From positions 1 through 64,000 of the forward strand of contig NZ_CABEGA010000073.1 of assembly GCF_901521055.1 (NCBI RefSeq): a DNA stretch of 64,000 bases, in the 5' to 3' direction. This DNA is from Cellulomonas hominis. GTDB lineage: Bacteria; Actinomycetota; Actinomycetes; Actinomycetales; Cellulomonadaceae. The notes under the pieces were generated by a model. The model was not told the origin of the DNA, did not search any database, and worked only from the letters and a program-made list of their open reading frames with translations. Both the position numbers and the translations under genes were made by a program. Positions 1 to 64,000 of the stretch are shown here, piece after piece (position 1 is the first letter of the stretch; each line of letters starts with the position of its first letter).

Positions 1-139
1 GGCCGCGTGGCCCTCGGCGACCGTCCTGCTCACCACGTCCGCCGTCCGGGCCGGGCGGGCGGCGTCCTGGTGCGGTCCGTCCCCGTCGGCCCGGACGGCG
101 GACGTGGTGAGCAGGACGGTCGCCGAGGCCCACGCGGCC
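1..139. repeat. 53-bp near-perfect inverted repeat at window edge
   Basis: Positions 1-53 are the reverse complement of 87-139 with a single mismatch (11/129), separated by a 33-base loop. The repeat lies inside the 3' part of the GH13 gene. No functional hairpin is expected there, and the stem begins at the very first base. A chimeric fold-back at a contig end is the simplest explanation. Confidence 0.9.
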
Positions 140-1794
140 CGGTCCAGGCCACCGGGCCACGCGCTCGCCTCCCCGGACACGTTGGCCACCACGAGCAGGG
201 TGGTGGCACCGAGGCGCCGCTCCACCGCGTAGACGTGGCGGTGGTCCGGCAGGAGCACGGTGATGTCGCCGTCCACCAGCGCGGGCTCGTCGCGGCGCAG
301 GCGGAGCAGCGCCCGGTGCAGCGCCAGCACCGACGCGGGGTCGTCCCGCTGGGCGGCGACGTTCCGGTGCGGGCTGTCCGGGTGGGCGGGCATCCACGGC
401 GTCCCCGTGGTGAAGCCGCCGTGCCGCCCGGCGTCCCACGCGACCGGCACCCGGGCGTGGTCCCGGCCGAGCGCGCGCAGCCCGTCGAGCACGGCGTCCG
501 CGTCCTCCCCCGCCGCGACGGCGGCCGCGAGGACGCCGCGGGCCTCGACGTCCAGCACGTCGCGGACGCCGGCCAGCGGCCGGTTCGCCATGCCGATCTC
601 GTCGCCCTGGTAGAGGAACGGCGTCCCCCGGTGCGCGTGCAGCAGGACGGCCCACAGCGCCGCGGACCGGGACTGCCACCGTCCGGGGGACCCGTACCGC
701 GAGGCGATGCGCGCCTGGTCGTGGTTGCCGAGGAACAGCGCCGGCCACGGATCGGGTCCGGACTGCCACCGCCGCGCCCACGCCTTGAGGTCCCGCAGGT
801 CGAACGGCCGCCGTCGCCAGCGGGCCGGCTCGCGGTCGAGCTCGGCGTGCTCGAACTGCAGCACCATGTCGAGCCCTCCCGCGCGGGGGTCCGTGAGGGT
901 CGCGGCCTGGGCCGGCGTGGTGCCCGGGGCCTCCCCGAGCAGCAGCACGGCGTCGTCCGGGCGGACCGGGCGACCGCGCCGCACGGGCGCCCGGTCGGCG
1001 GCGTCCCGCAGCTCCCGCAGGTACCCGGGCAGCCGCGGCCCGCCGGCGCACAGCGCGACCCCGTCGGCGTACCGCGCGCCCGGCGGCACGGGACCGTCCC
1101 GGAGCACCGGCGGCTTGTCGACCAGGTTGATCACGTCGAGCCGGAACCCGTCCACGCCGCGCCCGCGCCACCACCGCAGCACGTCCGCGAGCGCCGCCCG
1201 GACGTCCGGGTTCGACCAGTCGAGGTCCGGCTGCCACGGGGAGAACAGACCGAGCCGGTACCGCCCGGTCGCGGGCTCCCACGTCCAGGCCGACCCGCCG
1301 AACGCCGCGCCCCAGTTGGTGGGCTCGGCGCCGGGCGTGCCGCCGACGTGCCCGGAGCGCGGCGGGCGCCACAGGTACCAGTCGTGACGCGGCGCGGCGA
1401 GCGACCCCGCCGCCTCGCGGAACCAGGGGTGCTGGTCCGAGGTGTGGTGCAGCACCTGGTCGAGCACGACGCGGATCCCCCGCCGGTGCGCCTCGTCGAC
1501 CACGGCGTCCAGGTCGGCGAGCGTGCCGAACCGCGGGTCGACCGCGCAGTGGTCAGCGACGTCGTAGCCGTTGTCCCGCTGCGGCGAGGGGTACACCGGG
1601 CACAGCCACAGCGCGCCGACCCCGAGCCAGGCGAGGTGGTCGATCCGCGCGAGCAGCCCGCCGAGGTCCCCGACGCCGTCCCCGTCCGAGTCCGCGAACG
1701 AGCGCGGGTAGACCTCGTAGACGACGGCGTCCCGCCACCAGGAGCCGCGACGCGCGCGCGACAGCGCGGGCCGCCGCTGCGCCGGCGCGGTCAT
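1..1794 (-). CDS. GH13 alpha-glucosidase, C-terminus beyond the left edge
   Basis: Hydrolyses alpha-glucosidic bonds of oligosaccharides in the cytoplasm (oligo-1,6-glucosidase/alpha-glucosidase type). It starts at the ATG at 1794. The N-terminus has the WWRDAVVYEVYPRSF signature; conserved region I (DQVLHHTSD) lies near residue 110, region II with the nucleophile (GFRLDV) near 215, the acid/base Glu (LLLGEAPG) near 287 and region IV (GNHDQAR) near 352. The frame is open for 598 codons to the window edge, already longer than usual for the family. From about residue 552 it runs through an inverted repeat (1-139), so the last 45 residues may not be genuine. The start overlaps the manA stop by four bases (ATGA), so the two are probably translationally coupled. 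Exact specificity cannot be read from sequence. Confidence 0.88.
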   Translation of the reverse strand, partial: MTAPAQRRPALSRARRGSWWRDAVVYEVYPRSFADSDGDGVGDLGGLLARIDHLAWLGVGALWLCPVYPSPQRDNGYDVADHCAVDPRFGTLADLDAVVDEAHRRGIRVVLDQVLHHTSDQHPWFREAAGSLAAPRHDWYLWRPPRSGHVGGTPGAEPTNWGAAFGGSAWTWEPATGRYRLGLFSPWQPDLDWSNPDVRAALADVLRWWRGRGVDGFRLDVINLVDKPPVLRDGPVPPGARYADGVALCAGGPRLPGYLRELRDAADRAPVRRGRPVRPDDAVLLLGEAPGTTPAQAATLTDPRAGGLDMVLQFEHAELDREPARWRRRPFDLRDLKAWARRWQSGPDPWPALFLGNHDQARIASRYGSPGRWQSRSAALWAVLLHAHRGTPFLYQGDEIGMANRPLAGVRDVLDVEARGVLAAAVAAGEDADAVLDGLRALGRDHARVPVAWDAGRHGGFTTGTPWMPAHPDSPHRNVAAQRDDPASVLALHRALLRLRRDEPALVDGDITVLLPDHRHVYAVERRLGATTLLVVANVSGEASAWPGGLDRAAWASATVLLTTSAVRADGDGPHQDAARPARTADVVSRTVAEGHAA

Positions 1795-3023
1795 GCGCCG
1801 GCCCCAGGCACGCCGACCACCGCCACCGTGCCGCGGCCCGCGAGCCGCAGGGCCCCCTCGGCGTCGGGCACGAGCACGGACTCCCCCGCCCCGAGCGCGC
1901 ACCGTCCTTCGCGCGTGGTCACCGTCACCGCCCCGGACAGCCCGAGGACCGCACGCGGCCCGCCCGGCGTCGGGACCGCGGTCGCCGCGTCGACGTCCAG
2001 GTCCACGACGGCCAGCGCGAACTCCGCGGTGTCCGTCACGTACTGCCGGACGGCGACTCCGCTGCCGTGCGCGCGGGGCACGGGTCGCAGGACGGGCGCC
2101 GGTCCCGGGTGGGTCCGCACCACCGCGAGCAGCTCGCCGACGTCCACGCGCTTGCCCGTGAGCCCGGCGCGGAGCACGTCGTCGGACGCCGCCATCACCT
2201 CCAGCCCCAGCCCCGCGACGTAGCAGTGCAGCACGCCCGCGTCGACGAACAGCGCCTCCCCTTGGGCGAGCACGACGGCGTGCATCAGGAACGACGCGAC
2301 CACGCCGCGGTCGGCGGGGAACTGGTCGGCCAGCAGCCGCGCCACGCCCCGGGCATCGACGTCGGCGACGGGGGGCAGCGCGCAGGGAGCGGTCGACGCC
2401 AGCGCGGCGGTGACGGCGGCGACGGCCTCCAGCGGCAGCGCCAGCACGCACGTGAGCGCCGTCCGCAGCCGGACGTCCTCGGGACCCGGGGCGCGCAGCG
2501 CGGCGACCACGTCCGCCACCGCGTCCCCCGCGTCCAGGGCGGCGAGAGCAGCGGCGGCCTCGTCCGGCGGGCGCAGACCCGCGAGGGCGAGCGTCGGGGC
2601 GAGCGCGACGAGCAGCTCGGGCTTGTGCCAGGGGTCGGGGTAGCTCCGCTCCGCCGCGGGGACGCCCTGCGCCGTCTCCTCGTCGTGCCGGCGACGCGCA
2701 CGGTCGGCGTCGGGGTGCACCTGCAACGACAGCGCCCGCTCCGCGGCGAGCAGCTTGACCAGGTACGGCAGCCGGTCGCCGAACCGGGCGCGCACGCCGG
2801 CCCCGAGGATGCCGTCCGGGTCGTCCGCGACGAGCGCGTCGAGGGGACGGACGACGGGCGCCTCGGCCCCGGACGTCCGCACGGCGGCGGACGGGCCGGC
2901 CGGGTGCGCCCCGAGCCACAGCTCCGCGTGCGGGCGGCCGTCCGGCGGCCGTCCGAGCAGCGCGGGCAGCGCGTCGGTCGACCCCCACGCGTAGTGCTGG
3001 ACGGCGTTCTCGAGCCGCAGCAC
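1791..3023 (-). CDS. manA: Mannose-6-phosphate isomerase, class I (catabolic copy)
   Basis: Interconverts mannose 6-phosphate and fructose 6-phosphate in the cytoplasm. The N-terminal motif LENAVQHYAWGS, the zinc-ligand segments SLQVHP and HKPE, and the block around LHCYVAGLGLEVMAASDDVLRAG identify type I PMI. A GTG at 3023 is preferred because it gives the family-typical start MLRLENAVQHYAWG (410 aa) one base after the stop of the GH130 gene. A start at 3053 would overlap that gene by 29 bases. Its place between a GH130 phosphorylase and a GH13 glucosidase suggests it feeds mannose released from imported glycans into glycolysis. A second, diverged copy lies at 29811-31019. Confidence 0.92.
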   Translation of the reverse strand: MLRLENAVQHYAWGSTDALPALLGRPPDGRPHAELWLGAHPAGPSAAVRTSGAEAPVVRPLDALVADDPDGILGAGVRARFGDRLPYLVKLLAAERALSLQVHPDADRARRRHDEETAQGVPAAERSYPDPWHKPELLVALAPTLALAGLRPPDEAAAALAALDAGDAVADVVAALRAPGPEDVRLRTALTCVLALPLEAVAAVTAALASTAPCALPPVADVDARGVARLLADQFPADRGVVASFLMHAVVLAQGEALFVDAGVLHCYVAGLGLEVMAASDDVLRAGLTGKRVDVGELLAVVRTHPGPAPVLRPVPRAHGSGVAVRQYVTDTAEFALAVVDLDVDAATAVPTPGGPRAVLGLSGAVTVTTREGRCALGAGESVLVPDAEGALRLAGRGTVAVVGVPGAGA

Positions 3024-3024
3024 G

Positions 3025-4089
3025 TCAGGCCACCCGGTCGAGGCGGGCGACACCGATGCGGGCGTCCGCCATGCCGTAGAACACGAAGGTCGCGTCCCCG
3101 ATCCGCTCGATCGCCGTCGGGAAGACGACGTCCGCGACGGTGCCCACCCGCTCGTCCGGCGTCTCCGGCTCCAGGAGCGGGCGCTCGGTCCGGGCGATGA
3201 CCCGGCCGGGGTCCTCCGCGTCCAGCAGCATCGCTCCCGCGCAGTACCGGACCGGGTTGTGCGGGGACCACGGGTCCCGGATCTCCCCCGTCACGCCGTG
3301 GTGGAGCAGCAGCCAGCCCTCGGGGACCCGGATCGGTGCCGGGCCGGCGCCGATCTTCAGCGCCTCGAAGGGGTACGCCGGGGCGGCCAGCTCGCGGGCG
3401 CCGTGCTGCAGGGCCAGGGCGGCGAGGTCCTCCCGGACGGCCGCAGCGGGCGCGTAGGAGATCCAGATCGCCGGGCGGGGGTCGGTCACGTGACCGGGCG
3501 GCCTCTCCCCCTCGCCGGCGCGGACCAGCCCGAGGTCCCACGTGGGGCGGTGCAGCAGCGCGTAGCTGGGCTCGCCCCCGGGCCCGGGCACGACCTCCGG
3601 GAGCAGCACGACGTCCTTGGTCGGGTACAGGTTGAGGTCGACGTCCAGGTCGGGGTCGTACCGGAACAGCAGGGGCCCGAGGCGGCGCCACCGCACGAGG
3701 TCCTCGGACACGGCGAGCGCCGTGCGGGGCCCGAGCGGCCCGTAGGAGACGTACGTCATGACGTGCACCTGCAGGTCCGGCAGCCACGTCGTGCGCGGGT
3801 CCTCGGTGCCGGCGTTCCGGGCTCCGCTCTCCCAGCGGTTCGCGGGCTCCAGCACGACGCCGCGGCGCTCCACGCCGACGGGCTCGCCGTCCTCGACGAC
3901 CACCCGGGCGAGGCCGACACGGGACACGTTGCCTGCCGCGACGAGTCGCGGCAGGAGGTGCAGCTCCCCGTCGGGGGTGCGTCCGGAGGCGGGGTTGAGG
4001 ACGCCCTCCGCCTCGAGCGGGTTGCCGGGCTCGGCCTCCATCAGCGTGCGCAGCCGCGTGAGGGTGTACGGGACGGACGTGGGGATCAC
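3025..4089 (-). CDS. GH130-type beta-mannoside phosphorylase
   Basis: The 354-aa protein has the GH130 five-bladed propeller pattern: an NPA motif near residue 32, then EDPR with the likely catalytic Asp, followed by a VMTYVSYGPLGPR segment and LAVSEDLVRW, and later WISYAP. Members phosphorolyse beta-mannosidic bonds (mannosyl-glucose, mannobiose, mannosyl-GlcNAc) to give mannose 1-phosphate; some subfamilies are hydrolases. No signal peptide is seen, so it acts on imported sugar. The start is a GTG at 4089 with GAGGAG seven bases upstream. It leads the manA-GH13 operon, which supports a mannose-containing substrate. The subfamily was not determined. Confidence 0.82.
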   Translation of the reverse strand: MIPTSVPYTLTRLRTLMEAEPGNPLEAEGVLNPASGRTPDGELHLLPRLVAAGNVSRVGLARVVVEDGEPVGVERRGVVLEPANRWESGARNAGTEDPRTTWLPDLQVHVMTYVSYGPLGPRTALAVSEDLVRWRRLGPLLFRYDPDLDVDLNLYPTKDVVLLPEVVPGPGGEPSYALLHRPTWDLGLVRAGEGERPPGHVTDPRPAIWISYAPAAAVREDLAALALQHGARELAAPAYPFEALKIGAGPAPIRVPEGWLLLHHGVTGEIRDPWSPHNPVRYCAGAMLLDAEDPGRVIARTERPLLEPETPDERVGTVADVVFPTAIERIGDATFVFYGMADARIGVARLDRVA

Positions 4090-4172
4090 GGGTCTCCTCG
4101 GTGCCGGAGCGGGTCAGGGGCGGCGGCTGAGGTGCGGCAGGGCGCGCGAGGGCGCACGGTCGCGTGGCGATC

Positions 4173-4197
4173 GGGCGACGCGGTGAGCGTGTCGCCC
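4173..4197 (-). terminator. Hairpin between lacI and the GH130 operon
   Basis: GGGCGACGCG pairs with GCGTGTCGCCC-type bases (10 bp including one G-U pair) around a short loop, 66 bases past the lacI stop. No T-tract is visible. It probably separates lacI transcription from the GH130-manA-GH13 operon. No clear promoter box was recognised in the remaining intergenic sequence (4090-4263). Confidence 0.4.
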
Positions 4198-4263
4198 CGT
4201 CGGAGCAGGGGGGTCGTGCACACCACGGACGCGCGGTGGTGGTCAGAGGTCAGTGGTCGGTCA

Positions 4264-5337
4264 TCAGTGGTCGGTGCCCGGCGGCGCGGTCGAGTCCCGC
4301 ACCACCAGCCGGGGCGCCTGCATGGTGATCTCGACGCGGCCGCGGCCGTGCACGAGGTCGATCAGGCAGCGGCCCGCGGCGGCGCCCCACCCGTACGGGT
4401 CGGTGCGGATGGTGGTGAGCGCGGGACGCACGTGCGCGGACAGCTCGGCGTCGTCGAACCCCACGACGGACAGGTCGCGCGGGAGCACGAGGCCGCGCGA
4501 CTGCGCCGCGACGGTCCCGGCGACGGCCATGGTGTCGTTGCCGTAGAGCACGGCGGTCGGCCGCTCGTCCGGTGTGCGGTCGAGGAGCGCGTGCGTCGCC
4601 TGGGCACCGCCCTGCGCCGTGAAGTCCGACTCCTCCCACGCCCCCGGCGCGAGCCCGTGACCGGCGAGGGCGTCGAGCCAGGCGTCGCGCCGCCGGAGGG
4701 CGTGCAGGTACCGCAGGGGGCCGCTGACGTGGCCGATCCGGCGGTGCCCGAGCGCGACGAGGTGCGACACCGCGTGCCGCACCGCCGAGAGGTCGTCCTG
4801 CCGCACCGCGAGGAACGGCGACGGCACGTCCGGCTCGTTGAGGGTCACGGCGGGCAGCCCCAGCCCCGCGACCAGATCGATGCGTGGGTCGTCGCACCGC
4901 AGGTCGGCCAGGACCAGCCCGTCGACCCGGCGCCCCTCCGCCAGGCTGCGGTGCGCGGCGACCTCCTGCTCCTCGTCCGCGACGAAGCGCAGCAGGACGG
5001 CCGTGTCGGTGCCGGCGAGGCCCTGCTCGAGCCCGCCGAGGAACGCGGCGAAGAACGAGTCCGACCGCAGCGTCTCCGGGTGCCGGGCGAGCACGAGCCC
5101 GATGGCGTCGGCGCGGGACCGGGACAGGGCGCGGGCCGCGCCGCTGGGCGAGAAGCCGAGCTCGTCGATCGCCGCGAGGACTCGCGCACGGGTCGCCGGG
5201 GCGACACCCGCGCGGCCGTTGAGCACGAACGACACGGTCCCCTTGGACGTGCCGGCGCGCGCTGCGACGTCGCTGATCGTGGGACGCCGCTGCGCGACGG
5301 GTCGGACGGCGTCCGCGTCGGGACCCTCACTCGCCAT
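4264..5337 (-). CDS. LacI-family transcriptional repressor
   Basis: The 357-aa regulator has an N-terminal helix-turn-helix at about residues 18-45 (TISDVAARAGTSKGTVSFVLN) and the hinge-helix segment SPSGAARALS. A periplasmic-binding-protein-like sensor domain follows to the C-terminus. The ATG at 5337 is chosen because it puts the HTH close to the N-terminus and has GGAGG five bases upstream; the frame is open further but has no better start. It is divergent from the first binding-protein operon. Two CCGG-centred palindromes lie in its own promoter and similar ones lie at both transporter promoters, so it probably represses itself and the uptake genes until an imported sugar binds. Confidence 0.93.
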   Translation of the reverse strand: MASEGPDADAVRPVAQRRPTISDVAARAGTSKGTVSFVLNGRAGVAPATRARVLAAIDELGFSPSGAARALSRSRADAIGLVLARHPETLRSDSFFAAFLGGLEQGLAGTDTAVLLRFVADEEQEVAAHRSLAEGRRVDGLVLADLRCDDPRIDLVAGLGLPAVTLNEPDVPSPFLAVRQDDLSAVRHAVSHLVALGHRRIGHVSGPLRYLHALRRRDAWLDALAGHGLAPGAWEESDFTAQGGAQATHALLDRTPDERPTAVLYGNDTMAVAGTVAAQSRGLVLPRDLSVVGFDDAELSAHVRPALTTIRTDPYGWGAAAGRCLIDLVHGRGRVEITMQAPRLVVRDSTAPPGTDH

Positions 5338-5361
5338 GCGTGCCTCCGTGCCGTCAACGTG

Positions 5362-5397
5362 TTGAAACCGGTGTTGAACCGGTTTGAGCCCAGTCAA
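5362..5397 (-). promoter_or_regulatory. lacI promoter region with two operator-like palindromes
   Basis: An imperfect site (TTGAAACCGGTG, 5362-5373) directly abuts a good palindrome (TTGAACCGGTTTGA, 5374-5387). Read on the minus strand, a TTGACT -35 box lies at 5397-5392, just upstream of the palindromes. The arrangement implies autoregulation, with repressor binding over the core promoter or start site. Confidence 0.65.
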
Positions 5398-5463
5398 GCG
5401 AACCGGCCGGGCCACGTCAAGTGCCGCCCGGTCGGCCCGTAGATCGCGCGACCGCAGCGCCCC

Positions 5464-5511
5464 TTGACACCGCCGAGCCACTCATGAGTAGCATCTTTCA
5501 AACCGGTTCAG
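5464..5511 (+). promoter_or_regulatory. Promoter and LacI operator of the first transporter operon
   Basis: TTGACA (5464-5469) and TAGCAT (5489-5494) are separated by 19 bases. The palindrome TCAAACCGGTTCA (5498-5510) lies where transcription should start. The same layout, with the same spacer length, recurs at 8580-8628. It is almost certainly repressed by the adjacent LacI protein. Confidence 0.75.
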
Positions 5512-5569
5512 ACGCCGGTCCACCGCCCGTGGTGCCGCGCACGGGCCCATCCAGAACGGGAGATGCGCG

Positions 5570-6847
5570 ATGAAGCGTCCGACCACGGTGGCAGCGCTGG
5601 CTGCCGCAGCCCTCACCCTCGCGGCCTGCGGGACCGCCTCCGGCGACGGGAGCGGTGCCGACCCCCGCACCTCCTCCGGGCCCATCACCATCTGGTACTC
5701 CAACAACGCGCAGGAGGTCGCGTGGGGCGAGGCCGCCGTCAGCGCCTGGAACGCCGACCACCCCGACGAGCAGGTGACCGCCGAGGAGATCCCCGCCGGC
5801 AAGTCCTCGGAAGAGGTCATCGGCGCCTCGATCGCGGCGGGCAACACCCCGTGCCTCGTCTACAACACCGCCCCCGCCGCCGTCGCGGACTTCGAGCGGC
5901 AGGGCGGTCTGGTCGACCTCTCGCAGTTCGAGGACGGGACGGCGTACATCGAGGACCGGTCCGGCGAGGCAGCGGCGCAGTTCGCCTCCGCGGACGGCTA
6001 CTTCCAGATGCCGTGGAAGTCGAACCCCGTCGTGATCTTCTACAACCGCGCCCTGTTCGAGCAGGCGGGTCTCGACCCCGACCAGCCGCGGCTCGGCACC
6101 CACGAGGACCTGCTGGCGACGGCCCGGGCGCTCGTCGACGCCGGCGTGTCGCCCTACGCGATCTACCCGTCGCCCAGCAGCGAGTACTACCAGGCCTGGT
6201 TCGACTTCTACCCGTTCTACGCGGCCGAGTCCGGCGGCCGGCAGCTCCTGGTCGACGGCGAGCCGACGTTCACGGACGACGACGCGCTGGCCGTCGCGGA
6301 GCTGTGGCGCACCCTCTACGACGAGGGGCTGGCCGGGCAGGAGCCCTACACCGGGGACGCCTTCGTCGACGGGGTCGCCGCCATGGCGGTCGCCGGCCCG
6401 TGGGCGGTCGCGAGCTTCGCCGACAAGGTCGACTGGGGAACCGTCCCCGTGCCGACGTCGGCCGGGACGGACGCCGCGACCACCGCGACGTTCGACGACG
6501 CCAAGAACATCGGCATGTACACGTCGTGCGAGAACCAGGCGACGGCCTGGGAGTTCCTCAAGTTCACCACGAGCACCGAGCAGGACGGCGCGCTGCTCGA
6601 GCTGACCGGGCAGATGCCGCTGCGCACCGACCTCGCGGGGACGTACGCGGAGTACTTCGCCGCGAACCCGGAGTACGCCACGTGGTCCACCGGGAAGACG
6701 GTCGCCGTGCCGAACACCCTCGGGTCCACCGAGATCTGGCAGACCTTCCGCGACGCCTGGTCGAGCGCCGTGATCTTCGGCGAGGGCGAGATCGCCCCCA
6801 CGCTGGACGGCGCCGCCCGCACCGTCGCCGACCTGGCGCAGGACTGA
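5570..6847 (+). CDS. Sugar ABC transporter substrate-binding lipoprotein (set 1)
   Basis: The 425-aa protein is an extracellular solute-binding protein of the family-1/MalE type. A lipoprotein signal peptide ends in the lipobox L-A-A-C20, so the mature protein is anchored to the outer face of the membrane. The segments ITIWYSNNAQE and PVVIFYNRALFEQAG are typical of sugar-binding members. It is the first gene after the LacI-controlled promoter, with GGGAG ahead of the ATG. It is followed after one base by the first permease. The ligand is not identifiable from sequence; the neighbouring enzymes suggest a mannose- or glucose-containing oligosaccharide. Confidence 0.93.
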   Translation: MKRPTTVAALAAAALTLAACGTASGDGSGADPRTSSGPITIWYSNNAQEVAWGEAAVSAWNADHPDEQVTAEEIPAGKSSEEVIGASIAAGNTPCLVYNTAPAAVADFERQGGLVDLSQFEDGTAYIEDRSGEAAAQFASADGYFQMPWKSNPVVIFYNRALFEQAGLDPDQPRLGTHEDLLATARALVDAGVSPYAIYPSPSSEYYQAWFDFYPFYAAESGGRQLLVDGEPTFTDDDALAVAELWRTLYDEGLAGQEPYTGDAFVDGVAAMAVAGPWAVASFADKVDWGTVPVPTSAGTDAATTATFDDAKNIGMYTSCENQATAWEFLKFTTSTEQDGALLELTGQMPLRTDLAGTYAEYFAANPEYATWSTGKTVAVPNTLGSTEIWQTFRDAWSSAVIFGEGEIAPTLDGAARTVADLAQD

Positions 6848-6848
6848 C

Positions 6849-7736
6849 GTGGCGGGGCTCCGCCGGCTCACCGGACGGGACCCGGTCGGCTGGGTGCTGT
6901 CCGCGCCGTACGCCGTCTTCCTCGCCGCGGTGTTCGTCTACCCGCTCGGCCTCGGCGTGTGGATCGCGTTCCACGAGTACACGTTCACCGCGCCGGGCGC
7001 GACCGTCGACCGGCCGTTCGTCGGGCTGGACAACCTCACCGCCGCGCTGAGCGACCCGCAGGTGCTGGCGGCGTTCCGGCACGTCGCCGTCTTCCTGGTG
7101 ATCAACGTGCCGCTCACGGTCGCCGGGTCGCTCCTGCTCGCGGTGGCGCTGAACGCGGCGGTGCGCGGCCGGACGTTCTTCCGGGTCGCGTACTACGTCC
7201 CCTACGTGACGGCCAGCGTCGCGACGGTCACCGTGTGGCTCTTCATGTTCAGCGAGGACGGCGTGGTCAACGGTGCGCTCGGCGGCCTCGCGCCGAGCCC
7301 CTCGTGGCTGGTGAGCTCCACCTGGGCGATGCCGATGATCGCGCTGTACGTGACGTGGAAGCAGCTGGGCTTCTTCATCCTGCTGTACCTGTCGTCGCTG
7401 CAGAACGTCCCGCGCGAGCTCTACGAGTCGGCGCGCACGGACGGGGCGGGCTGGTGGCAGTCGTTCCGCGCGGTGACCTGGCCCGGGACCCGCGCCGCGA
7501 CCGCGCTGGTCGTGACGCTGGCGCTGATCACCGGCGCCAACCTGTTCACGGAGCCGTACCTGCTGACCAACGGTGGCGGCCCGAACGGCGCGTCGACCAC
7601 TCCGGTGCTGCTGATCTACCAGCAGGCGATCCAGCAGAACCACCCGGACCGCGCCGCCGCGATCGGCCTGGTGCTCGTCGTGGGCGTGCTCGCGCTCGCG
7701 TGGGTCGGGCGGCGTCTGACCGAGGGACGCGACTGA
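6849..7736 (+). CDS. Sugar ABC transporter permease, MalF-like (set 1)
   Basis: The 295-aa integral membrane protein has about six transmembrane helices. The cytoplasmic EAA-type loop that contacts the ATPase lies near residues 192-215 (YESARTDGAGWWQSFRAVT). The start is a GTG one base after the binding-protein stop, and the end overlaps the next permease by one base (TGATG). It forms the transmembrane channel with the product of 7736-8578. No ATPase gene sits directly in this operon; the fused ATPase at 12953 is the only candidate in the window. Confidence 0.93.
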   Translation: MAGLRRLTGRDPVGWVLSAPYAVFLAAVFVYPLGLGVWIAFHEYTFTAPGATVDRPFVGLDNLTAALSDPQVLAAFRHVAVFLVINVPLTVAGSLLLAVALNAAVRGRTFFRVAYYVPYVTASVATVTVWLFMFSEDGVVNGALGGLAPSPSWLVSSTWAMPMIALYVTWKQLGFFILLYLSSLQNVPRELYESARTDGAGWWQSFRAVTWPGTRAATALVVTLALITGANLFTEPYLLTNGGGPNGASTTPVLLIYQQAIQQNHPDRAAAIGLVLVVGVLALAWVGRRLTEGRD

Positions 7737-8578
7737 TGCCGGCCCGTCGCTGGTGGTCCGTCGTCGCCTCGTACGTCACGCTCACGGCCGGTGCCGTCCT
7801 GTTCGCGTTCCCGTTCGCGTACATGGTCGTCGCCTCGCTGCAGCGCACCAAGGACGCGACGCTCTCGGGCACGGTGCCTCGACCGTCCAACATGGCCCTC
7901 GACAACTACCGCGCGATCGACCAGGCGGTGGACCTCGCCGGCTCGCTGCTCAACTCGTTCGTCGTCACCGGAGGCGTCGTCGGCTGCACGCTCCTGCTGG
8001 GCTCCGTCGCCGGCTACGCGCTGGCGGTCCTCCGGTGGCGCGGCCGGGGCAGCCTCTTCGCGCTCGTCCTGCTCGTCCAGGCGGTGCCGTTCCAGCTCCT
8101 GATGGTGCCGCTGTACGTGCTGACGGTCCGGACGTTCGGGCTCGCGGACACCTACCTCGGCATGATCCTGCCGTTCGCGGTGAACTCCACGGCGGTGCTG
8201 ATCTTCCGCTCGTACTTCCTGCAGCTGCCGCCGGAGCTGTTCCACGCCGCGCGCATCGACGGGGCGTCCGAGCTGCGGATCCTGCGGTCGATCGCCCTGC
8301 CGCTCGTCCGCCCCGCCCTGCTGACGGCGACGCTCGTGACGTTCATCGGGCCGTGGAACGAGTTCCTGTGGCCCTTCCTGGTCACGAAGAAGCAGTCGAT
8401 GCAGCCGCTCGCCGTCGCGCTCGCGAACTACATCGACAACGCCGCGGCCACGGCCGCGAACCCGTTCGGCGTCGCGCTCGCCGGCGCGGTGGTGCTGTCC
8501 CTGCCGGCGGTCGCGCTCTTCGTGGCGTTCCAGCGGCACTTCACCTCGGCCGACCTCGGGTCCGGGGTGAAGGGGTGA
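7736..8578 (+). CDS. Sugar ABC transporter permease, MalG-like (set 1)
   Basis: The 280-aa partner permease begins at the ATG that overlaps the preceding TGA by one base. The EAA-type loop is HAARIDGASELRILRSIALP, and GPWNEFLWPF is a motif typical of MalG-like subunits. It has six predicted membrane spans. It is the last gene of the first transporter operon; a new LacI-type promoter starts two bases after its stop codon. Confidence 0.93.
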   Translation: MPARRWWSVVASYVTLTAGAVLFAFPFAYMVVASLQRTKDATLSGTVPRPSNMALDNYRAIDQAVDLAGSLLNSFVVTGGVVGCTLLLGSVAGYALAVLRWRGRGSLFALVLLVQAVPFQLLMVPLYVLTVRTFGLADTYLGMILPFAVNSTAVLIFRSYFLQLPPELFHAARIDGASELRILRSIALPLVRPALLTATLVTFIGPWNEFLWPFLVTKKQSMQPLAVALANYIDNAAATAANPFGVALAGAVVLSLPAVALFVAFQRHFTSADLGSGVKG

Positions 8579-8579
8579 C

Positions 8580-8628
8580 TTGACGGCGCTCCACCCCGTG
8601 CGGCTACGATCCACTAAACCGGTTTGAA
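8580..8628 (+). promoter_or_regulatory. Promoter and LacI operator of the second transporter operon
   Basis: TTGACG (8580-8585) and TACGAT (8605-8610) are spaced by 19 bases, as in the first operon. The palindrome CTAAACCGGTTTGA (8614-8627) overlaps the expected start site. The rest of 8629-8748 is a leader of about 120 bases with no recognised element other than GAGGAG ahead of the next start. Confidence 0.75.
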
Positions 8629-8748
8629 CCACACCGGAGCACGTCCCTCAGCCGCAGCACGCAGAGCGCGCCGTCCGTCGACGCGCCCTTCCCCAGCACC
8701 GTGCCGTCCGACACCCAGAGCCGGGTGCCGGGCCGATGAGGAGACCCC

Positions 8749-10011
8749 ATGCACCGACGACTGCTCACCCCTGCCCCGGCGCTCGCCGTGGGGGTCACCC
8801 TGGTCCTCGCGGCCTGCGGTGGCCCGGCCGCCTCCGACGACGAGGCCGGTCCGGTCGAGCTCACGCTCGCGACGTGGGCCAACGAGACCGAGTCGGGCGA
8901 GCTCGACGCGATCCTCGACGAGCTCAACGCCGCGCAGGACGTCTACCGCCTCGAGCAGATGGTCGTGCCGGGCGGCGAGTACTACACCAAGCTCCAGACG
9001 ATGATCGCCGGACGGCAGGCCCCGGACCTGTACTGGCTGTCCCAGGAGTACGTGCCCGCGTACGCGACGAACGGCACGCTGACGGACCTCACCGGTCTGG
9101 TGGAGGACGCCGTCGACCTCGACGACTACCTGCCGGGCTCGCTCGACACCGCCACCGTCGACGACACGTTGTACGGCCTGCCGTGGATCGGCCAGCCGTA
9201 CGTCGTCTACTACAACGCCGACCGCTTCGCCGAGGCGGGGCTCACCGCCCCGGCCGACGACTGGACGTGGCCCGAGTTCCAGGAGACGGCTCGTACCCTC
9301 ACGGGCGACTCCCGCTGGGGGTACGCGACCACGGGGACACCGCCGCTGGCGCTCCACGCCTGGGGCGAGGGCGGCGACTACGTCGACCCGGACGGCGAGA
9401 TCGTCCTCGATTCCGAGGAGACGATCCGGGGCCTGACCCTCGCGCACGAGCTCGCGAACGACCCGGCGACCACGATGCCCCAAGCGCTGGCGCAGTCCCG
9501 CGGCGTCGAGTCCTCGTTCGTCGACGGGACGGTGGCGATGATGGTGGGTGGAGCGGCCGACGACGTCGAACGGAAGGTGGCGGAGTCCGGCGACCCGTTC
9601 GAGGTGGGCATGGCGCTCATGCCGGCCGGCAGCGCGGAGCAGGTCACCTTCAGCTGGACGGCCTCCACCGTGCTGTCGGCGGGCGTGGCGGACCAGGACG
9701 CCGGGATCGCGGCGCTCACGGACCTGACCCAGGCGATGTTCGACTGGAAGGTCCCGGCGCCCGTGGCATCCCGGGTGGGCGACATCGCGTCCGTCAACCC
9801 CGAGAAGGCGTACGCGGTCGACGTGGTGACCCGGTCGGCCGAGATGGCGCGCGGCTTCCACAACCTCCCCGAGCAGAACGAGCTCGGGACGGTGCTCTGG
9901 GAGCAGCTGGAGAGCCCGATCCTGACGGACGGCGACGGACGCGGAGTCGGTGACGTCGGGGACCTGGCGCGGGCCGCTGCGGACCGGATGCGGACGATCG
10001 TCGACCGCTGA
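8749..10011 (+). CDS. Sugar ABC transporter substrate-binding lipoprotein (set 2)
   Basis: The 420-aa lipoprotein has a signal peptide ending L-A-A-C23. The sequence LATWANETESGELDAIL, then DLYWLSQEYVPAYA and PYVVYYNADRFAEAGL, is typical of family-1 sugar-binding proteins. GAGGAG lies ahead of the ATG. It differs clearly from the set 1 protein, so this is a separate transporter and not a recent duplication. The shared operator type suggests co-induction with set 1, possibly for oligosaccharides of different length or composition. Confidence 0.93.
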   Translation: MHRRLLTPAPALAVGVTLVLAACGGPAASDDEAGPVELTLATWANETESGELDAILDELNAAQDVYRLEQMVVPGGEYYTKLQTMIAGRQAPDLYWLSQEYVPAYATNGTLTDLTGLVEDAVDLDDYLPGSLDTATVDDTLYGLPWIGQPYVVYYNADRFAEAGLTAPADDWTWPEFQETARTLTGDSRWGYATTGTPPLALHAWGEGGDYVDPDGEIVLDSEETIRGLTLAHELANDPATTMPQALAQSRGVESSFVDGTVAMMVGGAADDVERKVAESGDPFEVGMALMPAGSAEQVTFSWTASTVLSAGVADQDAGIAALTDLTQAMFDWKVPAPVASRVGDIASVNPEKAYAVDVVTRSAEMARGFHNLPEQNELGTVLWEQLESPILTDGDGRGVGDVGDLARAAADRMRTIVDR

Positions 10012-10016
10012 CGAGC

Positions 10017-10052
10017 GCTGCCCGGGCTGGCGCACGCGCCCGCCCGGGCAGC
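10017..10052 (+). other. Intra-operon hairpin after the binding-protein gene
   Basis: GCTGCCCGGG (10017-10026) pairs perfectly with CCCGGGCAGC (10043-10052), six bases after the binding-protein stop and before the permease ribosome-binding site. No T-run follows. In comparable operons, structures at this place stabilise or partly terminate the message so that more binding protein than permease is made; that role is inferred here. Confidence 0.65.
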
Positions 10053-10086
10053 ACCCGCCGCTCCCCCACTCTTCCTCGGAGGATCC

Positions 10087-11073
10087 GTGCCTCGACCCGA
10101 CCCCGCCCCCGCTGCGGTGGCCCTGCACCGCGGGACGCCGCCCGTGCGCACACCCGCGGAGCGCGAGCGCCGCGCCGCCGAGCTCGTCGCCGCCCGGACG
10201 CGGCGGCGTCGCATCAGCCCCGCCTACGCCTACGTCGCGCCCTGGTTCGTCGCGTTCGGCCTGTTCGCGCTGGTGCCGATGATCATGTCGGCGGTCATGA
10301 GCTTCACCGACTGGCCCGTGATCGGCACCCCCACCTGGCGCGGCCTCGGCAACTTCACCGAGCTGGCCCGGGACGAGCAGTTCTGGCGGTCGCTGTGGGT
10401 GACCGTGCGCTTCGGCCTCGTGTCCGTCCCCCTGGGCATGGCCGCCTCGCTCGGCGTCGCGATGGTGCTGAACTCCCGCATCAAGGGCATCAGCCTCTAC
10501 CGGACGATCTACTACCTGCCGGCCGTCGTGTCCGGCGTCGCGGTGGGCCTGATCTGGCGGTGGGTGCTGGACCCGGCCGCGGGCCTCGTCAACGGCGCCC
10601 TCGGCATGCTCGGGGTGCAGGGCCCGGGCTGGCTCACCGACCCGGCGTGGGTCCTGCCCTCCTACACGATGATCGCCCTGTGGGGCGCGGGCGGCGGGAT
10701 GCTCACCTACCTGGTGGCGCTGAACGAGGTGCCGCGGGACCTCGGGGAGGCCGCGACCCTCCAGGGTGCGGGGTGGTGGGCGCGGCTCGCGTTCGTCACC
10801 CTCCCGCTGATGCGGCCGATCCTCTTCTACAACCTCGTGATGGGGATCATCGGCGCGTTCAAGAAGTTCAACGACGCGTACGTGCTCGGTGGTGCCGGCG
10901 GCGAGGGCAACTTCGTGATGCTGCACATCTACCGGACCGCGTTCGAGCACTTCCGCATGGGCTACGCCTCGGCGATGTCGTGGGTGTTCCTGGTCGTCGT
11001 CCTGGCCGCCACCGCCCTGGTGTTCCGCTTCAGCGACTTCTGGACCTTCTCCCGCGCGAACGAGGAGTCATGA
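10087..11073 (+). CDS. Sugar ABC transporter permease, MalF-like (set 2)
   Basis: The 328-aa permease starts at a GTG preceded by GGAGGATCC. An extended, basic cytoplasmic N-terminus of about 45 residues precedes six predicted helices. The EAA-type loop is EAATLQGAGWWARLAFVTLP. NDAYVLGGAGGEGN near the last periplasmic loop is typical of MalF-like sugar permeases. It overlaps the next permease by four bases (ATGA). Confidence 0.93.
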   Translation: MPRPDPAPAAVALHRGTPPVRTPAERERRAAELVAARTRRRRISPAYAYVAPWFVAFGLFALVPMIMSAVMSFTDWPVIGTPTWRGLGNFTELARDEQFWRSLWVTVRFGLVSVPLGMAASLGVAMVLNSRIKGISLYRTIYYLPAVVSGVAVGLIWRWVLDPAAGLVNGALGMLGVQGPGWLTDPAWVLPSYTMIALWGAGGGMLTYLVALNEVPRDLGEAATLQGAGWWARLAFVTLPLMRPILFYNLVMGIIGAFKKFNDAYVLGGAGGEGNFVMLHIYRTAFEHFRMGYASAMSWVFLVVVLAATALVFRFSDFWTFSRANEES

Positions 11074-11978
11074 CGGCCGCCGACCCGCGCCGGGGGCGGG
11101 TGCTCGCCGTGGCCGCCGCCCGCCGCCGTGCGCACCGGCGCCGCACCTGGCACCGCTCGGTCGCCAAGCACGCGATGCTGTCGGTCGTCGCCCTGTCGAT
11201 GCTGCTGCCGTTCGCGTGGATGGTCACGACGTCGCTGAAGCCGGACGGCGACGTGTTCTCGATCCCGCCGCAGTGGCTCCCCTCGGACCCGCAGTGGCAG
11301 CACTACCGCGAGGTCTTCGAGGCGCTCCCGTTCGCCCGGTTCTTCCTCAACACCGCGCTCTACACGCTCGCCGTGATGGCCGGTGAGGTCGTGGTGTCGA
11401 TCGTCGTGGCGTACGGCTTCGCCCGGTTCGAGTTCCGGTGGAAGAAGCCGCTGTTCCTGTTCCTCCTGGTGACGATCATGCTGCCCGGCGAGATCACCAT
11501 CGTGCCCGGGTACATCTTCTGGGCGGAGATCGGGGACCGCCTCGGCGTCGAGCTGATCAACACCTACTGGCCGCTGATCCTCCCCGCGCTCGGCGGGCAG
11601 GCGGTGCACGTGTTCTTCCTGTTCCAGTTCTTCCGGTCGATCCCGCGGGACTTCGCCGAGGCGGCCTACATGAACGGCGCCGGCTGGTGGGCGATCCTCT
11701 GGCGCGTCTTCGTCCCCATGTCCCGCCCGGCGATCGTCACCGTCGCGGTCACCGCCTTCATGGGCACCTGGAACGCCTTCCTCGGGCCGCTGATCTACCT
11801 CAACGACGTCGAGAAGTTCACCGTCCAGGTGGGCCTCACGATGTTCCGCGGCCAGTTCGAGACCGACTGGCCGCTCCTCATGGCCGCGACCACGCTCTCG
11901 ATCGTCCCCGTGCTCGTCCTGTTCTTCACCATGCAGCGGTACTTCGTGCCGTCCCACACGTCCGAGGCGGTCCGGTGA
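11070..11978 (+). CDS. Sugar ABC transporter permease, MalG-like (set 2)
   Basis: The 302-aa partner permease begins at the ATG within the ATGA junction (11070). A long basic N-terminal segment is followed by six predicted helices. The coupling loop is EAAYMNGAGWWAILWRVFVP, and a MalG-like GTWNAFLGPL motif follows. Its stop overlaps the GTG of the DUF1861-like gene (GTGA), so that protein is made together with the transporter. Confidence 0.93.
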   Translation: MTAADPRRGRVLAVAAARRRAHRRRTWHRSVAKHAMLSVVALSMLLPFAWMVTTSLKPDGDVFSIPPQWLPSDPQWQHYREVFEALPFARFFLNTALYTLAVMAGEVVVSIVVAYGFARFEFRWKKPLFLFLLVTIMLPGEITIVPGYIFWAEIGDRLGVELINTYWPLILPALGGQAVHVFFLFQFFRSIPRDFAEAAYMNGAGWWAILWRVFVPMSRPAIVTVAVTAFMGTWNAFLGPLIYLNDVEKFTVQVGLTMFRGQFETDWPLLMAATTLSIVPVLVLFFTMQRYFVPSHTSEAVR

Positions 11979-12949
11979 CCGCCGCCCCTGCCGAGAGCGA
12001 GGCCCCCGTGCCCCCGACCGTCCGCACCGATCAGCTGCTGGCCGCGTACCGCGGGTCCGGCCACGGTCCCCGCGCCGTACGCCGCCTGGCGTTCGACGGC
12101 GTCGGTGACCGCGACGTCTACAACGTCTCGGCGCCGTTCGCAGGGCCGGACGGGACGCTCCTGCTGGCCGGCCGCGTGGAGCACCGGGCCGACGAGCGGT
12201 CCGAGACCGTCCTCTTCGGCCGCGGCGACGACGGCACCTGGCGGCCGCTGCCCGGCGCCGCACGGCCGGCGCTGCAGGACCCGTTCGTGTTCCAGCACGA
12301 CGGCGCGACGCACCTCGGCGGGGTCGAGGTCGTGGAGGTGCCGGACGCCCCGCTCCCCGACGGGCGGCCGACCCTGCTGTACCGGACCGTGGTGCTGCGT
12401 CTGGTCGACCCGTGGCACCCCGCGTCGGCGTTCGCGGGGCCGTGGGGCATGAAGGACCTCCGGTTCGCCGAGCTGCGCGACGGCCGGCTCGCCGTGCTGA
12501 CGCGGCCCCAGGGCGGCTCGGACGGGCGGGGCCGGATCGGCGTGACCGTCGTCCCGTCGCTCGCCGCGCTCACCCTCGCGGACGTGGCGACGGCTCCGCG
12601 CCTCGAGCACCTGTTCGCCGCCGACGAGTGGGGCGGGGTCAACCAGGCGGCGGTGCTCGACGACGGGACGCTCGGGCTGCTCGGTCACATCGCCCGGTTC
12701 GACGCCGCCGGCGACCGCCACTACTACCCGTTCGCCTTCGTGCTCGACCCCGGGACCCTCGCGTACACCGCCCCCCGTCTGCTCTTCGAGCGCGCCGACC
12801 TGCCCCCGGGCGCGAGCAAGCGGCCGGACCTCGCGGACGTCGTGTTCCCCGGTGCGATGGTGCCGCGCGAGGGCGGCGTGACCGTGTACTGCGGCGCCGG
12901 CGACGCCGAGGCCTTCGAGGTCGACCTCGACCCGGTGCACGAGGTCTGA
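11975..12949 (+). CDS. DUF1861-like beta-propeller protein, possible glycan-active enzyme
   Basis: The 324-aa soluble protein has no signal peptide. Repeated propeller-like strands are visible: VYNVSAPF near residue 48, QDPFVFQHDG near 108, GMKDLRFAELRDGRLAV near 165, and late acidic motifs DVVFPGAM and DAEAFEVDL. The pattern resembles DUF1861 proteins, which share the fold of GH43/GH62/GH130-type propellers. Recurrent Asp and Glu residues at blade starts could form an active site, but no activity can be assigned. The GTG start overlaps the permease stop by four bases. Placement in the LacI-controlled operon suggests a role in breaking down or sensing the imported sugar. Confidence 0.6.
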   Translation: MTAAPAESEAPVPPTVRTDQLLAAYRGSGHGPRAVRRLAFDGVGDRDVYNVSAPFAGPDGTLLLAGRVEHRADERSETVLFGRGDDGTWRPLPGAARPALQDPFVFQHDGATHLGGVEVVEVPDAPLPDGRPTLLYRTVVLRLVDPWHPASAFAGPWGMKDLRFAELRDGRLAVLTRPQGGSDGRGRIGVTVVPSLAALTLADVATAPRLEHLFAADEWGGVNQAAVLDDGTLGLLGHIARFDAAGDRHYYPFAFVLDPGTLAYTAPRLLFERADLPPGASKRPDLADVVFPGAMVPREGGVTVYCGAGDAEAFEVDLDPVHEV

Positions 12950-12952
12950 GCG

Positions 12953-14662
<1,710 letters not shown>

Positions 14663-14714
14663 CGGGGGCCGGGGTGAAGCCCGACCGACCGCGCACCTGC
14701 ACGCGGGCCGTGCC

Positions 14715-15008
14715 TCAGCCCTTGCTGGACCGCCGGACGACCTCGTCACGGCTGAGCGCCGTCCCGTCGCCCGCCACGGGGAACCACGCGCGGTGCTCGC
14801 ACTCGTGGCAGGACACGAACGTCACGTCGGTGCCGTCGGCGAGCGCCAGGTGCAGCCGCGTGAGCCGCTCCGACCCGCACACCTCGCACGTGCTCGTGCC
14901 GGGTGCGTGCGTCTGCCCCGTCTGGCTCAGGGACCCCAGGGGCGCTGCCTCCGGCTCGGCCCGGCGGCCCTTGCGGCGTCCCGGTGCACCGCCCCCTGCG
15001 GTCGCCAT
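14715..15008 (-). CDS. Small zinc-ribbon protein
   Basis: The 97-aa protein has a basic, disordered N-terminus (GRRKGRR) and two Cys pairs (CEVC and CHEC) spaced to form a zinc ribbon. Its function is unknown. It follows the DUF3499 gene by four bases on the same strand, an arrangement common in actinobacteria, and is convergent with the transporter operon. A nucleic-acid- or protein-binding role is only a guess from the fold. Confidence 0.8.
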   Translation of the reverse strand: MATAGGGAPGRRKGRRAEPEAAPLGSLSQTGQTHAPGTSTCEVCGSERLTRLHLALADGTDVTFVSCHECEHRAWFPVAGDGTALSRDEVVRRSSKG

Positions 15009-15012
15009 CGCG

Positions 15013-15399
15013 CTAGTCCTCGTCGCTGCGCAGGACGCGGAGGTGCCCGCGGCGGCGGGTCTCGGTCTCGGCGAGCTGCGAGGCCGCCGGCAGCCCGTCC
15101 GGGACGGCGGCGGCGTGCCTCGGCGCGGGTCGGCCCGCCTCCCGCACGGCGTCGGCGAGGGCGAGCAGGTCGTCGTGGCTGGGGCCGGACTCGACGAACT
15201 CCGGGGTGAGCCGGACGACCTCCCACCCGCGGGGTGCGGTGAGGCGCGACGCGTGCTCGGCGCACAGGTCGTAGGAGTGCGGCTCGGCGAGCGTCGCGAG
15301 CGGGCCGAGCACGGCGGTCGAGTCCGCGTACACGTACGTCAGGGTGGCGACCGCCGGACGACCGCACGCGGTGCGGGAGCACTGGCGGACTGGTCTCAC
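15013..15399 (-). CDS. DUF3499 family protein
   Basis: The 128-aa conserved actinobacterial protein has an N-terminal CSRTACGRPA motif and a later LCAEH, which together give a four-residue metal-binding set, followed by RLTAPRGWEVVRL. The C-terminal third is low in conservation and charged. The function is unknown. It is divergent from the metallopeptidase-like gene at 15472 and upstream of the zinc-ribbon gene. This grouping near WhiB and mannose genes recurs across actinobacteria. Confidence 0.88.
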   Translation of the reverse strand: MRPVRQCSRTACGRPAVATLTYVYADSTAVLGPLATLAEPHSYDLCAEHASRLTAPRGWEVVRLTPEFVESGPSHDDLLALADAVREAGRPAPRHAAAVPDGLPAASQLAETETRRRGHLRVLRSDED

Positions 15400-15459
15400 G
15401 GGGTAGACCGTACCGCCGCATCCCCCCGGCGACGCGCGCGACCCGCGTTGTCACCCGGA

Positions 15460-15471
15460 TACAGTGCCCGG
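15460..15471 (+). promoter_or_regulatory. Leaderless-type -10 box (TACAGT) before the 15472 gene
   Basis: TACAGT (15460-15465) is followed by exactly six bases and then the ATG at 15472, which places the expected transcription start at or next to the initiation codon. No ribosome-binding site is present, consistent with a leaderless mRNA. Confidence 0.65.
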
Positions 15472-15945
15472 ATGGCTCTCCGTCGGTCCGTCCCCGCCCT
15501 CCCGGGCGACCGTCGCCCCGCCCCGACCGGCGCGGTCCGTCGTCGCGACCGGCGCGGGCGCGGCATCCGCGGGCCGCTGCTCCCGGCGACGCTCCCGGCG
15601 CACCGCACGCGGGCGGAGCGGTTCGACGACCTGGTGCTGGACTCCGTCGAACGGCTGGAGTCGCGGTGGGGCACGTACCTGGACGGCGTGGAGTTCGCCG
15701 TGGAGGACGTGCCGCCCTCGAACCCGGCGCCCTGGGAGGGCGGCGGCGTGCCGCTGGGCCGGTACTTCCCCGCCCAGCCCGGGCTCCCGCCGCGGATCGT
15801 CGTCTACCGGCGACCGGTCGAGAGCCGCGCAGGCGACGCCGACGAGCTGGCCGACCTGGTGCACGAGGTGGTCGTCGAGCAGGTCGCGCACCTGCTGGGC
15901 CGGTCCCCGGACGAGGTGGACCCCGAGGCCGGCGACGGGCGATAA
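15472..15945 (+). CDS. Metallopeptidase-family (Zincin_1-like) protein with degenerate active site
   Basis: The 157-aa protein has a basic N-terminal tail followed by the family pattern: RFDDLVLDSVERLESRW, the central EFAVEDVPP, and PPRIVVYRRP. The usual HExxH zinc motif is replaced by HEVVVEQVAHLLG, in which the second His is displaced. It may therefore be inactive or bind metal differently. It begins at the ATG after the leaderless promoter box, and is followed after 12 bases by the WbbL-type gene. Confidence 0.8.
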   Translation: MALRRSVPALPGDRRPAPTGAVRRRDRRGRGIRGPLLPATLPAHRTRAERFDDLVLDSVERLESRWGTYLDGVEFAVEDVPPSNPAPWEGGGVPLGRYFPAQPGLPPRIVVYRRPVESRAGDADELADLVHEVVVEQVAHLLGRSPDEVDPEAGDGR

Positions 15946-15957
15946 CCTGACCCGGCC

Positions 15958-16866
15958 ATGACGATCCCTGCCCCGGACCCGCGCCGCACCGACGCCGACC
16001 ACCCTGCCGACGCCCCGGCCGCCCGCCCGGCGGTGCGCGTGGTGAGCATCGTGTTCCACCCGGGCGACGAGCTCGCGGACTTCACCCGCTCCCTGGCCGC
16101 GGCGACCACCGCTGACGTCGACCTGGTCCTCGTGGACAACGGCACCGACGGCGTGGTCGCGGACCGCCTGGCGGCCGAGGCCGGGGGTCGTGTGGTCCGC
16201 ACGGGCGAGAACCTGGGCTACGGCGGCGGCGCGAACGCCGGTGCCCGCGGGGCGACCCAGCCGTGGCTGGTGGTGGCGAACCCGGACGTCGTGTGGGAGC
16301 CGGGCTCGCTCGACACCCTGCTCGCCGCGGCGGAGCGGTACCCGCGGGCTGGGGCCCTCGGACCGGCGCTGCTGAACGAGGACGGCACGGTGTACCCGTC
16401 CGCGCGCGAGCTGCCGTCGCTCACGCAGGGCGTCGGGCACGCGGTGTTCGGCAAGGTCTGGCCCGGCAACCCGTGGACCCGGGCGTACCAGCGCCGGCAG
16501 GAGACCGCCGGCCAGGAGCGCCCCGCGGGCTGGCTGTCGGGTGCGTGCCTGCTGCTGCGCCGCGAGGCGTTCGAGGCCGTCGGCGGGTTCGACGAGTCGT
16601 ACTTCATGTTCTTCGAGGACGTGGACCTGGGCGAGCGGCTGGCGCTCGCCGGCTGGGAGAACGTGTACGTCCCGTCAGCGCGCGTGGTGCACGTCGGCGG
16701 CGTGTCGTGGAAGGCGCGGCCGGCCCCGATGATCTCGGCGCACCACGCCTCCGCCGAGCGGTACCTGCACCGGCGCTACCACCGCTGGTACCAGTGGCCG
16801 GTGCGCGCGGCGATCTCCGTAGGACTCAAGGCCCGCGAGGTCGTCGAGCTGCGCGCCGCCCGCTGA
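15958..16866 (+). CDS. GT2 rhamnosyltransferase-like protein (WbbL type)
   Basis: The 302-aa GT-A glycosyltransferase shows the donor-site motifs LVLVDNG, GENLGYGGGANAGA and VVANPDV. The acceptor-side motif GACLLLRREAFEAVGGFDESYFMFFEDVDL, here quoted in overlapping parts (GACLLLRREAF; GFDESYFMFFEDVDL), is typical of WbbL-like rhamnosyltransferases. In mycobacteria WbbL adds rhamnose to the cell-wall linker, near whiB2 and manA; the similar neighbourhood supports a wall-polymer role here. No membrane helix is evident. A TAACCT box nine bases before the ATG suggests a short or absent leader. It is tightly convergent with the DUF5719 gene. Confidence 0.88.
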   Translation: MTIPAPDPRRTDADHPADAPAARPAVRVVSIVFHPGDELADFTRSLAAATTADVDLVLVDNGTDGVVADRLAAEAGGRVVRTGENLGYGGGANAGARGATQPWLVVANPDVVWEPGSLDTLLAAAERYPRAGALGPALLNEDGTVYPSARELPSLTQGVGHAVFGKVWPGNPWTRAYQRRQETAGQERPAGWLSGACLLLRREAFEAVGGFDESYFMFFEDVDLGERLALAGWENVYVPSARVVHVGGVSWKARPAPMISAHHASAERYLHRRYHRWYQWPVRAAISVGLKAREVVELRAAR

Positions 16867-16872
16867 GGGCCG

Positions 16873-18543
16873 TCAGCCGACGCCGAGCCGGCGCCCCTCG
16901 CGGACCTCGGCCTGCGTCACCGCGTCGGCGTCGGTGAGCGGCCCGACGACGGACAGGAAGGCCCCGTCCGCACGGGACACCGACGCCACCAGCGACCACG
17001 CGACGTCGACGGAGTCGTCGTCCGGTGCCAGCACCTCGACCCCGACGACCCCGTTGCCGAGCCGGCGGACGTCGAGCGTCACCGTGGAGCCGACGGGCAC
17101 CTCGACGTCCTGCTCCCCGACCACGCCGGTCGCACCGTGGGCGCGCACGGTCACCGTCACTGCCGGGCCCTGGGGCTCGGCGGTGGCGGCCGGGTCGGGT
17201 CGCTGGCCCTGCGTCGGCTCGGGGGTGGGGGTCGCCGAGGGCGTCGGGGTCGGCGCGGCACCGCTGTCGTCGCCGGTGGGGACGGCCCCGAGCGCGAGCG
17301 TCCCGACCGTCCCGGCGGGGACGGCGACCAGGCCGCTGCCGGTGCTCGTCGCGGGGGCCCAGGCGCGCTCGAGCCGCGGCTGCTCGTCGAGCTCGCCGGG
17401 GTCGCCCGTCCGCGCGACCATCCCGCCGGCGACGACCGGCGCGGTCGACTCGACGACGGCGGTGTAAGTGCCGGCCGCCAGGCCGCCGAGCGACAGGTCC
17501 GTCACCTCGCCGGGTGCCAGGTCCACCGCCTCCGCGCCGGGCAGGACGACGTCGCCGTCCGGACCGAGCAGGCGCACGGACACGGTCGCGGGCTCGTCGC
17601 CCGGGGCCAGCAGCCGCAGGGCGCCGGCGTCGGCGGCGTCGACCGCGGTGCCCGGCACGGACAGCCCGGGGACGACCTGGGTGGTGGCCGGGGCCGCTCC
17701 GCCCGCGACCAGGTCGGTGCCCCGCGGGGTGAACCCGTCCAGCAGCGAGTCCTGCACGTACGCCGCGACCTGACCGCCGGAGGCGGAGACGTGCACGACC
17801 GTCCGGCGCTGCTCCGCGGCGACGCCCGGCAGGACGACGACCTGCTGCGCGCCCGGTGCCACGAGCAGGCGGCCGCCGTCCGCGAGCTCGACCCGGCCGG
17901 ACGGCCCCCACACCTCGACGGTGACGTCGGCGGCGGTCGCCCCGGGGTTCACGACGACCAGGTCCGCGGTGCTCTGCAGCTCGGTGCTGCCGCCGACCAG
18001 CCATACGTCGGCGGTGGGCGGGGTGCAGGACGCGGCCGACAGGCCCCGCAGGTCGCCGTCGGTGACGATCGACGAGGTCGCCCCCGCCACCCGCGCCGGC
18101 TCGCCGTCCAGGGGCTCGGCCCGCAGGATCACCGGCGCCGTCGGCGAGGTGAGGCGCCCGGTGCCGGCGTCGAGCGCCACACCCGCACCGTCGAGCGGCG
18201 TGAGCGACGCCGTGCCGGACGACCCGGTGTCGAAGGCGCTGACGGACTCGTTCGGCGCGACCGGGACCCGGTCGAACGCGGAGTCGCCGGACGTCGTGTC
18301 GTCGGGCAGCTGCAGCGGGCCCGGGCACACGAGGGTCGCGGCGGCGGCCGGCACGTCGACGGTGCTCGCGGGCACCGGGTCCGAGCCGGCCGGGGGCGCC
18401 GCGACGGCCAGGGCGACCACCCCGCCGGTCAGGCCCAGCACCAGGACGCCGGACAGCACGCGCGCCACCCGGGCCGCGCGGGAGCGACGCGGCGTCGGCA
18501 CGCCCGGCTCCTGGTGGTCGCTCGCGTTCACGTCCGCGGTCAT
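16873..18543 (-). CDS. DUF5719 surface protein
   Basis: The 556-aa protein has one N-terminal transmembrane helix (about residues 26-47), then a long extracytoplasmic region of Ala/Val/Gly-rich beta repeats. A proline/threonine linker (PTPTPSATPTPEPT) lies near residue 440, with a further beta domain at the C-terminus. The function is unknown. The ATG at 18543 overlaps the stop of the giant GT2 gene by four bases, so the two are co-translated. In actinobacteria this pair usually sits next to whiB. A role in wall glycan assembly or presentation is inferred from position only. Confidence 0.85.
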   Translation of the reverse strand: MTADVNASDHQEPGVPTPRRSRAARVARVLSGVLVLGLTGGVVALAVAAPPAGSDPVPASTVDVPAAAATLVCPGPLQLPDDTTSGDSAFDRVPVAPNESVSAFDTGSSGTASLTPLDGAGVALDAGTGRLTSPTAPVILRAEPLDGEPARVAGATSSIVTDGDLRGLSAASCTPPTADVWLVGGSTELQSTADLVVVNPGATAADVTVEVWGPSGRVELADGGRLLVAPGAQQVVVLPGVAAEQRRTVVHVSASGGQVAAYVQDSLLDGFTPRGTDLVAGGAAPATTQVVPGLSVPGTAVDAADAGALRLLAPGDEPATVSVRLLGPDGDVVLPGAEAVDLAPGEVTDLSLGGLAAGTYTAVVESTAPVVAGGMVARTGDPGELDEQPRLERAWAPATSTGSGLVAVPAGTVGTLALGAVPTGDDSGAAPTPTPSATPTPEPTQGQRPDPAATAEPQGPAVTVTVRAHGATGVVGEQDVEVPVGSTVTLDVRRLGNGVVGVEVLAPDDDSVDVAWSLVASVSRADGAFLSVVGPLTDADAVTQAEVREGRRLGVG

Positions 18544-21500
18544 CGTCTCCCCGCCCGCCTGCGCCGGACCGGCAGCGCCAGCAGCACCGCGAGCAGCAGC
18601 ACCACCCCCTGCGCCACCGTCCACATGGTCCGGTCGGGGGCGCTGTGCGCGACGACCAGCCGGCCGCCGTCCGCCCCGACCTCGAACGTCTGCCGCCACC
18701 CGTCCGTCACCGCGCGCAGCGGGACGCCGTCGAGCGTGGCGTGCCAGCCGGCGTCCGCACGCTCGGCGAGCACCAGCAGCCGGGCCGCGTCGCCGGCCTC
18801 GATCCGGGTGTCGACGCGGCCCACCACGCCCGGCACGGCGGGCACGGCGGTGGCGTCCGCGCCGGCGAGCCCCGCGGCGTCCTGCGCGGCGGTGGCGTCC
18901 GGCACCAGGCGGGCCCAGGCGGCGACGACAGAGGCTGCTGCTGCGACGTCCGCCTGCTCGGTGTCGTCGGTGTCGTCGGTGTCGTCGGTGTCCGCGGCGT
19001 CCTCGCCCACGGCGGCGCCCGACGGCTGCACCCGCCAGATGACCCCGGCGACGCCCTCCGTGATGCGCTCGAGCCCGGGGGTCGCGTCGAGCCGTCCGAC
19101 CAGCGCCGTGCGGGCCTGGTCCAGCGCGACGTCGCCCGCCTCGGTGAGCGGCGGGACCAGCACGTCTGCGACAGCCAGCGCCGCGAGGTCGGCCGCCACG
19201 TCGGTGCTCGACCCGACCGACAGCGCGCCGACGACGCCCTGCAGCTCCGCGGTCGCGTCGTCGGGGTCCGCGACGGCCGGGTCGGCGAGGGACCCGCGCA
19301 GCTCGCGGGTGCGGACCGCGGCGGCGTCCTCGACCACCTGCGGGCCGTTGCCGCGCAGCAGCTGCCAGTCCACGACGTCGCCGGTGGTCGGGACGAGCGC
19401 GAGCACGCGCGGGGCGTCCTCGGACTCCTGCGTCTGGCGGCCGATCGCCGGCACCACCGCGCGCGACATCGTCGTGAGGTCGGTGCCGCCGGCACGCGCC
19501 TCCCCCGCCCAGCCCGCCCAGGCGGCGAGCGGCAGCAGCACGACGACGAGCGTGACGACCCCCGCCGTCACCTGGCGCCAGCCGAACGACGCGCGGTCGA
19601 GCCACGCGCGCAGCCCGCGGGTGCCGGTGACGGCGGCGGCGAGCAGGCCGGCCATCGCGAGCGACACGCCCGACCCGGCCCAGCCGGGCACGAGCACGCC
19701 GTCGTCCTGACCGACGGCCACCCGGCCGGCGACCAGCGCGACGGCGAGCCCGACGGCCGCGGCGCACCAGCCGATCCGCACCACGCGCGCCTGCGGTGCG
19801 CCGCGCAGCAGTGCCAGCAGCGCGAGCAGCAGCACCGCCCCGCCGGTCGCGGCCGGCCACCAGTCGCCGACCACGTCCGGCACCCAGGACGGCAGCCACG
19901 ACGGGACCAGGCCCGGGGCGTCGACCGGCACGCCGAGCAGCGTCGCCACCGGGGAGGCCGGCGCGGAGGCCAGCGGCGACCCGGGGTCGGCGAGCAGCAG
20001 GCGCAGCCCCTGCACGCCGCGGGACGCCGCCTCCGCGAGCGCGGGGCCGAGCAGGACGAGCGCGGGCACGGCCGCCAGCACGACACGCAGCCGCCGGCCC
20101 CGCGGGGCGCAGGCGGCGATCAGGAGCAGCAGCAGGACGCCCGGGAGCAGCAGGGCGGGTGCACCGGCGGCGACGGCGGCGAACGCGAGCGACGCGGCGG
20201 CGGCCGCGGCGATCGAGCCCGACGGGCGGGCGGGCGAGGCCGTCGCGGGGCCCTCGGGGATCGCGCTCGCGTCGGTGCCGAGGGGCGTGGCGACGGGCTC
20301 CGCGGCCGCCGTGGGCGCCCCGACGCCGGCGGTCTCCGCGCGGGGCAGGTCGCCGCCGCCAGCAGGACCGTCCGCGGCAGAGTCAGCAGCAGGGTCCGCG
20401 TCAGGCTCCCCGTCACCGTCCGCGGCAGAGTCCGCGCCGTCGACCCGGGCGGTGACCGACGTCCGGGCCGGCGGGTTCACGACGGCGCGCGTGCCGCGCA
20501 CGGGGGTCACGGCGTCGAGCTCGCTGGTCGACGCGGCAGCCACGTCGCCGTCGCGGTCGCCCCGGAGGCCGTCTCGCGCGTCGTCCCCGTCGGCCGGCGT
20601 CGTCGCACCCTCCGGCGGCGTCGCGCCCTCCGGGGTCGTCGCACCCTCCGGCGTCGCCGCCTGGTCCCGCGTCGCGGCGTCGCGGTCCTCGTCGCCCGCC
20701 CGCCGCCGGCGGCGCCCACGCGGGGCCTCGCCGGCCCGGGCCCACGCCTCGGGGTCGGGCCACTCCTCCGCGCCGGGGTCGCGCACGGCCCCGGCGGCGT
20801 CGTCGGTGCGCGCGGCGGTCGCGACGCCGGACAGCACCTCGTCCACCTGCTGCACCCCGACCGCCCGGGCGAGCGCCAGCACGAGCCACGGCAGGGCCGC
20901 GTGCACGAGCACGGCGCCCGCACGGCCCTGGCCGGCGGCGAGCAGGAGGCTGGGCAGCGCGGCCCACACGATCGCCGCCCAGACCCGCACGGTCACGGAG
21001 CGTGTGGCGGCACCGGCGGCGAACCACGCGCCGAGGCCGGACAGCAGCATCCCGCCCAGCACGAGCACGGCGAGCGCGACCCCGAGGCTCCCGCCGGCGA
21101 CCGCGGTGCCCGGCAGCAGGGCGCTGAGGAAGGCGTCGGCAGGGCCGGGCGCGCCGAGCTCACCGGAGACCCAGCCGCTCGTCGCCGCGTCCCAGAGGTC
21201 GCGGAGCCCGGCGGCCGCGGGCAGCAGCGCGCCACCGGCCAGCGTCTCCCCGCTCAGCACCCCGAGGACGAGCGGTCCGAACGCGGCGGCGGTGACGGCG
21301 ACGAGCGCCACGACGACGACGACGAGACCGGCGCGGCGTCGCACCGCCAGCGCGGCGAGCTCCCGCAGCTCCAGCTCCGACGGCGCGCGGACGACCCGCC
21401 GGGCTTCGGCCCGGGTGAGGCGCCGGTCGCGCCACTGCTGCCAGACCGTGCGCAGGTCCGCCTGGAGCGGGCGGAGGGTGCGCCGGGGCACCCTCCGGGT

Positions 21501-22547
21501 CCGGCGGGCCTGTGCACGGGCGCGCACGACGGCGGCGGGCCGGCCGAGCGCGCGCAGCGGTGCCGCGACCTCCGCGGCCGCGAGCGCGGGCTCCTTGGTG
21601 GCGATCCGGACGAGCACCCGGACGGCGCCCGCGAGCACGGCCATGACGGCGACGAGCGGCAGCAGCGGCAGGGGCGCCCAGACGAGCCGCTGGTGCAGCA
21701 GCGCCGTGCGGCGGGCGGCGTACGAGCGGCGGGGCTCGGCGACGTCGGGCTCGCCGTCGGCGTCCAGGTCGACGAAGGCGCCGAGGTCCTCGCCGTGGTC
21801 CCGCAGCCCGTGGTACGACGCCTGGGCGTGCCGGACGACGGCGGACGGCACCACGACGACGCGGTGCCCCGCGAGGCGGGCGCGGCGCGACAGGTCGAGC
21901 CCGTCGCCGAACGGCCCGAGGGCCGGGTCGGTGCCGCGCAGCTCCTCCCAGACGTCGCGCCGGACGAGCGCGCCGACCATGCCGACGCCGAGCACGTCCT
22001 CGCGGCCGTCGTGCTGACCCTGGTCGACCTCGCCGGGCTCGACGTCGGTCATCCGGCGGCCGGAGCGCGACGTGCGGACCCCGACCTCGAGCAGGCGCGC
22101 GGGTGCGGTCCAGGTGCGCTGCTTCACGCCGGCCACGCCGACGGACGGGGCGGCATCGACGGCGCGGACCAGCTCGGCGAGCGCGGCGGGGTCGGGGGCG
22201 GAGTCGTCGTGCAGCAGCCACAGCCACCGCTGGGCGCCGCTGTCGGCGGCCAGCGCGGTGCGCACGGCGTCGCCGAAGGTCCGGGCCCGCGGGGCGGTGA
22301 GGAGCGTGGTGGACCCGGCAGGGAGTCCCGCGTCGCGCAGCACCGCGGCGAGGGCCGGGTCGGGCCGGTCGCCGACGTCGACGAGCAGCACCCGGGCCGG
22401 CGCGCGGCGCTGGGCCGCGAGCGCGCGGAGCGTCGTCGGGAGGAAGGGGGTGGCGCCACGGGCGACCACGACCGCCGTGACGGGGGCCGTGGCGGTCAGG
22501 GAGCCCGTGGCGGGCGCGCCGGAGGGCGGGACGTCGGACATGCTCAC
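18540..22547 (-). CDS. Giant GT2 glycosyltransferase with multi-span membrane domain
   Basis: The 1335-aa protein has an N-terminal GT2 domain (about residues 20-260; VTAVVVARG, LWLLHDDSAPD, MVGALVRRDVW). A first set of membrane helices covers about 295-570. A hydrophilic, repeat-containing linker (about 590-760) follows, then a second membrane block (about 765-1000), an extracytoplasmic segment and a final helix near the C-terminus. Such proteins are conserved next to DUF5719 and WhiB in actinobacteria, and are presumed to build a surface glycan. The start is a GTG at 22547 or an ATG at 22541. The long acidic/proline linker between the two membrane blocks is unusual. Confidence 0.87.
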   Translation of the reverse strand: MSMSDVPPSGAPATGSLTATAPVTAVVVARGATPFLPTTLRALAAQRRAPARVLLVDVGDRPDPALAAVLRDAGLPAGSTTLLTAPRARTFGDAVRTALAADSGAQRWLWLLHDDSAPDPAALAELVRAVDAAPSVGVAGVKQRTWTAPARLLEVGVRTSRSGRRMTDVEPGEVDQGQHDGREDVLGVGMVGALVRRDVWEELRGTDPALGPFGDGLDLSRRARLAGHRVVVVPSAVVRHAQASYHGLRDHGEDLGAFVDLDADGEPDVAEPRRSYAARRTALLHQRLVWAPLPLLPLVAVMAVLAGAVRVLVRIATKEPALAAAEVAAPLRALGRPAAVVRARAQARRTRRVPRRTLRPLQADLRTVWQQWRDRRLTRAEARRVVRAPSELELRELAALAVRRRAGLVVVVVALVAVTAAAFGPLVLGVLSGETLAGGALLPAAAGLRDLWDAATSGWVSGELGAPGPADAFLSALLPGTAVAGGSLGVALAVLVLGGMLLSGLGAWFAAGAATRSVTVRVWAAIVWAALPSLLLAAGQGRAGAVLVHAALPWLVLALARAVGVQQVDEVLSGVATAARTDDAAGAVRDPGAEEWPDPEAWARAGEAPRGRRRRRAGDEDRDAATRDQAATPEGATTPEGATPPEGATTPADGDDARDGLRGDRDGDVAAASTSELDAVTPVRGTRAVVNPPARTSVTARVDGADSAADGDGEPDADPAADSAADGPAGGGDLPRAETAGVGAPTAAAEPVATPLGTDASAIPEGPATASPARPSGSIAAAAAASLAFAAVAAGAPALLLPGVLLLLLIAACAPRGRRLRVVLAAVPALVLLGPALAEAASRGVQGLRLLLADPGSPLASAPASPVATLLGVPVDAPGLVPSWLPSWVPDVVGDWWPAATGGAVLLLALLALLRGAPQARVVRIGWCAAAVGLAVALVAGRVAVGQDDGVLVPGWAGSGVSLAMAGLLAAAVTGTRGLRAWLDRASFGWRQVTAGVVTLVVVLLPLAAWAGWAGEARAGGTDLTTMSRAVVPAIGRQTQESEDAPRVLALVPTTGDVVDWQLLRGNGPQVVEDAAAVRTRELRGSLADPAVADPDDATAELQGVVGALSVGSSTDVAADLAALAVADVLVPPLTEAGDVALDQARTALVGRLDATPGLERITEGVAGVIWRVQPSGAAVGEDAADTDDTDDTDDTEQADVAAAASVVAAWARLVPDATAAQDAAGLAGADATAVPAVPGVVGRVDTRIEAGDAARLLVLAERADAGWHATLDGVPLRAVTDGWRQTFEVGADGGRLVVAHSAPDRTMWTVAQGVVLLLAVLLALPVRRRRAGRR
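18961..18991. repeat. 9-bp tandem repeat in the giant GT2 gene
   Basis: The unit gtgtcgtcg repeats just over three times and encodes a run of DDT tripeptides (about residues 1186-1196) on the minus strand. It is a coding microsatellite that could vary in length without shifting the frame. Confidence 0.8.
20599..20652. repeat. 18-bp tandem repeat in the giant GT2 linker
   Basis: Three 18-bp units (first and third identical, the middle with two changes) encode TPEGAT-like hexapeptides near residues 633-650 in the hydrophilic linker. The length is a multiple of three, so copy-number changes stay in frame. Confidence 0.8.
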
Positions 22548-22574
22548 GACATCATGCGCCCCGGCGGGCGCGGC

Positions 22575-22904
22575 TCAGACCACACGCCGCTTGAGCTTGC
22601 GGCGCTCTCGCTCCGACAGTCCGCCCCAGATGCCGAACCGCTCGTCGTTGGCCAGCGCGTACTCCAGGCACTCGGCCCGGACCTCGCAGCCGGTGCAGAC
22701 CTTCTTGGCCTCGCGCGTCGAGCCGCCCTTCTCGGGGAAGAAGGCCTCGGGGTCGGTCTGGGCGCACAGCGCGCGCTCCTGCCAGCCCATGATGCCGTCG
22801 TCCTCGGGCGTGCCGAACATCGGCAGCACGCTGGCGAGACCGTCCTGCTTGGGTGTGTGGGCGTCCGACGGGAAGGATCCCTCGTCGTCGAGCAGACTCC
22901 ACAT
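22575..22904 (-). CDS. whiB: WhiB-family iron-sulfur regulator
   Basis: The 109-aa protein has the four cluster-binding cysteines at 47, 70, 73 and 79, the beta-turn GIWGG at 91-95, and a basic C-terminus (RERRKLKRR). The ALCAQTDPEAFFPEKGGS and NDERFGIWGG segments match the WhiB/WhmD/WhiB2 branch, which works with WhiA in cell division and differentiation. The start is an ATG with GGGGGAGG seven bases upstream. The giant GT2 gene follows after 27 bases. The subgroup assignment rests on motif match and position. Confidence 0.93.
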   Translation of the reverse strand: MWSLLDDEGSFPSDAHTPKQDGLASVLPMFGTPEDDGIMGWQERALCAQTDPEAFFPEKGGSTREAKKVCTGCEVRAECLEYALANDERFGIWGGLSERERRKLKRRVV

Positions 22905-22980
22905 GTGTGCCTCCCCCGTCGTGCTCGGTGATGATGGTGCGGTGCTGTGTCAGGCCTCGTGACGAAGCCCTTCTGGGGGA

Positions 22981-23009
22981 ATTACACGCGTGTCGTTCGG
23001 CGTAGTCAA
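22981..23009 (-). promoter_or_regulatory. whiB promoter
   Basis: On the minus strand a -35 box TTGACT (23009-23004) and a -10 box TGTAAT (22986-22981) are separated by 17 bases. A leader of about 70 bases runs to the whiB ATG. This is one of the most AT-rich short stretches in the window. Confidence 0.7.
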
Positions 23010-23108
23010 GCGGAAGAGTGCTATTGCACCCCTCACCGGGCGATATGTCCGGTTGCCCGTCAGCATGCGGGACAGCGGGCCGGCGGTCCCCGGACCTAGG
23101 CTGCTCGC

Positions 23109-23861
23109 GTGCCCCCGACGAACCCCCGCCGTGCCGCCGACCTCCCCCACGTCCTGTCCGCCCTGCTCAGCGAGCCGGGCCACCCGCGCCTGACCTGGTA
23201 CGGACCCGCGGGCGAGCGCATCGAGCTCTCCGGCGCGGTCCTCGACAACTGGGTGAGCAAGACCACCAACCTGCTCGTCGAGGAGCTCGACGCCGGACCG
23301 GGGACGCGGGTGCTGCTGGACCTCCCGCCGCACTGGCGGACGGTCGTCTGGGCGCTCGCCGCCTGGCGGCTCGGCGCGACCGTGGTCACCCAGGGCGCGG
23401 ACGGCCCCGCGGCCGGCGACGTGGACGTCGTCGTGTCCGACCGGCCGGGCGAGCTGGACCTGCCCCGGGGCGCCGGGGTGGTCGCCGTGGCCCTGCCGGC
23501 GCTCGCGCGGCGGTTCGACGGCGCCCTGCCGCCCGGGGCGCTCGACGCTGCCCAGTCGGTCATGACCTACGGCGACGTGATCGGCTGGGCGCCGGTGCCC
23601 GAGCCCGACCGGCCCGCGCTGGGCGACCTGCCGCACGCGGCGCTGCTCGCGGCGGCCGCCGACGCCGCCCCGGTGCCCGACGGGTCCCGGACGCTGCTGA
23701 CCGCCACCGACGACCGGGCGGCGACGGCGACGGCGCTGCTCGCGGTGCTGGGCGTGCTCGCCGAGGGCGGCTCCGTCGTGCTGCTGCGGCCGGAGCCCGG
23801 GGACGACGCCGCGCGGGTCGAGCGGGTGGTCGCCACCGAGCGGGTCACCGCGCGGCTCTGA
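23109..23861 (+). CDS. TIGR03089 family protein
   Basis: The 250-aa protein resembles the N-terminal part of AMP-binding enzymes (LTWYGPAGERIELSG, VLLDLPPHWRTVVWALAAWRLGA) but lacks the adenylate-forming signature and the C-terminal lobe. This is the TIGR03089 pattern, confined to actinobacteria and of unknown function. The start is a GTG exactly six bases after TAGGCT (23097-23102), a leaderless arrangement. It is divergent from whiB. Confidence 0.85.
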   Translation: MPPTNPRRAADLPHVLSALLSEPGHPRLTWYGPAGERIELSGAVLDNWVSKTTNLLVEELDAGPGTRVLLDLPPHWRTVVWALAAWRLGATVVTQGADGPAAGDVDVVVSDRPGELDLPRGAGVVAVALPALARRFDGALPPGALDAAQSVMTYGDVIGWAPVPEPDRPALGDLPHAALLAAAADAAPVPDGSRTLLTATDDRAATATALLAVLGVLAEGGSVVLLRPEPGDDAARVERVVATERVTARL

Positions 23862-23908
23862 CGCCCGCCAGGTCCGTCACCCCGCCGCACCTCTCCCCGC
23901 CGCGCCCC

Positions 23909-26011
23909 TCACCCCGCCGGCGCGACGGAGCCGTCGGGCTGCACCAGGCCCACCCACACCTCGCTCCACGTCGTGTCCACCGCGGTCGGCGGGCCGGTCA
24001 GCGTGCGGCCGAGGGTCGTCGACGCCGTCCCCCCGACGGACGCCACGGGCGGGGCTGTCCACGGGTAGTCGGTGACGTCGAAGCTCAGCGCCGCGACCGG
24101 CTCCCCGCCCCACGCGGACCGCACCGCCGCGAGGTCGGCGGCGCTCGGCGGCTCCAGGTACTCGACCACCTCGACGTCGCACACCACCCGCAGCGTCGCG
24201 AGGTACCGGAACGGGCTGGAGTGCGTCCACACGACCCGCCGCACCCCGAGGTCCGCGAGCTCGTCGCACACCGCGTGCGCCTGCGTCGCGCGGCCCGACA
24301 GCTCCACGGTGCCGGAGACGGATCCCCACGTCGTGACCGGGAACGCGACCACCGCGGCCGCGAGACCCGCCGCGGTCGCCCGCCGCACGAGGGTCCACGG
24401 CCCGGCCCCCCCGCCGCCGGGCGCGCGGACAGGCCACGGCCCCGCGAGCGCCGCCAGCGCGCACGCCCCGGCGACGAGCAGCCCCGGGAACGTCGCGGGC
24501 AGCAGCCGCCGGACCGCCCAGATCTGGTCGGGCGTGATGCTGACCCGCACCAGCGGGAACACCGCCGCGACCCCGACCACCGCGACGAGCACCGTCGCCG
24601 CGGGGTCCCGCCGCGCGACGGCCCGCCACGCGAGCAGCGCCAGCCCCGCGAACCCGAGCACGACGGCCGGGACACCGAGGTACCAGGACACCCAGGCGAG
24701 GGTCTGCTCGTCGTAGGACCGGGAGGCGTCGAGCGGCTGCCCCGCCGCGGCCTGCAGCACCTGGACCGCGTACCCGAAGCCGGAGGCGGGGTCGGTGTGG
24801 TGGCCCTCCCACCACAGCGGCCGGCTCGCGAGCACCACCCCGACCAGCAGCGCCGTCCCCGCGGCCGCCCGGCCGAGCACCCGCGCCCGGCCGTGGACGA
24901 GCCGGCGCACCGGGGCCAGCCACGCCGCGGGCAGCAGCAGGGCCGCCACCGCCAGCACCACCAGCACGCCGGTGACGGCCAGGAGGCTGGTCAGCTGCGC
25001 GGTGTGGACGCGCACGTACTCCGGGCTGAGCAGCAGCACGTCGGTCATCCCGAGCGCCGCCATCGCGACCCCGGCGCCGATCGCCGCGAGCGCCGCCCGC
25101 ACCGCCGCGCGCCGGTCCCGCCGGCCCAGCGGGGACGCCGCGACCAGCACGTACCCGAGCGCCAGCCCGATCACCACCACCGCCCCGTCGATCCGCGCCG
25201 CCGCGACCGCGCCGAGCAGCGTCCCGACCAGCACGTGCGGTCCCGCCCCGGCCTCCCGGCGCCACACCCCGTGCGCGACCGCGAGGCCGCCGCACAGGAA
25301 CGCCACGGTGAGCGGCTCGGTGTACGCCGCGCGGGTGAAGGTGCCGAACGGCAGGCTCAGCGCCAGCGCGGCGGTGGGCACGAGCGCCCACAGGGGGCCC
25401 GCGAACCGGCGCGCCGCCGCGAACACCGCCAGGAGCGCCACCACCCCGATCGCCAGGTTCCCGGCCAGCACCGCGCGCTCGCCGCCCAGCCAGCCCTGCA
25501 TCGCCAGCAGCGCCGGGAGCATCTTGTTGCCCTGCGCGTACAGGTGGCCGTCGTGCAGCCAGAACGCCTCGGTGCCCGCGCTCGCCCCGGCGACCGCGGC
25601 GTCGGCCGCCGACCCGACGGGGACCGGTGCCGCGGCGTGGTCGGTGAGCCACAGGGCCTGCAGCGTGAGGAACCCGGGGTCCCGGTTGACGACGACGTAC
25701 TCGGCGACGGACCGCAGGCCGAGCACGACCCACCCCGCGCACAGCACCAGGACGGCGGCCAGCGCCCCGGTCTGCGCGGCGGACGCACGCGGCGCGCGCG
25801 GGACCCAGCGCCAGGTCGCGGCGGTGAGCGCGGCCGCGAGCGCGAGCACCACGACGGGGCGGAACGCGCCGAGCAGCACCGCGACCAGCCCCGCCAGCCC
25901 GAGCGCCAGCAGCACGACGGGCAGCCGGTCCGGCAGCGCGAGCAGCGCGCGGACGACGGCCGGGGCGCGCGGGACCGCCGGCCGGGCCGGCGTGCCCCCG
26001 GCGGCCGTCAC
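23909..26011 (-). CDS. Polytopic membrane protein, GT-C glycosyltransferase-like
   Basis: The 700-aa protein has about a dozen hydrophobic segments. An early extracytoplasmic loop holds an acidic motif (NRDPGF) followed by HLYAQGNKMLPALLA, as in lipid-linked-sugar glycosyltransferases of the GT-C fold. A C-terminal soluble domain is extracytoplasmic. It probably transfers a sugar from a polyprenyl-phosphate donor outside the membrane. The GTG start overlaps the methyltransferase stop by four bases. It is the last gene of the three-gene operon headed by a DPM1-like GT2, which could make the lipid-linked donor. The sugar is unknown. Confidence 0.75.
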   Translation of the reverse strand: MTAAGGTPARPAVPRAPAVVRALLALPDRLPVVLLALGLAGLVAVLLGAFRPVVVLALAAALTAATWRWVPRAPRASAAQTGALAAVLVLCAGWVVLGLRSVAEYVVVNRDPGFLTLQALWLTDHAAAPVPVGSAADAAVAGASAGTEAFWLHDGHLYAQGNKMLPALLAMQGWLGGERAVLAGNLAIGVVALLAVFAAARRFAGPLWALVPTAALALSLPFGTFTRAAYTEPLTVAFLCGGLAVAHGVWRREAGAGPHVLVGTLLGAVAAARIDGAVVVIGLALGYVLVAASPLGRRDRRAAVRAALAAIGAGVAMAALGMTDVLLLSPEYVRVHTAQLTSLLAVTGVLVVLAVAALLLPAAWLAPVRRLVHGRARVLGRAAAGTALLVGVVLASRPLWWEGHHTDPASGFGYAVQVLQAAAGQPLDASRSYDEQTLAWVSWYLGVPAVVLGFAGLALLAWRAVARRDPAATVLVAVVGVAAVFPLVRVSITPDQIWAVRRLLPATFPGLLVAGACALAALAGPWPVRAPGGGGAGPWTLVRRATAAGLAAAVVAFPVTTWGSVSGTVELSGRATQAHAVCDELADLGVRRVVWTHSSPFRYLATLRVVCDVEVVEYLEPPSAADLAAVRSAWGGEPVAALSFDVTDYPWTAPPVASVGGTASTTLGRTLTGPPTAVDTTWSEVWVGLVQPDGSVAPAG

Positions 26012-26748
26012 GGCCGGGCGGGCAGCGTGAGCACCGCCGACTCCCGGGGGTACGGCAGCGACGGCACCCAGCCGCGGTAGCGGTGCACGGCCAGCCCGGA
26101 GCCGGCGAGCGCCGCGGCGTACCGGGGACGCTGGCTGTCGTCCAGCAGCACGATCCCGCCCGGTGCCAGGCGCCGGGCCGCGGCCTCGACGCAGGCGGTG
26201 CGCGCGCGGCCGTCGACCACGACGAGGTCCAGCTCGCCGGGCACCCGGTCGATCGCGCGCACGTACGCCGCGTAGTCGAGCCCCTCCTCGCCCCGCCGGC
26301 CGGAGGGCACCACCGGCGCGCGGGACTCCTCGGGCGCGACCTCCAGGAGCTCCAGCCGGTCCGCCACGCCGGCGTCGCGGGCGAGGTCCCGGACCAGCGC
26401 GGCGAACCCGGCGTGGTGCTCGACGCTCGTCACCTGCGCGGCGCGCCGGGCCAGCCAGATGGACGACGCCCCGGAGCCGTACTCGAACACCCGCGCGGAC
26501 CCGCCCAGCTCGGCGAGGCGCTCCTCGACGCGCGCCGCGGCACCGTACGTCCACCACGGCACGTCGAGGGCCACGAGGTCGGCGGCGTCGTGGATCGCGA
26601 ACAGCGACCGCGTGTGGGCCGCCAGGCCGCCCGGGTGCGCCCGGCCCCGCCGGTCCAGGGCGCCGAGCGCCCCTGCGGCCTCGGCGGCCCGCCGCGCGGA
26701 CCGCCACAGCCCCACGTACGCGGTGCGGCCGATCGAGCCGGCGGTCAC
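26008..26748 (-). CDS. Class I SAM-dependent methyltransferase
   Basis: The 246-aa protein has an AdoMet-binding motif I in VFEYGSGASSIWLA (about residue 88), an acidic residue ending the next strand (VTSVEHH), and a late DLVVVDGRART. It could methylate a sugar or a surface glycan, judging from its place between a GT2 and a GT-C-like gene with GTGA overlaps on both sides. The GTG at 26748 is the start; the frame is open further upstream but inside the GT2 gene. Confidence 0.82.
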   Translation of the reverse strand: MTAGSIGRTAYVGLWRSARRAAEAAGALGALDRRGRAHPGGLAAHTRSLFAIHDAADLVALDVPWWTYGAAARVEERLAELGGSARVFEYGSGASSIWLARRAAQVTSVEHHAGFAALVRDLARDAGVADRLELLEVAPEESRAPVVPSGRRGEEGLDYAAYVRAIDRVPGELDLVVVDGRARTACVEAAARRLAPGGIVLLDDSQRPRYAAALAGSGLAVHRYRGWVPSLPYPRESAVLTLPARP

Positions 26749-27698
26749 GGCAGGTCCTCCCGGGCGTCGTACTGCAGGCGCTTGGTCCGCTCCAGCTGCT
26801 CCTCCAGCAGCACCCGGTTGGTGCGCAGCAGGTCCGACAGCACCCCCAGCGCCGCCGACAGCAGGCACGCGACGGCCATGATCGCCCCGAAGATCAGCGA
26901 CTGGACGTTCCCCGCCTGCCCGTTCGCCACCCACAGCACCAGGAACCGCACCATCGGGACGAGCGCCAGCACGCCGAACACCGCGGCGAGCGTCGCGAAC
27001 ACCACGTACGGCTTGTACATCAGGTACGACCGCACGATGGCCGACGCGGACCGGGCCATGTGGTGGAACACGCTGCGGAACAGCCGGGACTCGCGCGTCT
27101 TGGCGTGGGTGACCACCGGGATGCTGACGATCCGCAGCCGCTTGTGGCCGGCCTGGATGATCGTCTCCATCGCGTACGAGAAGTCGGTGAGCACGTTGAG
27201 CCGCAGCAGCGCGCCCCGGGAGTACGCCCGGAACCCGCTGGCCGCGTCCGGCAGCCGGGTGTCCGCCGCGCCGTTCACGACCGCGCTGCCGAACCGCTGC
27301 ATCCGCTTCTTGAACCAGGAGAACTCCGCGATCGTCGCCGTCTGCCGGTCGGCGATCACCACGTCCGCCACGCCCTCCAGGACCGGCCGCACGAGGTCGC
27401 CGATCCGGTCCTGCGGGTACTGGTCGTCGCCGTCGGTGTTCACCACGACGTCCGCCCCGTGCGCGAGCGCCCAGTCGACGCCGTCCCGGAACGAGCGCGC
27501 GAGCCCCATCGTCCGCGCGTGCCGCACGACCGCGGCGCCGTGCTCCCGGGCGATCTCCGCGGTGCGGTCGGTGGACCCGTCGTCGACGACCACGACCGCG
27601 ATCTCGTCCACGCCGTCGATGTGCCGCGGGATCGAGGACAGCACCGCGCCGAGCGTCGCCTCCTCGTCGAGGCACGGGACCTGCACGACGACCTTCAT
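26745..27698 (-). CDS. DPM1/GtrB-like GT2 glycosyltransferase
   Basis: The 317-aa protein has a cytoplasmic GT2 domain (VVQVPCLDEEATL, VVVDDGSTD, VVNTDGDDQYP, DAASGFRAYSRGA) and two C-terminal transmembrane helices (about 225-245 and 262-285). A short coiled-coil-like tail follows. This is the architecture of enzymes that load a sugar onto polyprenyl phosphate. The ATG at 27698 gives a normal N-terminus. It heads the operon with the methyltransferase and GT-C-like protein, so it may supply their lipid-linked donor. It is divergent from the GDP-mannose dehydratase genes. Confidence 0.88.
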   Translation of the reverse strand: MKVVVQVPCLDEEATLGAVLSSIPRHIDGVDEIAVVVVDDGSTDRTAEIAREHGAAVVRHARTMGLARSFRDGVDWALAHGADVVVNTDGDDQYPQDRIGDLVRPVLEGVADVVIADRQTATIAEFSWFKKRMQRFGSAVVNGAADTRLPDAASGFRAYSRGALLRLNVLTDFSYAMETIIQAGHKRLRIVSIPVVTHAKTRESRLFRSVFHHMARSASAIVRSYLMYKPYVVFATLAAVFGVLALVPMVRFLVLWVANGQAGNVQSLIFGAIMAVACLLSAALGVLSDLLRTNRVLLEEQLERTKRLQYDAREDLP

Positions 27699-27831
27699 GC
27701 GCTGCTCACACCCGCTCACGACCGTTCGCCGGACCGCCCCGCACCGGCCGGCCGCGGGTCGTCGGTAGCCTAGCCACCAGGGCCGACGTGCAGAGCCGCT
27801 GCGCCGCGCCCCCGACGGAACCGGAGACCAC

Positions 27832-28811
<980 letters not shown>

Positions 28812-28815
<4 letters not shown>

Positions 28816-29765
28816 CCGTCGCACTGGTCACCGGCGCGACCGGGCAGGACGGGTCGTACCTGGTCGAGAGGCTGCTGGCGGAGGGCGTCGACGTGCACGG
28901 GGTGGTCCGCCCCGGGGACGGGGTGCCGCCGGGGACGGCGTGGACCGCGCACAGCGTGGACCTGGCCGACCGCGCCGCCCTGCGCGCGCTGGTGCTCCAG
29001 GTCGCCCCGGACGAGGTCTACAACCTCGGCGGCATCAGCTCGGTGGCGCTGTCCTGGCGCGAGCCCGAGGCGACCGCCGAGCTCTCCGGCCTCGCGCCGC
29101 TGACCGTGCTCGACGCGGCGCTGGCCGTCCAGGACGCGGCCGGCAGGCCGGTGCGGGTGGTGCAGGCGTCGTCGGCGGAGATCTTCGGGCACCCGGACCG
29201 CGTCCCCCAGGACGAGTCGACGCCCGTCGCGCCGCGGAACCCGTACGGGGCCGCGAAGGCGTTCGCGCACCACCTGGCCGCCGTCTACCGGGAGCGCGGC
29301 CTGCACGTCGCGTCCTGCGTGCTGTTCAACCACGAGTCCCCGCGCCGCCCGGAGACCTTCGTGACCCGCAAGATCACGCGCGGCGCGGCGCGGATCGCGC
29401 TCGGGCTGGACGACCGGCTGACGCTGGGCAACCTGGACGCCCGCCGGGACTGGGGGTGGGCGCCGGACTACGTGGACGCGATGGTCCGCGCGGCGCGGCA
29501 CACCGCGGCGGGCGACTGGGTCGTCGCGACCGGGCAGGCGCACAGCGTCGGCGACTTCGTGCGCGCCGCGTTCGCCCGGGCGGGCGTCGAGGACTGGGAG
29601 CGGCACGTCGAGGTGGACGCCGCCCTCCTGCGCCCCGGCGACGCGCCCGAGCTGGTCGGCGACCCCGGGCGGGCGGAGCGCGAGCTCGGCTGGCGGCGCA
29701 CGCACGACTTCGACGCGCTGGTCGGCGCGATGGTCGACCACGACCTCACGCTCGCGCGGGGCTGA
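28812..29765 (+). CDS. GDP-mannose 4,6-dehydratase-like protein (copy 2)
   Basis: The 317-aa protein keeps the Gmd fingerprints of its neighbour: [44 protein letters not shown] and [19 protein letters not shown]. It therefore looks like a dehydratase and not the reductase (GMER or RMD) that usually partners Gmd. The start is a GTG in a GTGA overlap. The N-terminal 100 residues have drifted most, including the region between the nucleotide motif and EVYNLGG. It may be a paralogue with altered substrate, or form a hetero-oligomer with copy 1. Confidence 0.85.
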
Positions 29766-29810
29766 AAGCGGCCCCCGCCCGGGCTCACCGGCGCCCCGCG
29801 CCCGGCACGG

Positions 29811-31019
29811 TCAGGGCACGTCGGCCTGGACCAGGCGGGCCTTGCCCTGGACCTCGAGCGGCCCGTCGGAGGCCGGCACGAACGCCGCGTCGCCGCGGTC
29901 GAGCACCAGCGTCGAGCCGGACCGCGCCTTGACGGTCACGGTGCCGTCCAGGCACAGCACGATGCGCGGGCCGCGGCCGGGCAGCGGGTGCACCGACTCG
30001 TCCTCGACGTGGCTCAGCGAGAGCTCGAAGTCGTCGACCGGCGCGTAGTAGACGCGGGTGGCGCCGTGGAACCGCTCGGGGGCGATCCGGATGGGCGGGG
30101 CCGCGACGTAGTCGACGTTGCGCAGCAGCTCCGCGACGTCCACGTGCTTCGGGGTGAGCCCGGCGCGCAGCACGTTGTCCGAGGACGCCATGATCTCGAC
30201 GCCCACGCCGCTCAGGTACGCGTGCACGCCGCCGGCGGGGACGAACAGCGCGTCGCCGGGGTGCAGCGTCACGGGGTTGAGCAGCAGCGAGGTGACGACA
30301 CCGGGGTCGCCGGGGTAGGCCTCCGCGAGCCGGACCACGATCCGGTCGGCGCGCGGCGACGGGGAGCCGTCGGCCAGGCGGGCCTTGCAGGCGTCCACGA
30401 CACCCTGCACCGCCACCGCGTCGGGACGGGTCCCGGGCTGCAGCAGCTGGGTGAACGCCGCCTCGATGCCGCGGGCGTCGGGCTGGTCCGCCAGCACGTC
30501 GTGCAGCTCCTTGGCCAGCGGCGCGTCCAGCCCGGCGAGCAGCTCCGCGGCGCGGCGGGGCGCGCGGAACCCGCAGACCGCCTCGAACCGGGTCAGCGCG
30601 TAGACGAGCTCGGGCTTGTGGTTGCGGTCGCGGTACGACCGGTGCGGCGCGTCGATCGGGACGCCCGCGGCCTCCTCCCGCTCGAACCCCTCGCGCGCCG
30701 CGTCGACGTGCGGGTGCACCTGCAGGGACAGCGGCCGGTCGGCCGCGATCACCTTGAGGAGGTACGGCAGCGTGGGGCCGAACCGGGCGACCACCCCGTC
30801 GCCGAGGGCGCCACGCGGGTCGCGGGCGATCGCCTCGGTGAGGGTCTCGCCGCCGTGCGGCGCGGAGGGCGCGGCGACGACGCGGGAGGGCCCGGCGTGG
30901 TGGGCGCCGAACCAGGCCTCCGCCACGGGCTCACCCGTCACCGGCGTGCCGAGGAGGCCGGGGATCGCGGACGGCGAGCCCCAGGCGTAGTGCAGCTCGG
31001 CACTCGAGATCCGGATCAT
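29811..31019 (-). CDS. manA: Mannose-6-phosphate isomerase, class I (second copy)
   Basis: The 402-aa isomerase has SSAELHYAWGS at the N-terminus, SLQVHPHVDAA, NHKPELVYAL and GGVHAYLSGVGVEIMASSDNVLRAG carrying the zinc ligands. It is clearly diverged from the copy at 1791-3023. Its place between gmd and rmlA suggests it supplies mannose 6-phosphate for GDP-mannose, that is, biosynthesis and not catabolism. The ATG at 31019 follows GGGAG. It is convergent with the second gmd-like gene and divergent from rmlA. Confidence 0.92.
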   Translation of the reverse strand: MIRISSAELHYAWGSPSAIPGLLGTPVTGEPVAEAWFGAHHAGPSRVVAAPSAPHGGETLTEAIARDPRGALGDGVVARFGPTLPYLLKVIAADRPLSLQVHPHVDAAREGFEREEAAGVPIDAPHRSYRDRNHKPELVYALTRFEAVCGFRAPRRAAELLAGLDAPLAKELHDVLADQPDARGIEAAFTQLLQPGTRPDAVAVQGVVDACKARLADGSPSPRADRIVVRLAEAYPGDPGVVTSLLLNPVTLHPGDALFVPAGGVHAYLSGVGVEIMASSDNVLRAGLTPKHVDVAELLRNVDYVAAPPIRIAPERFHGATRVYYAPVDDFELSLSHVEDESVHPLPGRGPRIVLCLDGTVTVKARSGSTLVLDRGDAAFVPASDGPLEVQGKARLVQADVP

Positions 31020-31135
31020 CACGCTCCCATCATCGCCCGAATTCGGACAGATTGGCACATAACGGACATCGGTGACCACGCCCCGCCGCCGATGTCACCC
31101 GTCCGGCCCGCCTCGATGGGCCACACTGTATGACC

Positions 31136-32008
31136 ATGCGAGGCATCATCCTGGCCGGCGGGTCCGGCACCCGACTCCACCCGATCACGCTCGGCGTGAG
31201 CAAGCAGCTCGTCCCGGTGTACGACAAGCCGATGATCTACTACCCGCTGTCCACGCTGATCCTGGCGGGGATCAAGGACGTCCTGGTCATCACGACGCCC
31301 CACGACGCGGAGCAGTTCCGCCGCCTGCTCGGCGACGGCTCCCAGTTCGGCATCTCGATCAGCTACACCGTCCAGGCGGAGCCCAACGGGCTGGCGCAGG
31401 CGTTCGTGCTCGGCGCCGACTTCGTGGGCACCGACGCCGCCGCGCTGGTGCTCGGGGACAACATCTTCTACGGGCACGGTCTCGGCTCCCAGCTGCAGCG
31501 CTTCGAGCAGATCGACGGCGCAGCGGTGTTCGCGTACCGCGTCGCGGACCCGACGGCGTACGGCGTCGTGGAGTTCGACGACGCCGGCCGCGCGCTCTCC
31601 CTCGAGGAGAAGCCCGCGCAGCCGAAGTCGTCCTACGCCGTGCCCGGCCTCTACTTCTACGACAACGACGTCATCGAGATCGCGCGGGACCTGAAGCCGT
31701 CCGCGCGCGGCGAGTACGAGATCACCGACGTGAACCGGCACTACCTGGAGCAGGGCCGGCTGCAGGTCGAGGTCCTCCCCCGCGGCACCGCCTGGCTCGA
31801 CACCGGCACGTTCGACTCGCTGCTCGAGGCGTCCGACTTCGTCCGGACCATCGAGAGCCGGCAGGGCATGAAGATCGGGTCCCCGGAGGAGGTGGCCTGG
31901 CGCCGCGGCTTCCTGTCCGACGACGAGCTGCGCGTGCGCGCGGAGGGCCTGGTCAAGTCCGGGTACGGCTCCTACCTCCTCGGGCTGCTGGAGTCCGGCG
32001 ACCGCTGA
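31136..32008 (+). CDS. rmlA: Glucose-1-phosphate thymidylyltransferase
   Basis: Makes dTDP-glucose from dTTP and glucose 1-phosphate, the entry step to dTDP-rhamnose and dTDP-Fuc4NAc. The 290-aa protein has [11 protein letters not shown] with the nucleotidyl-transfer Arg, [28 protein letters not shown] and WLDTGT. The ATG at 31136 gives the family-typical MRGIILAGG start; an ATG two codons earlier (31130) is less likely. A CACACT box eight bases before it suggests a short or leaderless message. No rmlB gene follows, unlike in most rml clusters. Confidence 0.94.
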
Positions 32009-32032
32009 CGCAGGCGCACCACCGGCCCCCGG

Positions 32033-32073
32033 CGCGGCCCGGGTCGCGGCGACCACGCCGCGCCCGGGCCGTG
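32033..32073. terminator. Bidirectional terminator hairpin between rmlA and the DUF2142 gene
   Basis: CGGCCCGGG (32035-32043) pairs with CCCGGGCCG (32063-32071), and an inner GCGGC/GCCGC stem (32046-32050 with 32057-32061) closes a six-base loop. It lies in a convergent intergenic gap, so it can serve both strands. Confidence 0.65.
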
Positions 32074-32079
32074 CGCGCG

Positions 32080-34173
32080 TCAGAGGTAGTACTTCTGCGC
32101 GATGACCAGGACACCGGTGACGTGCAGCGCGAGCACGCCCACGGCCACCGTCCACGCCGCGACGGCCGCCGCCGGGCGCCGGCGGCTCAGCCGCTCCGCG
32201 AGCAGCGGGGGCAGGGCGAGCAGCGCGGGGACCACGTTGAGCAGGTACCGGCCCTGCAGGAGGTTCGTCAGGCCGGTGGACGAGAAGAACCCGTACTCCA
32301 CGGCGTACATCCCCGCCAGCACGCCCAGACCCGAGAGCACGCACAGGGTGATCCACCGGTCGATGTCCCGCAGCCCGGCGTCGACGGTACCGGCGCGCCG
32401 CTCGCGGACCAGGACGACCAGCCAGACCAGCACGGCCGCGGCGAGCGCGAGGTAGAGGACCCAGATCACCTGCTGCGCCCCGAACGGGAGCGGCGTGTTC
32501 ACCCAGCCGAAGTTGCCCCACATCTGGTCGACCCAGAGCTGGCGGAACTCGGCGAGGTCCGGGCTGAGCTGGCTGCGCGCGTAGGTCAGGAGGTCACGCG
32601 GACCGTCCTGGGCGCCCTCCGGGAAGCCGAGGCCGGTGTCGATCCCGAGCACCCGCGCCGCCACCAGCCAGACGCCGTACGTGGCCGCGACCCCCGCGGC
32701 GGCGAGGACCGGCTCGCCGAGCAGCACCTTCCAGTCCCGCACGCGGTAGCGGATCTTGCCCAGCAGCCACCCCAGCGCGATCGGGATGACCATCAGCCCG
32801 GCGAACGGCTTCCCGAGCGCACCGAGCCCCGCGATCGCCCCGGCCGCCAGCATGAGCCAGGGCGCTCGTGCGGACCGGACCAGGCGCGCCGCGACCCACA
32901 GGGCCGCGAACCCGGCAGCGATCACCCAGGCGTCGTTGTTCACCAGGGCGAACTGGTGCGCGAGCATCGGCTGGAGCGCGATCGCCGTCACGAGGCCGGC
33001 CCGCGCCGCGCGCCGGCCGGGCAGCACCTCCCCCGCGAACAGCCACGCGAACACGATCGCCGCCACACCGAGCACGACGGACCACAGCCGCACCGCGTGG
33101 ACCTGGGCGACGGTGTCGTCCACGGCGGAGTGGTAGAACGCCGCACCCACCGCGTAGTAGGGCGGCGGGTAGGACGCCGCGGGGCCGGTGCCGTCCGACT
33201 CCGTCCCCACTCCCGCGTCGGCCTCGCGCAGGTGCTCGACGGACTCCTCGTCGTAGTCGGGCCGGTCGGTCGGCTGGAACTGCGAGACCCCCATCTCGTG
33301 CGCGGCCGCGGACAGGGAGTCCGAGTAGGCCTGCGAGCGCTCGTCGGTGCTCCAGTTGGGCAGCCGGCCCTCTTCCGCGATGAACTGCACGTTCGCGAAG
33401 TGCGCGGGCTCGTCCATGCCCTGCAGCGGCGGGATCAGGACCGCCCAGAGCAGCCCGCGCGCGGCCACCAGCACGATCACCGTGACCAGGCCCCAACGGG
33501 GCCGCAGCGCCAGCAGGGCGACGCAGGCGAGCACCAGCACGCACAAGGCCACCACCCAGCCGGGCGAGCCCCACGCCGGGGCGTAGGCGGCGATCCGGTC
33601 GAGCGCCTCGGCGGCGGCCGACGGCAGCGTCCGCTCGTGGTCCCCGTAGAGCGCGACCGCGGCCGGCGTGCCGTCCAGCGTCTTCCAGAGCGCCGGCGGG
33701 AGCGTCGAGTCCTCGTCGACGGCGAGCGTCAGCGTGTACTCCTCGTCCGCCGAGTCCGGGATCGGGTCGAAGGTCACGATCGGCGTGAGCGACGTGTCCT
33801 CGATGTCCGTGCACTCGGTGTCCTGCGTCGCGATCTGCTCCCCGTCCTGCGAGAGCGTCGCGGTGAGCGTGCAGACCGCGGAGTCCGTCCACGTGCCGAG
33901 GACCATCGCGACGGCGCTGAGGTCGTCCTCCGTGGCGGTGAGCTCGAGCTCGACCGGCTCGTGCGACGCCAGGACGCCGTCACCCTCGGTCAGGGTGAAG
34001 TGCTGCGTGGCGTCGCCCTGCGTCGGGCCGACGCGCGCCGACAGGGCCAGCACGACCCCCAGCAGCACCACCACGGCGCACAGCACCGGGGCGAGCCACC
34101 GGTGCCCCCGCCGCGTGCTGCCGCCGGACGGCTCCGCGGTCACCGTCGCACCGTCCTCAGCCGTCACCGACAC
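32080..34173 (-). CDS. DUF2142-type polytopic membrane protein (1)
   Basis: The 697-aa protein has one N-terminal helix, then an extracytoplasmic beta-rich domain of about 180 residues containing acidic repeats and a Cys pair (VCTLTA and DTECTD). About ten further helices follow. The GMDEPAHFANVQF motif in the first loop after helix 3 is the DUF2142/GT-C acidic signature. It probably transfers a sugar from a polyprenyl carrier on the outer side. The start is a GTG at 34173 with GGAGG four bases upstream. It is separated from the next DUF2142 gene by 112 bases that hold only a small CGTGCC/GGCACG hairpin. Confidence 0.8.
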   Translation of the reverse strand: MSVTAEDGATVTAEPSGGSTRRGHRWLAPVLCAVVVLLGVVLALSARVGPTQGDATQHFTLTEGDGVLASHEPVELELTATEDDLSAVAMVLGTWTDSAVCTLTATLSQDGEQIATQDTECTDIEDTSLTPIVTFDPIPDSADEEYTLTLAVDEDSTLPPALWKTLDGTPAAVALYGDHERTLPSAAAEALDRIAAYAPAWGSPGWVVALCVLVLACVALLALRPRWGLVTVIVLVAARGLLWAVLIPPLQGMDEPAHFANVQFIAEEGRLPNWSTDERSQAYSDSLSAAAHEMGVSQFQPTDRPDYDEESVEHLREADAGVGTESDGTGPAASYPPPYYAVGAAFYHSAVDDTVAQVHAVRLWSVVLGVAAIVFAWLFAGEVLPGRRAARAGLVTAIALQPMLAHQFALVNNDAWVIAAGFAALWVAARLVRSARAPWLMLAAGAIAGLGALGKPFAGLMVIPIALGWLLGKIRYRVRDWKVLLGEPVLAAAGVAATYGVWLVAARVLGIDTGLGFPEGAQDGPRDLLTYARSQLSPDLAEFRQLWVDQMWGNFGWVNTPLPFGAQQVIWVLYLALAAAVLVWLVVLVRERRAGTVDAGLRDIDRWITLCVLSGLGVLAGMYAVEYGFFSSTGLTNLLQGRYLLNVVPALLALPPLLAERLSRRRPAAAVAAWTVAVGVLALHVTGVLVIAQKYYL

Positions 34174-34285
34174 CTTGCCTCCTCCCGCGACGTGCCTGTC
34201 GGCACGCACGGCCAGCCATCGTGCCACAACGCCGTGGTGGTGCTGGGACCGTGACGCGACGATCCCGTGCCCTCGGCCCGGGCGG

Positions 34286-35896
34286 TCACACCGCCGGCGC
34301 GCCGGCCCCGGCACGGTCGGGCTCGACGCGCCCGGGCTCGGGCTCGTCGGCCTCCGCGACCCGCGCCGGGCCGCCCGCCAGCCACCCGAGGAGCAGCACG
34401 GCGGCCAGGACCGTCACCACCGCCCCCCCGAGGAGCACCGGCTCGGGCAGCAGCGGGGTCCACGGCCGCTCGACAGGCTCGAACCACGGCGCGGACGTCC
34501 CCGCCACGTACCGGCGCAGGTTCTCCCAGAAGCTCATCACGTGCACCACGCCCACGGCGGCGAGCACGATCCAGGACACCCGGCGCGCGACCTGCCCCGC
34601 GATCCCCGGGCGGGAGTCGAGCATGACCCCGGCGACGAGCGGCACGCCGACGGCGACGGCCATGAGGTACCGCCCCTGCCACGGGAGGCCGACCTGGCTC
34701 GCGTTCGGCACCTGCAGCACCACGGGCAGGGCCACGACGACCACCGCGAGGCCCAGCAGCGCGAGGGACTCGCGCCGGCGGCCCGCCGCGAGCGCCAGCG
34801 CCGTCAGCAGCCCGAGGGCGCCGGCCAGCAGCAGGTAGACCGTCCCGGGGGCGGGGGTGTCGTGCCAGCCGAACCGGCCGAACATCTGCTCGACGTACGA
34901 CGACGTCAGGCGCAGCACGTTGTTGAGGGCCCGTTCGGCCGTGAGGTCCGGGAACGCCGTGATGCCGGCGCCCGAGACCGCCCCGGCGCGCAGGATCCAC
35001 AGGACCGCGGCCACGGATCCCGCGATGCCCAGCGCGAGGCCCGGCCAGGCCCGCCGGTCCGTGAGCGCCGCCCGCACCGGCCCCCAGCCCGCGAGGACGG
35101 CCGCGGCCAGCACGATGATGCCCAGGTACAGCGGCGAGAAGGCCTTGGCGTTCACGAGCAGCACGACCAGGACGCCCGCCCGCCACCAGCGGCGCCCGGT
35201 CAGGGCGGGATCGGGAGCGCGGAGCGTCAGCAGCAGCGTGAGCCACAGCCCGATCCCCGCGGAGGCCTCCACCGCGTTGGGGTTCACCGTGCTGTTCATG
35301 AACACGACCATGGGCGTCATCGCCACCCCGACGGCCGGGACCACCCAGCGACGCCGGGCCGTCTCCGCGACGGTGCGCAGGCCCAGCGCGAGGCAGAAGG
35401 CGCACAGGGCCGCGCTCACGAGCCGCATCAGGTACAGCACGCCGAGGCGCGGCTCGAGCAGCGTCGGCGCCCCGACGACCGCGTAGTACAGCGGGTTGTA
35501 GTTGCCGGCCGTGGTCGCGGTGAGCTCGATCGCGCCCACGTCGCCGAAGTCGCGGGGCCAGCAGCTGGCCGGCTCGGTCGAGCGGAACGCGTAGCAGCCG
35601 GGCATCTCGTGCGTCACGGCGTAGATGCGCGGCAGCTCGGTCTGCCAGCGGCCCGGGCGCTCCTCGACGAGCTCGGCCCGGTTCACCAGCGCGGCGGCCC
35701 GGACGATGTGCGCCGGCTCGTCGGGCGACGCGCCCATCGGGTTCGCCAGCGCCCAGACGCCCGCCAGCGCGGTGAGGACCACCCACGCCGACCAGAACAC
35801 CGCCCGCGGCGAGCGGTCCCGCAGCGCGGTGCGCAGCCGTCCCCGATCGGGACGGGCGGCCGTCGCGTCCTCGGTGCTCTCAGTGCTGCTCGCCAC
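34286..35896 (-). CDS. DUF2142-type polytopic membrane protein (2)
   Basis: The 536-aa protein has about twelve helices. The first extracytoplasmic loop carries SPDEPAHIVRAAALV, the DUF2142 acidic motif, then PRIYAVTHEMPGCYAF. It lacks the extra beta domain of its neighbour at 32080. The GTG start lies 17 bases inside the DUF2304 gene, so it belongs to the GT2-DUF2304-DUF2142 operon. The GT2 probably makes a polyprenyl-phosphate sugar and this protein may transfer it outside. Confidence 0.82.
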   Translation of the reverse strand: MASSTESTEDATAARPDRGRLRTALRDRSPRAVFWSAWVVLTALAGVWALANPMGASPDEPAHIVRAAALVNRAELVEERPGRWQTELPRIYAVTHEMPGCYAFRSTEPASCWPRDFGDVGAIELTATTAGNYNPLYYAVVGAPTLLEPRLGVLYLMRLVSAALCAFCLALGLRTVAETARRRWVVPAVGVAMTPMVVFMNSTVNPNAVEASAGIGLWLTLLLTLRAPDPALTGRRWWRAGVLVVLLVNAKAFSPLYLGIIVLAAAVLAGWGPVRAALTDRRAWPGLALGIAGSVAAVLWILRAGAVSGAGITAFPDLTAERALNNVLRLTSSYVEQMFGRFGWHDTPAPGTVYLLLAGALGLLTALALAAGRRRESLALLGLAVVVVALPVVLQVPNASQVGLPWQGRYLMAVAVGVPLVAGVMLDSRPGIAGQVARRVSWIVLAAVGVVHVMSFWENLRRYVAGTSAPWFEPVERPWTPLLPEPVLLGGAVVTVLAAVLLLGWLAGGPARVAEADEPEPGRVEPDRAGAGAPAV

Positions 35897-36266
35897 GCGC
35901 CGCTTCCTCGTCGTCGGTGTTCCCCGGCGCCGGCGCCGGGCTTCCCACGGCCTCGTCCACCGCGATCCGGCGGGCGAGCAGCGTGATCTGCTGCTCGAGC
36001 TCGCGGAACCGCCGGTAGGTCGTGACCATGTACAGCAGGAACGCCACGATCAGCCCGTACAGCAGCAGGTCGGTCCCCCGGCCGACCCCGACCACGCGGG
36101 CGATGGCGTTCCAGGCGTCCGGGAAGATCACCGACAGGGTGGCCACGAGCGCGCCGCCCACGACGGCGACGCGACGGATCGCGAGGTGCCGCGCCCCGGA
36201 GGGCACACGCAGGCCGAGGACGAAGACGGCGGCGATGGCGACGAGCAGCAGCAGCTTGATGAGCAC
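35880..36266 (-). CDS. DUF2304 small membrane protein
   Basis: The 128-aa protein has three hydrophobic helices (starting LIKLLLLVAIAAVFVLG), followed by a coiled-coil-like RRFRELEQQITLLARR and an acidic tail. DUF2304 genes are nearly always next to a DPM1-like GT2 and are thought to be its membrane partner. The GTG start is three bases after the GT2 stop. A second GT2-DUF2304 pair is at 58278-59467. Confidence 0.87.
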   Translation of the reverse strand: MLIKLLLLVAIAAVFVLGLRVPSGARHLAIRRVAVVGGALVATLSVIFPDAWNAIARVVGVGRGTDLLLYGLIVAFLLYMVTTYRRFRELEQQITLLARRIAVDEAVGSPAPAPGNTDDEEAARGEQH

Positions 36267-36269
36267 GGG

Positions 36270-36950
36270 TTACCTGTAGATCATCTCGGTCAGGATGTTC
36301 ACGGCGTTGAAGACGGACTGCCCCTTGGAGCGCGAGTAGTCGGTGTAGAGGATGTGCACCGGGTGCTCCACCCAGCGCAGCCGTGCGCGCCCCACCTGCT
36401 CGATGATCTCCGAGGCGTGCGCCATCCGGTTCTGCCGGATCCGCAGCGTCCCGGCCGCGCGCCGGTTGAGCGCCCGGAGCCCGTTGTGCGTGTCCGTCAG
36501 GTGCACGCCCGTCGTCGCGTTCGAGTAGACGATCGCCGCACGCAGCACGAGCCGCTTCACCAGGCCGGGGCGGGTGCGGCTGTCGAGGAACCGCGAGCCG
36601 AACACCACGTCGGCCTCGCCCGAGCGCAGCCGCTCCACCATCGCCTCGGCGTCCGTGCGCTGGTGCTGCCCGTCGGAGTCGAAGGTGACGACGTACTGGG
36701 CGCCGAGGCGCAGCGCGACCTCGATGCCGGTCTGGAGCGCCGCGCCCTGGCCGAGGTTCACCGGGTGCTGCACCACGTGCGCGCCGGCGGCGGCCGCGAC
36801 GGCGGCGGAGTCGTCCGAGCTGCCGTCGTCGACGGCGACGACGAGGGGGAACGAGGTGCGCAGGTCGCGGATGACGTCGCCCACGACCGTGCCCTCGTTG
36901 TACAGGGGGACGACCACGCACGTGTCGCTGTGCTGGGCCTGGTGGGCCAC
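36270..36950 (-). CDS. DPM1-like GT2 glycosyltransferase
   Basis: The 226-aa cytoplasmic GT2 shows VVVPLYNEG, VAVDDGSSDDS, NLGQGAALQTGI, VTFDSDGQHQ and DTHNGLRALNR, the pattern of polyprenyl-phosphate sugar synthases. It has no membrane helix of its own, which fits its pairing with the DUF2304 protein. The GTG at 36950 is preferred: GGGAG lies ten bases upstream and the protein starts close to the conserved strand. A longer start at 37004 is possible. Confidence 0.88.
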   Translation of the reverse strand: MAHQAQHSDTCVVVPLYNEGTVVGDVIRDLRTSFPLVVAVDDGSSDDSAAVAAAAGAHVVQHPVNLGQGAALQTGIEVALRLGAQYVVTFDSDGQHQRTDAEAMVERLRSGEADVVFGSRFLDSRTRPGLVKRLVLRAAIVYSNATTGVHLTDTHNGLRALNRRAAGTLRIRQNRMAHASEIIEQVGRARLRWVEHPVHILYTDYSRSKGQSVFNAVNILTEMIYR

Positions 36951-37044
36951 GGTGACGTCTCTCCCATCGCCAAGGTGCGGACGGTCAAGCGTACCCGCGA
37001 CCACGCGCCCGTCCGACGGCGCCGCGCCCCGTAGGCTCCAGGGC

Positions 37045-38085
37045 GTGGAGTCCCAGAACCACTACTACGGCCACAGCAGCGCCCTCGCCCGGTACGCCGG
37101 CCTGACCCGGCCGCGGCACCTGCCCGGTCTCCTGCAGCACGGGTGGACGGCGGCGTCCCCGCTGGCCACGCACTTCCGCGACTTCCCGGCGGTCGGTGCG
37201 CCCGGCGGGCGCCGGGACCGCTCGCTGTTCGTCTGGTCCCACCGCTCCCGCGCGTGGGACCCCGCGTCCGAGGACCGTCGCAGCGTGGAGGTCGGCGCGC
37301 CGTGGCACTACCTGTGCGCCGTCGCCGGCGACCGGCCGGCCGGGACCGGCGCCAGGAGCGGCACCGTCATCCTCCCGGTCCACGGCATCGCCACGCAGCC
37401 GCTGCTCGGCGACCACGCCTCCGTCGCCCGCGCCTGGGCGGCGACGGAGGGCCCGGCGACCGTGTGCCTCTACCACGTCGAGGCCGGCGACCCCCGCGTG
37501 GTCGAGGCCTACGCCGCGGCGGGGCACCGGCTCGTCACGCTCGGCACCCGCACGGACCCCGCGTTCCTCGGGCGGCTGCACACCCTGCTGACCGGGGCGG
37601 CGCGCGTCGTGTCCAACCGGTTGTCCACGCCGGTCGTGTACGCGGCGTCCCTGGGCATCGACGCGACCGTGACCGGAGACGCGATGCGGCTCGCCGGTGA
37701 GCGCCAGGACGACCCCGGGACGCTCGCCGGGCGCTGGCCGGAGTTCTACGAGCCCGGCACGTCGCTGGCCGAGCGCACCGCCGTCGCACGGGCCGAGACC
37801 GGCGCGGACGCGCTGCTCCCCCCGGACGAGCTGCGCCGGCTGCTCGGCTGGGACCGCCGCCACCCGGGGCCGTGGCTCGACCACTGGGTGCGCGCCCCGT
37901 TCGCCCGCGCGGCGACCCAGCTGCGCCGCCGCGCGTCCGGGCCGCAGGCGCACGCGCCCGCCGGGGACGTGCCGTCGCTGTCGTTCGGGGCGTGGTTCGC
38001 GGCGGCGACCGAGTACCTGCCGCGTCCCCTGGGTGCCGCCCCGGACGCCCCGGGTGCGCCGCTGCCGGTCGGCGTGGGCGCCTGA
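37045..38085 (+). CDS. Uncharacterised surface-polysaccharide-locus protein, possible GT-B transferase
   Basis: The 346-aa soluble protein is not recognised with confidence. Features seen are an LLQHGW motif near residue 31, LFVWSHRS near 67, GTVILPVHGIATQP near 110, TVCLYHVEAGDPRVVEAYAAAGH near 145 and ARVVSNRLSTPVVYAASLG near 190. The last, with a polar residue before a helix that contacts a nucleotide in GT-B enzymes, recalls polysialyltransferase-like and capsule transferases. The start is a GTG seven bases after TAGGCT (37032-37037), a leaderless-like position. It is divergent from the GT2 gene and convergent with the WecD-like gene. It could transfer pseudaminic acid or Fuc4NAc; this is a guess. 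Confidence 0.72.
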   Translation: MESQNHYYGHSSALARYAGLTRPRHLPGLLQHGWTAASPLATHFRDFPAVGAPGGRRDRSLFVWSHRSRAWDPASEDRRSVEVGAPWHYLCAVAGDRPAGTGARSGTVILPVHGIATQPLLGDHASVARAWAATEGPATVCLYHVEAGDPRVVEAYAAAGHRLVTLGTRTDPAFLGRLHTLLTGAARVVSNRLSTPVVYAASLGIDATVTGDAMRLAGERQDDPGTLAGRWPEFYEPGTSLAERTAVARAETGADALLPPDELRRLLGWDRRHPGPWLDHWVRAPFARAATQLRRRASGPQAHAPAGDVPSLSFGAWFAAATEYLPRPLGAAPDAPGAPLPVGVGA

Positions 38086-38110
38086 CCGGTCGCCCCGGGG
38101 CGTGCGCCCG

Positions 38111-38902
38111 TCAGCGGGCCCGCGCCGCCCGCAGCGTCTCGCGATCCACGAGGTGCACCGTCTCGACCGCCGCGAACGGCCGCAGGCCGGCGCGTGCCCA
38201 TGCCCGCTGGACCCGCACGTTGTGCACCTGCGTGGAGATGACGAGGCGCGACAGCCCGCGCTCCAGCGCCCATGCCTGCACCGCCACGAGGAGGTCGCCG
38301 TAGAGCCCCCGGCCCTGTGCCGACGGGACGAGACCGGCCAGCAGCACCTCGACGTGGTCGTCGGCCCGTTCGAGCGTGGCCACGCCCACGCAGGCCCCGT
38401 CGACCGTCTGCACGAGCACGTCGTCGGACTCGCGCGCGAGCGAACCCGTCGCCCACTCCTCGTACCCGGCGAGCGCCGCGTCGCGGTCCAGCAGCGGGTC
38501 GGCGGTGTAGTGGTTGCCGTAGTCGGCGAACGACGAGCGCACGACCTCGCGCACCGCCGCCTCGGCGGCGTCCCCGCCCAGCTCACCCGGACCGACGACC
38601 GCGCTGCGCGCGGGCGCACCGACGGAACCGTGCTCGAGCGCCTTCTCCCAGTACGTCAGCGCGCCCGCCGGCAGCACCGCCCGGGAGCCCGACGCGAGCA
38701 GCGCGGGCACCTCCTGCCGGCCCGCGTCGTACCGCACGACCAGGACGTCGGCCGCCGAACCGGCCACCAGGGCGGCGAGCTCGTCGGGGTCGAGCGCCCC
38801 GGCGCCGATCGTCAGCCGGCTCACGGCGCGGCCGAACCGGGCGGACTCGGCGGGCGAGTCCGCGAGCACGAGGCCGGGTGCCGCGAGCTGGTCCCAGGAC
38901 AC
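38111..38902 (-). CDS. GNAT acetyltransferase, WecD-like
   Basis: The 263-aa protein has an N-terminal half that resembles the dTDP-fucosamine acetyltransferase family, and a C-terminal GNAT domain (about 110-250) with the acetyl-CoA loop LVPSAQGRGLYGDLL and STQVHNVRVQRAWARAGL. Its GTG start lies one base after the stop of the WecE-like aminotransferase, so the two probably make dTDP-4-acetamido-4,6-dideoxygalactose (Fuc4NAc) or a related sugar. The exact N-acyl product is uncertain. It is convergent with the unknown gene at 37045. Confidence 0.85.
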   Translation of the reverse strand: MSWDQLAAPGLVLADSPAESARFGRAVSRLTIGAGALDPDELAALVAGSAADVLVVRYDAGRQEVPALLASGSRAVLPAGALTYWEKALEHGSVGAPARSAVVGPGELGGDAAEAAVREVVRSSFADYGNHYTADPLLDRDAALAGYEEWATGSLARESDDVLVQTVDGACVGVATLERADDHVEVLLAGLVPSAQGRGLYGDLLVAVQAWALERGLSRLVISTQVHNVRVQRAWARAGLRPFAAVETVHLVDRETLRAARAR

Positions 38903-38903
38903 G

Positions 38904-40052
38904 TCAGACGGCCACGGGCCGGAAGTCCAGGACGGCGTCGCGCACCCGTTCGGCGGCTGCCGAGCCCATGCCGGCCCACAGCGGGAGGCGCACGAGCCGC
39001 TCGGAGAAGTCGTCCGTCGCGGTGCACGGCCCCGGCGTACGCCCGAACCGCCGGCCGGCCACGGAGGAGTGCAGCGGGATGTAGTGGAACGTCGCCCCCA
39101 CCCCGCTCGCCCGCAGGTGGGCGAGCAGCCCGTCGCGCGACGCCGCGTCCGGGGTCAGCAGCCAGAACACGTGGGCCGGGTGCTCGGACCGCGCGGGCGG
39201 CGACATCAACGTCGCACCGATGGTGTCCGCCCAGTCCGCGAGCTCCCGGGCGTAGAAGTCCCAGATCGAGTGCCGCTCGCCCTGGATGGTGTCGAACGCC
39301 TCCAGCTGCGCCGTCAGGATCGCGGCCGTCAGCTCGCTCGGCAGGTAGCTGGACCCCCGGTCGATCCAGCTGTACTTGTCCACCTCGCCGCGCAGGAACC
39401 GCGACCGGTCGGTGCCCTTCTCCCGCAGCACCTCGGCCCGCGGGCGGAGCCGCGCGTCGTTCACCAGGAGCGCGCCGCCCTCGCCGCACTGGATGTTCTT
39501 CGTCGCGTGGAAGCTCTGCGCCGCCAGCACGCCGAACGTCCCGCAGCCCTGGCCGTCCCACCGGGCGCCGAGGCCGTGCGCGTTGTCCTCCACGACCGCG
39601 ACCCCCGCCGCGTCCGCGACCTCGAGCACGCGGCGCATGTCGGGGGCGACGCCGCCGTAGTGCACGACGTAGACCGCCCGGGTCCGCGGGGTGATCGCCG
39701 CCGCGAACGAGTCCACGTCCATGCTGCCCGTGGCCGGGTCGATGTCGACGAACACCGGCGTCGCACCCGTCATGATCACGGAGGCAGCCGTCGTGGAGAA
39801 CGTGAAGCTCGGCACGACGACCTCGTCGCCCGGCTCCAGGTCCAGCAGCCAGCTCGCCAGCTCCAGGGCGTGCGTGCCCGACCCCGTCAGCAGGGAGTGC
39901 TGCGCACCCGTCACCGACTCCACCAGGCGCGCCGCGCGCGCGGTGAAGGGACCGTCCCCGTGGGTGTGCCCGCTCTCGAGCACCTGATCCAGGTACGCGA
40001 GCTCACCGGGCGCCCGGAAGGGCTTGGAGAAGGGGATCCACACGTCGCTCAT
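38904..40052 (-). CDS. dTDP-4-amino-4,6-dideoxygalactose transaminase, WecE-like
   Basis: The 382-aa PLP enzyme is of the DegT/DnrJ/EryC1/StrS fold. The PLP lysine lies in SFHATKNIQCGEGG, preceded by EDNAHGLGARWDG. The PFSKPFRAPGELAYL start and EKGTDRSRFLRGEVDKYSWIDRG, here seen as two adjacent blocks (EKGTDRSRFLRG; VDKYSWIDRGSS), are specific to WecE/RffA. It aminates dTDP-4-keto-6-deoxyglucose. RmlA is in the window but RmlB is not. The WecD-like gene follows after one base. Confidence 0.92.
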   Translation of the reverse strand: MSDVWIPFSKPFRAPGELAYLDQVLESGHTHGDGPFTARAARLVESVTGAQHSLLTGSGTHALELASWLLDLEPGDEVVVPSFTFSTTAASVIMTGATPVFVDIDPATGSMDVDSFAAAITPRTRAVYVVHYGGVAPDMRRVLEVADAAGVAVVEDNAHGLGARWDGQGCGTFGVLAAQSFHATKNIQCGEGGALLVNDARLRPRAEVLREKGTDRSRFLRGEVDKYSWIDRGSSYLPSELTAAILTAQLEAFDTIQGERHSIWDFYARELADWADTIGATLMSPPARSEHPAHVFWLLTPDAASRDGLLAHLRASGVGATFHYIPLHSSVAGRRFGRTPGPCTATDDFSERLVRLPLWAGMGSAAAERVRDAVLDFRPVAV

Positions 40053-40095
40053 CGCCGCCAGGATAGGGCCTGCTGCGACCCCCTACACTTCCCGG

Positions 40096-41370
40096 GTGCC
40101 CGCCGTGTCCGCCGTGTCCCGACCGGGAGGTCGGGGACGTCCCGGTCCCCGGCCGCCCGCCAGCCGGCACGCGGCACCGCGCCGACGGCGCGTGCCCGGC
40201 CCGGACCTGGGGTGGCTGGCCCTGGCCCTCGCGGTCACGGTCGCGGTCGCCGCACCGGTCCTGTTCCGGCTGAGCGCCCCGGGCGCGTCCTCCGACATCC
40301 AGTTCCACTCCGCGATGGCGGCACAGATGGTGCGCGTCGGCGGCGGCTTCGCGTACTCCACCTGGTACTGGGTGGTCCACCTGGCCAGCGGGGGCTCCGC
40401 GTCGGTCTCCGCCCTGCGCACCGCGTCGTTCGTGATGCTGCTCCTCGCCGTCGTGGCGAAGATGGTGCTCAGCTACGCGTTCGCGCGCCGGCGGGTCGCC
40501 GCCCCCGTGGCCGCGGCGGTCGCGGTCCTCGCGTGCGTGGCGATGCCGCTGATCGACCCGTCACGGCCCCGCGAGATCTACATCGGGCAGATCAGCGCGA
40601 ACGTGTGGCACAACTCGACGCTCATCTTCGCGATGCCGTTCTCGCTCCTCGCCTTCATGGCGGCGGTCCGGCTGCTCGAGCGCCCGTCCCACCTGCGCGC
40701 CCTGGTGTTCGGCCTCGCGATGGCGGTGTCGACCTCCGCCAAGCCCAACCTGACGCTGGCGCTGCTGCCCGTCGTCTGCGTGTGGCTCGTGCTGCGCCGG
40801 CCCGAGGGGCCCGGTGGCAGCCGGTGGACCGGGCTCCTGCAGGCGGTCGTCGCGGGGGTCCCGTCCGCGGCGCTGCTGCTCTTCCAGTACACGCACACGT
40901 TCGGGGAAGGTGGCGCACGGGGGACGCAGACGGTGCTCGCGCCCCTGGCGAACTGGGCGATGCTGTCGCCCGACGTGCTCGTGTCGGCCCTGGTGTCCGT
41001 GGCCGGACCGGCCGTCGCGCTCGCCGTGCTCCCGCGGGTGAGCCGGCGCCGCCCGGAGGTCGTCCTCGCCTGGTCGACGTTCACCGTGGCCGCGCTCCAG
41101 ATGGCCCTGCTCGCCGAGACCTCGCCCGAGGGCGTCGTCCTGAAGGACGGCAACTTCTTCTGGGGGGCGCACGCCGCGATGTTCCTCGTCTTCCTCGTGA
41201 CGACGACCGAGCTGTGCGCGTCGGTCCGCCCGGGACTGACAGGCCTGCGACGCGCCGGCGCCGTGGTGGCCGCGGTCCTCCTCGTGCTCCACGCCGTGTC
41301 GGGGGTCTACTACGCCGCGCGAGCGGGCGTCGACGGCTTCCCGGTGACGATGGAGCTCGACGGCAGGTGA
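40096..41370 (+). CDS. Polytopic membrane protein, GT-C-like
   Basis: The 424-aa protein has a basic N-terminus and about ten helices. The acidic motif SDIQFHSAMAAQMV follows helix 1, and STSAKPNLTLALLP lies in a cytoplasmic loop. This is the outline of a GT-C or polymerase-like surface-sugar enzyme, but no family is certain. The GTG at 40096 is six bases after TACACT (40084-40089), a leaderless promoter. It is divergent from the WecE-like gene. A second TACACT box just downstream drives the gtrA group. Confidence 0.72.
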   Translation: MPAVSAVSRPGGRGRPGPRPPASRHAAPRRRRVPGPDLGWLALALAVTVAVAAPVLFRLSAPGASSDIQFHSAMAAQMVRVGGGFAYSTWYWVVHLASGGSASVSALRTASFVMLLLAVVAKMVLSYAFARRRVAAPVAAAVAVLACVAMPLIDPSRPREIYIGQISANVWHNSTLIFAMPFSLLAFMAAVRLLERPSHLRALVFGLAMAVSTSAKPNLTLALLPVVCVWLVLRRPEGPGGSRWTGLLQAVVAGVPSAALLLFQYTHTFGEGGARGTQTVLAPLANWAMLSPDVLVSALVSVAGPAVALAVLPRVSRRRPEVVLAWSTFTVAALQMALLAETSPEGVVLKDGNFFWGAHAAMFLVFLVTTTELCASVRPGLTGLRRAGAVVAAVLLVLHAVSGVYYAARAGVDGFPVTMELDGR

Positions 41371-41396
41371 CCCGGTCCGCTCCCGCCGGGCTCGCC

Positions 41397-41408
41397 TACA
41401 CTCGGGCC
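41397..41408 (+). promoter_or_regulatory. Leaderless-type -10 box before the gtrA group
   Basis: TACACT (41397-41402) is followed by six bases and a GTG at 41409, the same geometry as at 40084, 15460, 23097 and 58266. The expected transcription start is therefore at 41409 and not at gtrA itself. Confidence 0.6.
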
Positions 41409-41453
41409 GTGCCCCAGCCCTCTCCGTGCGTTCCCGCGCGCCCGCAGCGATGA
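41409..41453 (+). CDS. Leaderless 14-codon leader reading frame upstream of gtrA
   Basis: A GTG at the predicted 5' end of the mRNA opens a frame VPQPSPCVPARPQR followed by TGA. The TGA overlaps the gtrA ATG at 41450 (ATGA). gtrA has no visible ribosome-binding site, so ribosomes ending here could re-initiate on gtrA. Nothing indicates that the peptide itself has a function, but it has two Pro-rich stretches (PQPSP, CVPARP) that could slow translation. The alternative is that gtrA starts at the GTG at 41426 and this frame is chance. Confidence 0.45.
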   Translation: MPQPSPCVPARPQR

Positions 41454-41857
41454 ACGGCCCGATCACCCTCGTCCGCGCCGCGTACGCCAACGAGCAGATC
41501 CGCTACCTGATGGTCGCCGGGACCACGACGCTGCTGTACCTCGGGCTGCTCGCCGCGCTCCTCGCGACCGGGCTGCCGTACATGGTGGCCATCCTCGTGG
41601 CGCAGGCGCTGATCATCGCCCTCGCGTTCCCGACCTACCGCCGCCTGATCTTCCGGTCCACCCGGCCGTGGCGCCAGGACCTGCCCCGGTTCGTCGGCGT
41701 GTGGGGCGGCGGGTTCGTCGCCGGGCTCGTGGCCACACCGCTGCTCGTCGAGCTGGTGGGCATCCCGCCGCTGCCCGCCCAGGTGCTCGCCGTCGTGGTC
41801 GTCGCCGTGCTGTCCTACCTCGGGCACCGGTACATCAGCTTCCGGTCCGCCCGGTGA
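41450..41857 (+). CDS. GtrA-family membrane protein
   Basis: The 135-aa protein has four transmembrane helices and the closing motif LSYLGHRYISFRS typical of GtrA. GtrA-type proteins flip or help to flip polyprenyl-phosphate sugars across the membrane. The DPM1/GtrB-like GT2 that follows and the large GT-C-like protein after that complete a GtrA-GtrB-Gtr-style set that decorates a surface polymer. The ATG at 41450 is chosen; a GTG at 41426 gives a 143-aa form. Confidence 0.87.
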   Translation: MNGPITLVRAAYANEQIRYLMVAGTTTLLYLGLLAALLATGLPYMVAILVAQALIIALAFPTYRRLIFRSTRPWRQDLPRFVGVWGGGFVAGLVATPLLVELVGIPPLPAQVLAVVVVAVLSYLGHRYISFRSAR

Positions 41858-41922
41858 CCGCGCACCCCGGCACCACGTCGTCCGCGGCCGTCCCGGCCTC
41901 GCCCATGCGGCATCCTGGTCCG

Positions 41923-42888
41923 ATGCACGTCAGCGTCGTCATCCCCTGCTACCGGTCGGAGAGCACCCTCGGCGACGTGGTCTCCGACGTGCTCGCCGAG
42001 CTCGCGCCCTCCGGCGTCACCGCACCGCCGGTCGAGGACTTCGAGGTCATCCTCGTCGTCGACGGGAGCCCGGACGGCACCGCCCGCGTCGCGCGGGACC
42101 TGGCCGCAGCGCACCCCGACCGCGTGCGCGCCGTCGAGCTCCGCCGCAACTACGGGCAGCACAACGCGCTGATCGCCGGGATCCGGCGCGCCCGGCACGA
42201 CGTCGTCGTGACGATGGACGACGACCGGCAGCACCGCGCGGACCAGATCGCCGCCCTGCTCGGGGCCCTCACCGACGACGTGGACCTGGTCTACGGCGTG
42301 GCCGTCGAGGAGGAGCACGGGGTGCTCCGGTCGGCCGCCTCCCGGCTCGTGAAGCGCACCCTCGCCATGGCCGGCGTCCCGCGCGCAGAGGACGTGAGCG
42401 CCTTCCGGGCGTTCCGGACCTCGCTGCGCGACGCCTTCACGCACGTCACGGACCCGTACAGCTCGCTGGACGTGCTCCTGTCGTGGGCGACCACCTCGAT
42501 CACGCGCGTCGTGGTCCGCATGGACGAACGCACGATCGGCACCTCGTCGTACACGCTGCGCTCGCTGGTGCGGCACGCCCTCAACATGGTCACCGGCTAC
42601 AGCAACGTGCCGTTGCGGATGGTCGCCTGGCTGGGCTGGTTCTGCGCCGCGCTCGGCATCCTGCTCGGCGCCGTCGTGGTGTGGAAGTTCACGACCGGCG
42701 AGACCACCGTCGCGGGGTTCACCACCATCGCCGCGATGGTCGCCCTCTTCTCGGGCGCCCAGATGCTCTCGCTCGGCGTGATCGGCGAGTACCTGGGGCG
42801 GCTGCACACCCGCAGCATGGGCAAGCCCACCTACGCCGTCCGCCGCGACAGCCACGTCCTCGAGAGCGACGCGCGGGACGACACGTGA
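41923..42888 (+). CDS. GtrB-like polyprenyl-phosphate sugar transferase (GT2)
   Basis: The 321-aa protein has a GT2 domain (SVVIPCYRSESTL, VILVVDGSPDGTA, VTMDDDRQH, EDVSAFRAFRTS) and two C-terminal transmembrane helices with the LSLGVIGEYLGRLH motif of GtrB. It loads a sugar onto undecaprenyl phosphate for GtrA to flip. The ATG at 41923 gives the family-typical start and lies six bases after CATCCT. A GTG at 41854 overlapping the gtrA stop (GTGA) would add 23 residues and is also possible. Confidence 0.9.
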   Translation: MHVSVVIPCYRSESTLGDVVSDVLAELAPSGVTAPPVEDFEVILVVDGSPDGTARVARDLAAAHPDRVRAVELRRNYGQHNALIAGIRRARHDVVVTMDDDRQHRADQIAALLGALTDDVDLVYGVAVEEEHGVLRSAASRLVKRTLAMAGVPRAEDVSAFRAFRTSLRDAFTHVTDPYSSLDVLLSWATTSITRVVVRMDERTIGTSSYTLRSLVRHALNMVTGYSNVPLRMVAWLGWFCAALGILLGAVVVWKFTTGETTVAGFTTIAAMVALFSGAQMLSLGVIGEYLGRLHTRSMGKPTYAVRRDSHVLESDARDDT

Positions 42889-45272
42889 GCGTCGACGCCC
42901 GACGCGGCACCGCCGGGCCGGGCGGCCCGGGTCCCGACCCCGCTCCCCCGGTCGCCCGGCACGCACGGCCCGGAGCCGGGGGGACCGCGCGCCCGGTCCT
43001 GCTCGCCGCGCTCCGGTACCTGCCCACGGTCACGGCGACCGTGGTGGTGCTCGCGGTCCTGCACCGGTACGGCACCCCGGTGCCGGTCGCACTGGGGTAC
43101 CTCCTGCACCTGGCGCTCACCGCCTCCCTCCCCGGCGCGCTCGTGTGGCGGGCCGTCCGGGGCGCTCGGGTCTCGTTCGTCGAGGACGTCGCTGTCGGGA
43201 CCGCGCTGGGCCTCGCGGTCCAGGTCCTCCTGGCGTTTGCGCTGTCCCCCGTGCACCTGTCCACCTGGTCGTGGCTGTGGGCGCCGGCCGCCGTCATCGC
43301 CTCGCTCGCGGTGCGCCGCTGGCGGGTGGCCGCCTGGTCCCGCCCCGGGCCCGCCTCGACGGACCCGTTCTCCGCGTGGGTGCAGGCCGGGACCGTCGTC
43401 GCGGCCACCGTGTGGCTCGCGGCGACCGCCCTCGCAGGCAACCCCGTGACGTACGCGGACGGATCCGGTCCGTGGAGCCGGGCGATCCCCGCCTCGGTGT
43501 ACGTGGACCTGCCGTTCCACCACGCCATCGCCGCCGGCGTGGACACGTACTACCCGCTCGTCTACCCCTACCTGTACGACGAGCCGCTGCACTACCACCT
43601 GTTCGTGTACGAGCACCTGGCCGTCGCAGCGCACTCGGCCGGGCTCGACCTCACGTGGCTGCTGTACCGGACCGAACCCGTGGCCCTCGTCGCGCTCGGC
43701 GTCGTCCTGGTCGGTGTGCTGGCGCGCCGGCTGACCGGTGTCGGGTGGGCGGCTCCGCTGGCCGCCGCCGTCGTGACCCTGTCGTCGTCGGCCAACGTGT
43801 ACGGGTGGACGGCGTTCCCGTTCCAGAACCCCGGCTTCCTGCACTTCGCGACCTACCGCAGCCCGACGCAGACATTCGGCATCGCCCTGTTCCTCGCGGC
43901 CCTGACCGCCGCGGTGGCCCTGCTGCGCGGCGGCCGGCTGCGCGGGAGCCTGCCGCTGCTCGGTGTGTTCACGGTGCTCGCGTGGGGCGCCGGCGGATCG
44001 AAGTCGACCTTCCTGCCGGTCCTCGTCGCGGGTCTGGCCCTCGCCGTCGTCGTCGGTCTGGTCCTGCGGGCGGCCGCCGCCCGCGTCGCCGCCGCGCTGC
44101 TCGGCATCTCCGTCGCCGGCTTCGGGCTGCTGCTCGTGCTCGTGCTCGGCGGCCAGTCCGGCAGCCTGGCGATCACGCCGTTCACGACGACCCGGGCGTT
44201 CGCCGCGGCGCAGCTCGTCGCCGACCCGGCGAGCGGCCGCCACACCGCGATCATCACCGCGCTGGCGCTGGCGTCGTGGTTGTGCGCCGCCAGCGGGCTG
44301 CTCCTGCTCGTCCGGCGTGCCGTCCTGCGTGACGTCACCTTCTGGCTGCTCCTGGGCGTGGCAGGGGCGGGCATCGGCGCGTGCCTGCTGACCACGGCCA
44401 ACGGCCTCAGCCAGCTCTACTTCCTGTACGCGTCGTGGCCCCTCCTCGGGGTGCTCACCACGTGGGGCGTCGTGGTCGCGGTGCGCGCGTGGCCCCGGTG
44501 GACGCTGACCCTGGTACCGGCCGGCCTGCTCGCCGGGATGGTGCTGCTGTGGGCGGTTCGACGCGTCGACGGGCTCGCCGCTCCCGTCGCGGCCCCGGCA
44601 CCGGCCTTCCCGTACCGGGCGATGGCGGGACCGTGGGCCCTGCTGCTCGCCGGCGCCGTGGTGCTCGCCCTGGTCGTGGCCGCCGCCGCGCTCGTCCGGT
44701 CGCGCAGGGGTCCCGGGGTTCCCGTGGCGCCGGTGACGGCCGCCCTCGTCACCTTCAGCCTGGTGCTCACCGGCGCCGCCATGCTGCAGCGCACCACCGA
44801 GACGATCCGCGCCGCCGGGTCGGTTGTCCGCGACGGGCCCGGCCCGGGCGAGGGCTACCCCGTCCCCCGGAGCGGTGCCCTCGCGGCTCTGCTCGTGCGC
44901 GACAGCTCCTCGCCCGACGAGGTGGTCGCGACCAACGCCCACTGCTACGGGCCCCCCGAGGCGTGCGACACCCGGCACTTCTGGGTGTCCGCCCTCACGG
45001 AGCGGCGGGTCCTCGTGGAGGGCTGGGCGTACCCGGAGGGCTTCCGCCCGGGGCAGACCCGGACCAGCCCGTTCTGGGACGCCGAGCGCTACCAGGCGAA
45101 CGAGGCCGTGTTCCAGGACCCGGACGAGGCCGCGGTGGCCCGGCTCGCCGACGAGTGGGGCGTCCGCTGGCTGCTCGTGGACCGCACGCTGGGCCTCGAG
45201 AGCCCGGAGCTCCGCCGGTACGCGGAGCTCGTGCACGAGGACGACGACGCCGCGGTGTACCGGATCCGGTGA
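42885..45272 (+). CDS. Large GT-C-like membrane protein of the gtr set
   Basis: The 795-aa protein has a proline-rich cytoplasmic N-terminus and then about twelve helices. A first large loop has acidic and aromatic residues (YVDLPFHHAIAAGVDTYYP). A soluble extracytoplasmic C-terminal domain of about 200 residues contains two cysteines in AHCYGPPEACD and a WLLVDRTLG motif. It is the likely transferase that takes the lipid-linked sugar made by the two preceding genes. It starts at a GTG overlapping the GtrB-like stop (GTGA). No exact family name could be given. Confidence 0.78.
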   Translation: MSVDARRGTAGPGGPGPDPAPPVARHARPGAGGTARPVLLAALRYLPTVTATVVVLAVLHRYGTPVPVALGYLLHLALTASLPGALVWRAVRGARVSFVEDVAVGTALGLAVQVLLAFALSPVHLSTWSWLWAPAAVIASLAVRRWRVAAWSRPGPASTDPFSAWVQAGTVVAATVWLAATALAGNPVTYADGSGPWSRAIPASVYVDLPFHHAIAAGVDTYYPLVYPYLYDEPLHYHLFVYEHLAVAAHSAGLDLTWLLYRTEPVALVALGVVLVGVLARRLTGVGWAAPLAAAVVTLSSSANVYGWTAFPFQNPGFLHFATYRSPTQTFGIALFLAALTAAVALLRGGRLRGSLPLLGVFTVLAWGAGGSKSTFLPVLVAGLALAVVVGLVLRAAAARVAAALLGISVAGFGLLLVLVLGGQSGSLAITPFTTTRAFAAAQLVADPASGRHTAIITALALASWLCAASGLLLLVRRAVLRDVTFWLLLGVAGAGIGACLLTTANGLSQLYFLYASWPLLGVLTTWGVVVAVRAWPRWTLTLVPAGLLAGMVLLWAVRRVDGLAAPVAAPAPAFPYRAMAGPWALLLAGAVVLALVVAAAALVRSRRGPGVPVAPVTAALVTFSLVLTGAAMLQRTTETIRAAGSVVRDGPGPGEGYPVPRSGALAALLVRDSSSPDEVVATNAHCYGPPEACDTRHFWVSALTERRVLVEGWAYPEGFRPGQTRTSPFWDAERYQANEAVFQDPDEAAVARLADEWGVRWLLVDRTLGLESPELRRYAELVHEDDDAAVYRIR

Positions 45273-45279
45273 GCCCCTC

Positions 45280-45311
45280 CGGGTCGTCGGCCCGCGGCCC
45301 GACGCGACCCG
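45280..45311. terminator. Hairpin between convergent genes
   Basis: CGGGTCG (45280-45286) pairs with CGACCCG (45305-45311), and TCGG (45287-45290) pairs with CCGA (45299-45302) inside the stem, leaving a two-base bulge. It sits between the stop of the GT-C-like gene and that of the flippase, so it can end both transcripts. Confidence 0.55.
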
Positions 45312-46787
45312 TCAGGCCCGGTCGGCCGCCGCCGGACGTGCCTGCCGGCGCACGGCGACGAACCCGCCGGCGCCCAGGAGCAGCGCCGCCCCGACCCGGG
45401 CCCAGGACCCCGCCCCGGACAGGGGCAGCAGCGCCCCCGCCGCCCCGACGACGAGCCACAGCACCACGACGAGCGGCATGACCGGCGGCCACCACGGGTG
45501 GTCGGCGACCCGGCGCTGGACGGCGGTCGTGGCGACCGCCAGGAGCAGGTACGCCACCAGGTACCCCGCGCCGATGCCGGCGAGCCCCCACACCTCGGCG
45601 AGCAGCGCCCCGGCGCCCAGCCCGACCGCCACCGCGGCGGGGGTGCTGACGGCCAGCCACCCGGTGCGCCCCCGCGCGAAGACCAGGTGGCCGCTCGCGA
45701 GGTAGACGACCGACGGCAGCGCGGCGGCGCAGGCCAGCGCGACGGCGGGGACGAGGTCGGCCGGCCGGTAGGACGCGGGCGCGGCGAACCGGACGAGCCA
45801 CGGCGCGAGCAGCGCCACGCCCCCCGCGAGCACGACCGACACCAGCGCGATCACCCGGGACGTCTCGTCGAGCACGCGACCGCGGTCCCCGGGGTGGGCG
45901 CGGTACACGACGGGCGCCCAGGCGTTGTTGAGCCCGGCCGTCACCACCGTCGCGCCCGCGCCGATCGTGAGCGCGACGTTCGCCCGCCCGCCGTCGCCCA
46001 GCACCCGGTCAGCGACGACGACGAGCCCGGCGAGCGCGAGGTAGAGCGACACCTGGTGCGGCACGGTGGGAGCCCCCACCCGCAGCGCGTCCCGGAGGCC
46101 GCGCCGGGTGAGGTGCAGCGGCCCGGAGCGGAGCACGAGCAGGAGGCCCGCGACCCCCGCGAGCAGGTACCCCCCGGTGACCCCCGACAGGTAGACCACC
46201 GCGGTCGGCCCGGCGACCGCGACCGCCACCAGGCCCGCGGCCGGGCCCACGAGGCTGGCGGCCACCGCCAGGAGCACGAACGGCCCGGGACGGTCCGCAC
46301 CGCGCAGGTACGCCTGGGCCAGCACCATCCACGCCCCGCCCGCCCCGGCGACGAGCGCGAGCAGCACCTCGACCGTGAACGGCCTCCCGAGCAGCAGCGG
46401 GGCCCAGAGCGGACCGGTGACGGCGAGCACGGTGGTGAGCAGCGTCGCCACCCCCGCACCGGCGAGCACCACACCCCGCGCGCCCGGCGCGCCGTCCGCG
46501 TCCAGCACGTACTGCCGCGTGATCGCCGCGCCCAGGCCGAGCGCGACGAGGATGTACGCGACCTGCACGACCACGGTCGCCACGGCGACCAGGTCGTACT
46601 GCGGCACGGGCAGCAGCCGGGTGACGACCGGCACGACGGCGAGCGCCGCGAGCGCCGGACCGGCCGTCGCGATCGTGTACAGCGACCCCCGCCCGAGGAC
46701 GGCGCGCGTGGCGGACGGCTGCCCGGCCGCCACGACGGGGTCGCCGGCCGCGGTCTCCGAGGGGTCGCCGGGGACGGGTGAGCTCAC
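45312..46787 (-). CDS. Wzx-type flippase (oligosaccharide-lipid translocase)
   Basis: The 491-aa protein has about 12-14 hydrophobic helices and the polysaccharide-transporter layout: a helix start LGRGSLYTIATAGPAL, RLLPVPQYDLVAVAT, and the conserved loop ALRVGAPTVPHQVSLYLALA. It moves a lipid-linked oligosaccharide to the outer face. Its GTG start lies seven bases after the pseC stop, so it belongs to the pseB-pseC operon and is likely to carry a pseudaminic-acid-containing unit. A second flippase is at 56702. Confidence 0.87.
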   Translation of the reverse strand: MSSPVPGDPSETAAGDPVVAAGQPSATRAVLGRGSLYTIATAGPALAALAVVPVVTRLLPVPQYDLVAVATVVVQVAYILVALGLGAAITRQYVLDADGAPGARGVVLAGAGVATLLTTVLAVTGPLWAPLLLGRPFTVEVLLALVAGAGGAWMVLAQAYLRGADRPGPFVLLAVAASLVGPAAGLVAVAVAGPTAVVYLSGVTGGYLLAGVAGLLLVLRSGPLHLTRRGLRDALRVGAPTVPHQVSLYLALAGLVVVADRVLGDGGRANVALTIGAGATVVTAGLNNAWAPVVYRAHPGDRGRVLDETSRVIALVSVVLAGGVALLAPWLVRFAAPASYRPADLVPAVALACAAALPSVVYLASGHLVFARGRTGWLAVSTPAAVAVGLGAGALLAEVWGLAGIGAGYLVAYLLLAVATTAVQRRVADHPWWPPVMPLVVVLWLVVGAAGALLPLSGAGSWARVGAALLLGAGGFVAVRRQARPAAADRA

Positions 46788-46794
46788 GGCGGGC

Positions 46795-47925
46795 TCAGCG
46801 GCCCGTGACCGCGCGGCGCACCTCGTCGACCACCCGGTCCACCTGCGCGTCCGTCAGGTCCGGGAACAGCGGCAGCGAGATCTCCTGCCGGTAGTACTCC
46901 TCGGCGTTCGGGCACATCCCCCGGCGGTACCCCAGGTCCTCGAAGACGGGGTGCCAGTACGCGGGGACGTAGTTCACCTGCACGCCGATGCCCGCGGCCC
47001 GCAGGCTCTCGAACACCTCGCGACGACGGCCCTCGAGCACGCGCATCGGGTACAGGTGCCAGGCGGGCTTCGCCTCCGCCCGGCGGGCGGGCGTCAGCAC
47101 GCCGTCGAGGTCCCGCAGGCCGTCGTCGTACCGGGCGTGGATCTCGGCGCGGCGGGCCCGGAAGGCCTCGAGGCGCCGCAGCTGGGAGGTGCCGAGCGCG
47201 GCCAGCACGTCCGGGAGCCGGTAGTTCAGGCCGAACTCGTGCACCTCCTGGTGCCACGGGCCCTCGTCCGGGAACCGCTGCAGCGCGGGGTCGCGGACCA
47301 GCCCGTGGTTCTTGAACCGGCGTGCCCGGGCCTCCAGCGCGGGGTCGGCGGTGACGACGGCGCCCCCCTCGGCGGTGGTGAGGTTCTTGGTCGGGAAGAA
47401 CGACAGCGTCGTGAGGTCGGCGAACGAGCCCACGGGCCGGCCGTGCCACGTCGAGCCGATCGAGTGCGCGGCGTCCTCCAGGAAGAGCGCGCCGTGCTCG
47501 TGCGCGAGGGCCGCGAACGCGTCCGGGCTGGCGGGCAGGCCGGCGTAGTCGACCGCCGCCACCACCCGGGTGCGCCCGGTGATCGCCGCGCGCGCGGCGT
47601 CCACGTCCAGGTTCCCGGTGTCGGGCTCCACGTCGGCGAACACCACCGTGGCACCGTGCAGCGCCGCGCCGGCCGCCGTGGCGACGAACGTCAGCGGCGT
47701 GGTCACGACCTCGTCACCCGGGCCGACCCCCGCCGCCGCGTAGGCCACGTGCAGCGCCGCGGTCCCGGATGTCACGCTGAGGGCAGCCCCGCCGCCGACG
47801 TGCTCGGACACCGCGGCCTCGAACGCGTCGACCGCCGGACCGGTCGTCAGCCAGTCGCTGCGGAGCGCGTCGACGACGGCCGCGACGTCCGCGTCGTCGA
47901 TCGACTGGCGCCCGTAGGGCAGCAC
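46795..47925 (-). CDS. pseC: UDP-4-amino-4,6-dideoxy-L-AltNAc transaminase
   Basis: The 376-aa PLP enzyme performs the second step of pseudaminic acid synthesis, aminating the UDP-4-keto product of PseB. The PLP lysine is in SFFPTKNLTTAEGG. The N-terminus LPYGRQSIDDADVAAV and the NHGLVRDP and VQVNYVPAYWHPVF segments match PseC. The start is a GTG ten bases after the pseB stop. The partners PseB, PseF, PseG, PseH and PseI are all close by, which strengthens the assignment. Confidence 0.93.
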   Translation of the reverse strand: MLPYGRQSIDDADVAAVVDALRSDWLTTGPAVDAFEAAVSEHVGGGAALSVTSGTAALHVAYAAAGVGPGDEVVTTPLTFVATAAGAALHGATVVFADVEPDTGNLDVDAARAAITGRTRVVAAVDYAGLPASPDAFAALAHEHGALFLEDAAHSIGSTWHGRPVGSFADLTTLSFFPTKNLTTAEGGAVVTADPALEARARRFKNHGLVRDPALQRFPDEGPWHQEVHEFGLNYRLPDVLAALGTSQLRRLEAFRARRAEIHARYDDGLRDLDGVLTPARRAEAKPAWHLYPMRVLEGRRREVFESLRAAGIGVQVNYVPAYWHPVFEDLGYRRGMCPNAEEYYRQEISLPLFPDLTDAQVDRVVDEVRRAVTGR

Positions 47926-47935
47926 CGCCGCCGCC

Positions 47936-48919
47936 TCAGGCGAACCGCGCGACCATGTCGCGCAGCTCGTCGGTGCCCAGCCACAGGTCGTTCGTGTCGG
48001 ACCGGTAGGTCCAGCCGTCCTCGACCGGCTCGCCGCCCGCGGGCGTCTCGTAGCCCCAGCCGCTCACGTAGGGCATGACGACGTACCGGTCGCCGAGCCG
48101 CACCGTCCGGCGCGAGTCGTCGGGGGCGATCATCTCCTCGTGCAGCTTCTCGCCGGGGCGGATGCCGATCTCGTGCATCGCCGCACCGGGGGCGACGGCC
48201 TGCGCCAGGTCCGTGACCTTCATGCTCGGGATGCGGGGCACGTACAGCTCGCCGCCCGTCATCAGCTCGAACGAGTCCAGGACGAACTGCACGGCCTGCG
48301 GGAGGGTGATCCAGAACCGGGTCATCCGCAGGTCCGTGATCGGCAGCGACGCGCCCTCCTCGGCGAGCCGCCGGAACACCGGGATGACCGAGCCGCGCGA
48401 GCCCATGACGTTGCCGTACCGCACCACCGAGAACCGCGTGTCGTACGCCGCGGCGTAGTGGTTGCCGGACACGAACATGCGGTCCGCGCACAGCTTCGTC
48501 GCGCCGTACAGGTTGATCGGGCTCGACGCCTTGTCGGTGGACAGGGCCACGACCTTCTTCACGCCCGCGTCGATGGAGGCGTCGATGATGTTCTGCGAGC
48601 CGTTGACGTTGGTCTGCACGTACTCGAAGGGGTTGTACTCCGCCGTGTCGACCTGCTTCAGCGCCGCCGCGTGCACCACGTAGTCCACGCCGTGCATGGC
48701 CCGGTCGAGCCGCTGCCGGTCACGGATGTCCCCGATGAACCAGCGCAGGCGGGGGTCGTCGTCGAAGTGGCGGCGCACCTCGTACTGCTTGAGCTCGTCC
48801 CGGCTGAAGACCACGAGCCGGCGCGGGTCGTGGTGGTCCAGCACCTCGCGGAGGAACGCCTTCCCGAAGGACCCCGTGCCTCCGGTGATGAGGATCGAGG
48901 CCCCGGTGAGCAGAGACAT
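47936..48919 (-). CDS. pseB: UDP-GlcNAc 4,6-dehydratase (inverting)
   Basis: The 327-aa SDR enzyme performs the first step of the pathway (UDP-GlcNAc to the 4-keto-6-deoxy-L-altro product). ILITGGTGSFGKAFL is the nucleotide-binding motif. STDKASSPINLYGATK carries the catalytic Asp, Lys and Tyr set. RFSVVRYGNVMGSRGSV and RMTRFWI are PseB signatures. The ATG at 48919 follows a GGAG nine bases upstream. It is divergent from the cytidylyltransferase gene; only 81 bases separate the two starts, so their promoters overlap. Confidence 0.95.
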   Translation of the reverse strand: MSLLTGASILITGGTGSFGKAFLREVLDHHDPRRLVVFSRDELKQYEVRRHFDDDPRLRWFIGDIRDRQRLDRAMHGVDYVVHAAALKQVDTAEYNPFEYVQTNVNGSQNIIDASIDAGVKKVVALSTDKASSPINLYGATKLCADRMFVSGNHYAAAYDTRFSVVRYGNVMGSRGSVIPVFRRLAEEGASLPITDLRMTRFWITLPQAVQFVLDSFELMTGGELYVPRIPSMKVTDLAQAVAPGAAMHEIGIRPGEKLHEEMIAPDDSRRTVRLGDRYVVMPYVSGWGYETPAGGEPVEDGWTYRSDTNDLWLGTDELRDMVARFA

Positions 48920-49000
48920 GCCGTGGAACTCCAGACGGTCGGTCGGTGGCGCGCGGCGCCGCCGCGCGGGGCGGTGCGCCCGATGCAGCATCATGGCACG

Positions 49001-49756
49001 GTGCACAACGAGCCCACCTCCCGCCGTGCCCGCGTCGTCGCCGTGATCCAGGCCAGGACGGGCTCCTCCCGGCTGCCGGGCAAGGTGCTGCTGCCGCTGG
49101 CGGGTCGCCCGGTGCTGGGCTGGGTGGTGCGCGCCGCGCTGGCCGCGCCCGGCGTGGACGAGGTCGTGGTCGCCACGTCCACCGCCCCGGGGGACGACGC
49201 CGTCGCCGACCTGGCGGCGGCGCTCGGGGTCCTGGTCGTGCGCGGCAGCGAGCTCGACGTCCTGGCCCGGTTCGTGGCCGCACGGGACGCCGTGGACGCC
49301 GACGCCGTGGTCCGGCTGACCGCGGACTGCCCGCTGCTGGACCCCGACCTCATCGGTGCCGTGGTCGGCGCGTGGCGGGCGGACCCCACGCTGGACTACG
49401 TCGCGACCACGCTGGTCCGGACGCTGCCGCGCGGGCTCGACGTGGAGCTCGTGTCGTCCGCCGCGCTCGACGCCGCCGACACCGTGGCGCGCGACCACCA
49501 CCGGGTGCACGTCACCTCCGCTCTGTACGCGCACCCCGGCGAGTTCCGGACGCTCGGGCTGGTGGTGGCGCCGGACGCGCACGACCTGCGGGTGACCCTG
49601 GACACGGCGCAGGACGCGGCGCTGCTCGACGCCCTGGCCACCGAGCTGGGCGACGCCCCGGTCCGGTGGCGCCAGCTCGTCGCCCTGCTGCGCTCCCGCC
49701 CCGACCTCGTGGCGCTGAACGCGGACGTGCGGCAGAAGGCGCTCGAGGAGGCGTGA
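49001..49756 (+). CDS. SpsF-type cytidylyltransferase, probable CMP-pseudaminic acid synthetase
   Basis: The 251-aa nucleotidyltransferase opens with VVAVIQARTGSSRLPGKVL, the SpsF form of the CTP-binding loop, followed by VVRLTADCPLLDPD and VTLDTAQD. The Campylobacter PseF form is different (IPARGGSKRIP), so this gene fills the PseF role with a diverged enzyme. The GTG at 49001 is six bases after CATCAT (48989-48994), a weak leaderless box. The stop and the next start overlap by one base (TGATG). Confidence 0.85.
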   Translation: MHNEPTSRRARVVAVIQARTGSSRLPGKVLLPLAGRPVLGWVVRAALAAPGVDEVVVATSTAPGDDAVADLAAALGVLVVRGSELDVLARFVAARDAVDADAVVRLTADCPLLDPDLIGAVVGAWRADPTLDYVATTLVRTLPRGLDVELVSSAALDAADTVARDHHRVHVTSALYAHPGEFRTLGLVVAPDAHDLRVTLDTAQDAALLDALATELGDAPVRWRQLVALLRSRPDLVALNADVRQKALEEA

Positions 49757-51228
49757 TGCGCGTCCTGCTGCGCTGCGACGCCAGCGCGGGGTCCGGGGTG
49801 GGCCACCTGGTCCGCTGCCTGGCCCTGGCGGAGGCCGCCCGCTCCCGGGGGTGGGACGTCGCGCTGCTCGGCGACGTCGACGCGCCGCTCGGCCGGCGGC
49901 TCGTGGCGGGCGCCGGGCTGACGGTGCTCCCGGCGCCCGATGACCCCGCGGGGCTGGTCGTCGCGGCCGCCCGCGCCGACGTCCTGCACGTGGACCACTA
50001 CGGCGTCGCCGGCGACCTGCGCACGCCCGGCGGGCCGCTGGTCTCGTCGATGGAGGACGGCACCTTCGGTCGGCGGCCCGCCGACGTGGTGGTGGACTCC
50101 ACCCTGGGCGCCGAGCACGCGCACCGGCCCGACGACGGCTCCGGGACGGTCCTGCTCGGGGTGGCCTACGCGCCGCTGCGGGCGTCCGTGCGTGCGGCGC
50201 GAGCCGCCCGGGCAGCGCAGCCGGCGCAGGACGTCACCACCGCGCCCGGAGCCGCGGCTCGTTCCGGCGACGTCCTCGTGGTCATGGGCGGCACCGACGC
50301 GTTCGGCGTCAGCGCCGCCGCCGCCCGGGTGGCGCGGCTGGCGGGCGCGACGCGGGTGCGGGTGGTCGCCGGGGCCGACGTCGCCGAGCGGGTGCGTGCC
50401 GCGGAGCCCGGCGCGGAGGTGCTGCCGCCGCAGGAGGACCTCCCGGCTCTCGCGGCCACGGCGGGCGTCGTGGTGAGCGCGGCCGGGACGTCCGTGTGGG
50501 AGCTCGCGTGCGTCGGGGTGCCGACGGCGCTGGTCGCGGTCACCGAGAACCAGCGTGCCGGCTACGAGCGCGCCGTGACCGCGGGGATCGCCGCCGGGCT
50601 CGGGCCGGTCCAGGACGTGCGAGGTGCCGGCGCGGGCCCGGTCGGCGCCCTGCGCGGCCTGCTCGCCGACCCCGCCCGCGCCGCCGCGCTCGGGACCGCC
50701 GGGCGGGCCCTGGTCGACGGGCTCGGCGCGGACCGGGTGCTCGACGCCTGGTGGGCGGCCACCGGGCGGCCCGTGCTCGCCGCCCGGGGTGCCGGCCCCG
50801 CGGACGCGGACCTGCTCCTGGGCTGGCGCAACGACCCGGCGACCCGCGAGTCGTCCCGCTCGCAGGACCCGGTCGCGCGCGCCGACCACGTGCGCTGGCT
50901 CGACGGCGTGCTCGCCGACCCCGACCGGGTGCTGCTCGTCGTCGAGCACACCGGGCACCCCGCGGGCACCGTGCGGTTCGACCGGGTGGACGACGCGCTG
51001 TGGGAGGTGTCGATCACCGTGGCGCCCCACGCCCGGGGCCGGGGCCTCGCCGCCCGGGTGCTGGCTGCCGGGGAGGCGGCCTGGCGGGACCGCGTCGGCG
51101 ACGGCCCCGCCGTGCTCGCGTGCGTGCGACCCGGCAACCGCGCGTCGGCCCGGCTGTTCGAGGCGGCGGGCTACCGCCGCCGGGACCAGCCGGGCGAGGA
51201 CGGGCTCGACGCGTACGTGAAGCCCTGA
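49756..51228 (+). CDS. PseG-PseH fusion: nucleotide-sugar hydrolase and N-acetyltransferase
   Basis: The 490-aa protein joins two consecutive-pathway enzymes. Residues 1 to about 335 match PseG (RCDASAGSGVGHLVRCLALAEA split as RCDASAGSGVGH and LVRCLALAEA; the catalytic His is at 17, as in the characterised enzyme; VVMGGTDAFG and AAGTSVWELACVGVPT follow). Residues about 345-490 are a GNAT domain like PseH (LLGWRNDPATRE, VAPHARGRGLAARVL). PseH acetylates the PseC product and PseG then removes UDP, so fusion could channel the intermediate. The ATG overlaps the preceding stop by one base. It is convergent with pseI. Confidence 0.92.
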   Translation: MRVLLRCDASAGSGVGHLVRCLALAEAARSRGWDVALLGDVDAPLGRRLVAGAGLTVLPAPDDPAGLVVAAARADVLHVDHYGVAGDLRTPGGPLVSSMEDGTFGRRPADVVVDSTLGAEHAHRPDDGSGTVLLGVAYAPLRASVRAARAARAAQPAQDVTTAPGAAARSGDVLVVMGGTDAFGVSAAAARVARLAGATRVRVVAGADVAERVRAAEPGAEVLPPQEDLPALAATAGVVVSAAGTSVWELACVGVPTALVAVTENQRAGYERAVTAGIAAGLGPVQDVRGAGAGPVGALRGLLADPARAAALGTAGRALVDGLGADRVLDAWWAATGRPVLAARGAGPADADLLLGWRNDPATRESSRSQDPVARADHVRWLDGVLADPDRVLLVVEHTGHPAGTVRFDRVDDALWEVSITVAPHARGRGLAARVLAAGEAAWRDRVGDGPAVLACVRPGNRASARLFEAAGYRRRDQPGEDGLDAYVKP

Positions 51229-51241
51229 CGCGGCGTCGGGG

Positions 51242-52300
51242 TCAGACGAGCTCCCACGTCAGCGCGGTGCCCCGCGCCACGTCCGTCCGGAAGGTGCGGC
51301 CGAGCACCACGTCGAGGTGCGCCGGCTCCAGGCCCCCCGCCGGGCGGATCGAGCGCACGTTGTCCTCGGTGACGACGTCGCCCGCGCGCACGTCCGCCAC
51401 CACGTAGAGCGAGCGCCGCAGCCGGCGGCTCTCGGCCTCCCCGGCGGTGGGGTCGAGCCGCACCGTGCCGAGCGCCTGCCAGGCGACCTCGGTCTCCGTG
51501 GCCAGCGCGGCCAGCTCGTGCGGCTCCAGCGAGAAGTCGGAGTCCACGCCGCCGTCGGCCCGCGACAGCGTCACGTGCTTCTCGACCAGGCAGGCACCCA
51601 GCGCCACGGCCGCGACCGCCGCGCCGATGCCCTTGGTGTGGTCCGACAGGCCGACCACCACGTCGAAGGCGTCCCGGATGACGGGGATCGACCGCAGGTT
51701 CGACTCGGTGGGCAGCGCCGGGTACGACGAGGTGCACGCCAGCACGACGACCTGGTCGTTGCCCTCCGCGCGGATCGTGCGGACCGCCGTGTCGACGTCC
51801 GTGATCGAGGCGGCGCCGGTCGAGATGACGACCGGCTTGCCCGTGCGCGCGACCTGGCGCAGGAGCGCGAGGTCGCCGATCTCGAGCGAGGCGATCTTGT
51901 ACAGGTCGGCACCGAGGTCCTCGAGCAGCTCGACCGCGGTCGCGTCGAAGGGGCTCGAGAACGGCACCAGGCCGTGCTCCCGCGCCCGCTCGAAGATCGG
52001 CGCGTGCCACTCCCAGGGGGTGTGCGCCTCCTCGTACAGCTGGTAGAGGTTCTTGCCGCCCCACAGCTCGTGCCCGTCGGACACGCGGAAGGCCGGGCCG
52101 TCGGCGTCGATGGTGATCGTGTCGGCCCGGTACGTCTGGAGCTTCAGCGCCTGCGCGCCGGACTCGGCGACCGCGTCGACGATCGCGAGCGCCCGGCCGA
52201 GGTCGCCGTTGTGGTTGCCGGACATCTCGGCGACGACGAACGGGCGGTGGTGGGCGTCGACGGTGTGCGCGCCGACCTTCAGGGAACGGTCGCTGGTCAC
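51242..52300 (-). CDS. pseI: Pseudaminic acid synthase
   Basis: The 352-aa NeuB-family enzyme condenses 2,4-diacetamido-2,4,6-trideoxy-L-altrose with phosphoenolpyruvate. The PseI-specific segment ELWGGKNLYQLYEEAHTPWEW distinguishes it from sialic acid synthase, in the shorter blocks ELWGGKNLYQLYEE and AHTPWEWHAPIF. The barrel motifs EMSGNHNGD, SSPFDATAV, YKIASLEIGD and LSDHTKGI follow. A C-terminal SAF domain covers about residues 285-352. The GTG start overlaps the rmlD stop by four bases, so it is co-expressed with rmlD. Confidence 0.95.
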   Translation of the reverse strand: MTSDRSLKVGAHTVDAHHRPFVVAEMSGNHNGDLGRALAIVDAVAESGAQALKLQTYRADTITIDADGPAFRVSDGHELWGGKNLYQLYEEAHTPWEWHAPIFERAREHGLVPFSSPFDATAVELLEDLGADLYKIASLEIGDLALLRQVARTGKPVVISTGAASITDVDTAVRTIRAEGNDQVVVLACTSSYPALPTESNLRSIPVIRDAFDVVVGLSDHTKGIGAAVAAVALGACLVEKHVTLSRADGGVDSDFSLEPHELAALATETEVAWQALGTVRLDPTAGEAESRRLRRSLYVVADVRAGDVVTEDNVRSIRPAGGLEPAHLDVVLGRTFRTDVARGTALTWELV

Positions 52301-53142
52301 GCCAGCACCTCCTTCGCAGCGGTGGACCACCGCTGCTGCCAGTCTCCGACCGGCTCGACGCCGGCTGCACGCAGGGCGTCGTGGCCGAGCACGGAGAACG
52401 CGGGACGCGGGGCCGGACGGACGTAGCCCTCGCTCGTGGTCGGACGGACGATCTCGGGGTCCAGGCCGGCCGCCTCGACGACCTCGCGGGCGAACCCGAA
52501 CCAGGACGTCCGGCCCGAGGAGGTCGCGTGGTAGGTGCCGGCCGGGGCCTGCGCGTCGACGAGGCGGACGGCGAGGTCCGCCACGTCGGCGGTCCAGGTC
52601 GGCTGGCCGACCTGGTCGTCCACCACGTCGAGTGAGCCGCGCTCGGCGGCGACCCGGGCGATGGTCTTCGGGAAGCAGCCGCCGCCGGCGCCGTACAGCC
52701 ACGCGGTCCGCAGGACGAGGTGGTCGGGCGCCTCGGCGCGCACCGCCCACTCCCCCGCGAGCTTGGTGCGCCCGTAGGCCGACCGCGGCGCGGCGAACCC
52801 GTCCTCGGCGTACGGCTCGGAGGCGTGCCCGTCGAAGACGTAGTCCGTCGACACGTGCACCAGGCGGGCACGGTGCCGGGCGGCTGCGCGGGCGAGCGCC
52901 TGCGGGCCGACGGCGTTCACGGCGAAGGCCTCGGCCTCCCGGGTCTCGGCGTCGTCCACCGCGGTCCACGCGGCGCAGTTCGCCACCACGTCGAAGCCCG
53001 CGACCGCGTCGAGGACGGCCGCGCCGTCCGTGACGTCCAGGTCGCCGCGGCCGAGCGCGACGACCTCGTGGCCGTCCTCCCGCACCCGCGCGACCAGGTC
53101 CTGGCCCAGCATGCCCCGGGCTCCCGTCACCAACCAGCGCAC
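52297..53142 (-). CDS. rmlD: dTDP-4-dehydrorhamnose reductase
   Basis: The 281-aa SDR performs the last step of dTDP-L-rhamnose synthesis. It has TGARGMLGQDL, the catalytic YGRTK pair (Tyr/Lys), STDYVFDG and RTAWLYGAGGG. The GTG at 53142 has GAGG five bases upstream. rmlC lies divergently 105 bases away and pseI follows with a four-base overlap. rmlA is 21 kb away and rmlB is not found here. Confidence 0.94.
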   Translation of the reverse strand: MRWLVTGARGMLGQDLVARVREDGHEVVALGRGDLDVTDGAAVLDAVAGFDVVANCAAWTAVDDAETREAEAFAVNAVGPQALARAAARHRARLVHVSTDYVFDGHASEPYAEDGFAAPRSAYGRTKLAGEWAVRAEAPDHLVLRTAWLYGAGGGCFPKTIARVAAERGSLDVVDDQVGQPTWTADVADLAVRLVDAQAPAGTYHATSSGRTSWFGFAREVVEAAGLDPEIVRPTTSEGYVRPAPRPAFSVLGHDALRAAGVEPVGDWQQRWSTAAKEVLA

Positions 53143-53247
53143 CGCATCCTCATCTCGCCTCGACGTCCGTCCAGGGCCAGGGTAGTCGCCGCGGGTAGTC
53201 TGAGCCGCGCCGCGCGGCCCGCGCGCACCGACTGAAGGAGAACCGCC

Positions 53248-53865
53248 GTGCAGTACCGCGAGCTCGCCGTCCCCGGGGCGTGGGAGATCACCCCGCAGCA
53301 GTTCGGCGACCCCCGCGGGGTGTTCCTCGAGTGGTTCAAGGCGGCACCGTTCGGCGAGGCCGCCGGGCACGCGTTCGACCTGCAGCAGGCCAACCTCTCG
53401 GTGTCGGCGGCCGGCGTGCTGCGCGGCATCCACTTCGCGGACGTGCCCCCGGGCCAGGCGAAGTACGTGACGTGCGCCAAGGGCGCCGTGCTGGACGTGG
53501 TCGTCGACATCCGCGTCGGCTCGCCGACCTTCGGGCGGTGGGACTCGGTCCTGCTGGACGACGTGGACCGGCGCGCGATCTACCTCGCCGAGGGGCTGGG
53601 CCACGCGTTCATGTCGCTCGAGGACGACTCGACGGTGCTGTACCTCTGCTCGGCCGGCTACGCGCCGGGTCGTGAGCACGGCATCCACCCCCTCGACCCG
53701 GCGATCGGCATCGACTGGCCGGCCACCGCGCGGGACGGCAGCCCGATCGAGCCGCTGCTGTCCGACAAGGACTCCGTGGCGCCCACCCTGGAGCAGGCCC
53801 GCGCGGACGGGCTGCTCCCCCGGCTCGCGGACGTCGAGGCGTTCCTGGCGAGCCTGCGTGCCTGA
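53248..53865 (+). CDS. rmlC: dTDP-4-dehydrorhamnose 3,5-epimerase
   Basis: The 205-aa cupin enzyme has GVLRGIHF with the catalytic His, AKYVTCAKGAVLDVVVDIRVGS split as AKYVTCAKGAVLDV and VVDIRVGSPTFG, and LGHAFMSLEDDSTVLYLCS. It has the usual family length. The GTG start follows AAGGAG; a TAGTCT box (53196-53201) could be the -10 element of a leader of about 40 bases. It overlaps the next GT2 gene by eight bases and heads a six- or seven-gene plus-strand operon of rhamnosyl transfer and export. Confidence 0.94.
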   Translation: MQYRELAVPGAWEITPQQFGDPRGVFLEWFKAAPFGEAAGHAFDLQQANLSVSAAGVLRGIHFADVPPGQAKYVTCAKGAVLDVVVDIRVGSPTFGRWDSVLLDDVDRRAIYLAEGLGHAFMSLEDDSTVLYLCSAGYAPGREHGIHPLDPAIGIDWPATARDGSPIEPLLSDKDSVAPTLEQARADGLLPRLADVEAFLASLRA

Positions 53866-54787
53866 GGCGGCGACCGCCGGGGTCGTCGCGGTCGTCGTCA
53901 CCTACCTGCCGGACGTCGAGGCCACGACCGTCCTGCTGCGCGCCCTGGGCCCGCAGGTCGCGTCCGTCGTGCTCGTCGACAACGGGAGCCCCGCCGACGT
54001 CGTCGCCGCCCTGCGGCCCGAGGTCGAGGCCGCCGGTGGCGAGGTCCTCGCGCTCGCCCGGAACGAGGGCATCGCCGCCGCCCAGAACCTCGGGATCGAG
54101 CGCGCCCGGGCCCGCGGCGCCACGGCCGTGCTGCTGTCCGACCAGGACTCGGTGCCGGCGCCCGACATGGTCGCGCGGCTCGTGGACGGGCTGGAGCGCG
54201 CCCGGGCCCGCGGGCCGGTCGCGGCCGTCGGCCCGGTCACCGTGGACGAGCGCAACGCCGGCGCCGCGCTGCTGTTCTCCGACCGCCGCTGGGGGCCGCG
54301 CCGCGCGACGGTCCCCGCCACCGACGGGGAGCTCGTGCCCGCCACGTTCCTCATCGCGTCCGGCTGCCTCGTCGACTCCGCAGCGCTCGACGCGGTCGGC
54401 GTGATGAACGCCGACTGGTTCATCGACCACATCGACCTCGAGTGGGGCCTGCGCGCCCGGCGCGCCGGCTACGCGCTGTACGGCGTCGTCGGCGCGCACC
54501 TGGGGCACGCGCTCGGGGACCGGGTGCAGCGGATCCCGGGTCGTGAGCGCGACGTGCACATCCACTCCCCCGTGCGGAACTACTACATGGCGCGCAACAC
54601 GGTGCTCCTGGTGCGCTCGGGGCTGCTCCCCGCGGCGTGGCAGCTGGGCTACCTGGCGTGGATCACGAAGTACACCGGCTTCTACGTGCTCGCGGTCGCC
54701 CCGCGGCTGCGCCGAGCCGGCCTGCTGCTGCGCGGGCTGGCCGACGGGCTCCGGGGACGGACCGGGCCGCTGCAGGAGGACGCATGA
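53858..54787 (+). CDS. GT2 rhamnosyltransferase-like protein (1)
   Basis: The 309-aa protein is of the RfbF/WbbL type: VVVTYLPDVEATTVLL, VLVDNGSPAD, NEGIAAAQNLGIERAR and LLSDQDSVPAP form the GT-A core. SGCLVDSAALDAVG and DWFIDHIDLEWGLRARR form the acceptor side. A C-terminal amphipathic region may attach to the membrane. The GTG at 53858 overlaps rmlC by eight bases and the stop overlaps the next gene (ATGA). Tight linkage to rmlC suggests dTDP-rhamnose as donor. Confidence 0.87.
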   Translation: MPEAATAGVVAVVVTYLPDVEATTVLLRALGPQVASVVLVDNGSPADVVAALRPEVEAAGGEVLALARNEGIAAAQNLGIERARARGATAVLLSDQDSVPAPDMVARLVDGLERARARGPVAAVGPVTVDERNAGAALLFSDRRWGPRRATVPATDGELVPATFLIASGCLVDSAALDAVGVMNADWFIDHIDLEWGLRARRAGYALYGVVGAHLGHALGDRVQRIPGRERDVHIHSPVRNYYMARNTVLLVRSGLLPAAWQLGYLAWITKYTGFYVLAVAPRLRRAGLLLRGLADGLRGRTGPLQEDA

Positions 54788-55827
54788 CCGACCCGACCCC
54801 CGGCGCGGGCCCCCTCGCCGCCGACGTGCTGATGCTGGCGTTCGGCCCCGAGCCGTACCTGCACGAGGCGGTCGCCGCCGTGCTCGCCTCCACGGACGTG
54901 GACGTGCGGGTCGTGCTCGTCGACAACGGCTGCACGACCGACGCGGTGGCGACGCTGCCGCCCGATCCGCGCGTGCGCCTGATCGTGCCCGGCACGAACC
55001 TCGGCTTCACCGGCGGGATGAACGCCGCCGCCGCCGCGACCTCCGGGCGGCCCCTGGTGCTGGTGAACTCCGACGCGGTGGTGGCGCCGGACGCGGTGGC
55101 GACCCTCGTGCGCGCCCTGGCGGACGACCCCCGCGCGGGCCTGGCCGGCGGGCTCGTCCGGCTGGCGTCGGACCCCGGCCGCGTCAACTCGGCGGGCAAC
55201 CCCCTGCACGTGCTCGGGCTCTGCTGGGCGGGCGGCCTGGACGACCCCGTCGAGCAGCACGCCGTCGGGCGCGAGGTGGCCTCCGCGAGCGGCGCCCTCG
55301 TCGCGGTCGACCGGGCGCTGTGGGACGAGCTCGGCGGGTTCCCGGACGAGTTCTTCGCGTACATGGAGGACCTCGAGCTGTCGTGGCGTGCGTGGCAGCA
55401 CGGCCGGACCGTGCGGTACGTGCCCGAGGCCAGCGCCGTGCACCACTTCGAGTTCAGCCGCTCGCCGCTCAAGATGTACCTGCTCGAGCGCAACCGGCTG
55501 CTGTTCGTGCTCACCACCTACCAGGGCCGCACCCTCGCCCTGCTCGCGCTGCCCCTGCTCGCCTTCGAGGTCGCGATGCTCGCCGTCGCGACGGCGCAGG
55601 GCTGGGGCCGGCAGAAGCTGCGCGGGTGGGCGTGGGTGCTGCAGCACCCCGGGACGGTCGCCCGCCGGCGCCGGCTGGTCCAGGCGACCCGCACCGTGCC
55701 CGACCGGGACCTCGCCCACCTGATGACGGACACGTTCGACTCCGCCCAGATGCCGCTGCCGGCCGCGGCCGCCCCGGTCCAGGGCCTGCTGCGCCTGTGG
55801 TGGCGGCTGGCGCGGAGGGCGCTGTGA
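54784..55827 (+). CDS. GT2 glycosyltransferase, WbbL-like (2)
   Basis: The 347-aa protein has VLVDNGCTTD, NLGFTGGMNAAAAA, LVNSDAVVAPDAV and FPDEFFAYMEDLELSWRAWQ, and one C-terminal hydrophobic stretch (TLALLALPLLAFEVAMLAVA). It belongs to the same broad family as the WbbL-type gene at 15958 but has a different C-terminus. It overlaps its neighbours by four bases on both sides. Donor and acceptor are unknown; rhamnose is likely from context. Confidence 0.87.
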   Translation: MTDPTPGAGPLAADVLMLAFGPEPYLHEAVAAVLASTDVDVRVVLVDNGCTTDAVATLPPDPRVRLIVPGTNLGFTGGMNAAAAATSGRPLVLVNSDAVVAPDAVATLVRALADDPRAGLAGGLVRLASDPGRVNSAGNPLHVLGLCWAGGLDDPVEQHAVGREVASASGALVAVDRALWDELGGFPDEFFAYMEDLELSWRAWQHGRTVRYVPEASAVHHFEFSRSPLKMYLLERNRLLFVLTTYQGRTLALLALPLLAFEVAMLAVATAQGWGRQKLRGWAWVLQHPGTVARRRRLVQATRTVPDRDLAHLMTDTFDSAQMPLPAAAAPVQGLLRLWWRLARRAL

Positions 55828-56705
55828 CCGCCGCCGGGGTCGTCGCCGCGGTCGTGACCGCGTTCCGGCCCGACGACAGGCTCACGGACGTGGTGCGCTC
55901 CGCCGCGCGGCAGTGCGCCGTCGTCGTGGTCGTCGACAACACACCCGCCGGCGAACCGGGGACGGACGCGCTGCCGGAGGTGGCGGCGTCCGCGCGGGTG
56001 CACCGGCCGGGCACGAACCTCGGCCTCGCCGCGGCGCTGAACGCCGGGGTGCGCGAGGCCGGCCCCAGCAGCGCGGTGCTCCTGCTCGACCAGGACTCGG
56101 TCGTGCCGGACGGGCTGGTCGAGCGGCTCGGCGCCCGTCTCGCGGCCGACCCGCGCGTCGGGGTCGCCACGCCCGTCCCGTGGGACGCCGCGGAGGACCG
56201 GCCGCTCGACCCCCGGGCGTCGGCACGACCCGAGCTCGCCGACCTGCCGGTCGCCATCACCTCCGGGATGCTGGTCCGGCGGGCGACGCTCGACGCCGTC
56301 GGGCCGTTCCGCGAGGACTTCTTCGTCGACTGCGTCGACCAGGACTTCTGCCTGCGGATCCGCCGGGCGGGGTGGCGCGTCGTGCAGGATGCCACCGTGC
56401 GCCTGCCGCACTCGCTCGGTGAGACGCGGTGGCGCGGCGTCGGCCCGGTCCGGCTCCGGTCCACCAGCCACGCGACCTGGCGCCTGTACTGGACGGCCCG
56501 CAACGGGACCGTGCTCGCCCGGGAGAGCTGGCGCACGGAACCGGCGTGGGTGGCGACGTCCGTCGCGCTGCAGGCCTACGTCGCCCTCACGGTGCTGCTG
56601 TTCGAGCCCCCGCGCCTGCGCCGCCTGGCCACCCTGGCCCACGGGGTCCGCGACGGCTGGGCCGGCCGCACCGACGCGCGGATGCGCCCCGGGTCCCCCG
56701 CATGA
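55824..56705 (+). CDS. GT2 rhamnosyltransferase-like protein (3)
   Basis: The 293-aa protein has AVVTAFRPDDRL, VVVVDNTPAGEPG, NLGLAAALNAGV, LLLDQDSVVPD and DFFVDCVDQDFCLRIRRAGW, the pattern of RfbF-like rhamnosyltransferases. It shares the LLDQDSV motif with the gene at 53858, so these two probably arose by duplication, with the WbbL-like gene between them. GTGA overlap at the start and ATGA at the end. Confidence 0.87.
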   Translation: MTAAGVVAAVVTAFRPDDRLTDVVRSAARQCAVVVVVDNTPAGEPGTDALPEVAASARVHRPGTNLGLAAALNAGVREAGPSSAVLLLDQDSVVPDGLVERLGARLAADPRVGVATPVPWDAAEDRPLDPRASARPELADLPVAITSGMLVRRATLDAVGPFREDFFVDCVDQDFCLRIRRAGWRVVQDATVRLPHSLGETRWRGVGPVRLRSTSHATWRLYWTARNGTVLARESWRTEPAWVATSVALQAYVALTVLLFEPPRLRRLATLAHGVRDGWAGRTDARMRPGSPA

Positions 56706-58180
56706 CCAGCCCCGCACCCGCCGCGACCTCGTACCGCCGGGACGCGCTGCTCGTCGCCCTCGCGCGCATGGCGCCCCTGGGTGTCCAGCTGCTGGCGACC
56801 CCGTTCGTGCTCGACCGTCTGGGCGACGGCGCGTACGCCGCGTGGGCGCTGATGATGACGACCATCAACCTGCTGCTCACCGCGGACCTCGGCGTCGTGG
56901 GCATCATGCAGCGGTACCACGGCGTCGCCCGCGGGCAGGCGGACGTCCGCCTCGGCGGCCGCATCACCGCCTCGGTGCTCCTCGTGCTGGGGGCGCTGCT
57001 CGTCGTCGTCGTGGCCGCCGGCCCCTGGATCTCGCGGGCCGTCCTCGCCGTCGTGAACGTGCCCGCCGCCGTCCGGGACGACGCCGCGCTGCTGTTCCGG
57101 CACGCCGGCACGCTCGCGGTGCTGCAGCTCGTCGCCCTCGCGCTGAGCTCGTACCTCGCCGCGCACTCCCGGTTCGTGGCGGTCGCCGCGCAGTCGCTGG
57201 CGGCGCGGGCGGTGCTGGCGGGCGGCATCGTGTGGGCCCTGACCACCGACCGCGGCCTGCCGGGCCTGCTCCTGGCGTCGTTCGCCGACGCCGCCGTCGC
57301 CGTGCTGCTCGGCGTCGCGCTGTGCCGGCACCACCTGCTGCGCGAGGTCCGCCGCCCCACCGACCGCGCGCAGACGCGTGAGCTCTGGGCGTACTCCTGG
57401 CGCAACCAGCTCTCCGCGCTGGGGTTCGTCGCCCAGCGCGAGCTGGACGTGGTGCTGGCGGGCATCCTGCTGCCCACGGCGGCCCTGGCCAGCGTGTCCG
57501 CCGCCGCACCGCTCACCGCTGCCGCCTGCCTCGCCCCCACGGTGCTGCTGACGCCCGTGTTCACGACGCTCAGCGTGCAGGCCGGGCGCGACCCCGCAGG
57601 GCTGCCGGCCGCCGGTGCCCGGGCGGAGAGCGGCTGGCTGCGGCTCGTGCTGCCGTTCGCGGCGCTCGCGCTCGGCGTCCTGCCGTTCGCGGCGGAGCAG
57701 TGGCTCGGCCCGGAGGTCTCGGGCATCGCGCCGCTGACCGCGGTCCTCGCCGCCGGGTTCCTGCTGTCGCTGGGCGGGAACGCCCGCGCGGTCCTGGTGC
57801 GCGCCGCCGGGCGCCCGGGCATCGAGACACGGTCGTACCTCGTCTACGCGGTGGTGAAGATCGCCGCGGGCGTCGCTCTGGCGATCGTCGGCGGCATGCT
57901 CGGGCTGGCGGCCGCGGGCGTGCTGGCGGCGGCCGCCGCTCTGGTCGTGCTGCTGCGCGGCTCGCGCGGCCTCATCGAGCGCGGCACCGGCATCGGGCTC
58001 CGCGCGGTCCTCGGCGCGACCGCGCTCGCCGCGGGGACCGGCGCGGCGTCCTGGGCCGTGAGCCGAGCGGTCGAGGGCCGGTGGGTCACGCTCGCGTGCC
58101 TCGTGCTGGTCGCGCTCCTGGGGGCCGCGGCCGCCGCGGTCCCGGTGCTCCGCGCGCGGCGGCAGGGGCTCGCCGCCTGA
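56702..58180 (+). CDS. Wzx-type flippase (2)
   Basis: The 492-aa protein has about 12-14 helices in the polysaccharide-transporter/MATE-like order; the segment GVQLLATPFVLDRLGDGAYAAWAL (seen as GVQLLATPFVLDRLGDG then AYAAWALMM) is typical. WAYSWRNQLSALGFVAQRELD marks the central loop. It would move the rhamnose-containing lipid-linked unit made by the three preceding transferases. It starts at an ATGA overlap. A 97-base gap containing a new promoter box follows. Confidence 0.88.
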   Translation: MTSPAPAATSYRRDALLVALARMAPLGVQLLATPFVLDRLGDGAYAAWALMMTTINLLLTADLGVVGIMQRYHGVARGQADVRLGGRITASVLLVLGALLVVVVAAGPWISRAVLAVVNVPAAVRDDAALLFRHAGTLAVLQLVALALSSYLAAHSRFVAVAAQSLAARAVLAGGIVWALTTDRGLPGLLLASFADAAVAVLLGVALCRHHLLREVRRPTDRAQTRELWAYSWRNQLSALGFVAQRELDVVLAGILLPTAALASVSAAAPLTAAACLAPTVLLTPVFTTLSVQAGRDPAGLPAAGARAESGWLRLVLPFAALALGVLPFAAEQWLGPEVSGIAPLTAVLAAGFLLSLGGNARAVLVRAAGRPGIETRSYLVYAVVKIAAGVALAIVGGMLGLAAAGVLAAAAALVVLLRGSRGLIERGTGIGLRAVLGATALAAGTGAASWAVSRAVEGRWVTLACLVLVALLGAAAAAVPVLRARRQGLAA

Positions 58181-58265
58181 CCGGACCGACGGGCCGGGAG
58201 CGCAGGCCGTGGTGTCGCAGGGGCCCCGGCGTGGCGCACCCGCCTCGGGGCCCGCGTCCGCCTAG

Positions 58266-58277
58266 TAGTCTGCGGGG
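58266..58277 (+). promoter_or_regulatory. Leaderless-type -10 box (TAGTCT) before the GT2-DUF2304 pair
   Basis: TAGTCT (58266-58271) is followed by six bases and the GTG at 58278, without a ribosome-binding site. It indicates a separate leaderless transcript for the GT2-DUF2304 pair, in addition to any read-through from the flippase gene. Confidence 0.65.
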
Positions 58278-59060
58278 GTGCCCCACACGAGCCTCGACCG
58301 CGTGCTCGTGGTCATCCCGGCCTGGAACGAGGAGGACGCCCTGCCCGGTGTCCTCGACGAGGTCCGGGCCGTCTGCGCCGCCGAGCCCCACCTGTCCGCG
58401 ACCGACGTCCTCGTCGTCTCCGACGGCTCCCGGGACGGCACCGCCGCGGTGGCCCGGTCCAAGGGCGTGCCCGTCCTCGACCTGCCGATCAACCTCGGCG
58501 TCGGCGGTGCGATGCGCGCCGGCTTCAAGTTCGCGCTGCGCAACGGCTACGACGGCGTGGTCCAGCTCGACGCCGACGGTCAGCACGACCCCCGCGCGAT
58601 CCCGTCCCTGCTGGCCGCGGCCCGCGAGCACGGCGCCGACGTCGTGATCGGCGCCCGGTTCGCCGGTGCCGGGTCGTACGAGGCGCGCGGACCGCGTCGT
58701 GCCGCGATGCGCGTGCTCGCGCGCGTGCTGTCCCGCGTCACCGGCACCCCGCTGACGGACACCACCTCCGGCTTCAAGCTGGCGGGCCCGCGCGCGATCC
58801 CGCTGTTCGCCTCCGAGTACCCCGCCGAGTACCTGGGCGACACGGTCGAGTCCCTCGTCATCGCCGCGCGGGCCGGGCTGGTCGTCCGCCAGGTCCCCGT
58901 CGCGATGCGCGAGCGGCAGGGCGGGCGGCCCTCGCACAGCCCGCTGAAGGCCGCGGTGTTCCTCGGGCGCGCCGTGCTGGCGCTCGGCATCGCGCTCAGC
59001 CGACCCACGAACCGCACCGCGAAGGCCCGGTTCCACGCTGCTGCGGAGGTCAGCGGATGA
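58278..59060 (+). CDS. DPM1-like GT2 glycosyltransferase
   Basis: The 260-aa GT2 shows LVVIPAWNEEDALPGVL, VLVVSDGSRDGT, NLGVGGAMRAGFKFA, VVQLDADGQHDP and TDTTSGFKLAGP, all of the polyprenyl-phosphate sugar synthase kind. It has no C-terminal membrane helices; the DUF2304 protein encoded by the next gene (four-base overlap) presumably anchors it. The pair mirrors the one at 35880-36950, and the two GT2 proteins are clearly different in sequence. Confidence 0.9.
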   Translation: MPHTSLDRVLVVIPAWNEEDALPGVLDEVRAVCAAEPHLSATDVLVVSDGSRDGTAAVARSKGVPVLDLPINLGVGGAMRAGFKFALRNGYDGVVQLDADGQHDPRAIPSLLAAAREHGADVVIGARFAGAGSYEARGPRRAAMRVLARVLSRVTGTPLTDTTSGFKLAGPRAIPLFASEYPAEYLGDTVESLVIAARAGLVVRQVPVAMRERQGGRPSHSPLKAAVFLGRAVLALGIALSRPTNRTAKARFHAAAEVSG

Positions 59061-59467
59061 GCGGCTACCTGACCGCCCTCGTCGTCTGCGCCGTCACCGT
59101 CGGCGCGATCGTCTACCTGCTGCGCTCCCGGCGGATCCGGGAGAAGTACGCCGCCGCGTGGATCACGCTCGCCGTCGCGGTGGTCGTCGTCGGCGCGATC
59201 CCCTCCGTGCTGGCCTGGCTGGCGCGGCTGCTCGGCGTGCAGACGCCGGTGAACCTGCTGTTCCTCGTCAGCGGCGTCGTGCTGCTGATCGTCTGCGTCC
59301 AGTTCAGCGTGGAGATCTCCCAGCTGGAGGAGGAGACGCGCACCCTGGCCGAGGAGATCGCCCTGCTGCGTCTCGACGTCGAGGACCTGCGCACCGGTCT
59401 CGCCCGGGACGCGCGCCCCGACGGGGACGCGGACATCAGGCCGCCGACCGCCGACCCGGCCGCCTGA
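59057..59467 (+). CDS. DUF2304 small membrane protein (2)
   Basis: The 136-aa protein has an N-terminal signal-like helix (LTALVVCAVTVGAIVYLL), the motif RRIREKYAAAW typical of DUF2304, two further helices and a coiled-coil-like acidic C-terminus (ISQLEEETRTLAEEIALLRLDVEDL, in the shorter blocks ISQLEEETRTLAEEI and ALLRLDVEDL). It is the presumed membrane partner of the overlapping GT2. It is the last plus-strand gene before a convergent terminator. Confidence 0.88.
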   Translation: MSGYLTALVVCAVTVGAIVYLLRSRRIREKYAAAWITLAVAVVVVGAIPSVLAWLARLLGVQTPVNLLFLVSGVVLLIVCVQFSVEISQLEEETRTLAEEIALLRLDVEDLRTGLARDARPDGDADIRPPTADPAA

Positions 59468-59471
59468 CCAA

Positions 59472-59497
59472 CGGCCGCCGGGCCGGCCCGGCGGCCG
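59472..59497. terminator. Bidirectional terminator hairpin
   Basis: CGGCCGCCGGG (59472-59482) pairs perfectly with CCCGGCGGCCG (59487-59497) around a four-base CCGG centre. It fills the gap between the DUF2304 stop and that of the SpoIID-domain gene and can serve both strands. No T-tract follows, as is usual at this GC content. Confidence 0.65.
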
Positions 59498-59498
59498 G

Positions 59499-62165
59499 TC
59501 AGCGGAAGTAGCCCGCCACGTCCAGGATCACGTGGGTGCTGCCCTGGTCGTTGTAGAGGCGCACCGCGCCCCCGTCGCCCACCCGGACCGCCACCGCGTT
59601 CGCCTGCGTGAACCCGCGGGTGGCGTTGAGGTCCGAGGTGCCGGTGAGCGGCCTGCCCGCGGGCCAGACGCGCAGGTGCGTCCACGGCGCGGTGCCGTTC
59701 ACGGCGGTCACCGTCCCGACGACCGCTGTCGCCCCCGCGGGGACCGAGCCGCCGACGACCGTGGCCTGGACCTGACCCGCGGGGCCCAGCGCCCCGCCGG
59801 CGGACCGCGTGTCGAGCACCCGGGCGGGCTGCACCGGGGTGAACAGGGCGCCTGTCGCGACACCCGGCGCCGCGTACCACCCGACGACGTCGACGAGCAC
59901 GTGCGTCGCCGATCCCTGCACGGCGACGGTGATCTTCCCGTTCACGACGGGCACCACGGACCGGTTCGCGACGTCCGAGCCCGGGACCAGGTTGACCGTC
60001 GAGGTGGCCGGCAGCGCGCCCGAGCCGTAGGCCACCACGTACCCGTTCCCGGTCGCGCGGGTGGTCGTGACGTTGACCGTCGCGGCGCTGAGCGAGGACG
60101 CGGGCACGCCGAGCGCGGCCGCGACGTCCACGGTGCGGGTCGACCCGGCGGCGGGTGCCGCCCCCGTGCGCGAGTCGAGCGCGCGCACGGGGTCGACCGC
60201 GGTGTAGCGGGCGGACGACGCCGTCGCGGTGGTGTAGTAGCCGAGGACGTCCACGAGGTAGTGCGTGGTGCCGATCGCGTTGTAGACGCTGACCTTGCCC
60301 CCGCCCCCGACGCCGACCGTCACCTGGCTGGCCTGCGTCCGCCCCGGAGCGGTGTTGAGCACGGAGGCGTTCGGCATGGCCGCGCCCGCCGGCCACACCC
60401 GCAGGTGGCCCGGGACGGTGGCGCCCACGGCGGTGACGTTCAGCACGACGGCCGTGACGCCGGTGCTCGGCACCCCGCCCTGGCCGAGCACGGTCACGTC
60501 GGCGCGCCGGCCGGAGCCGAGGGCCTGGAACGTCGTGCGGGTGTCGCGCAGCCGCGCCGGCGTCACCGCGACGTACCCGCCGTCGCCGACGAGCGGCACG
60601 GCGGCGACCGCGGCGGGGTCGGCGGGCGGGCGCACGTCGACCGTGGTCGTGACGGGCGCGGTCGACCGGCCGGCCGCATCCTTGCCGACCAGCGTGAGCC
60701 CGTACGAGCCGGGCCCGACGTAGGGCGGGTCGACGGCCGTGCGTCCCGCGTAGGTGCCGAGCCAGGTGGCGTTGAACCGGACGCCCGCCTGGGCGCTGCC
60801 GGTGGTCTGGATGACCTGGCGACCGGTGCTCTTGTCGACCACGGTGAGCGTCCAGGTCAGGGCGACGTTCGGCGTCACGCCGATGCTCATCTGGGCGCCG
60901 TTGTCGATCGTCGTCGCGGAGACCGCCGGCGACCCGAGGGTCGGCGTGGTGCTGCGCGGCTGCCACCAGCTCGAGCGGAGGCCGAACGCCGGGCTGTTCA
61001 CGGTCGCGTTGCCGGTGGAGCACTCGAGCCGCACCTGGGTGATGCGGCCGCCGAACGCGCCGTTGCCCGTGCGCCCCGTGACGACCAGGTTGCGCAGGGT
61101 GCCGCCGCTCGGACAGGACTGCGCGACGCGGGCCACGCTCAGCGTGGCGGTCCACGAGGTGACGGTGTCGCCGGGCGCGGTGCCCGTCCACGGGTCCGCC
61201 TTCGCGACCTGGTACGGCACGGAGCCGGCCGCGGTCCAGCCGCCGTTCGACGACGAGAACTCGGTGAAGGCGACCTTGCCGCCGTAGGTCCGGATCTGCC
61301 CGGTCGTCGCCGCGATGGCGGTGTCGGTGCGGCTGTGCTCGTAGGAGGTGGTCAGGGTGCCGGCGGCGTTCGCGTCGCCCTTGCCGTAGTACACCTGGCA
61401 GGTGGTCGTGTCGCAGAGCGTCTGGCCGTTCTGGACCTTCCACCAGGCGTACGAGCGGGCGGCCACGGCCTGCGCCTGCAGTGCGGCGGGCTCCCAGCTC
61501 GCCGGGGACTCCCGGGGCACGACGCTGCGCAGGTAGTCCTCCATCGGGAGGCTGTTCGTGACGTTGAACGCGACGCCCGACGTGGGCTCGATCCGCAGGT
61601 CGCCGCGGTACCAGCGGCCCGTGGTGTCCGTCTGGTTCTTGGCGATGATCATCCCGTACTCGGACTGCGACTCCAGCCGCAGCACCCCGGTGTACGTGCG
61701 CCGGTCGACCACCGCGCCGTTGACCGCGGTGCGCTTCTCCGCCGTCACCGTCTGCCCGGACACCGTGATCGTCCAGCGCCCCGGGGGCAGCACCTGCTCG
61801 CCGTTGAGCGGGCCCATCCGGATGCTGCGGTTCTCCGGGCTCCAGATGGTCACCGTGCTGGACGGGGCGTACGCCGCGAGGGTGGTCTTGACGTACTGGC
61901 CCGAGATCGACGCGGTGGCGGTGCCCGGGTAGTAGAACGCCAGGATCTCCGCGGCGGACCGGCCCTGCAGCGCCGCACCCTGCGACCCCCACTGCGACAG
62001 CCCCCGCCCGTGCCCGTACGCGCGCCCGTCGACGGTCCACGAGCCGGAGGCGGGCGCGGGGTACACCTCCTCCGCGGCGGTCGCGGCCGGGGCGACCGTG
62101 ACCAGCCCGGTGAGCGCGAGGACGGCGGCGACGAGGGCCGCGGTGAGACGGCGCTGGATGTTCAC
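59499..62165 (-). CDS. Secreted SpoIID/LytB-domain protein with C-terminal triple repeat
   Basis: The 888-aa protein has a signal peptide of about 31 residues, then a SpoIID-type region: YGHGRGLSQWGSQGAALQGR and ILAFYYPGT near residues 50-82, and MEDYLRSVVPRESPASWE with the lytic Glu near 214, followed by LQAQAVAARSYAWW. A central beta domain follows. The C-terminus holds three repeats of about 110 residues, each opening with a P-x-R-x-x-D-(T/S)-R motif and closing with a V-(D)-V-x-G-Y/W segment (LVDVLGYY, LVDVVGWY, ILDVAGYF). SpoIID domains cleave peptidoglycan glycan strands; the repeats may bind the wall. The start is a GTG with GAGGAC upstream. Confidence 0.9.
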   Translation of the reverse strand: MNIQRRLTAALVAAVLALTGLVTVAPAATAAEEVYPAPASGSWTVDGRAYGHGRGLSQWGSQGAALQGRSAAEILAFYYPGTATASISGQYVKTTLAAYAPSSTVTIWSPENRSIRMGPLNGEQVLPPGRWTITVSGQTVTAEKRTAVNGAVVDRRTYTGVLRLESQSEYGMIIAKNQTDTTGRWYRGDLRIEPTSGVAFNVTNSLPMEDYLRSVVPRESPASWEPAALQAQAVAARSYAWWKVQNGQTLCDTTTCQVYYGKGDANAAGTLTTSYEHSRTDTAIAATTGQIRTYGGKVAFTEFSSSNGGWTAAGSVPYQVAKADPWTGTAPGDTVTSWTATLSVARVAQSCPSGGTLRNLVVTGRTGNGAFGGRITQVRLECSTGNATVNSPAFGLRSSWWQPRSTTPTLGSPAVSATTIDNGAQMSIGVTPNVALTWTLTVVDKSTGRQVIQTTGSAQAGVRFNATWLGTYAGRTAVDPPYVGPGSYGLTLVGKDAAGRSTAPVTTTVDVRPPADPAAVAAVPLVGDGGYVAVTPARLRDTRTTFQALGSGRRADVTVLGQGGVPSTGVTAVVLNVTAVGATVPGHLRVWPAGAAMPNASVLNTAPGRTQASQVTVGVGGGGKVSVYNAIGTTHYLVDVLGYYTTATASSARYTAVDPVRALDSRTGAAPAAGSTRTVDVAAALGVPASSLSAATVNVTTTRATGNGYVVAYGSGALPATSTVNLVPGSDVANRSVVPVVNGKITVAVQGSATHVLVDVVGWYAAPGVATGALFTPVQPARVLDTRSAGGALGPAGQVQATVVGGSVPAGATAVVGTVTAVNGTAPWTHLRVWPAGRPLTGTSDLNATRGFTQANAVAVRVGDGGAVRLYNDQGSTHVILDVAGYFR

Positions 62166-62277
62166 GACGGGTCCTCTGCTGCAGAACGGGGTGGGTCCGC
62201 CTCAGGATAAGGATCTGTGGTCGCGCGCGGACGAGCCGTGCCGAAGCTGGGCGGATTGCCCGGGTTCGTCCCTCCGG

Positions 62278-64000
62278 TCAGCGCGCCCGTACGCGCGTGG
62301 CGACCTTGCGCGCGAGCGCGCCGGGACCGCCCGCGCGCAGCACCCGCACGGCCGCGACCGCGTGCCGTCCGCCCGGCAGCCCCGCCGCGCGCGCCACGAG
62401 CTCCGCGCGCCGGTCCGCCGGGATCCCCGGGTGGGCGTCGATCCAGCCCTCGGGGGCGTCGAACGGCTCGTCGTCCGCCACCGGCTCCCAGGCCGTCGCC
62501 TGCCGCGGCCCCTGCTCGCGCCGGAGGGTGGCCGCGGCGCGCAGCAGGTCGGCGTACACCTGCGCCTGGCTGTGCGGCCCCCAGCGCAGCAGCGCCTCGC
62601 GCCGGGCCGCCGCACCGACGCGCCGCCGCAGCAGCGCGTCGTCGAGCAGCGCGGCGAGCGCGCGCTCCCAGTCCTCGGCCGTGGTCGCGAGCAGACCCGT
62701 GCGGCCGTCGTCCACGGCCTCGCGGAACGGCTGCGTCGGCGACGCCACGGTCGGGGTCTCGACGAGCGCCGCCTCGAGCCACTTGATCGCCGACTTGGCC
62801 TCGTTGAACGTGTTCTCCAGCACCAGCGGCGCGAGGTTCACGTCGACGTCGCGCAGGCGGCCGGGCAGCTCGTACCAGGGCAGCATCGGCAGCCGGCGGA
62901 TCCGCGCCTCGAACGGCTCGAGCGCCGGGCCCGTGGTGAGGAACCCGCCGATCCACAGCTCGACGTCCGGCCGGTCGGCGAGCACGCGGGCGACCGCCGG
63001 CTCGACGACGGCCCAGTCCGCGTCGTGCGTGTTGGTGCCGCTGAAGTACCCGATCCGCAGCGGCCCCGGGGTGCGCGGACGGCTGCGGGCCCGGTCGCTC
63101 TGCCGGGCGAGGTCGATGCCCACGCCGTTCGCGAACCGGAACGCCGGCAGCCCGGTCGTGGCCGTCGCGTGCTCGCACAGCCGCTCGGTGCTGCCCACGT
63201 ACGCGTCGGCGAGCTCCATGGTCGTGCGGTAGCGCGCGACGCCCCGCCACCACAGGGCGTGCTCCTCGGGCGAGAGCACGTCCAGGCCGTGCACCTGGCC
63301 CTCGAGCGCGGGGTCGAAGATGAGGTCGTCGATGTCGAACAGCACCGGGACGGGACGCGGGCGCGCGCGCACGTCGGCGACCACCTCGACGATCTGCGAC
63401 GTGGCCGGGACCCGGTAGAGGACGACGGCGTCCGCCTGCGCGGCCAGCCCGGGCACCTCGGGGTCGCGGTAGTGCCGCACGTCCGCGTGCACGCCCCGCA
63501 GCCGCAGCGCCTCCGCGGGCAGGAACCCGCGGTACCGCAGGGCGGCTCCCCGGATGCCGACGACGAACAGGACGCGCTGCAGCAGCGCGTCCTCCGCCGC
63601 CTCGACGTCGCTCAGGTCCATCACGTCCTCCTGGTCGCCCGGACCGACGAGGTCCGCGTACAGCTGCTCGAGCCCGTCGAGCTGGTCCGTGAAGCCCCGG
63701 ATGGGGGCGGTGGTGCCGGAGCTGCGCAGCCGGGCCACGAGCGCCGGGTCCGCGACCAGGCGGGCGAGCGCCGCGCCGAGGGACTCCGGGTCGGCGGCCG
63801 GCACGACGAGGCCGTTGACGCCGTCCTCGACGACCTCCTCGGGGCCGAGGGTGTCCGTGCAGACCACGGCCATGCCCGCGGCGAGGGCCTCACGGGTCAC
63901 GATCGAGTGCGACTCCCGCATGACCGACGGCAGCACGAGCACGTCGTGCTCGGCCATCACGGTCGCCACGGTCGTCCGGTCGTAGGCCGGCGGGAACCGC
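62278..64000 (-). CDS. Multi-domain glycosyltransferase (GT4-like), N-terminus beyond the right edge
   Basis: The frame is open to the window end, so the N-terminal part is missing. The visible 574 residues start inside a GT4 C-terminal domain: HDVLVLPSVMRESHSIVTREALAAGMAVV, here as HDVLVLPSVMRESHS and IVTREALAAGMAVV, then EEVVEDGVNGLVVPAADPESLG. A second GT-B-like module follows (ILFDIDDLIFDP-type start VPVLFDIDDLIFDP, STERLCEHA, IGYFSGTNTHDADWAVVEPA, FNEAKSAIKWLEAAL). The protein is therefore a tandem-domain transferase, probably of O-antigen or capsule type. Substrates are unknown. Confidence 0.85.
   Translation of the reverse strand, partial: RFPPAYDRTTVATVMAEHDVLVLPSVMRESHSIVTREALAAGMAVVCTDTLGPEEVVEDGVNGLVVPAADPESLGAALARLVADPALVARLRSSGTTAPIRGFTDQLDGLEQLYADLVGPGDQEDVMDLSDVEAAEDALLQRVLFVVGIRGAALRYRGFLPAEALRLRGVHADVRHYRDPEVPGLAAQADAVVLYRVPATSQIVEVVADVRARPRPVPVLFDIDDLIFDPALEGQVHGLDVLSPEEHALWWRGVARYRTTMELADAYVGSTERLCEHATATTGLPAFRFANGVGIDLARQSDRARSRPRTPGPLRIGYFSGTNTHDADWAVVEPAVARVLADRPDVELWIGGFLTTGPALEPFEARIRRLPMLPWYELPGRLRDVDVNLAPLVLENTFNEAKSAIKWLEAALVETPTVASPTQPFREAVDDGRTGLLATTAEDWERALAALLDDALLRRRVGAAARREALLRWGPHSQAQVYADLLRAAATLRREQGPRQATAWEPVADDEPFDAPEGWIDAHPGIPADRRAELVARAAGLPGGRHAVAAVRVLRAGGPGALARKVATRVRAR

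Follow-up and report, generated by a model that had tools for sequence, protein, structure and literature searches.

Here we present FAM, as we call it, a large and so far unnamed family of mostly actinobacterial proteins, which is most likely a new family of CMP-nonulosonate transferases. The member under study is encoded in a window of 64,000 nucleotides of Cellulomonas hominis DNA (GC 75.7%; surrounding genome 4.07 Mb, G000:C73), and genomic context supports well its assignment as a nonulosonate transferase for a cell-surface glycan, an assignment in which we have good confidence. That role is well supported and kinship with polysialyltransferases is not; a new family is the most likely explanation. 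In its full form, toward which we lean, the explanation is a mainly actinobacterial glycosyltransferase (GT) family that would use CMP-pseudaminic (Pse) or CMP-legionaminic (Leg) acid, through a donor site that lacks the HP motif known from sialyl-, Kdo- and Pse-transferases and is made up of PxHG, GxR and SNR-(S/T), and would serve teichulosonic acids as well as, where it occurs fused to other domains, some flagellin glycans. Pseudaminic and legionaminic acid are bacterial sialic-acid-like sugars, and the pathway to pseudaminate is known. Sequence alone makes it difficult to identify the transferases of nonulosonates, of which, to our knowledge, only a few have been demonstrated.

The candidate is a genuine gene, and purifying selection acts on it. 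The GC content of its three codon positions (0.78/0.62/0.97) has the strong third-position bias typical of its genome. Its closest relatives, at loci L019 and L020, encode proteins of 84 and 79% identity and keep the same GTG start, and the changes that separate them from it are predominantly at third positions, with dN/dS values of 0.21 and 0.18; it is this common start, together with a ratio near 0.2, that identifies the gene as real and selected. A longer upstream frame (from 36574) was set aside as mechanical, the relatives likewise beginning at the GTG of 37045. The features discussed below are collected in the table.

Table. Features of the candidate gene, its conserved motifs and the neighbouring genes, in coordinates of the window; residue numbers refer to the candidate protein.
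Feature	Coordinates	Strand	Remarks
Candidate CMP-nonulosonate transferase gene (FAM)	37045..38085	+	346 aa, GTG start
NHYYGH motif	37057..37074	+	residues 5-10; N5, Y8, G9, H10 invariant in 77 members
QHGW motif	37135..37146	+	residues 31-34, invariant; directly after strand 28-30 of N-terminal domain
PVHG motif	37375..37386	+	residues 111-114; P111, H113 invariant; after strand 107-109, C-terminal domain
GxR motif	37543..37551	+	residues 167-169; G167, R169 invariant; after strand 162-165
SNRLSTPVVYAASLG	37612..37656	+	residues 190-204; loop and helix after strand 187-190
ExG motif	37795..37803	+	residues 251-253; E251, G253 invariant
GNAT-domain protein	38111..38902	-	convergent with the candidate gene; relatives near FAM in Kribbella loci
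Flippase-like polysaccharide export protein	45312..46787	-	Polysacc_synt, PF01943
PseC-like DegT/DnrJ aminotransferase	46795..47925	-	from order and clustering with DegT relatives
PseB-like dehydratase	47936..48994	-	cluster representative matches PF02719
PseF-like cytidylyltransferase	48983..49756	+	PF02348
PseG-like hydrolase fused to C-terminal GNAT domain	49756..51228	+	GNAT domain at residues 346-474; PseG putative, from sequence and order
NeuB/PseI-type synthase	51242..52300	-	PF03102 match at G000:C73:51464-52183

An earlier note on this DNA had recognised no family for the protein, and this was borne out: neither Pfam nor NCBIfam gives a match at a threshold as loose as E<=10, and the PDB sequences give no significant one. 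The profile search which that note had proposed was run on the protein, on 77 homologues scanned singly and on the family profile, with Pfam, NCBIfam and PDB sequences as targets, and found no known family and nothing significant. In one scan of GTDB species genomes, at least 241 relatives were confirmed; the best 80 of the 241 were retained for the analysis of their loci, and 77 members were aligned. Among these best 80, all except one from Pseudomonas (79 of 80) are actinobacterial, from Cellulomonas, Arsenicicoccus, Pseudonocardia, Brachybacterium, Arthrobacter, Actinoplanes, Micromonospora, Hamadaea, Kribbella and other genera. The distribution is patchy: FAM occurs in 9 of the 149 genomes sampled from the order and in 13 of the 395 sampled from the class, counts that come from different samples and thresholds, and in 1 of 199 Pseudomonas genomes. 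The viral contigs searched held no relatives, and a plasmid collection held one weakly similar, unannotated match from Nonomuraea.

Throughout the 77 aligned members, 25 residues are invariant: N5, Y8, G9, H10, G28, Q31, H32, G33, W34, W64, Y89 and L90, followed by P111, H113, G160, G167, R169, N191, Y199, G204, G211, W231, E251, G253 and W269. The SNRLSTPVVYAASLG motif that the earlier note had pointed out near residue 195 is indeed present, and around its invariant N191, Y199 and G204 it is conserved at S190 (75 of 77), R192 (74 of 77) and L193 (74 of 77), while position 195 is serine or threonine in all 77 members and position 194 in 37. Conservation across so many members means that this region is not a product of chance.

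An AlphaFold2 model built on the 77-sequence alignment (pLDDT 87.5, pTM 0.87) predicts two domains, a small N-terminal one with strands 28-30, 60-63 and 80-82, and a five-stranded Rossmann-like C-terminal one with strands 107-109, 139-142, 162-165, 187-190 and 206-209. The invariant motifs QHGW, PxHG, GxR and SNR are found directly at strand ends in the model, where they would lie at the position of the interdomain cleft of GT-B enzymes; QHGW, coming right after strand 28-30, would for that reason face the cleft, and the SNRLSTPVVYAASLG loop and helix would occupy the position of the donor phosphate. Structure prediction had also been proposed as a check on the fold. Each of the 50 best structure matches in the PDB (Foldseek) is either a GT-B glycosyltransferase or a UDP-GlcNAc 2-epimerase, an enzyme with that same fold, but the matches are weak (best E 2.6e-4, TM about 0.3). 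The C-terminal domain was folded alone to sharpen the match (pLDDT 90.3), and it found generic Rossmann proteins as well as glycosyltransferases, with no preference for sialyltransferases; a fold search of BFVD gave nothing at E<=0.001. Because the best matches are of this quality and the C-terminal domain is unspecific, we regard the predicted protein as likely GT-B-like, not as established to be so. Membrane binding by a basic C-terminal helix (residues 276-298, five K/R against one D/E) was also considered and is not claimed, the hydrophobic moment being low.

The known GT-B enzymes that use CMP-sugars carry a (K/R)xHP motif and phosphate-binding serines, to which the retaining Kdo enzymes add QxxxD (PMC12887879). 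In the candidate, SNRLSTA comes after strand four of the Rossmann-like C-terminal domain, the position at which those enzymes have their serines, so the likeness is one of position and does not imply descent from polysialyltransferases. For CMP-sugar TRANSFERASES kinship, hhalign comparisons of FAM with the polysialyltransferase (PF07388) and KpsS-type (PF05159) sets returned probabilities below 1% (0.1% for PF07388), and the positive control, polysialyltransferases against the KpsS set, 90.7%; there was no signal between FAM and the PseG and GT1 sets. The FAM profile is shallow (Neff about 3), which makes a missed match weak evidence on ancestry. The (K/R)xHP motif is absent in nearly all 77 members (at position 144, 54 of them have W and 3 have P), QxxxD is not evident among their conserved columns, and the PF05159, PF07388 and PF01973 profiles found no match among them. 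The suggestion that the motif recalls the helix of polysialyltransferase-like GT-B enzymes can therefore be kept for its position after the fourth strand, but as judged from sequence comparison the kinship it implied is not supported. FAM might still belong to the polysialyltransferase/KpsS superfamily (GT38/52/99/107/118/140), having diverged too far for profile comparison to show it, a question of ancestry that is compatible with the explanation favoured here and to which we would answer a doubtful no: the SNRLSTA loop, by where it lies and what it contains, and the reduced N-terminal domain recall the group (PMC12887879), and KrkA (GT140) has been reported to have negligible sequence similarity to its structural relatives, whereas the hhalign values for both sets, the unconserved HP, the missing QxxxD signal and the fact that no KpsC, WbbB or sialyltransferase structure is among the 50 best PDB matches argue against membership.

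Within the window, candidates are present for all six steps of the pseudaminate pathway, those for PseG, PseH and PseC being assigned by sequence, gene order and membership of broad Pfam families and not by equivalog models. The GNAT domain at the end of the PseG-like protein is likely PseH, and the two functions are apparently fused in one protein of 490 aa; Brachybacterium has a protein of similar length (L036:17827-19326, 499 aa). The cluster of the flippase-like protein recurs beside FAM in 17 loci, and relatives of ABC transporters and LCP proteins lie just beyond the end of the window. Between the candidate gene and the pseudaminate genes are two proteins of 392 and 743 aa (40192-41370 and 43041-45272), neither with a Pfam match, and relatives of the longer one recur in other loci (cluster c19). 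Three transferase families were searched in the genome of the window, GT29, GT42, GT52 and GT80 being outside this search, and no KpsS-like (PF05159), polysialyltransferase (PF07388) or Maf (PF01973) gene was found; in the window, those further genes for sugar transfer that were scanned close to the cluster are of the GT2 type.

The association of FAM with nonulosonate genes holds far beyond this genome. In every one of the 13 genomes of the class, from 11 genera, in which FAM was called at E<=1e-8, a NeuB gene (E<1e-60) is found on the contig that carries it, no more than about 15 to 16 kb away. A strong NeuB (E<1e-30) occurs anywhere in the genome in about 120 of the 395, so that co-occurrence in 13 of 13 would arise by chance with a probability of about 0.30^13, roughly 2e-7, if kinship among the genomes is ignored, and close linkage beyond mere co-occurrence is far less likely still. 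Genes were also predicted in the 80 retained loci, and their proteins were clustered and identified with Pfam: 32 of the 80 have, within 10 kb, one or more genes from the group PseF, PseG, NeuB and the CMP-sugar cytidylyltransferase of the Arthrobacter type. Found repeatedly beside FAM are a dehydratase of the PseB type (Polysacc_synt_2), an aminotransferase of the PseC type (DegT), a cytidylyltransferase of the PseF type (CTP_transf_3), a PseG-like protein and a NeuB synthase, with a GNAT protein (PseH type) in several loci. FAM relatives lie within complete pseudaminate operons. With C1 standing for a second protein that adjoins FAM, the order PseB-PseC-FAM-C1-PseF-PseG is repeated in Hamadaea, Micromonospora and Nucisporomicrobium, Kribbella has PseB-PseC-C1-FAM-PseF, and Pedococcus, Brachybacterium and Pseudonocardia have pseudaminate-type genes close to FAM. 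The Arthrobacter loci hold instead a legionaminate-type set, namely NeuB, a NeuC-like (UDP-GlcNAc-2-epimerase-like) epimerase, a PtmE-type CBS-nucleotidyltransferase and a cytidylyltransferase. Since FAM accompanies sets of both types, the common element is a CMP-nonulosonate and not the chemistry of pseudaminate alone.

Several further genes of these loci deserve mention. Beside NeuB and a PseH-like GNAT gene, three loci (L058:13794-16621, L072:12157-15014 and L091:2693-5662) have a module of a carrier-protein-like gene (about 83 aa, by eye), an AMP-binding ligase (by Pfam match) and an SDR, a module that may serve to activate an unusual acyl group destined for the nonulosonate. In Brachybacterium paraconglomeratum, the FAM gene is flanked by proteins of 1179 and 1118 aa (L036:6456-9995 and 11068-14424), which share one cluster, the former with a GT1 domain.

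The single Pseudomonas relative offers support of an independent kind. In Pseudomonas alcaliphila (L089:10001-14278), FAM forms the N-terminal ~270 residues of a 1425-aa protein that also has two Pfam GT2 domains, and its gene has a hook-associated gene of the flgL type on one side and a flagellin gene on the other, both recognised by sequence inspection; the genome has relatives of PseC, PseF, PseG, NeuB and PseB in a separate cluster. It is the fusion to glycosyltransferase domains, at a flagellin locus, in a genome equipped to make nonulosonates, that supports the transferase role independently. The C-terminal region of the same protein appears GT1-like by eye. A GT-B- or Rossmann-like enzyme that is no transferase but makes or modifies the nonulosonate, such as an epimerase or an acyl- or amidino-modifying enzyme, would also be at home inside biosynthesis operons between PseC and PseF, and it could draw on the UDP-GlcNAc 2-epimerases among the structure matches and on the dehydrogenases and reductases that the C-terminal domain alone also matches; we nevertheless judge it very improbable, for the six pathway steps already have their candidates in the window, FAM accompanies two different pathways, and the GT2 fusion favours transfer. 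With the linkage to NeuB and to the Pse and Leg sets, this fusion, and a genome with none of the three transferase families searched, the proposal in the earlier note that the gene is a candidate for the missing CMP-nonulosonate transferase has become a strong one.

Most of the FAM loci outside the 32 come from Actinoplanes and Micromonospora, where FAM is paired with C1 and with GT1 and GT2 genes, and many of these members have other glycosyltransferases adjoining and no nonulosonate genes within 10 kb. Of 19 genomes whose FAM gene sits outside nonulosonate clusters, 18 encode NeuB elsewhere, the exception being a MAG. The C1 protein itself (about 440-614 aa; L061:10893-12407, L058:10837-12681, L081:8667-9989 and ~43 more loci) is methyltransferase-like by eye and has no Pfam or PDB match. 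It is encoded directly downstream of FAM in 40 loci, and it is present with 44 of the 51 short FAM members as against 2 of the 26 long-tailed ones. Loci of this kind could also be expected if FAM were a GT-B transferase that acts on the same polymer with an ordinary UDP-, GDP- or dTDP-sugar donor, placing a sugar onto the nonulosonate or building a part of the backbone that always accompanies nonulosonates. The Foldseek neighbours are mostly UDP- and dTDP-sugar enzymes, which agrees with such a donor, as does the lack of HP. There is also a precedent in Bacillus subtilis, where SpsA and SpsB, transferase-like and encoded beside legionaminate genes, are dispensable for legionaminate transfer (PMC7439481), so gene association can mislead, and FAM might likewise add another sugar. 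We nonetheless hold this to be unlikely, because FAM tracks pseudaminate sets, legionaminate-type sets and the Pseudomonas flagellin locus, whose glycans probably share little but the nonulosonate, and because KpsS-type, polysialyltransferase and Maf enzymes are all missing from the genome of the window.

Against the explanation favoured here stand, besides the SpsB precedent and the members with no nonulosonate genes nearby, the weak fold match, the lack of a profile link to the CMP-sugar transferases tested and that of the HP motif. Weighing these against the context, we infer a transferase that takes its sugar from a CMP-linked donor. In the window, that donor would most likely be CMP-pseudaminic acid, made by the PseB-PseC-PseF-PseG/H-PseI genes (46.8-52.3 kb). 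The FAM protein, cytoplasmic and probably GT-B-like, would bind it in the C-terminal domain at PxHG, GxR and SNRLST, the residues that may do the chemistry; the acceptor would come in by way of the small N-terminal domain with its QHGW, and the sugar would be transferred in the interdomain cleft. The acceptor would most likely be a growing surface glycan, either a cell-wall glycopolymer or a lipid-linked precursor, and the finished glycan would then be exported and fixed to the wall, steps for which the flippase-like gene and the ABC-transporter and LCP relatives past the window are candidates. Cell-wall polymers with nonulosonates (teichulosonic acids) occur in actinobacteria such as Streptomyces coelicolor (PMC7831098).

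If the explanation favoured here is true, one unnamed family, at no fewer than 241 loci, explains pseudaminic and legionaminic acid on the wall polymers of many actinobacteria and supplies the transferase that is missing for teichulosonic acids and, in its fused form, for certain flagellin glycans, and hundreds of unassigned genes become markers for nonulosonate-decorated surfaces. Among known systems, KpsS1 of Acinetobacter baumannii (GT118), a retaining Pse5Ac7Ac transferase in the account cited in PMC12887879, belongs to a GT-B-like group with reduced N-terminal domain and would have its donor type, CMP-pseudaminic acid, in common with FAM; it differs in that FAM has no profile similarity to the KpsS-type set and no HP motif, and in that KpsS1 serves a Gram-negative capsule whereas FAM sits in actinobacterial cell-wall loci. 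GtfS (Tanf_01245) and TFUB4_00887 of Tannerella forsythia transfer Pse and Leg derivatives (PMC6388019), and their genes sit with the CMP-nonulosonate pathway, with paralogues for Pse or Leg as FAM seems to have, but they are about 445 aa long with sialyltransferase-like motifs, whereas FAM proteins have 270-350 aa and no HP. FAM resembles the polysialyltransferases (GT38, PF07388) in the position of a Ser/Thr-containing loop, past the fourth C-terminal strand, but has neither a profile match to them nor the HP motif. SpsB of B. subtilis is likewise a putative glycosyltransferase beside legionaminate genes, but it has HP and DEG motifs, and its deletion leaves legionaminate transfer in place (PMC7439481). 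The Maf flagellin transferases (PF01973), of which neither FAM nor the genome of the window has a match, resemble FAM in the nonulosonate transfer proposed for it and in the flagellin locus of its Pseudomonas relative. Should FAM act as we propose, its donor site would differ from those of all the families compared here.
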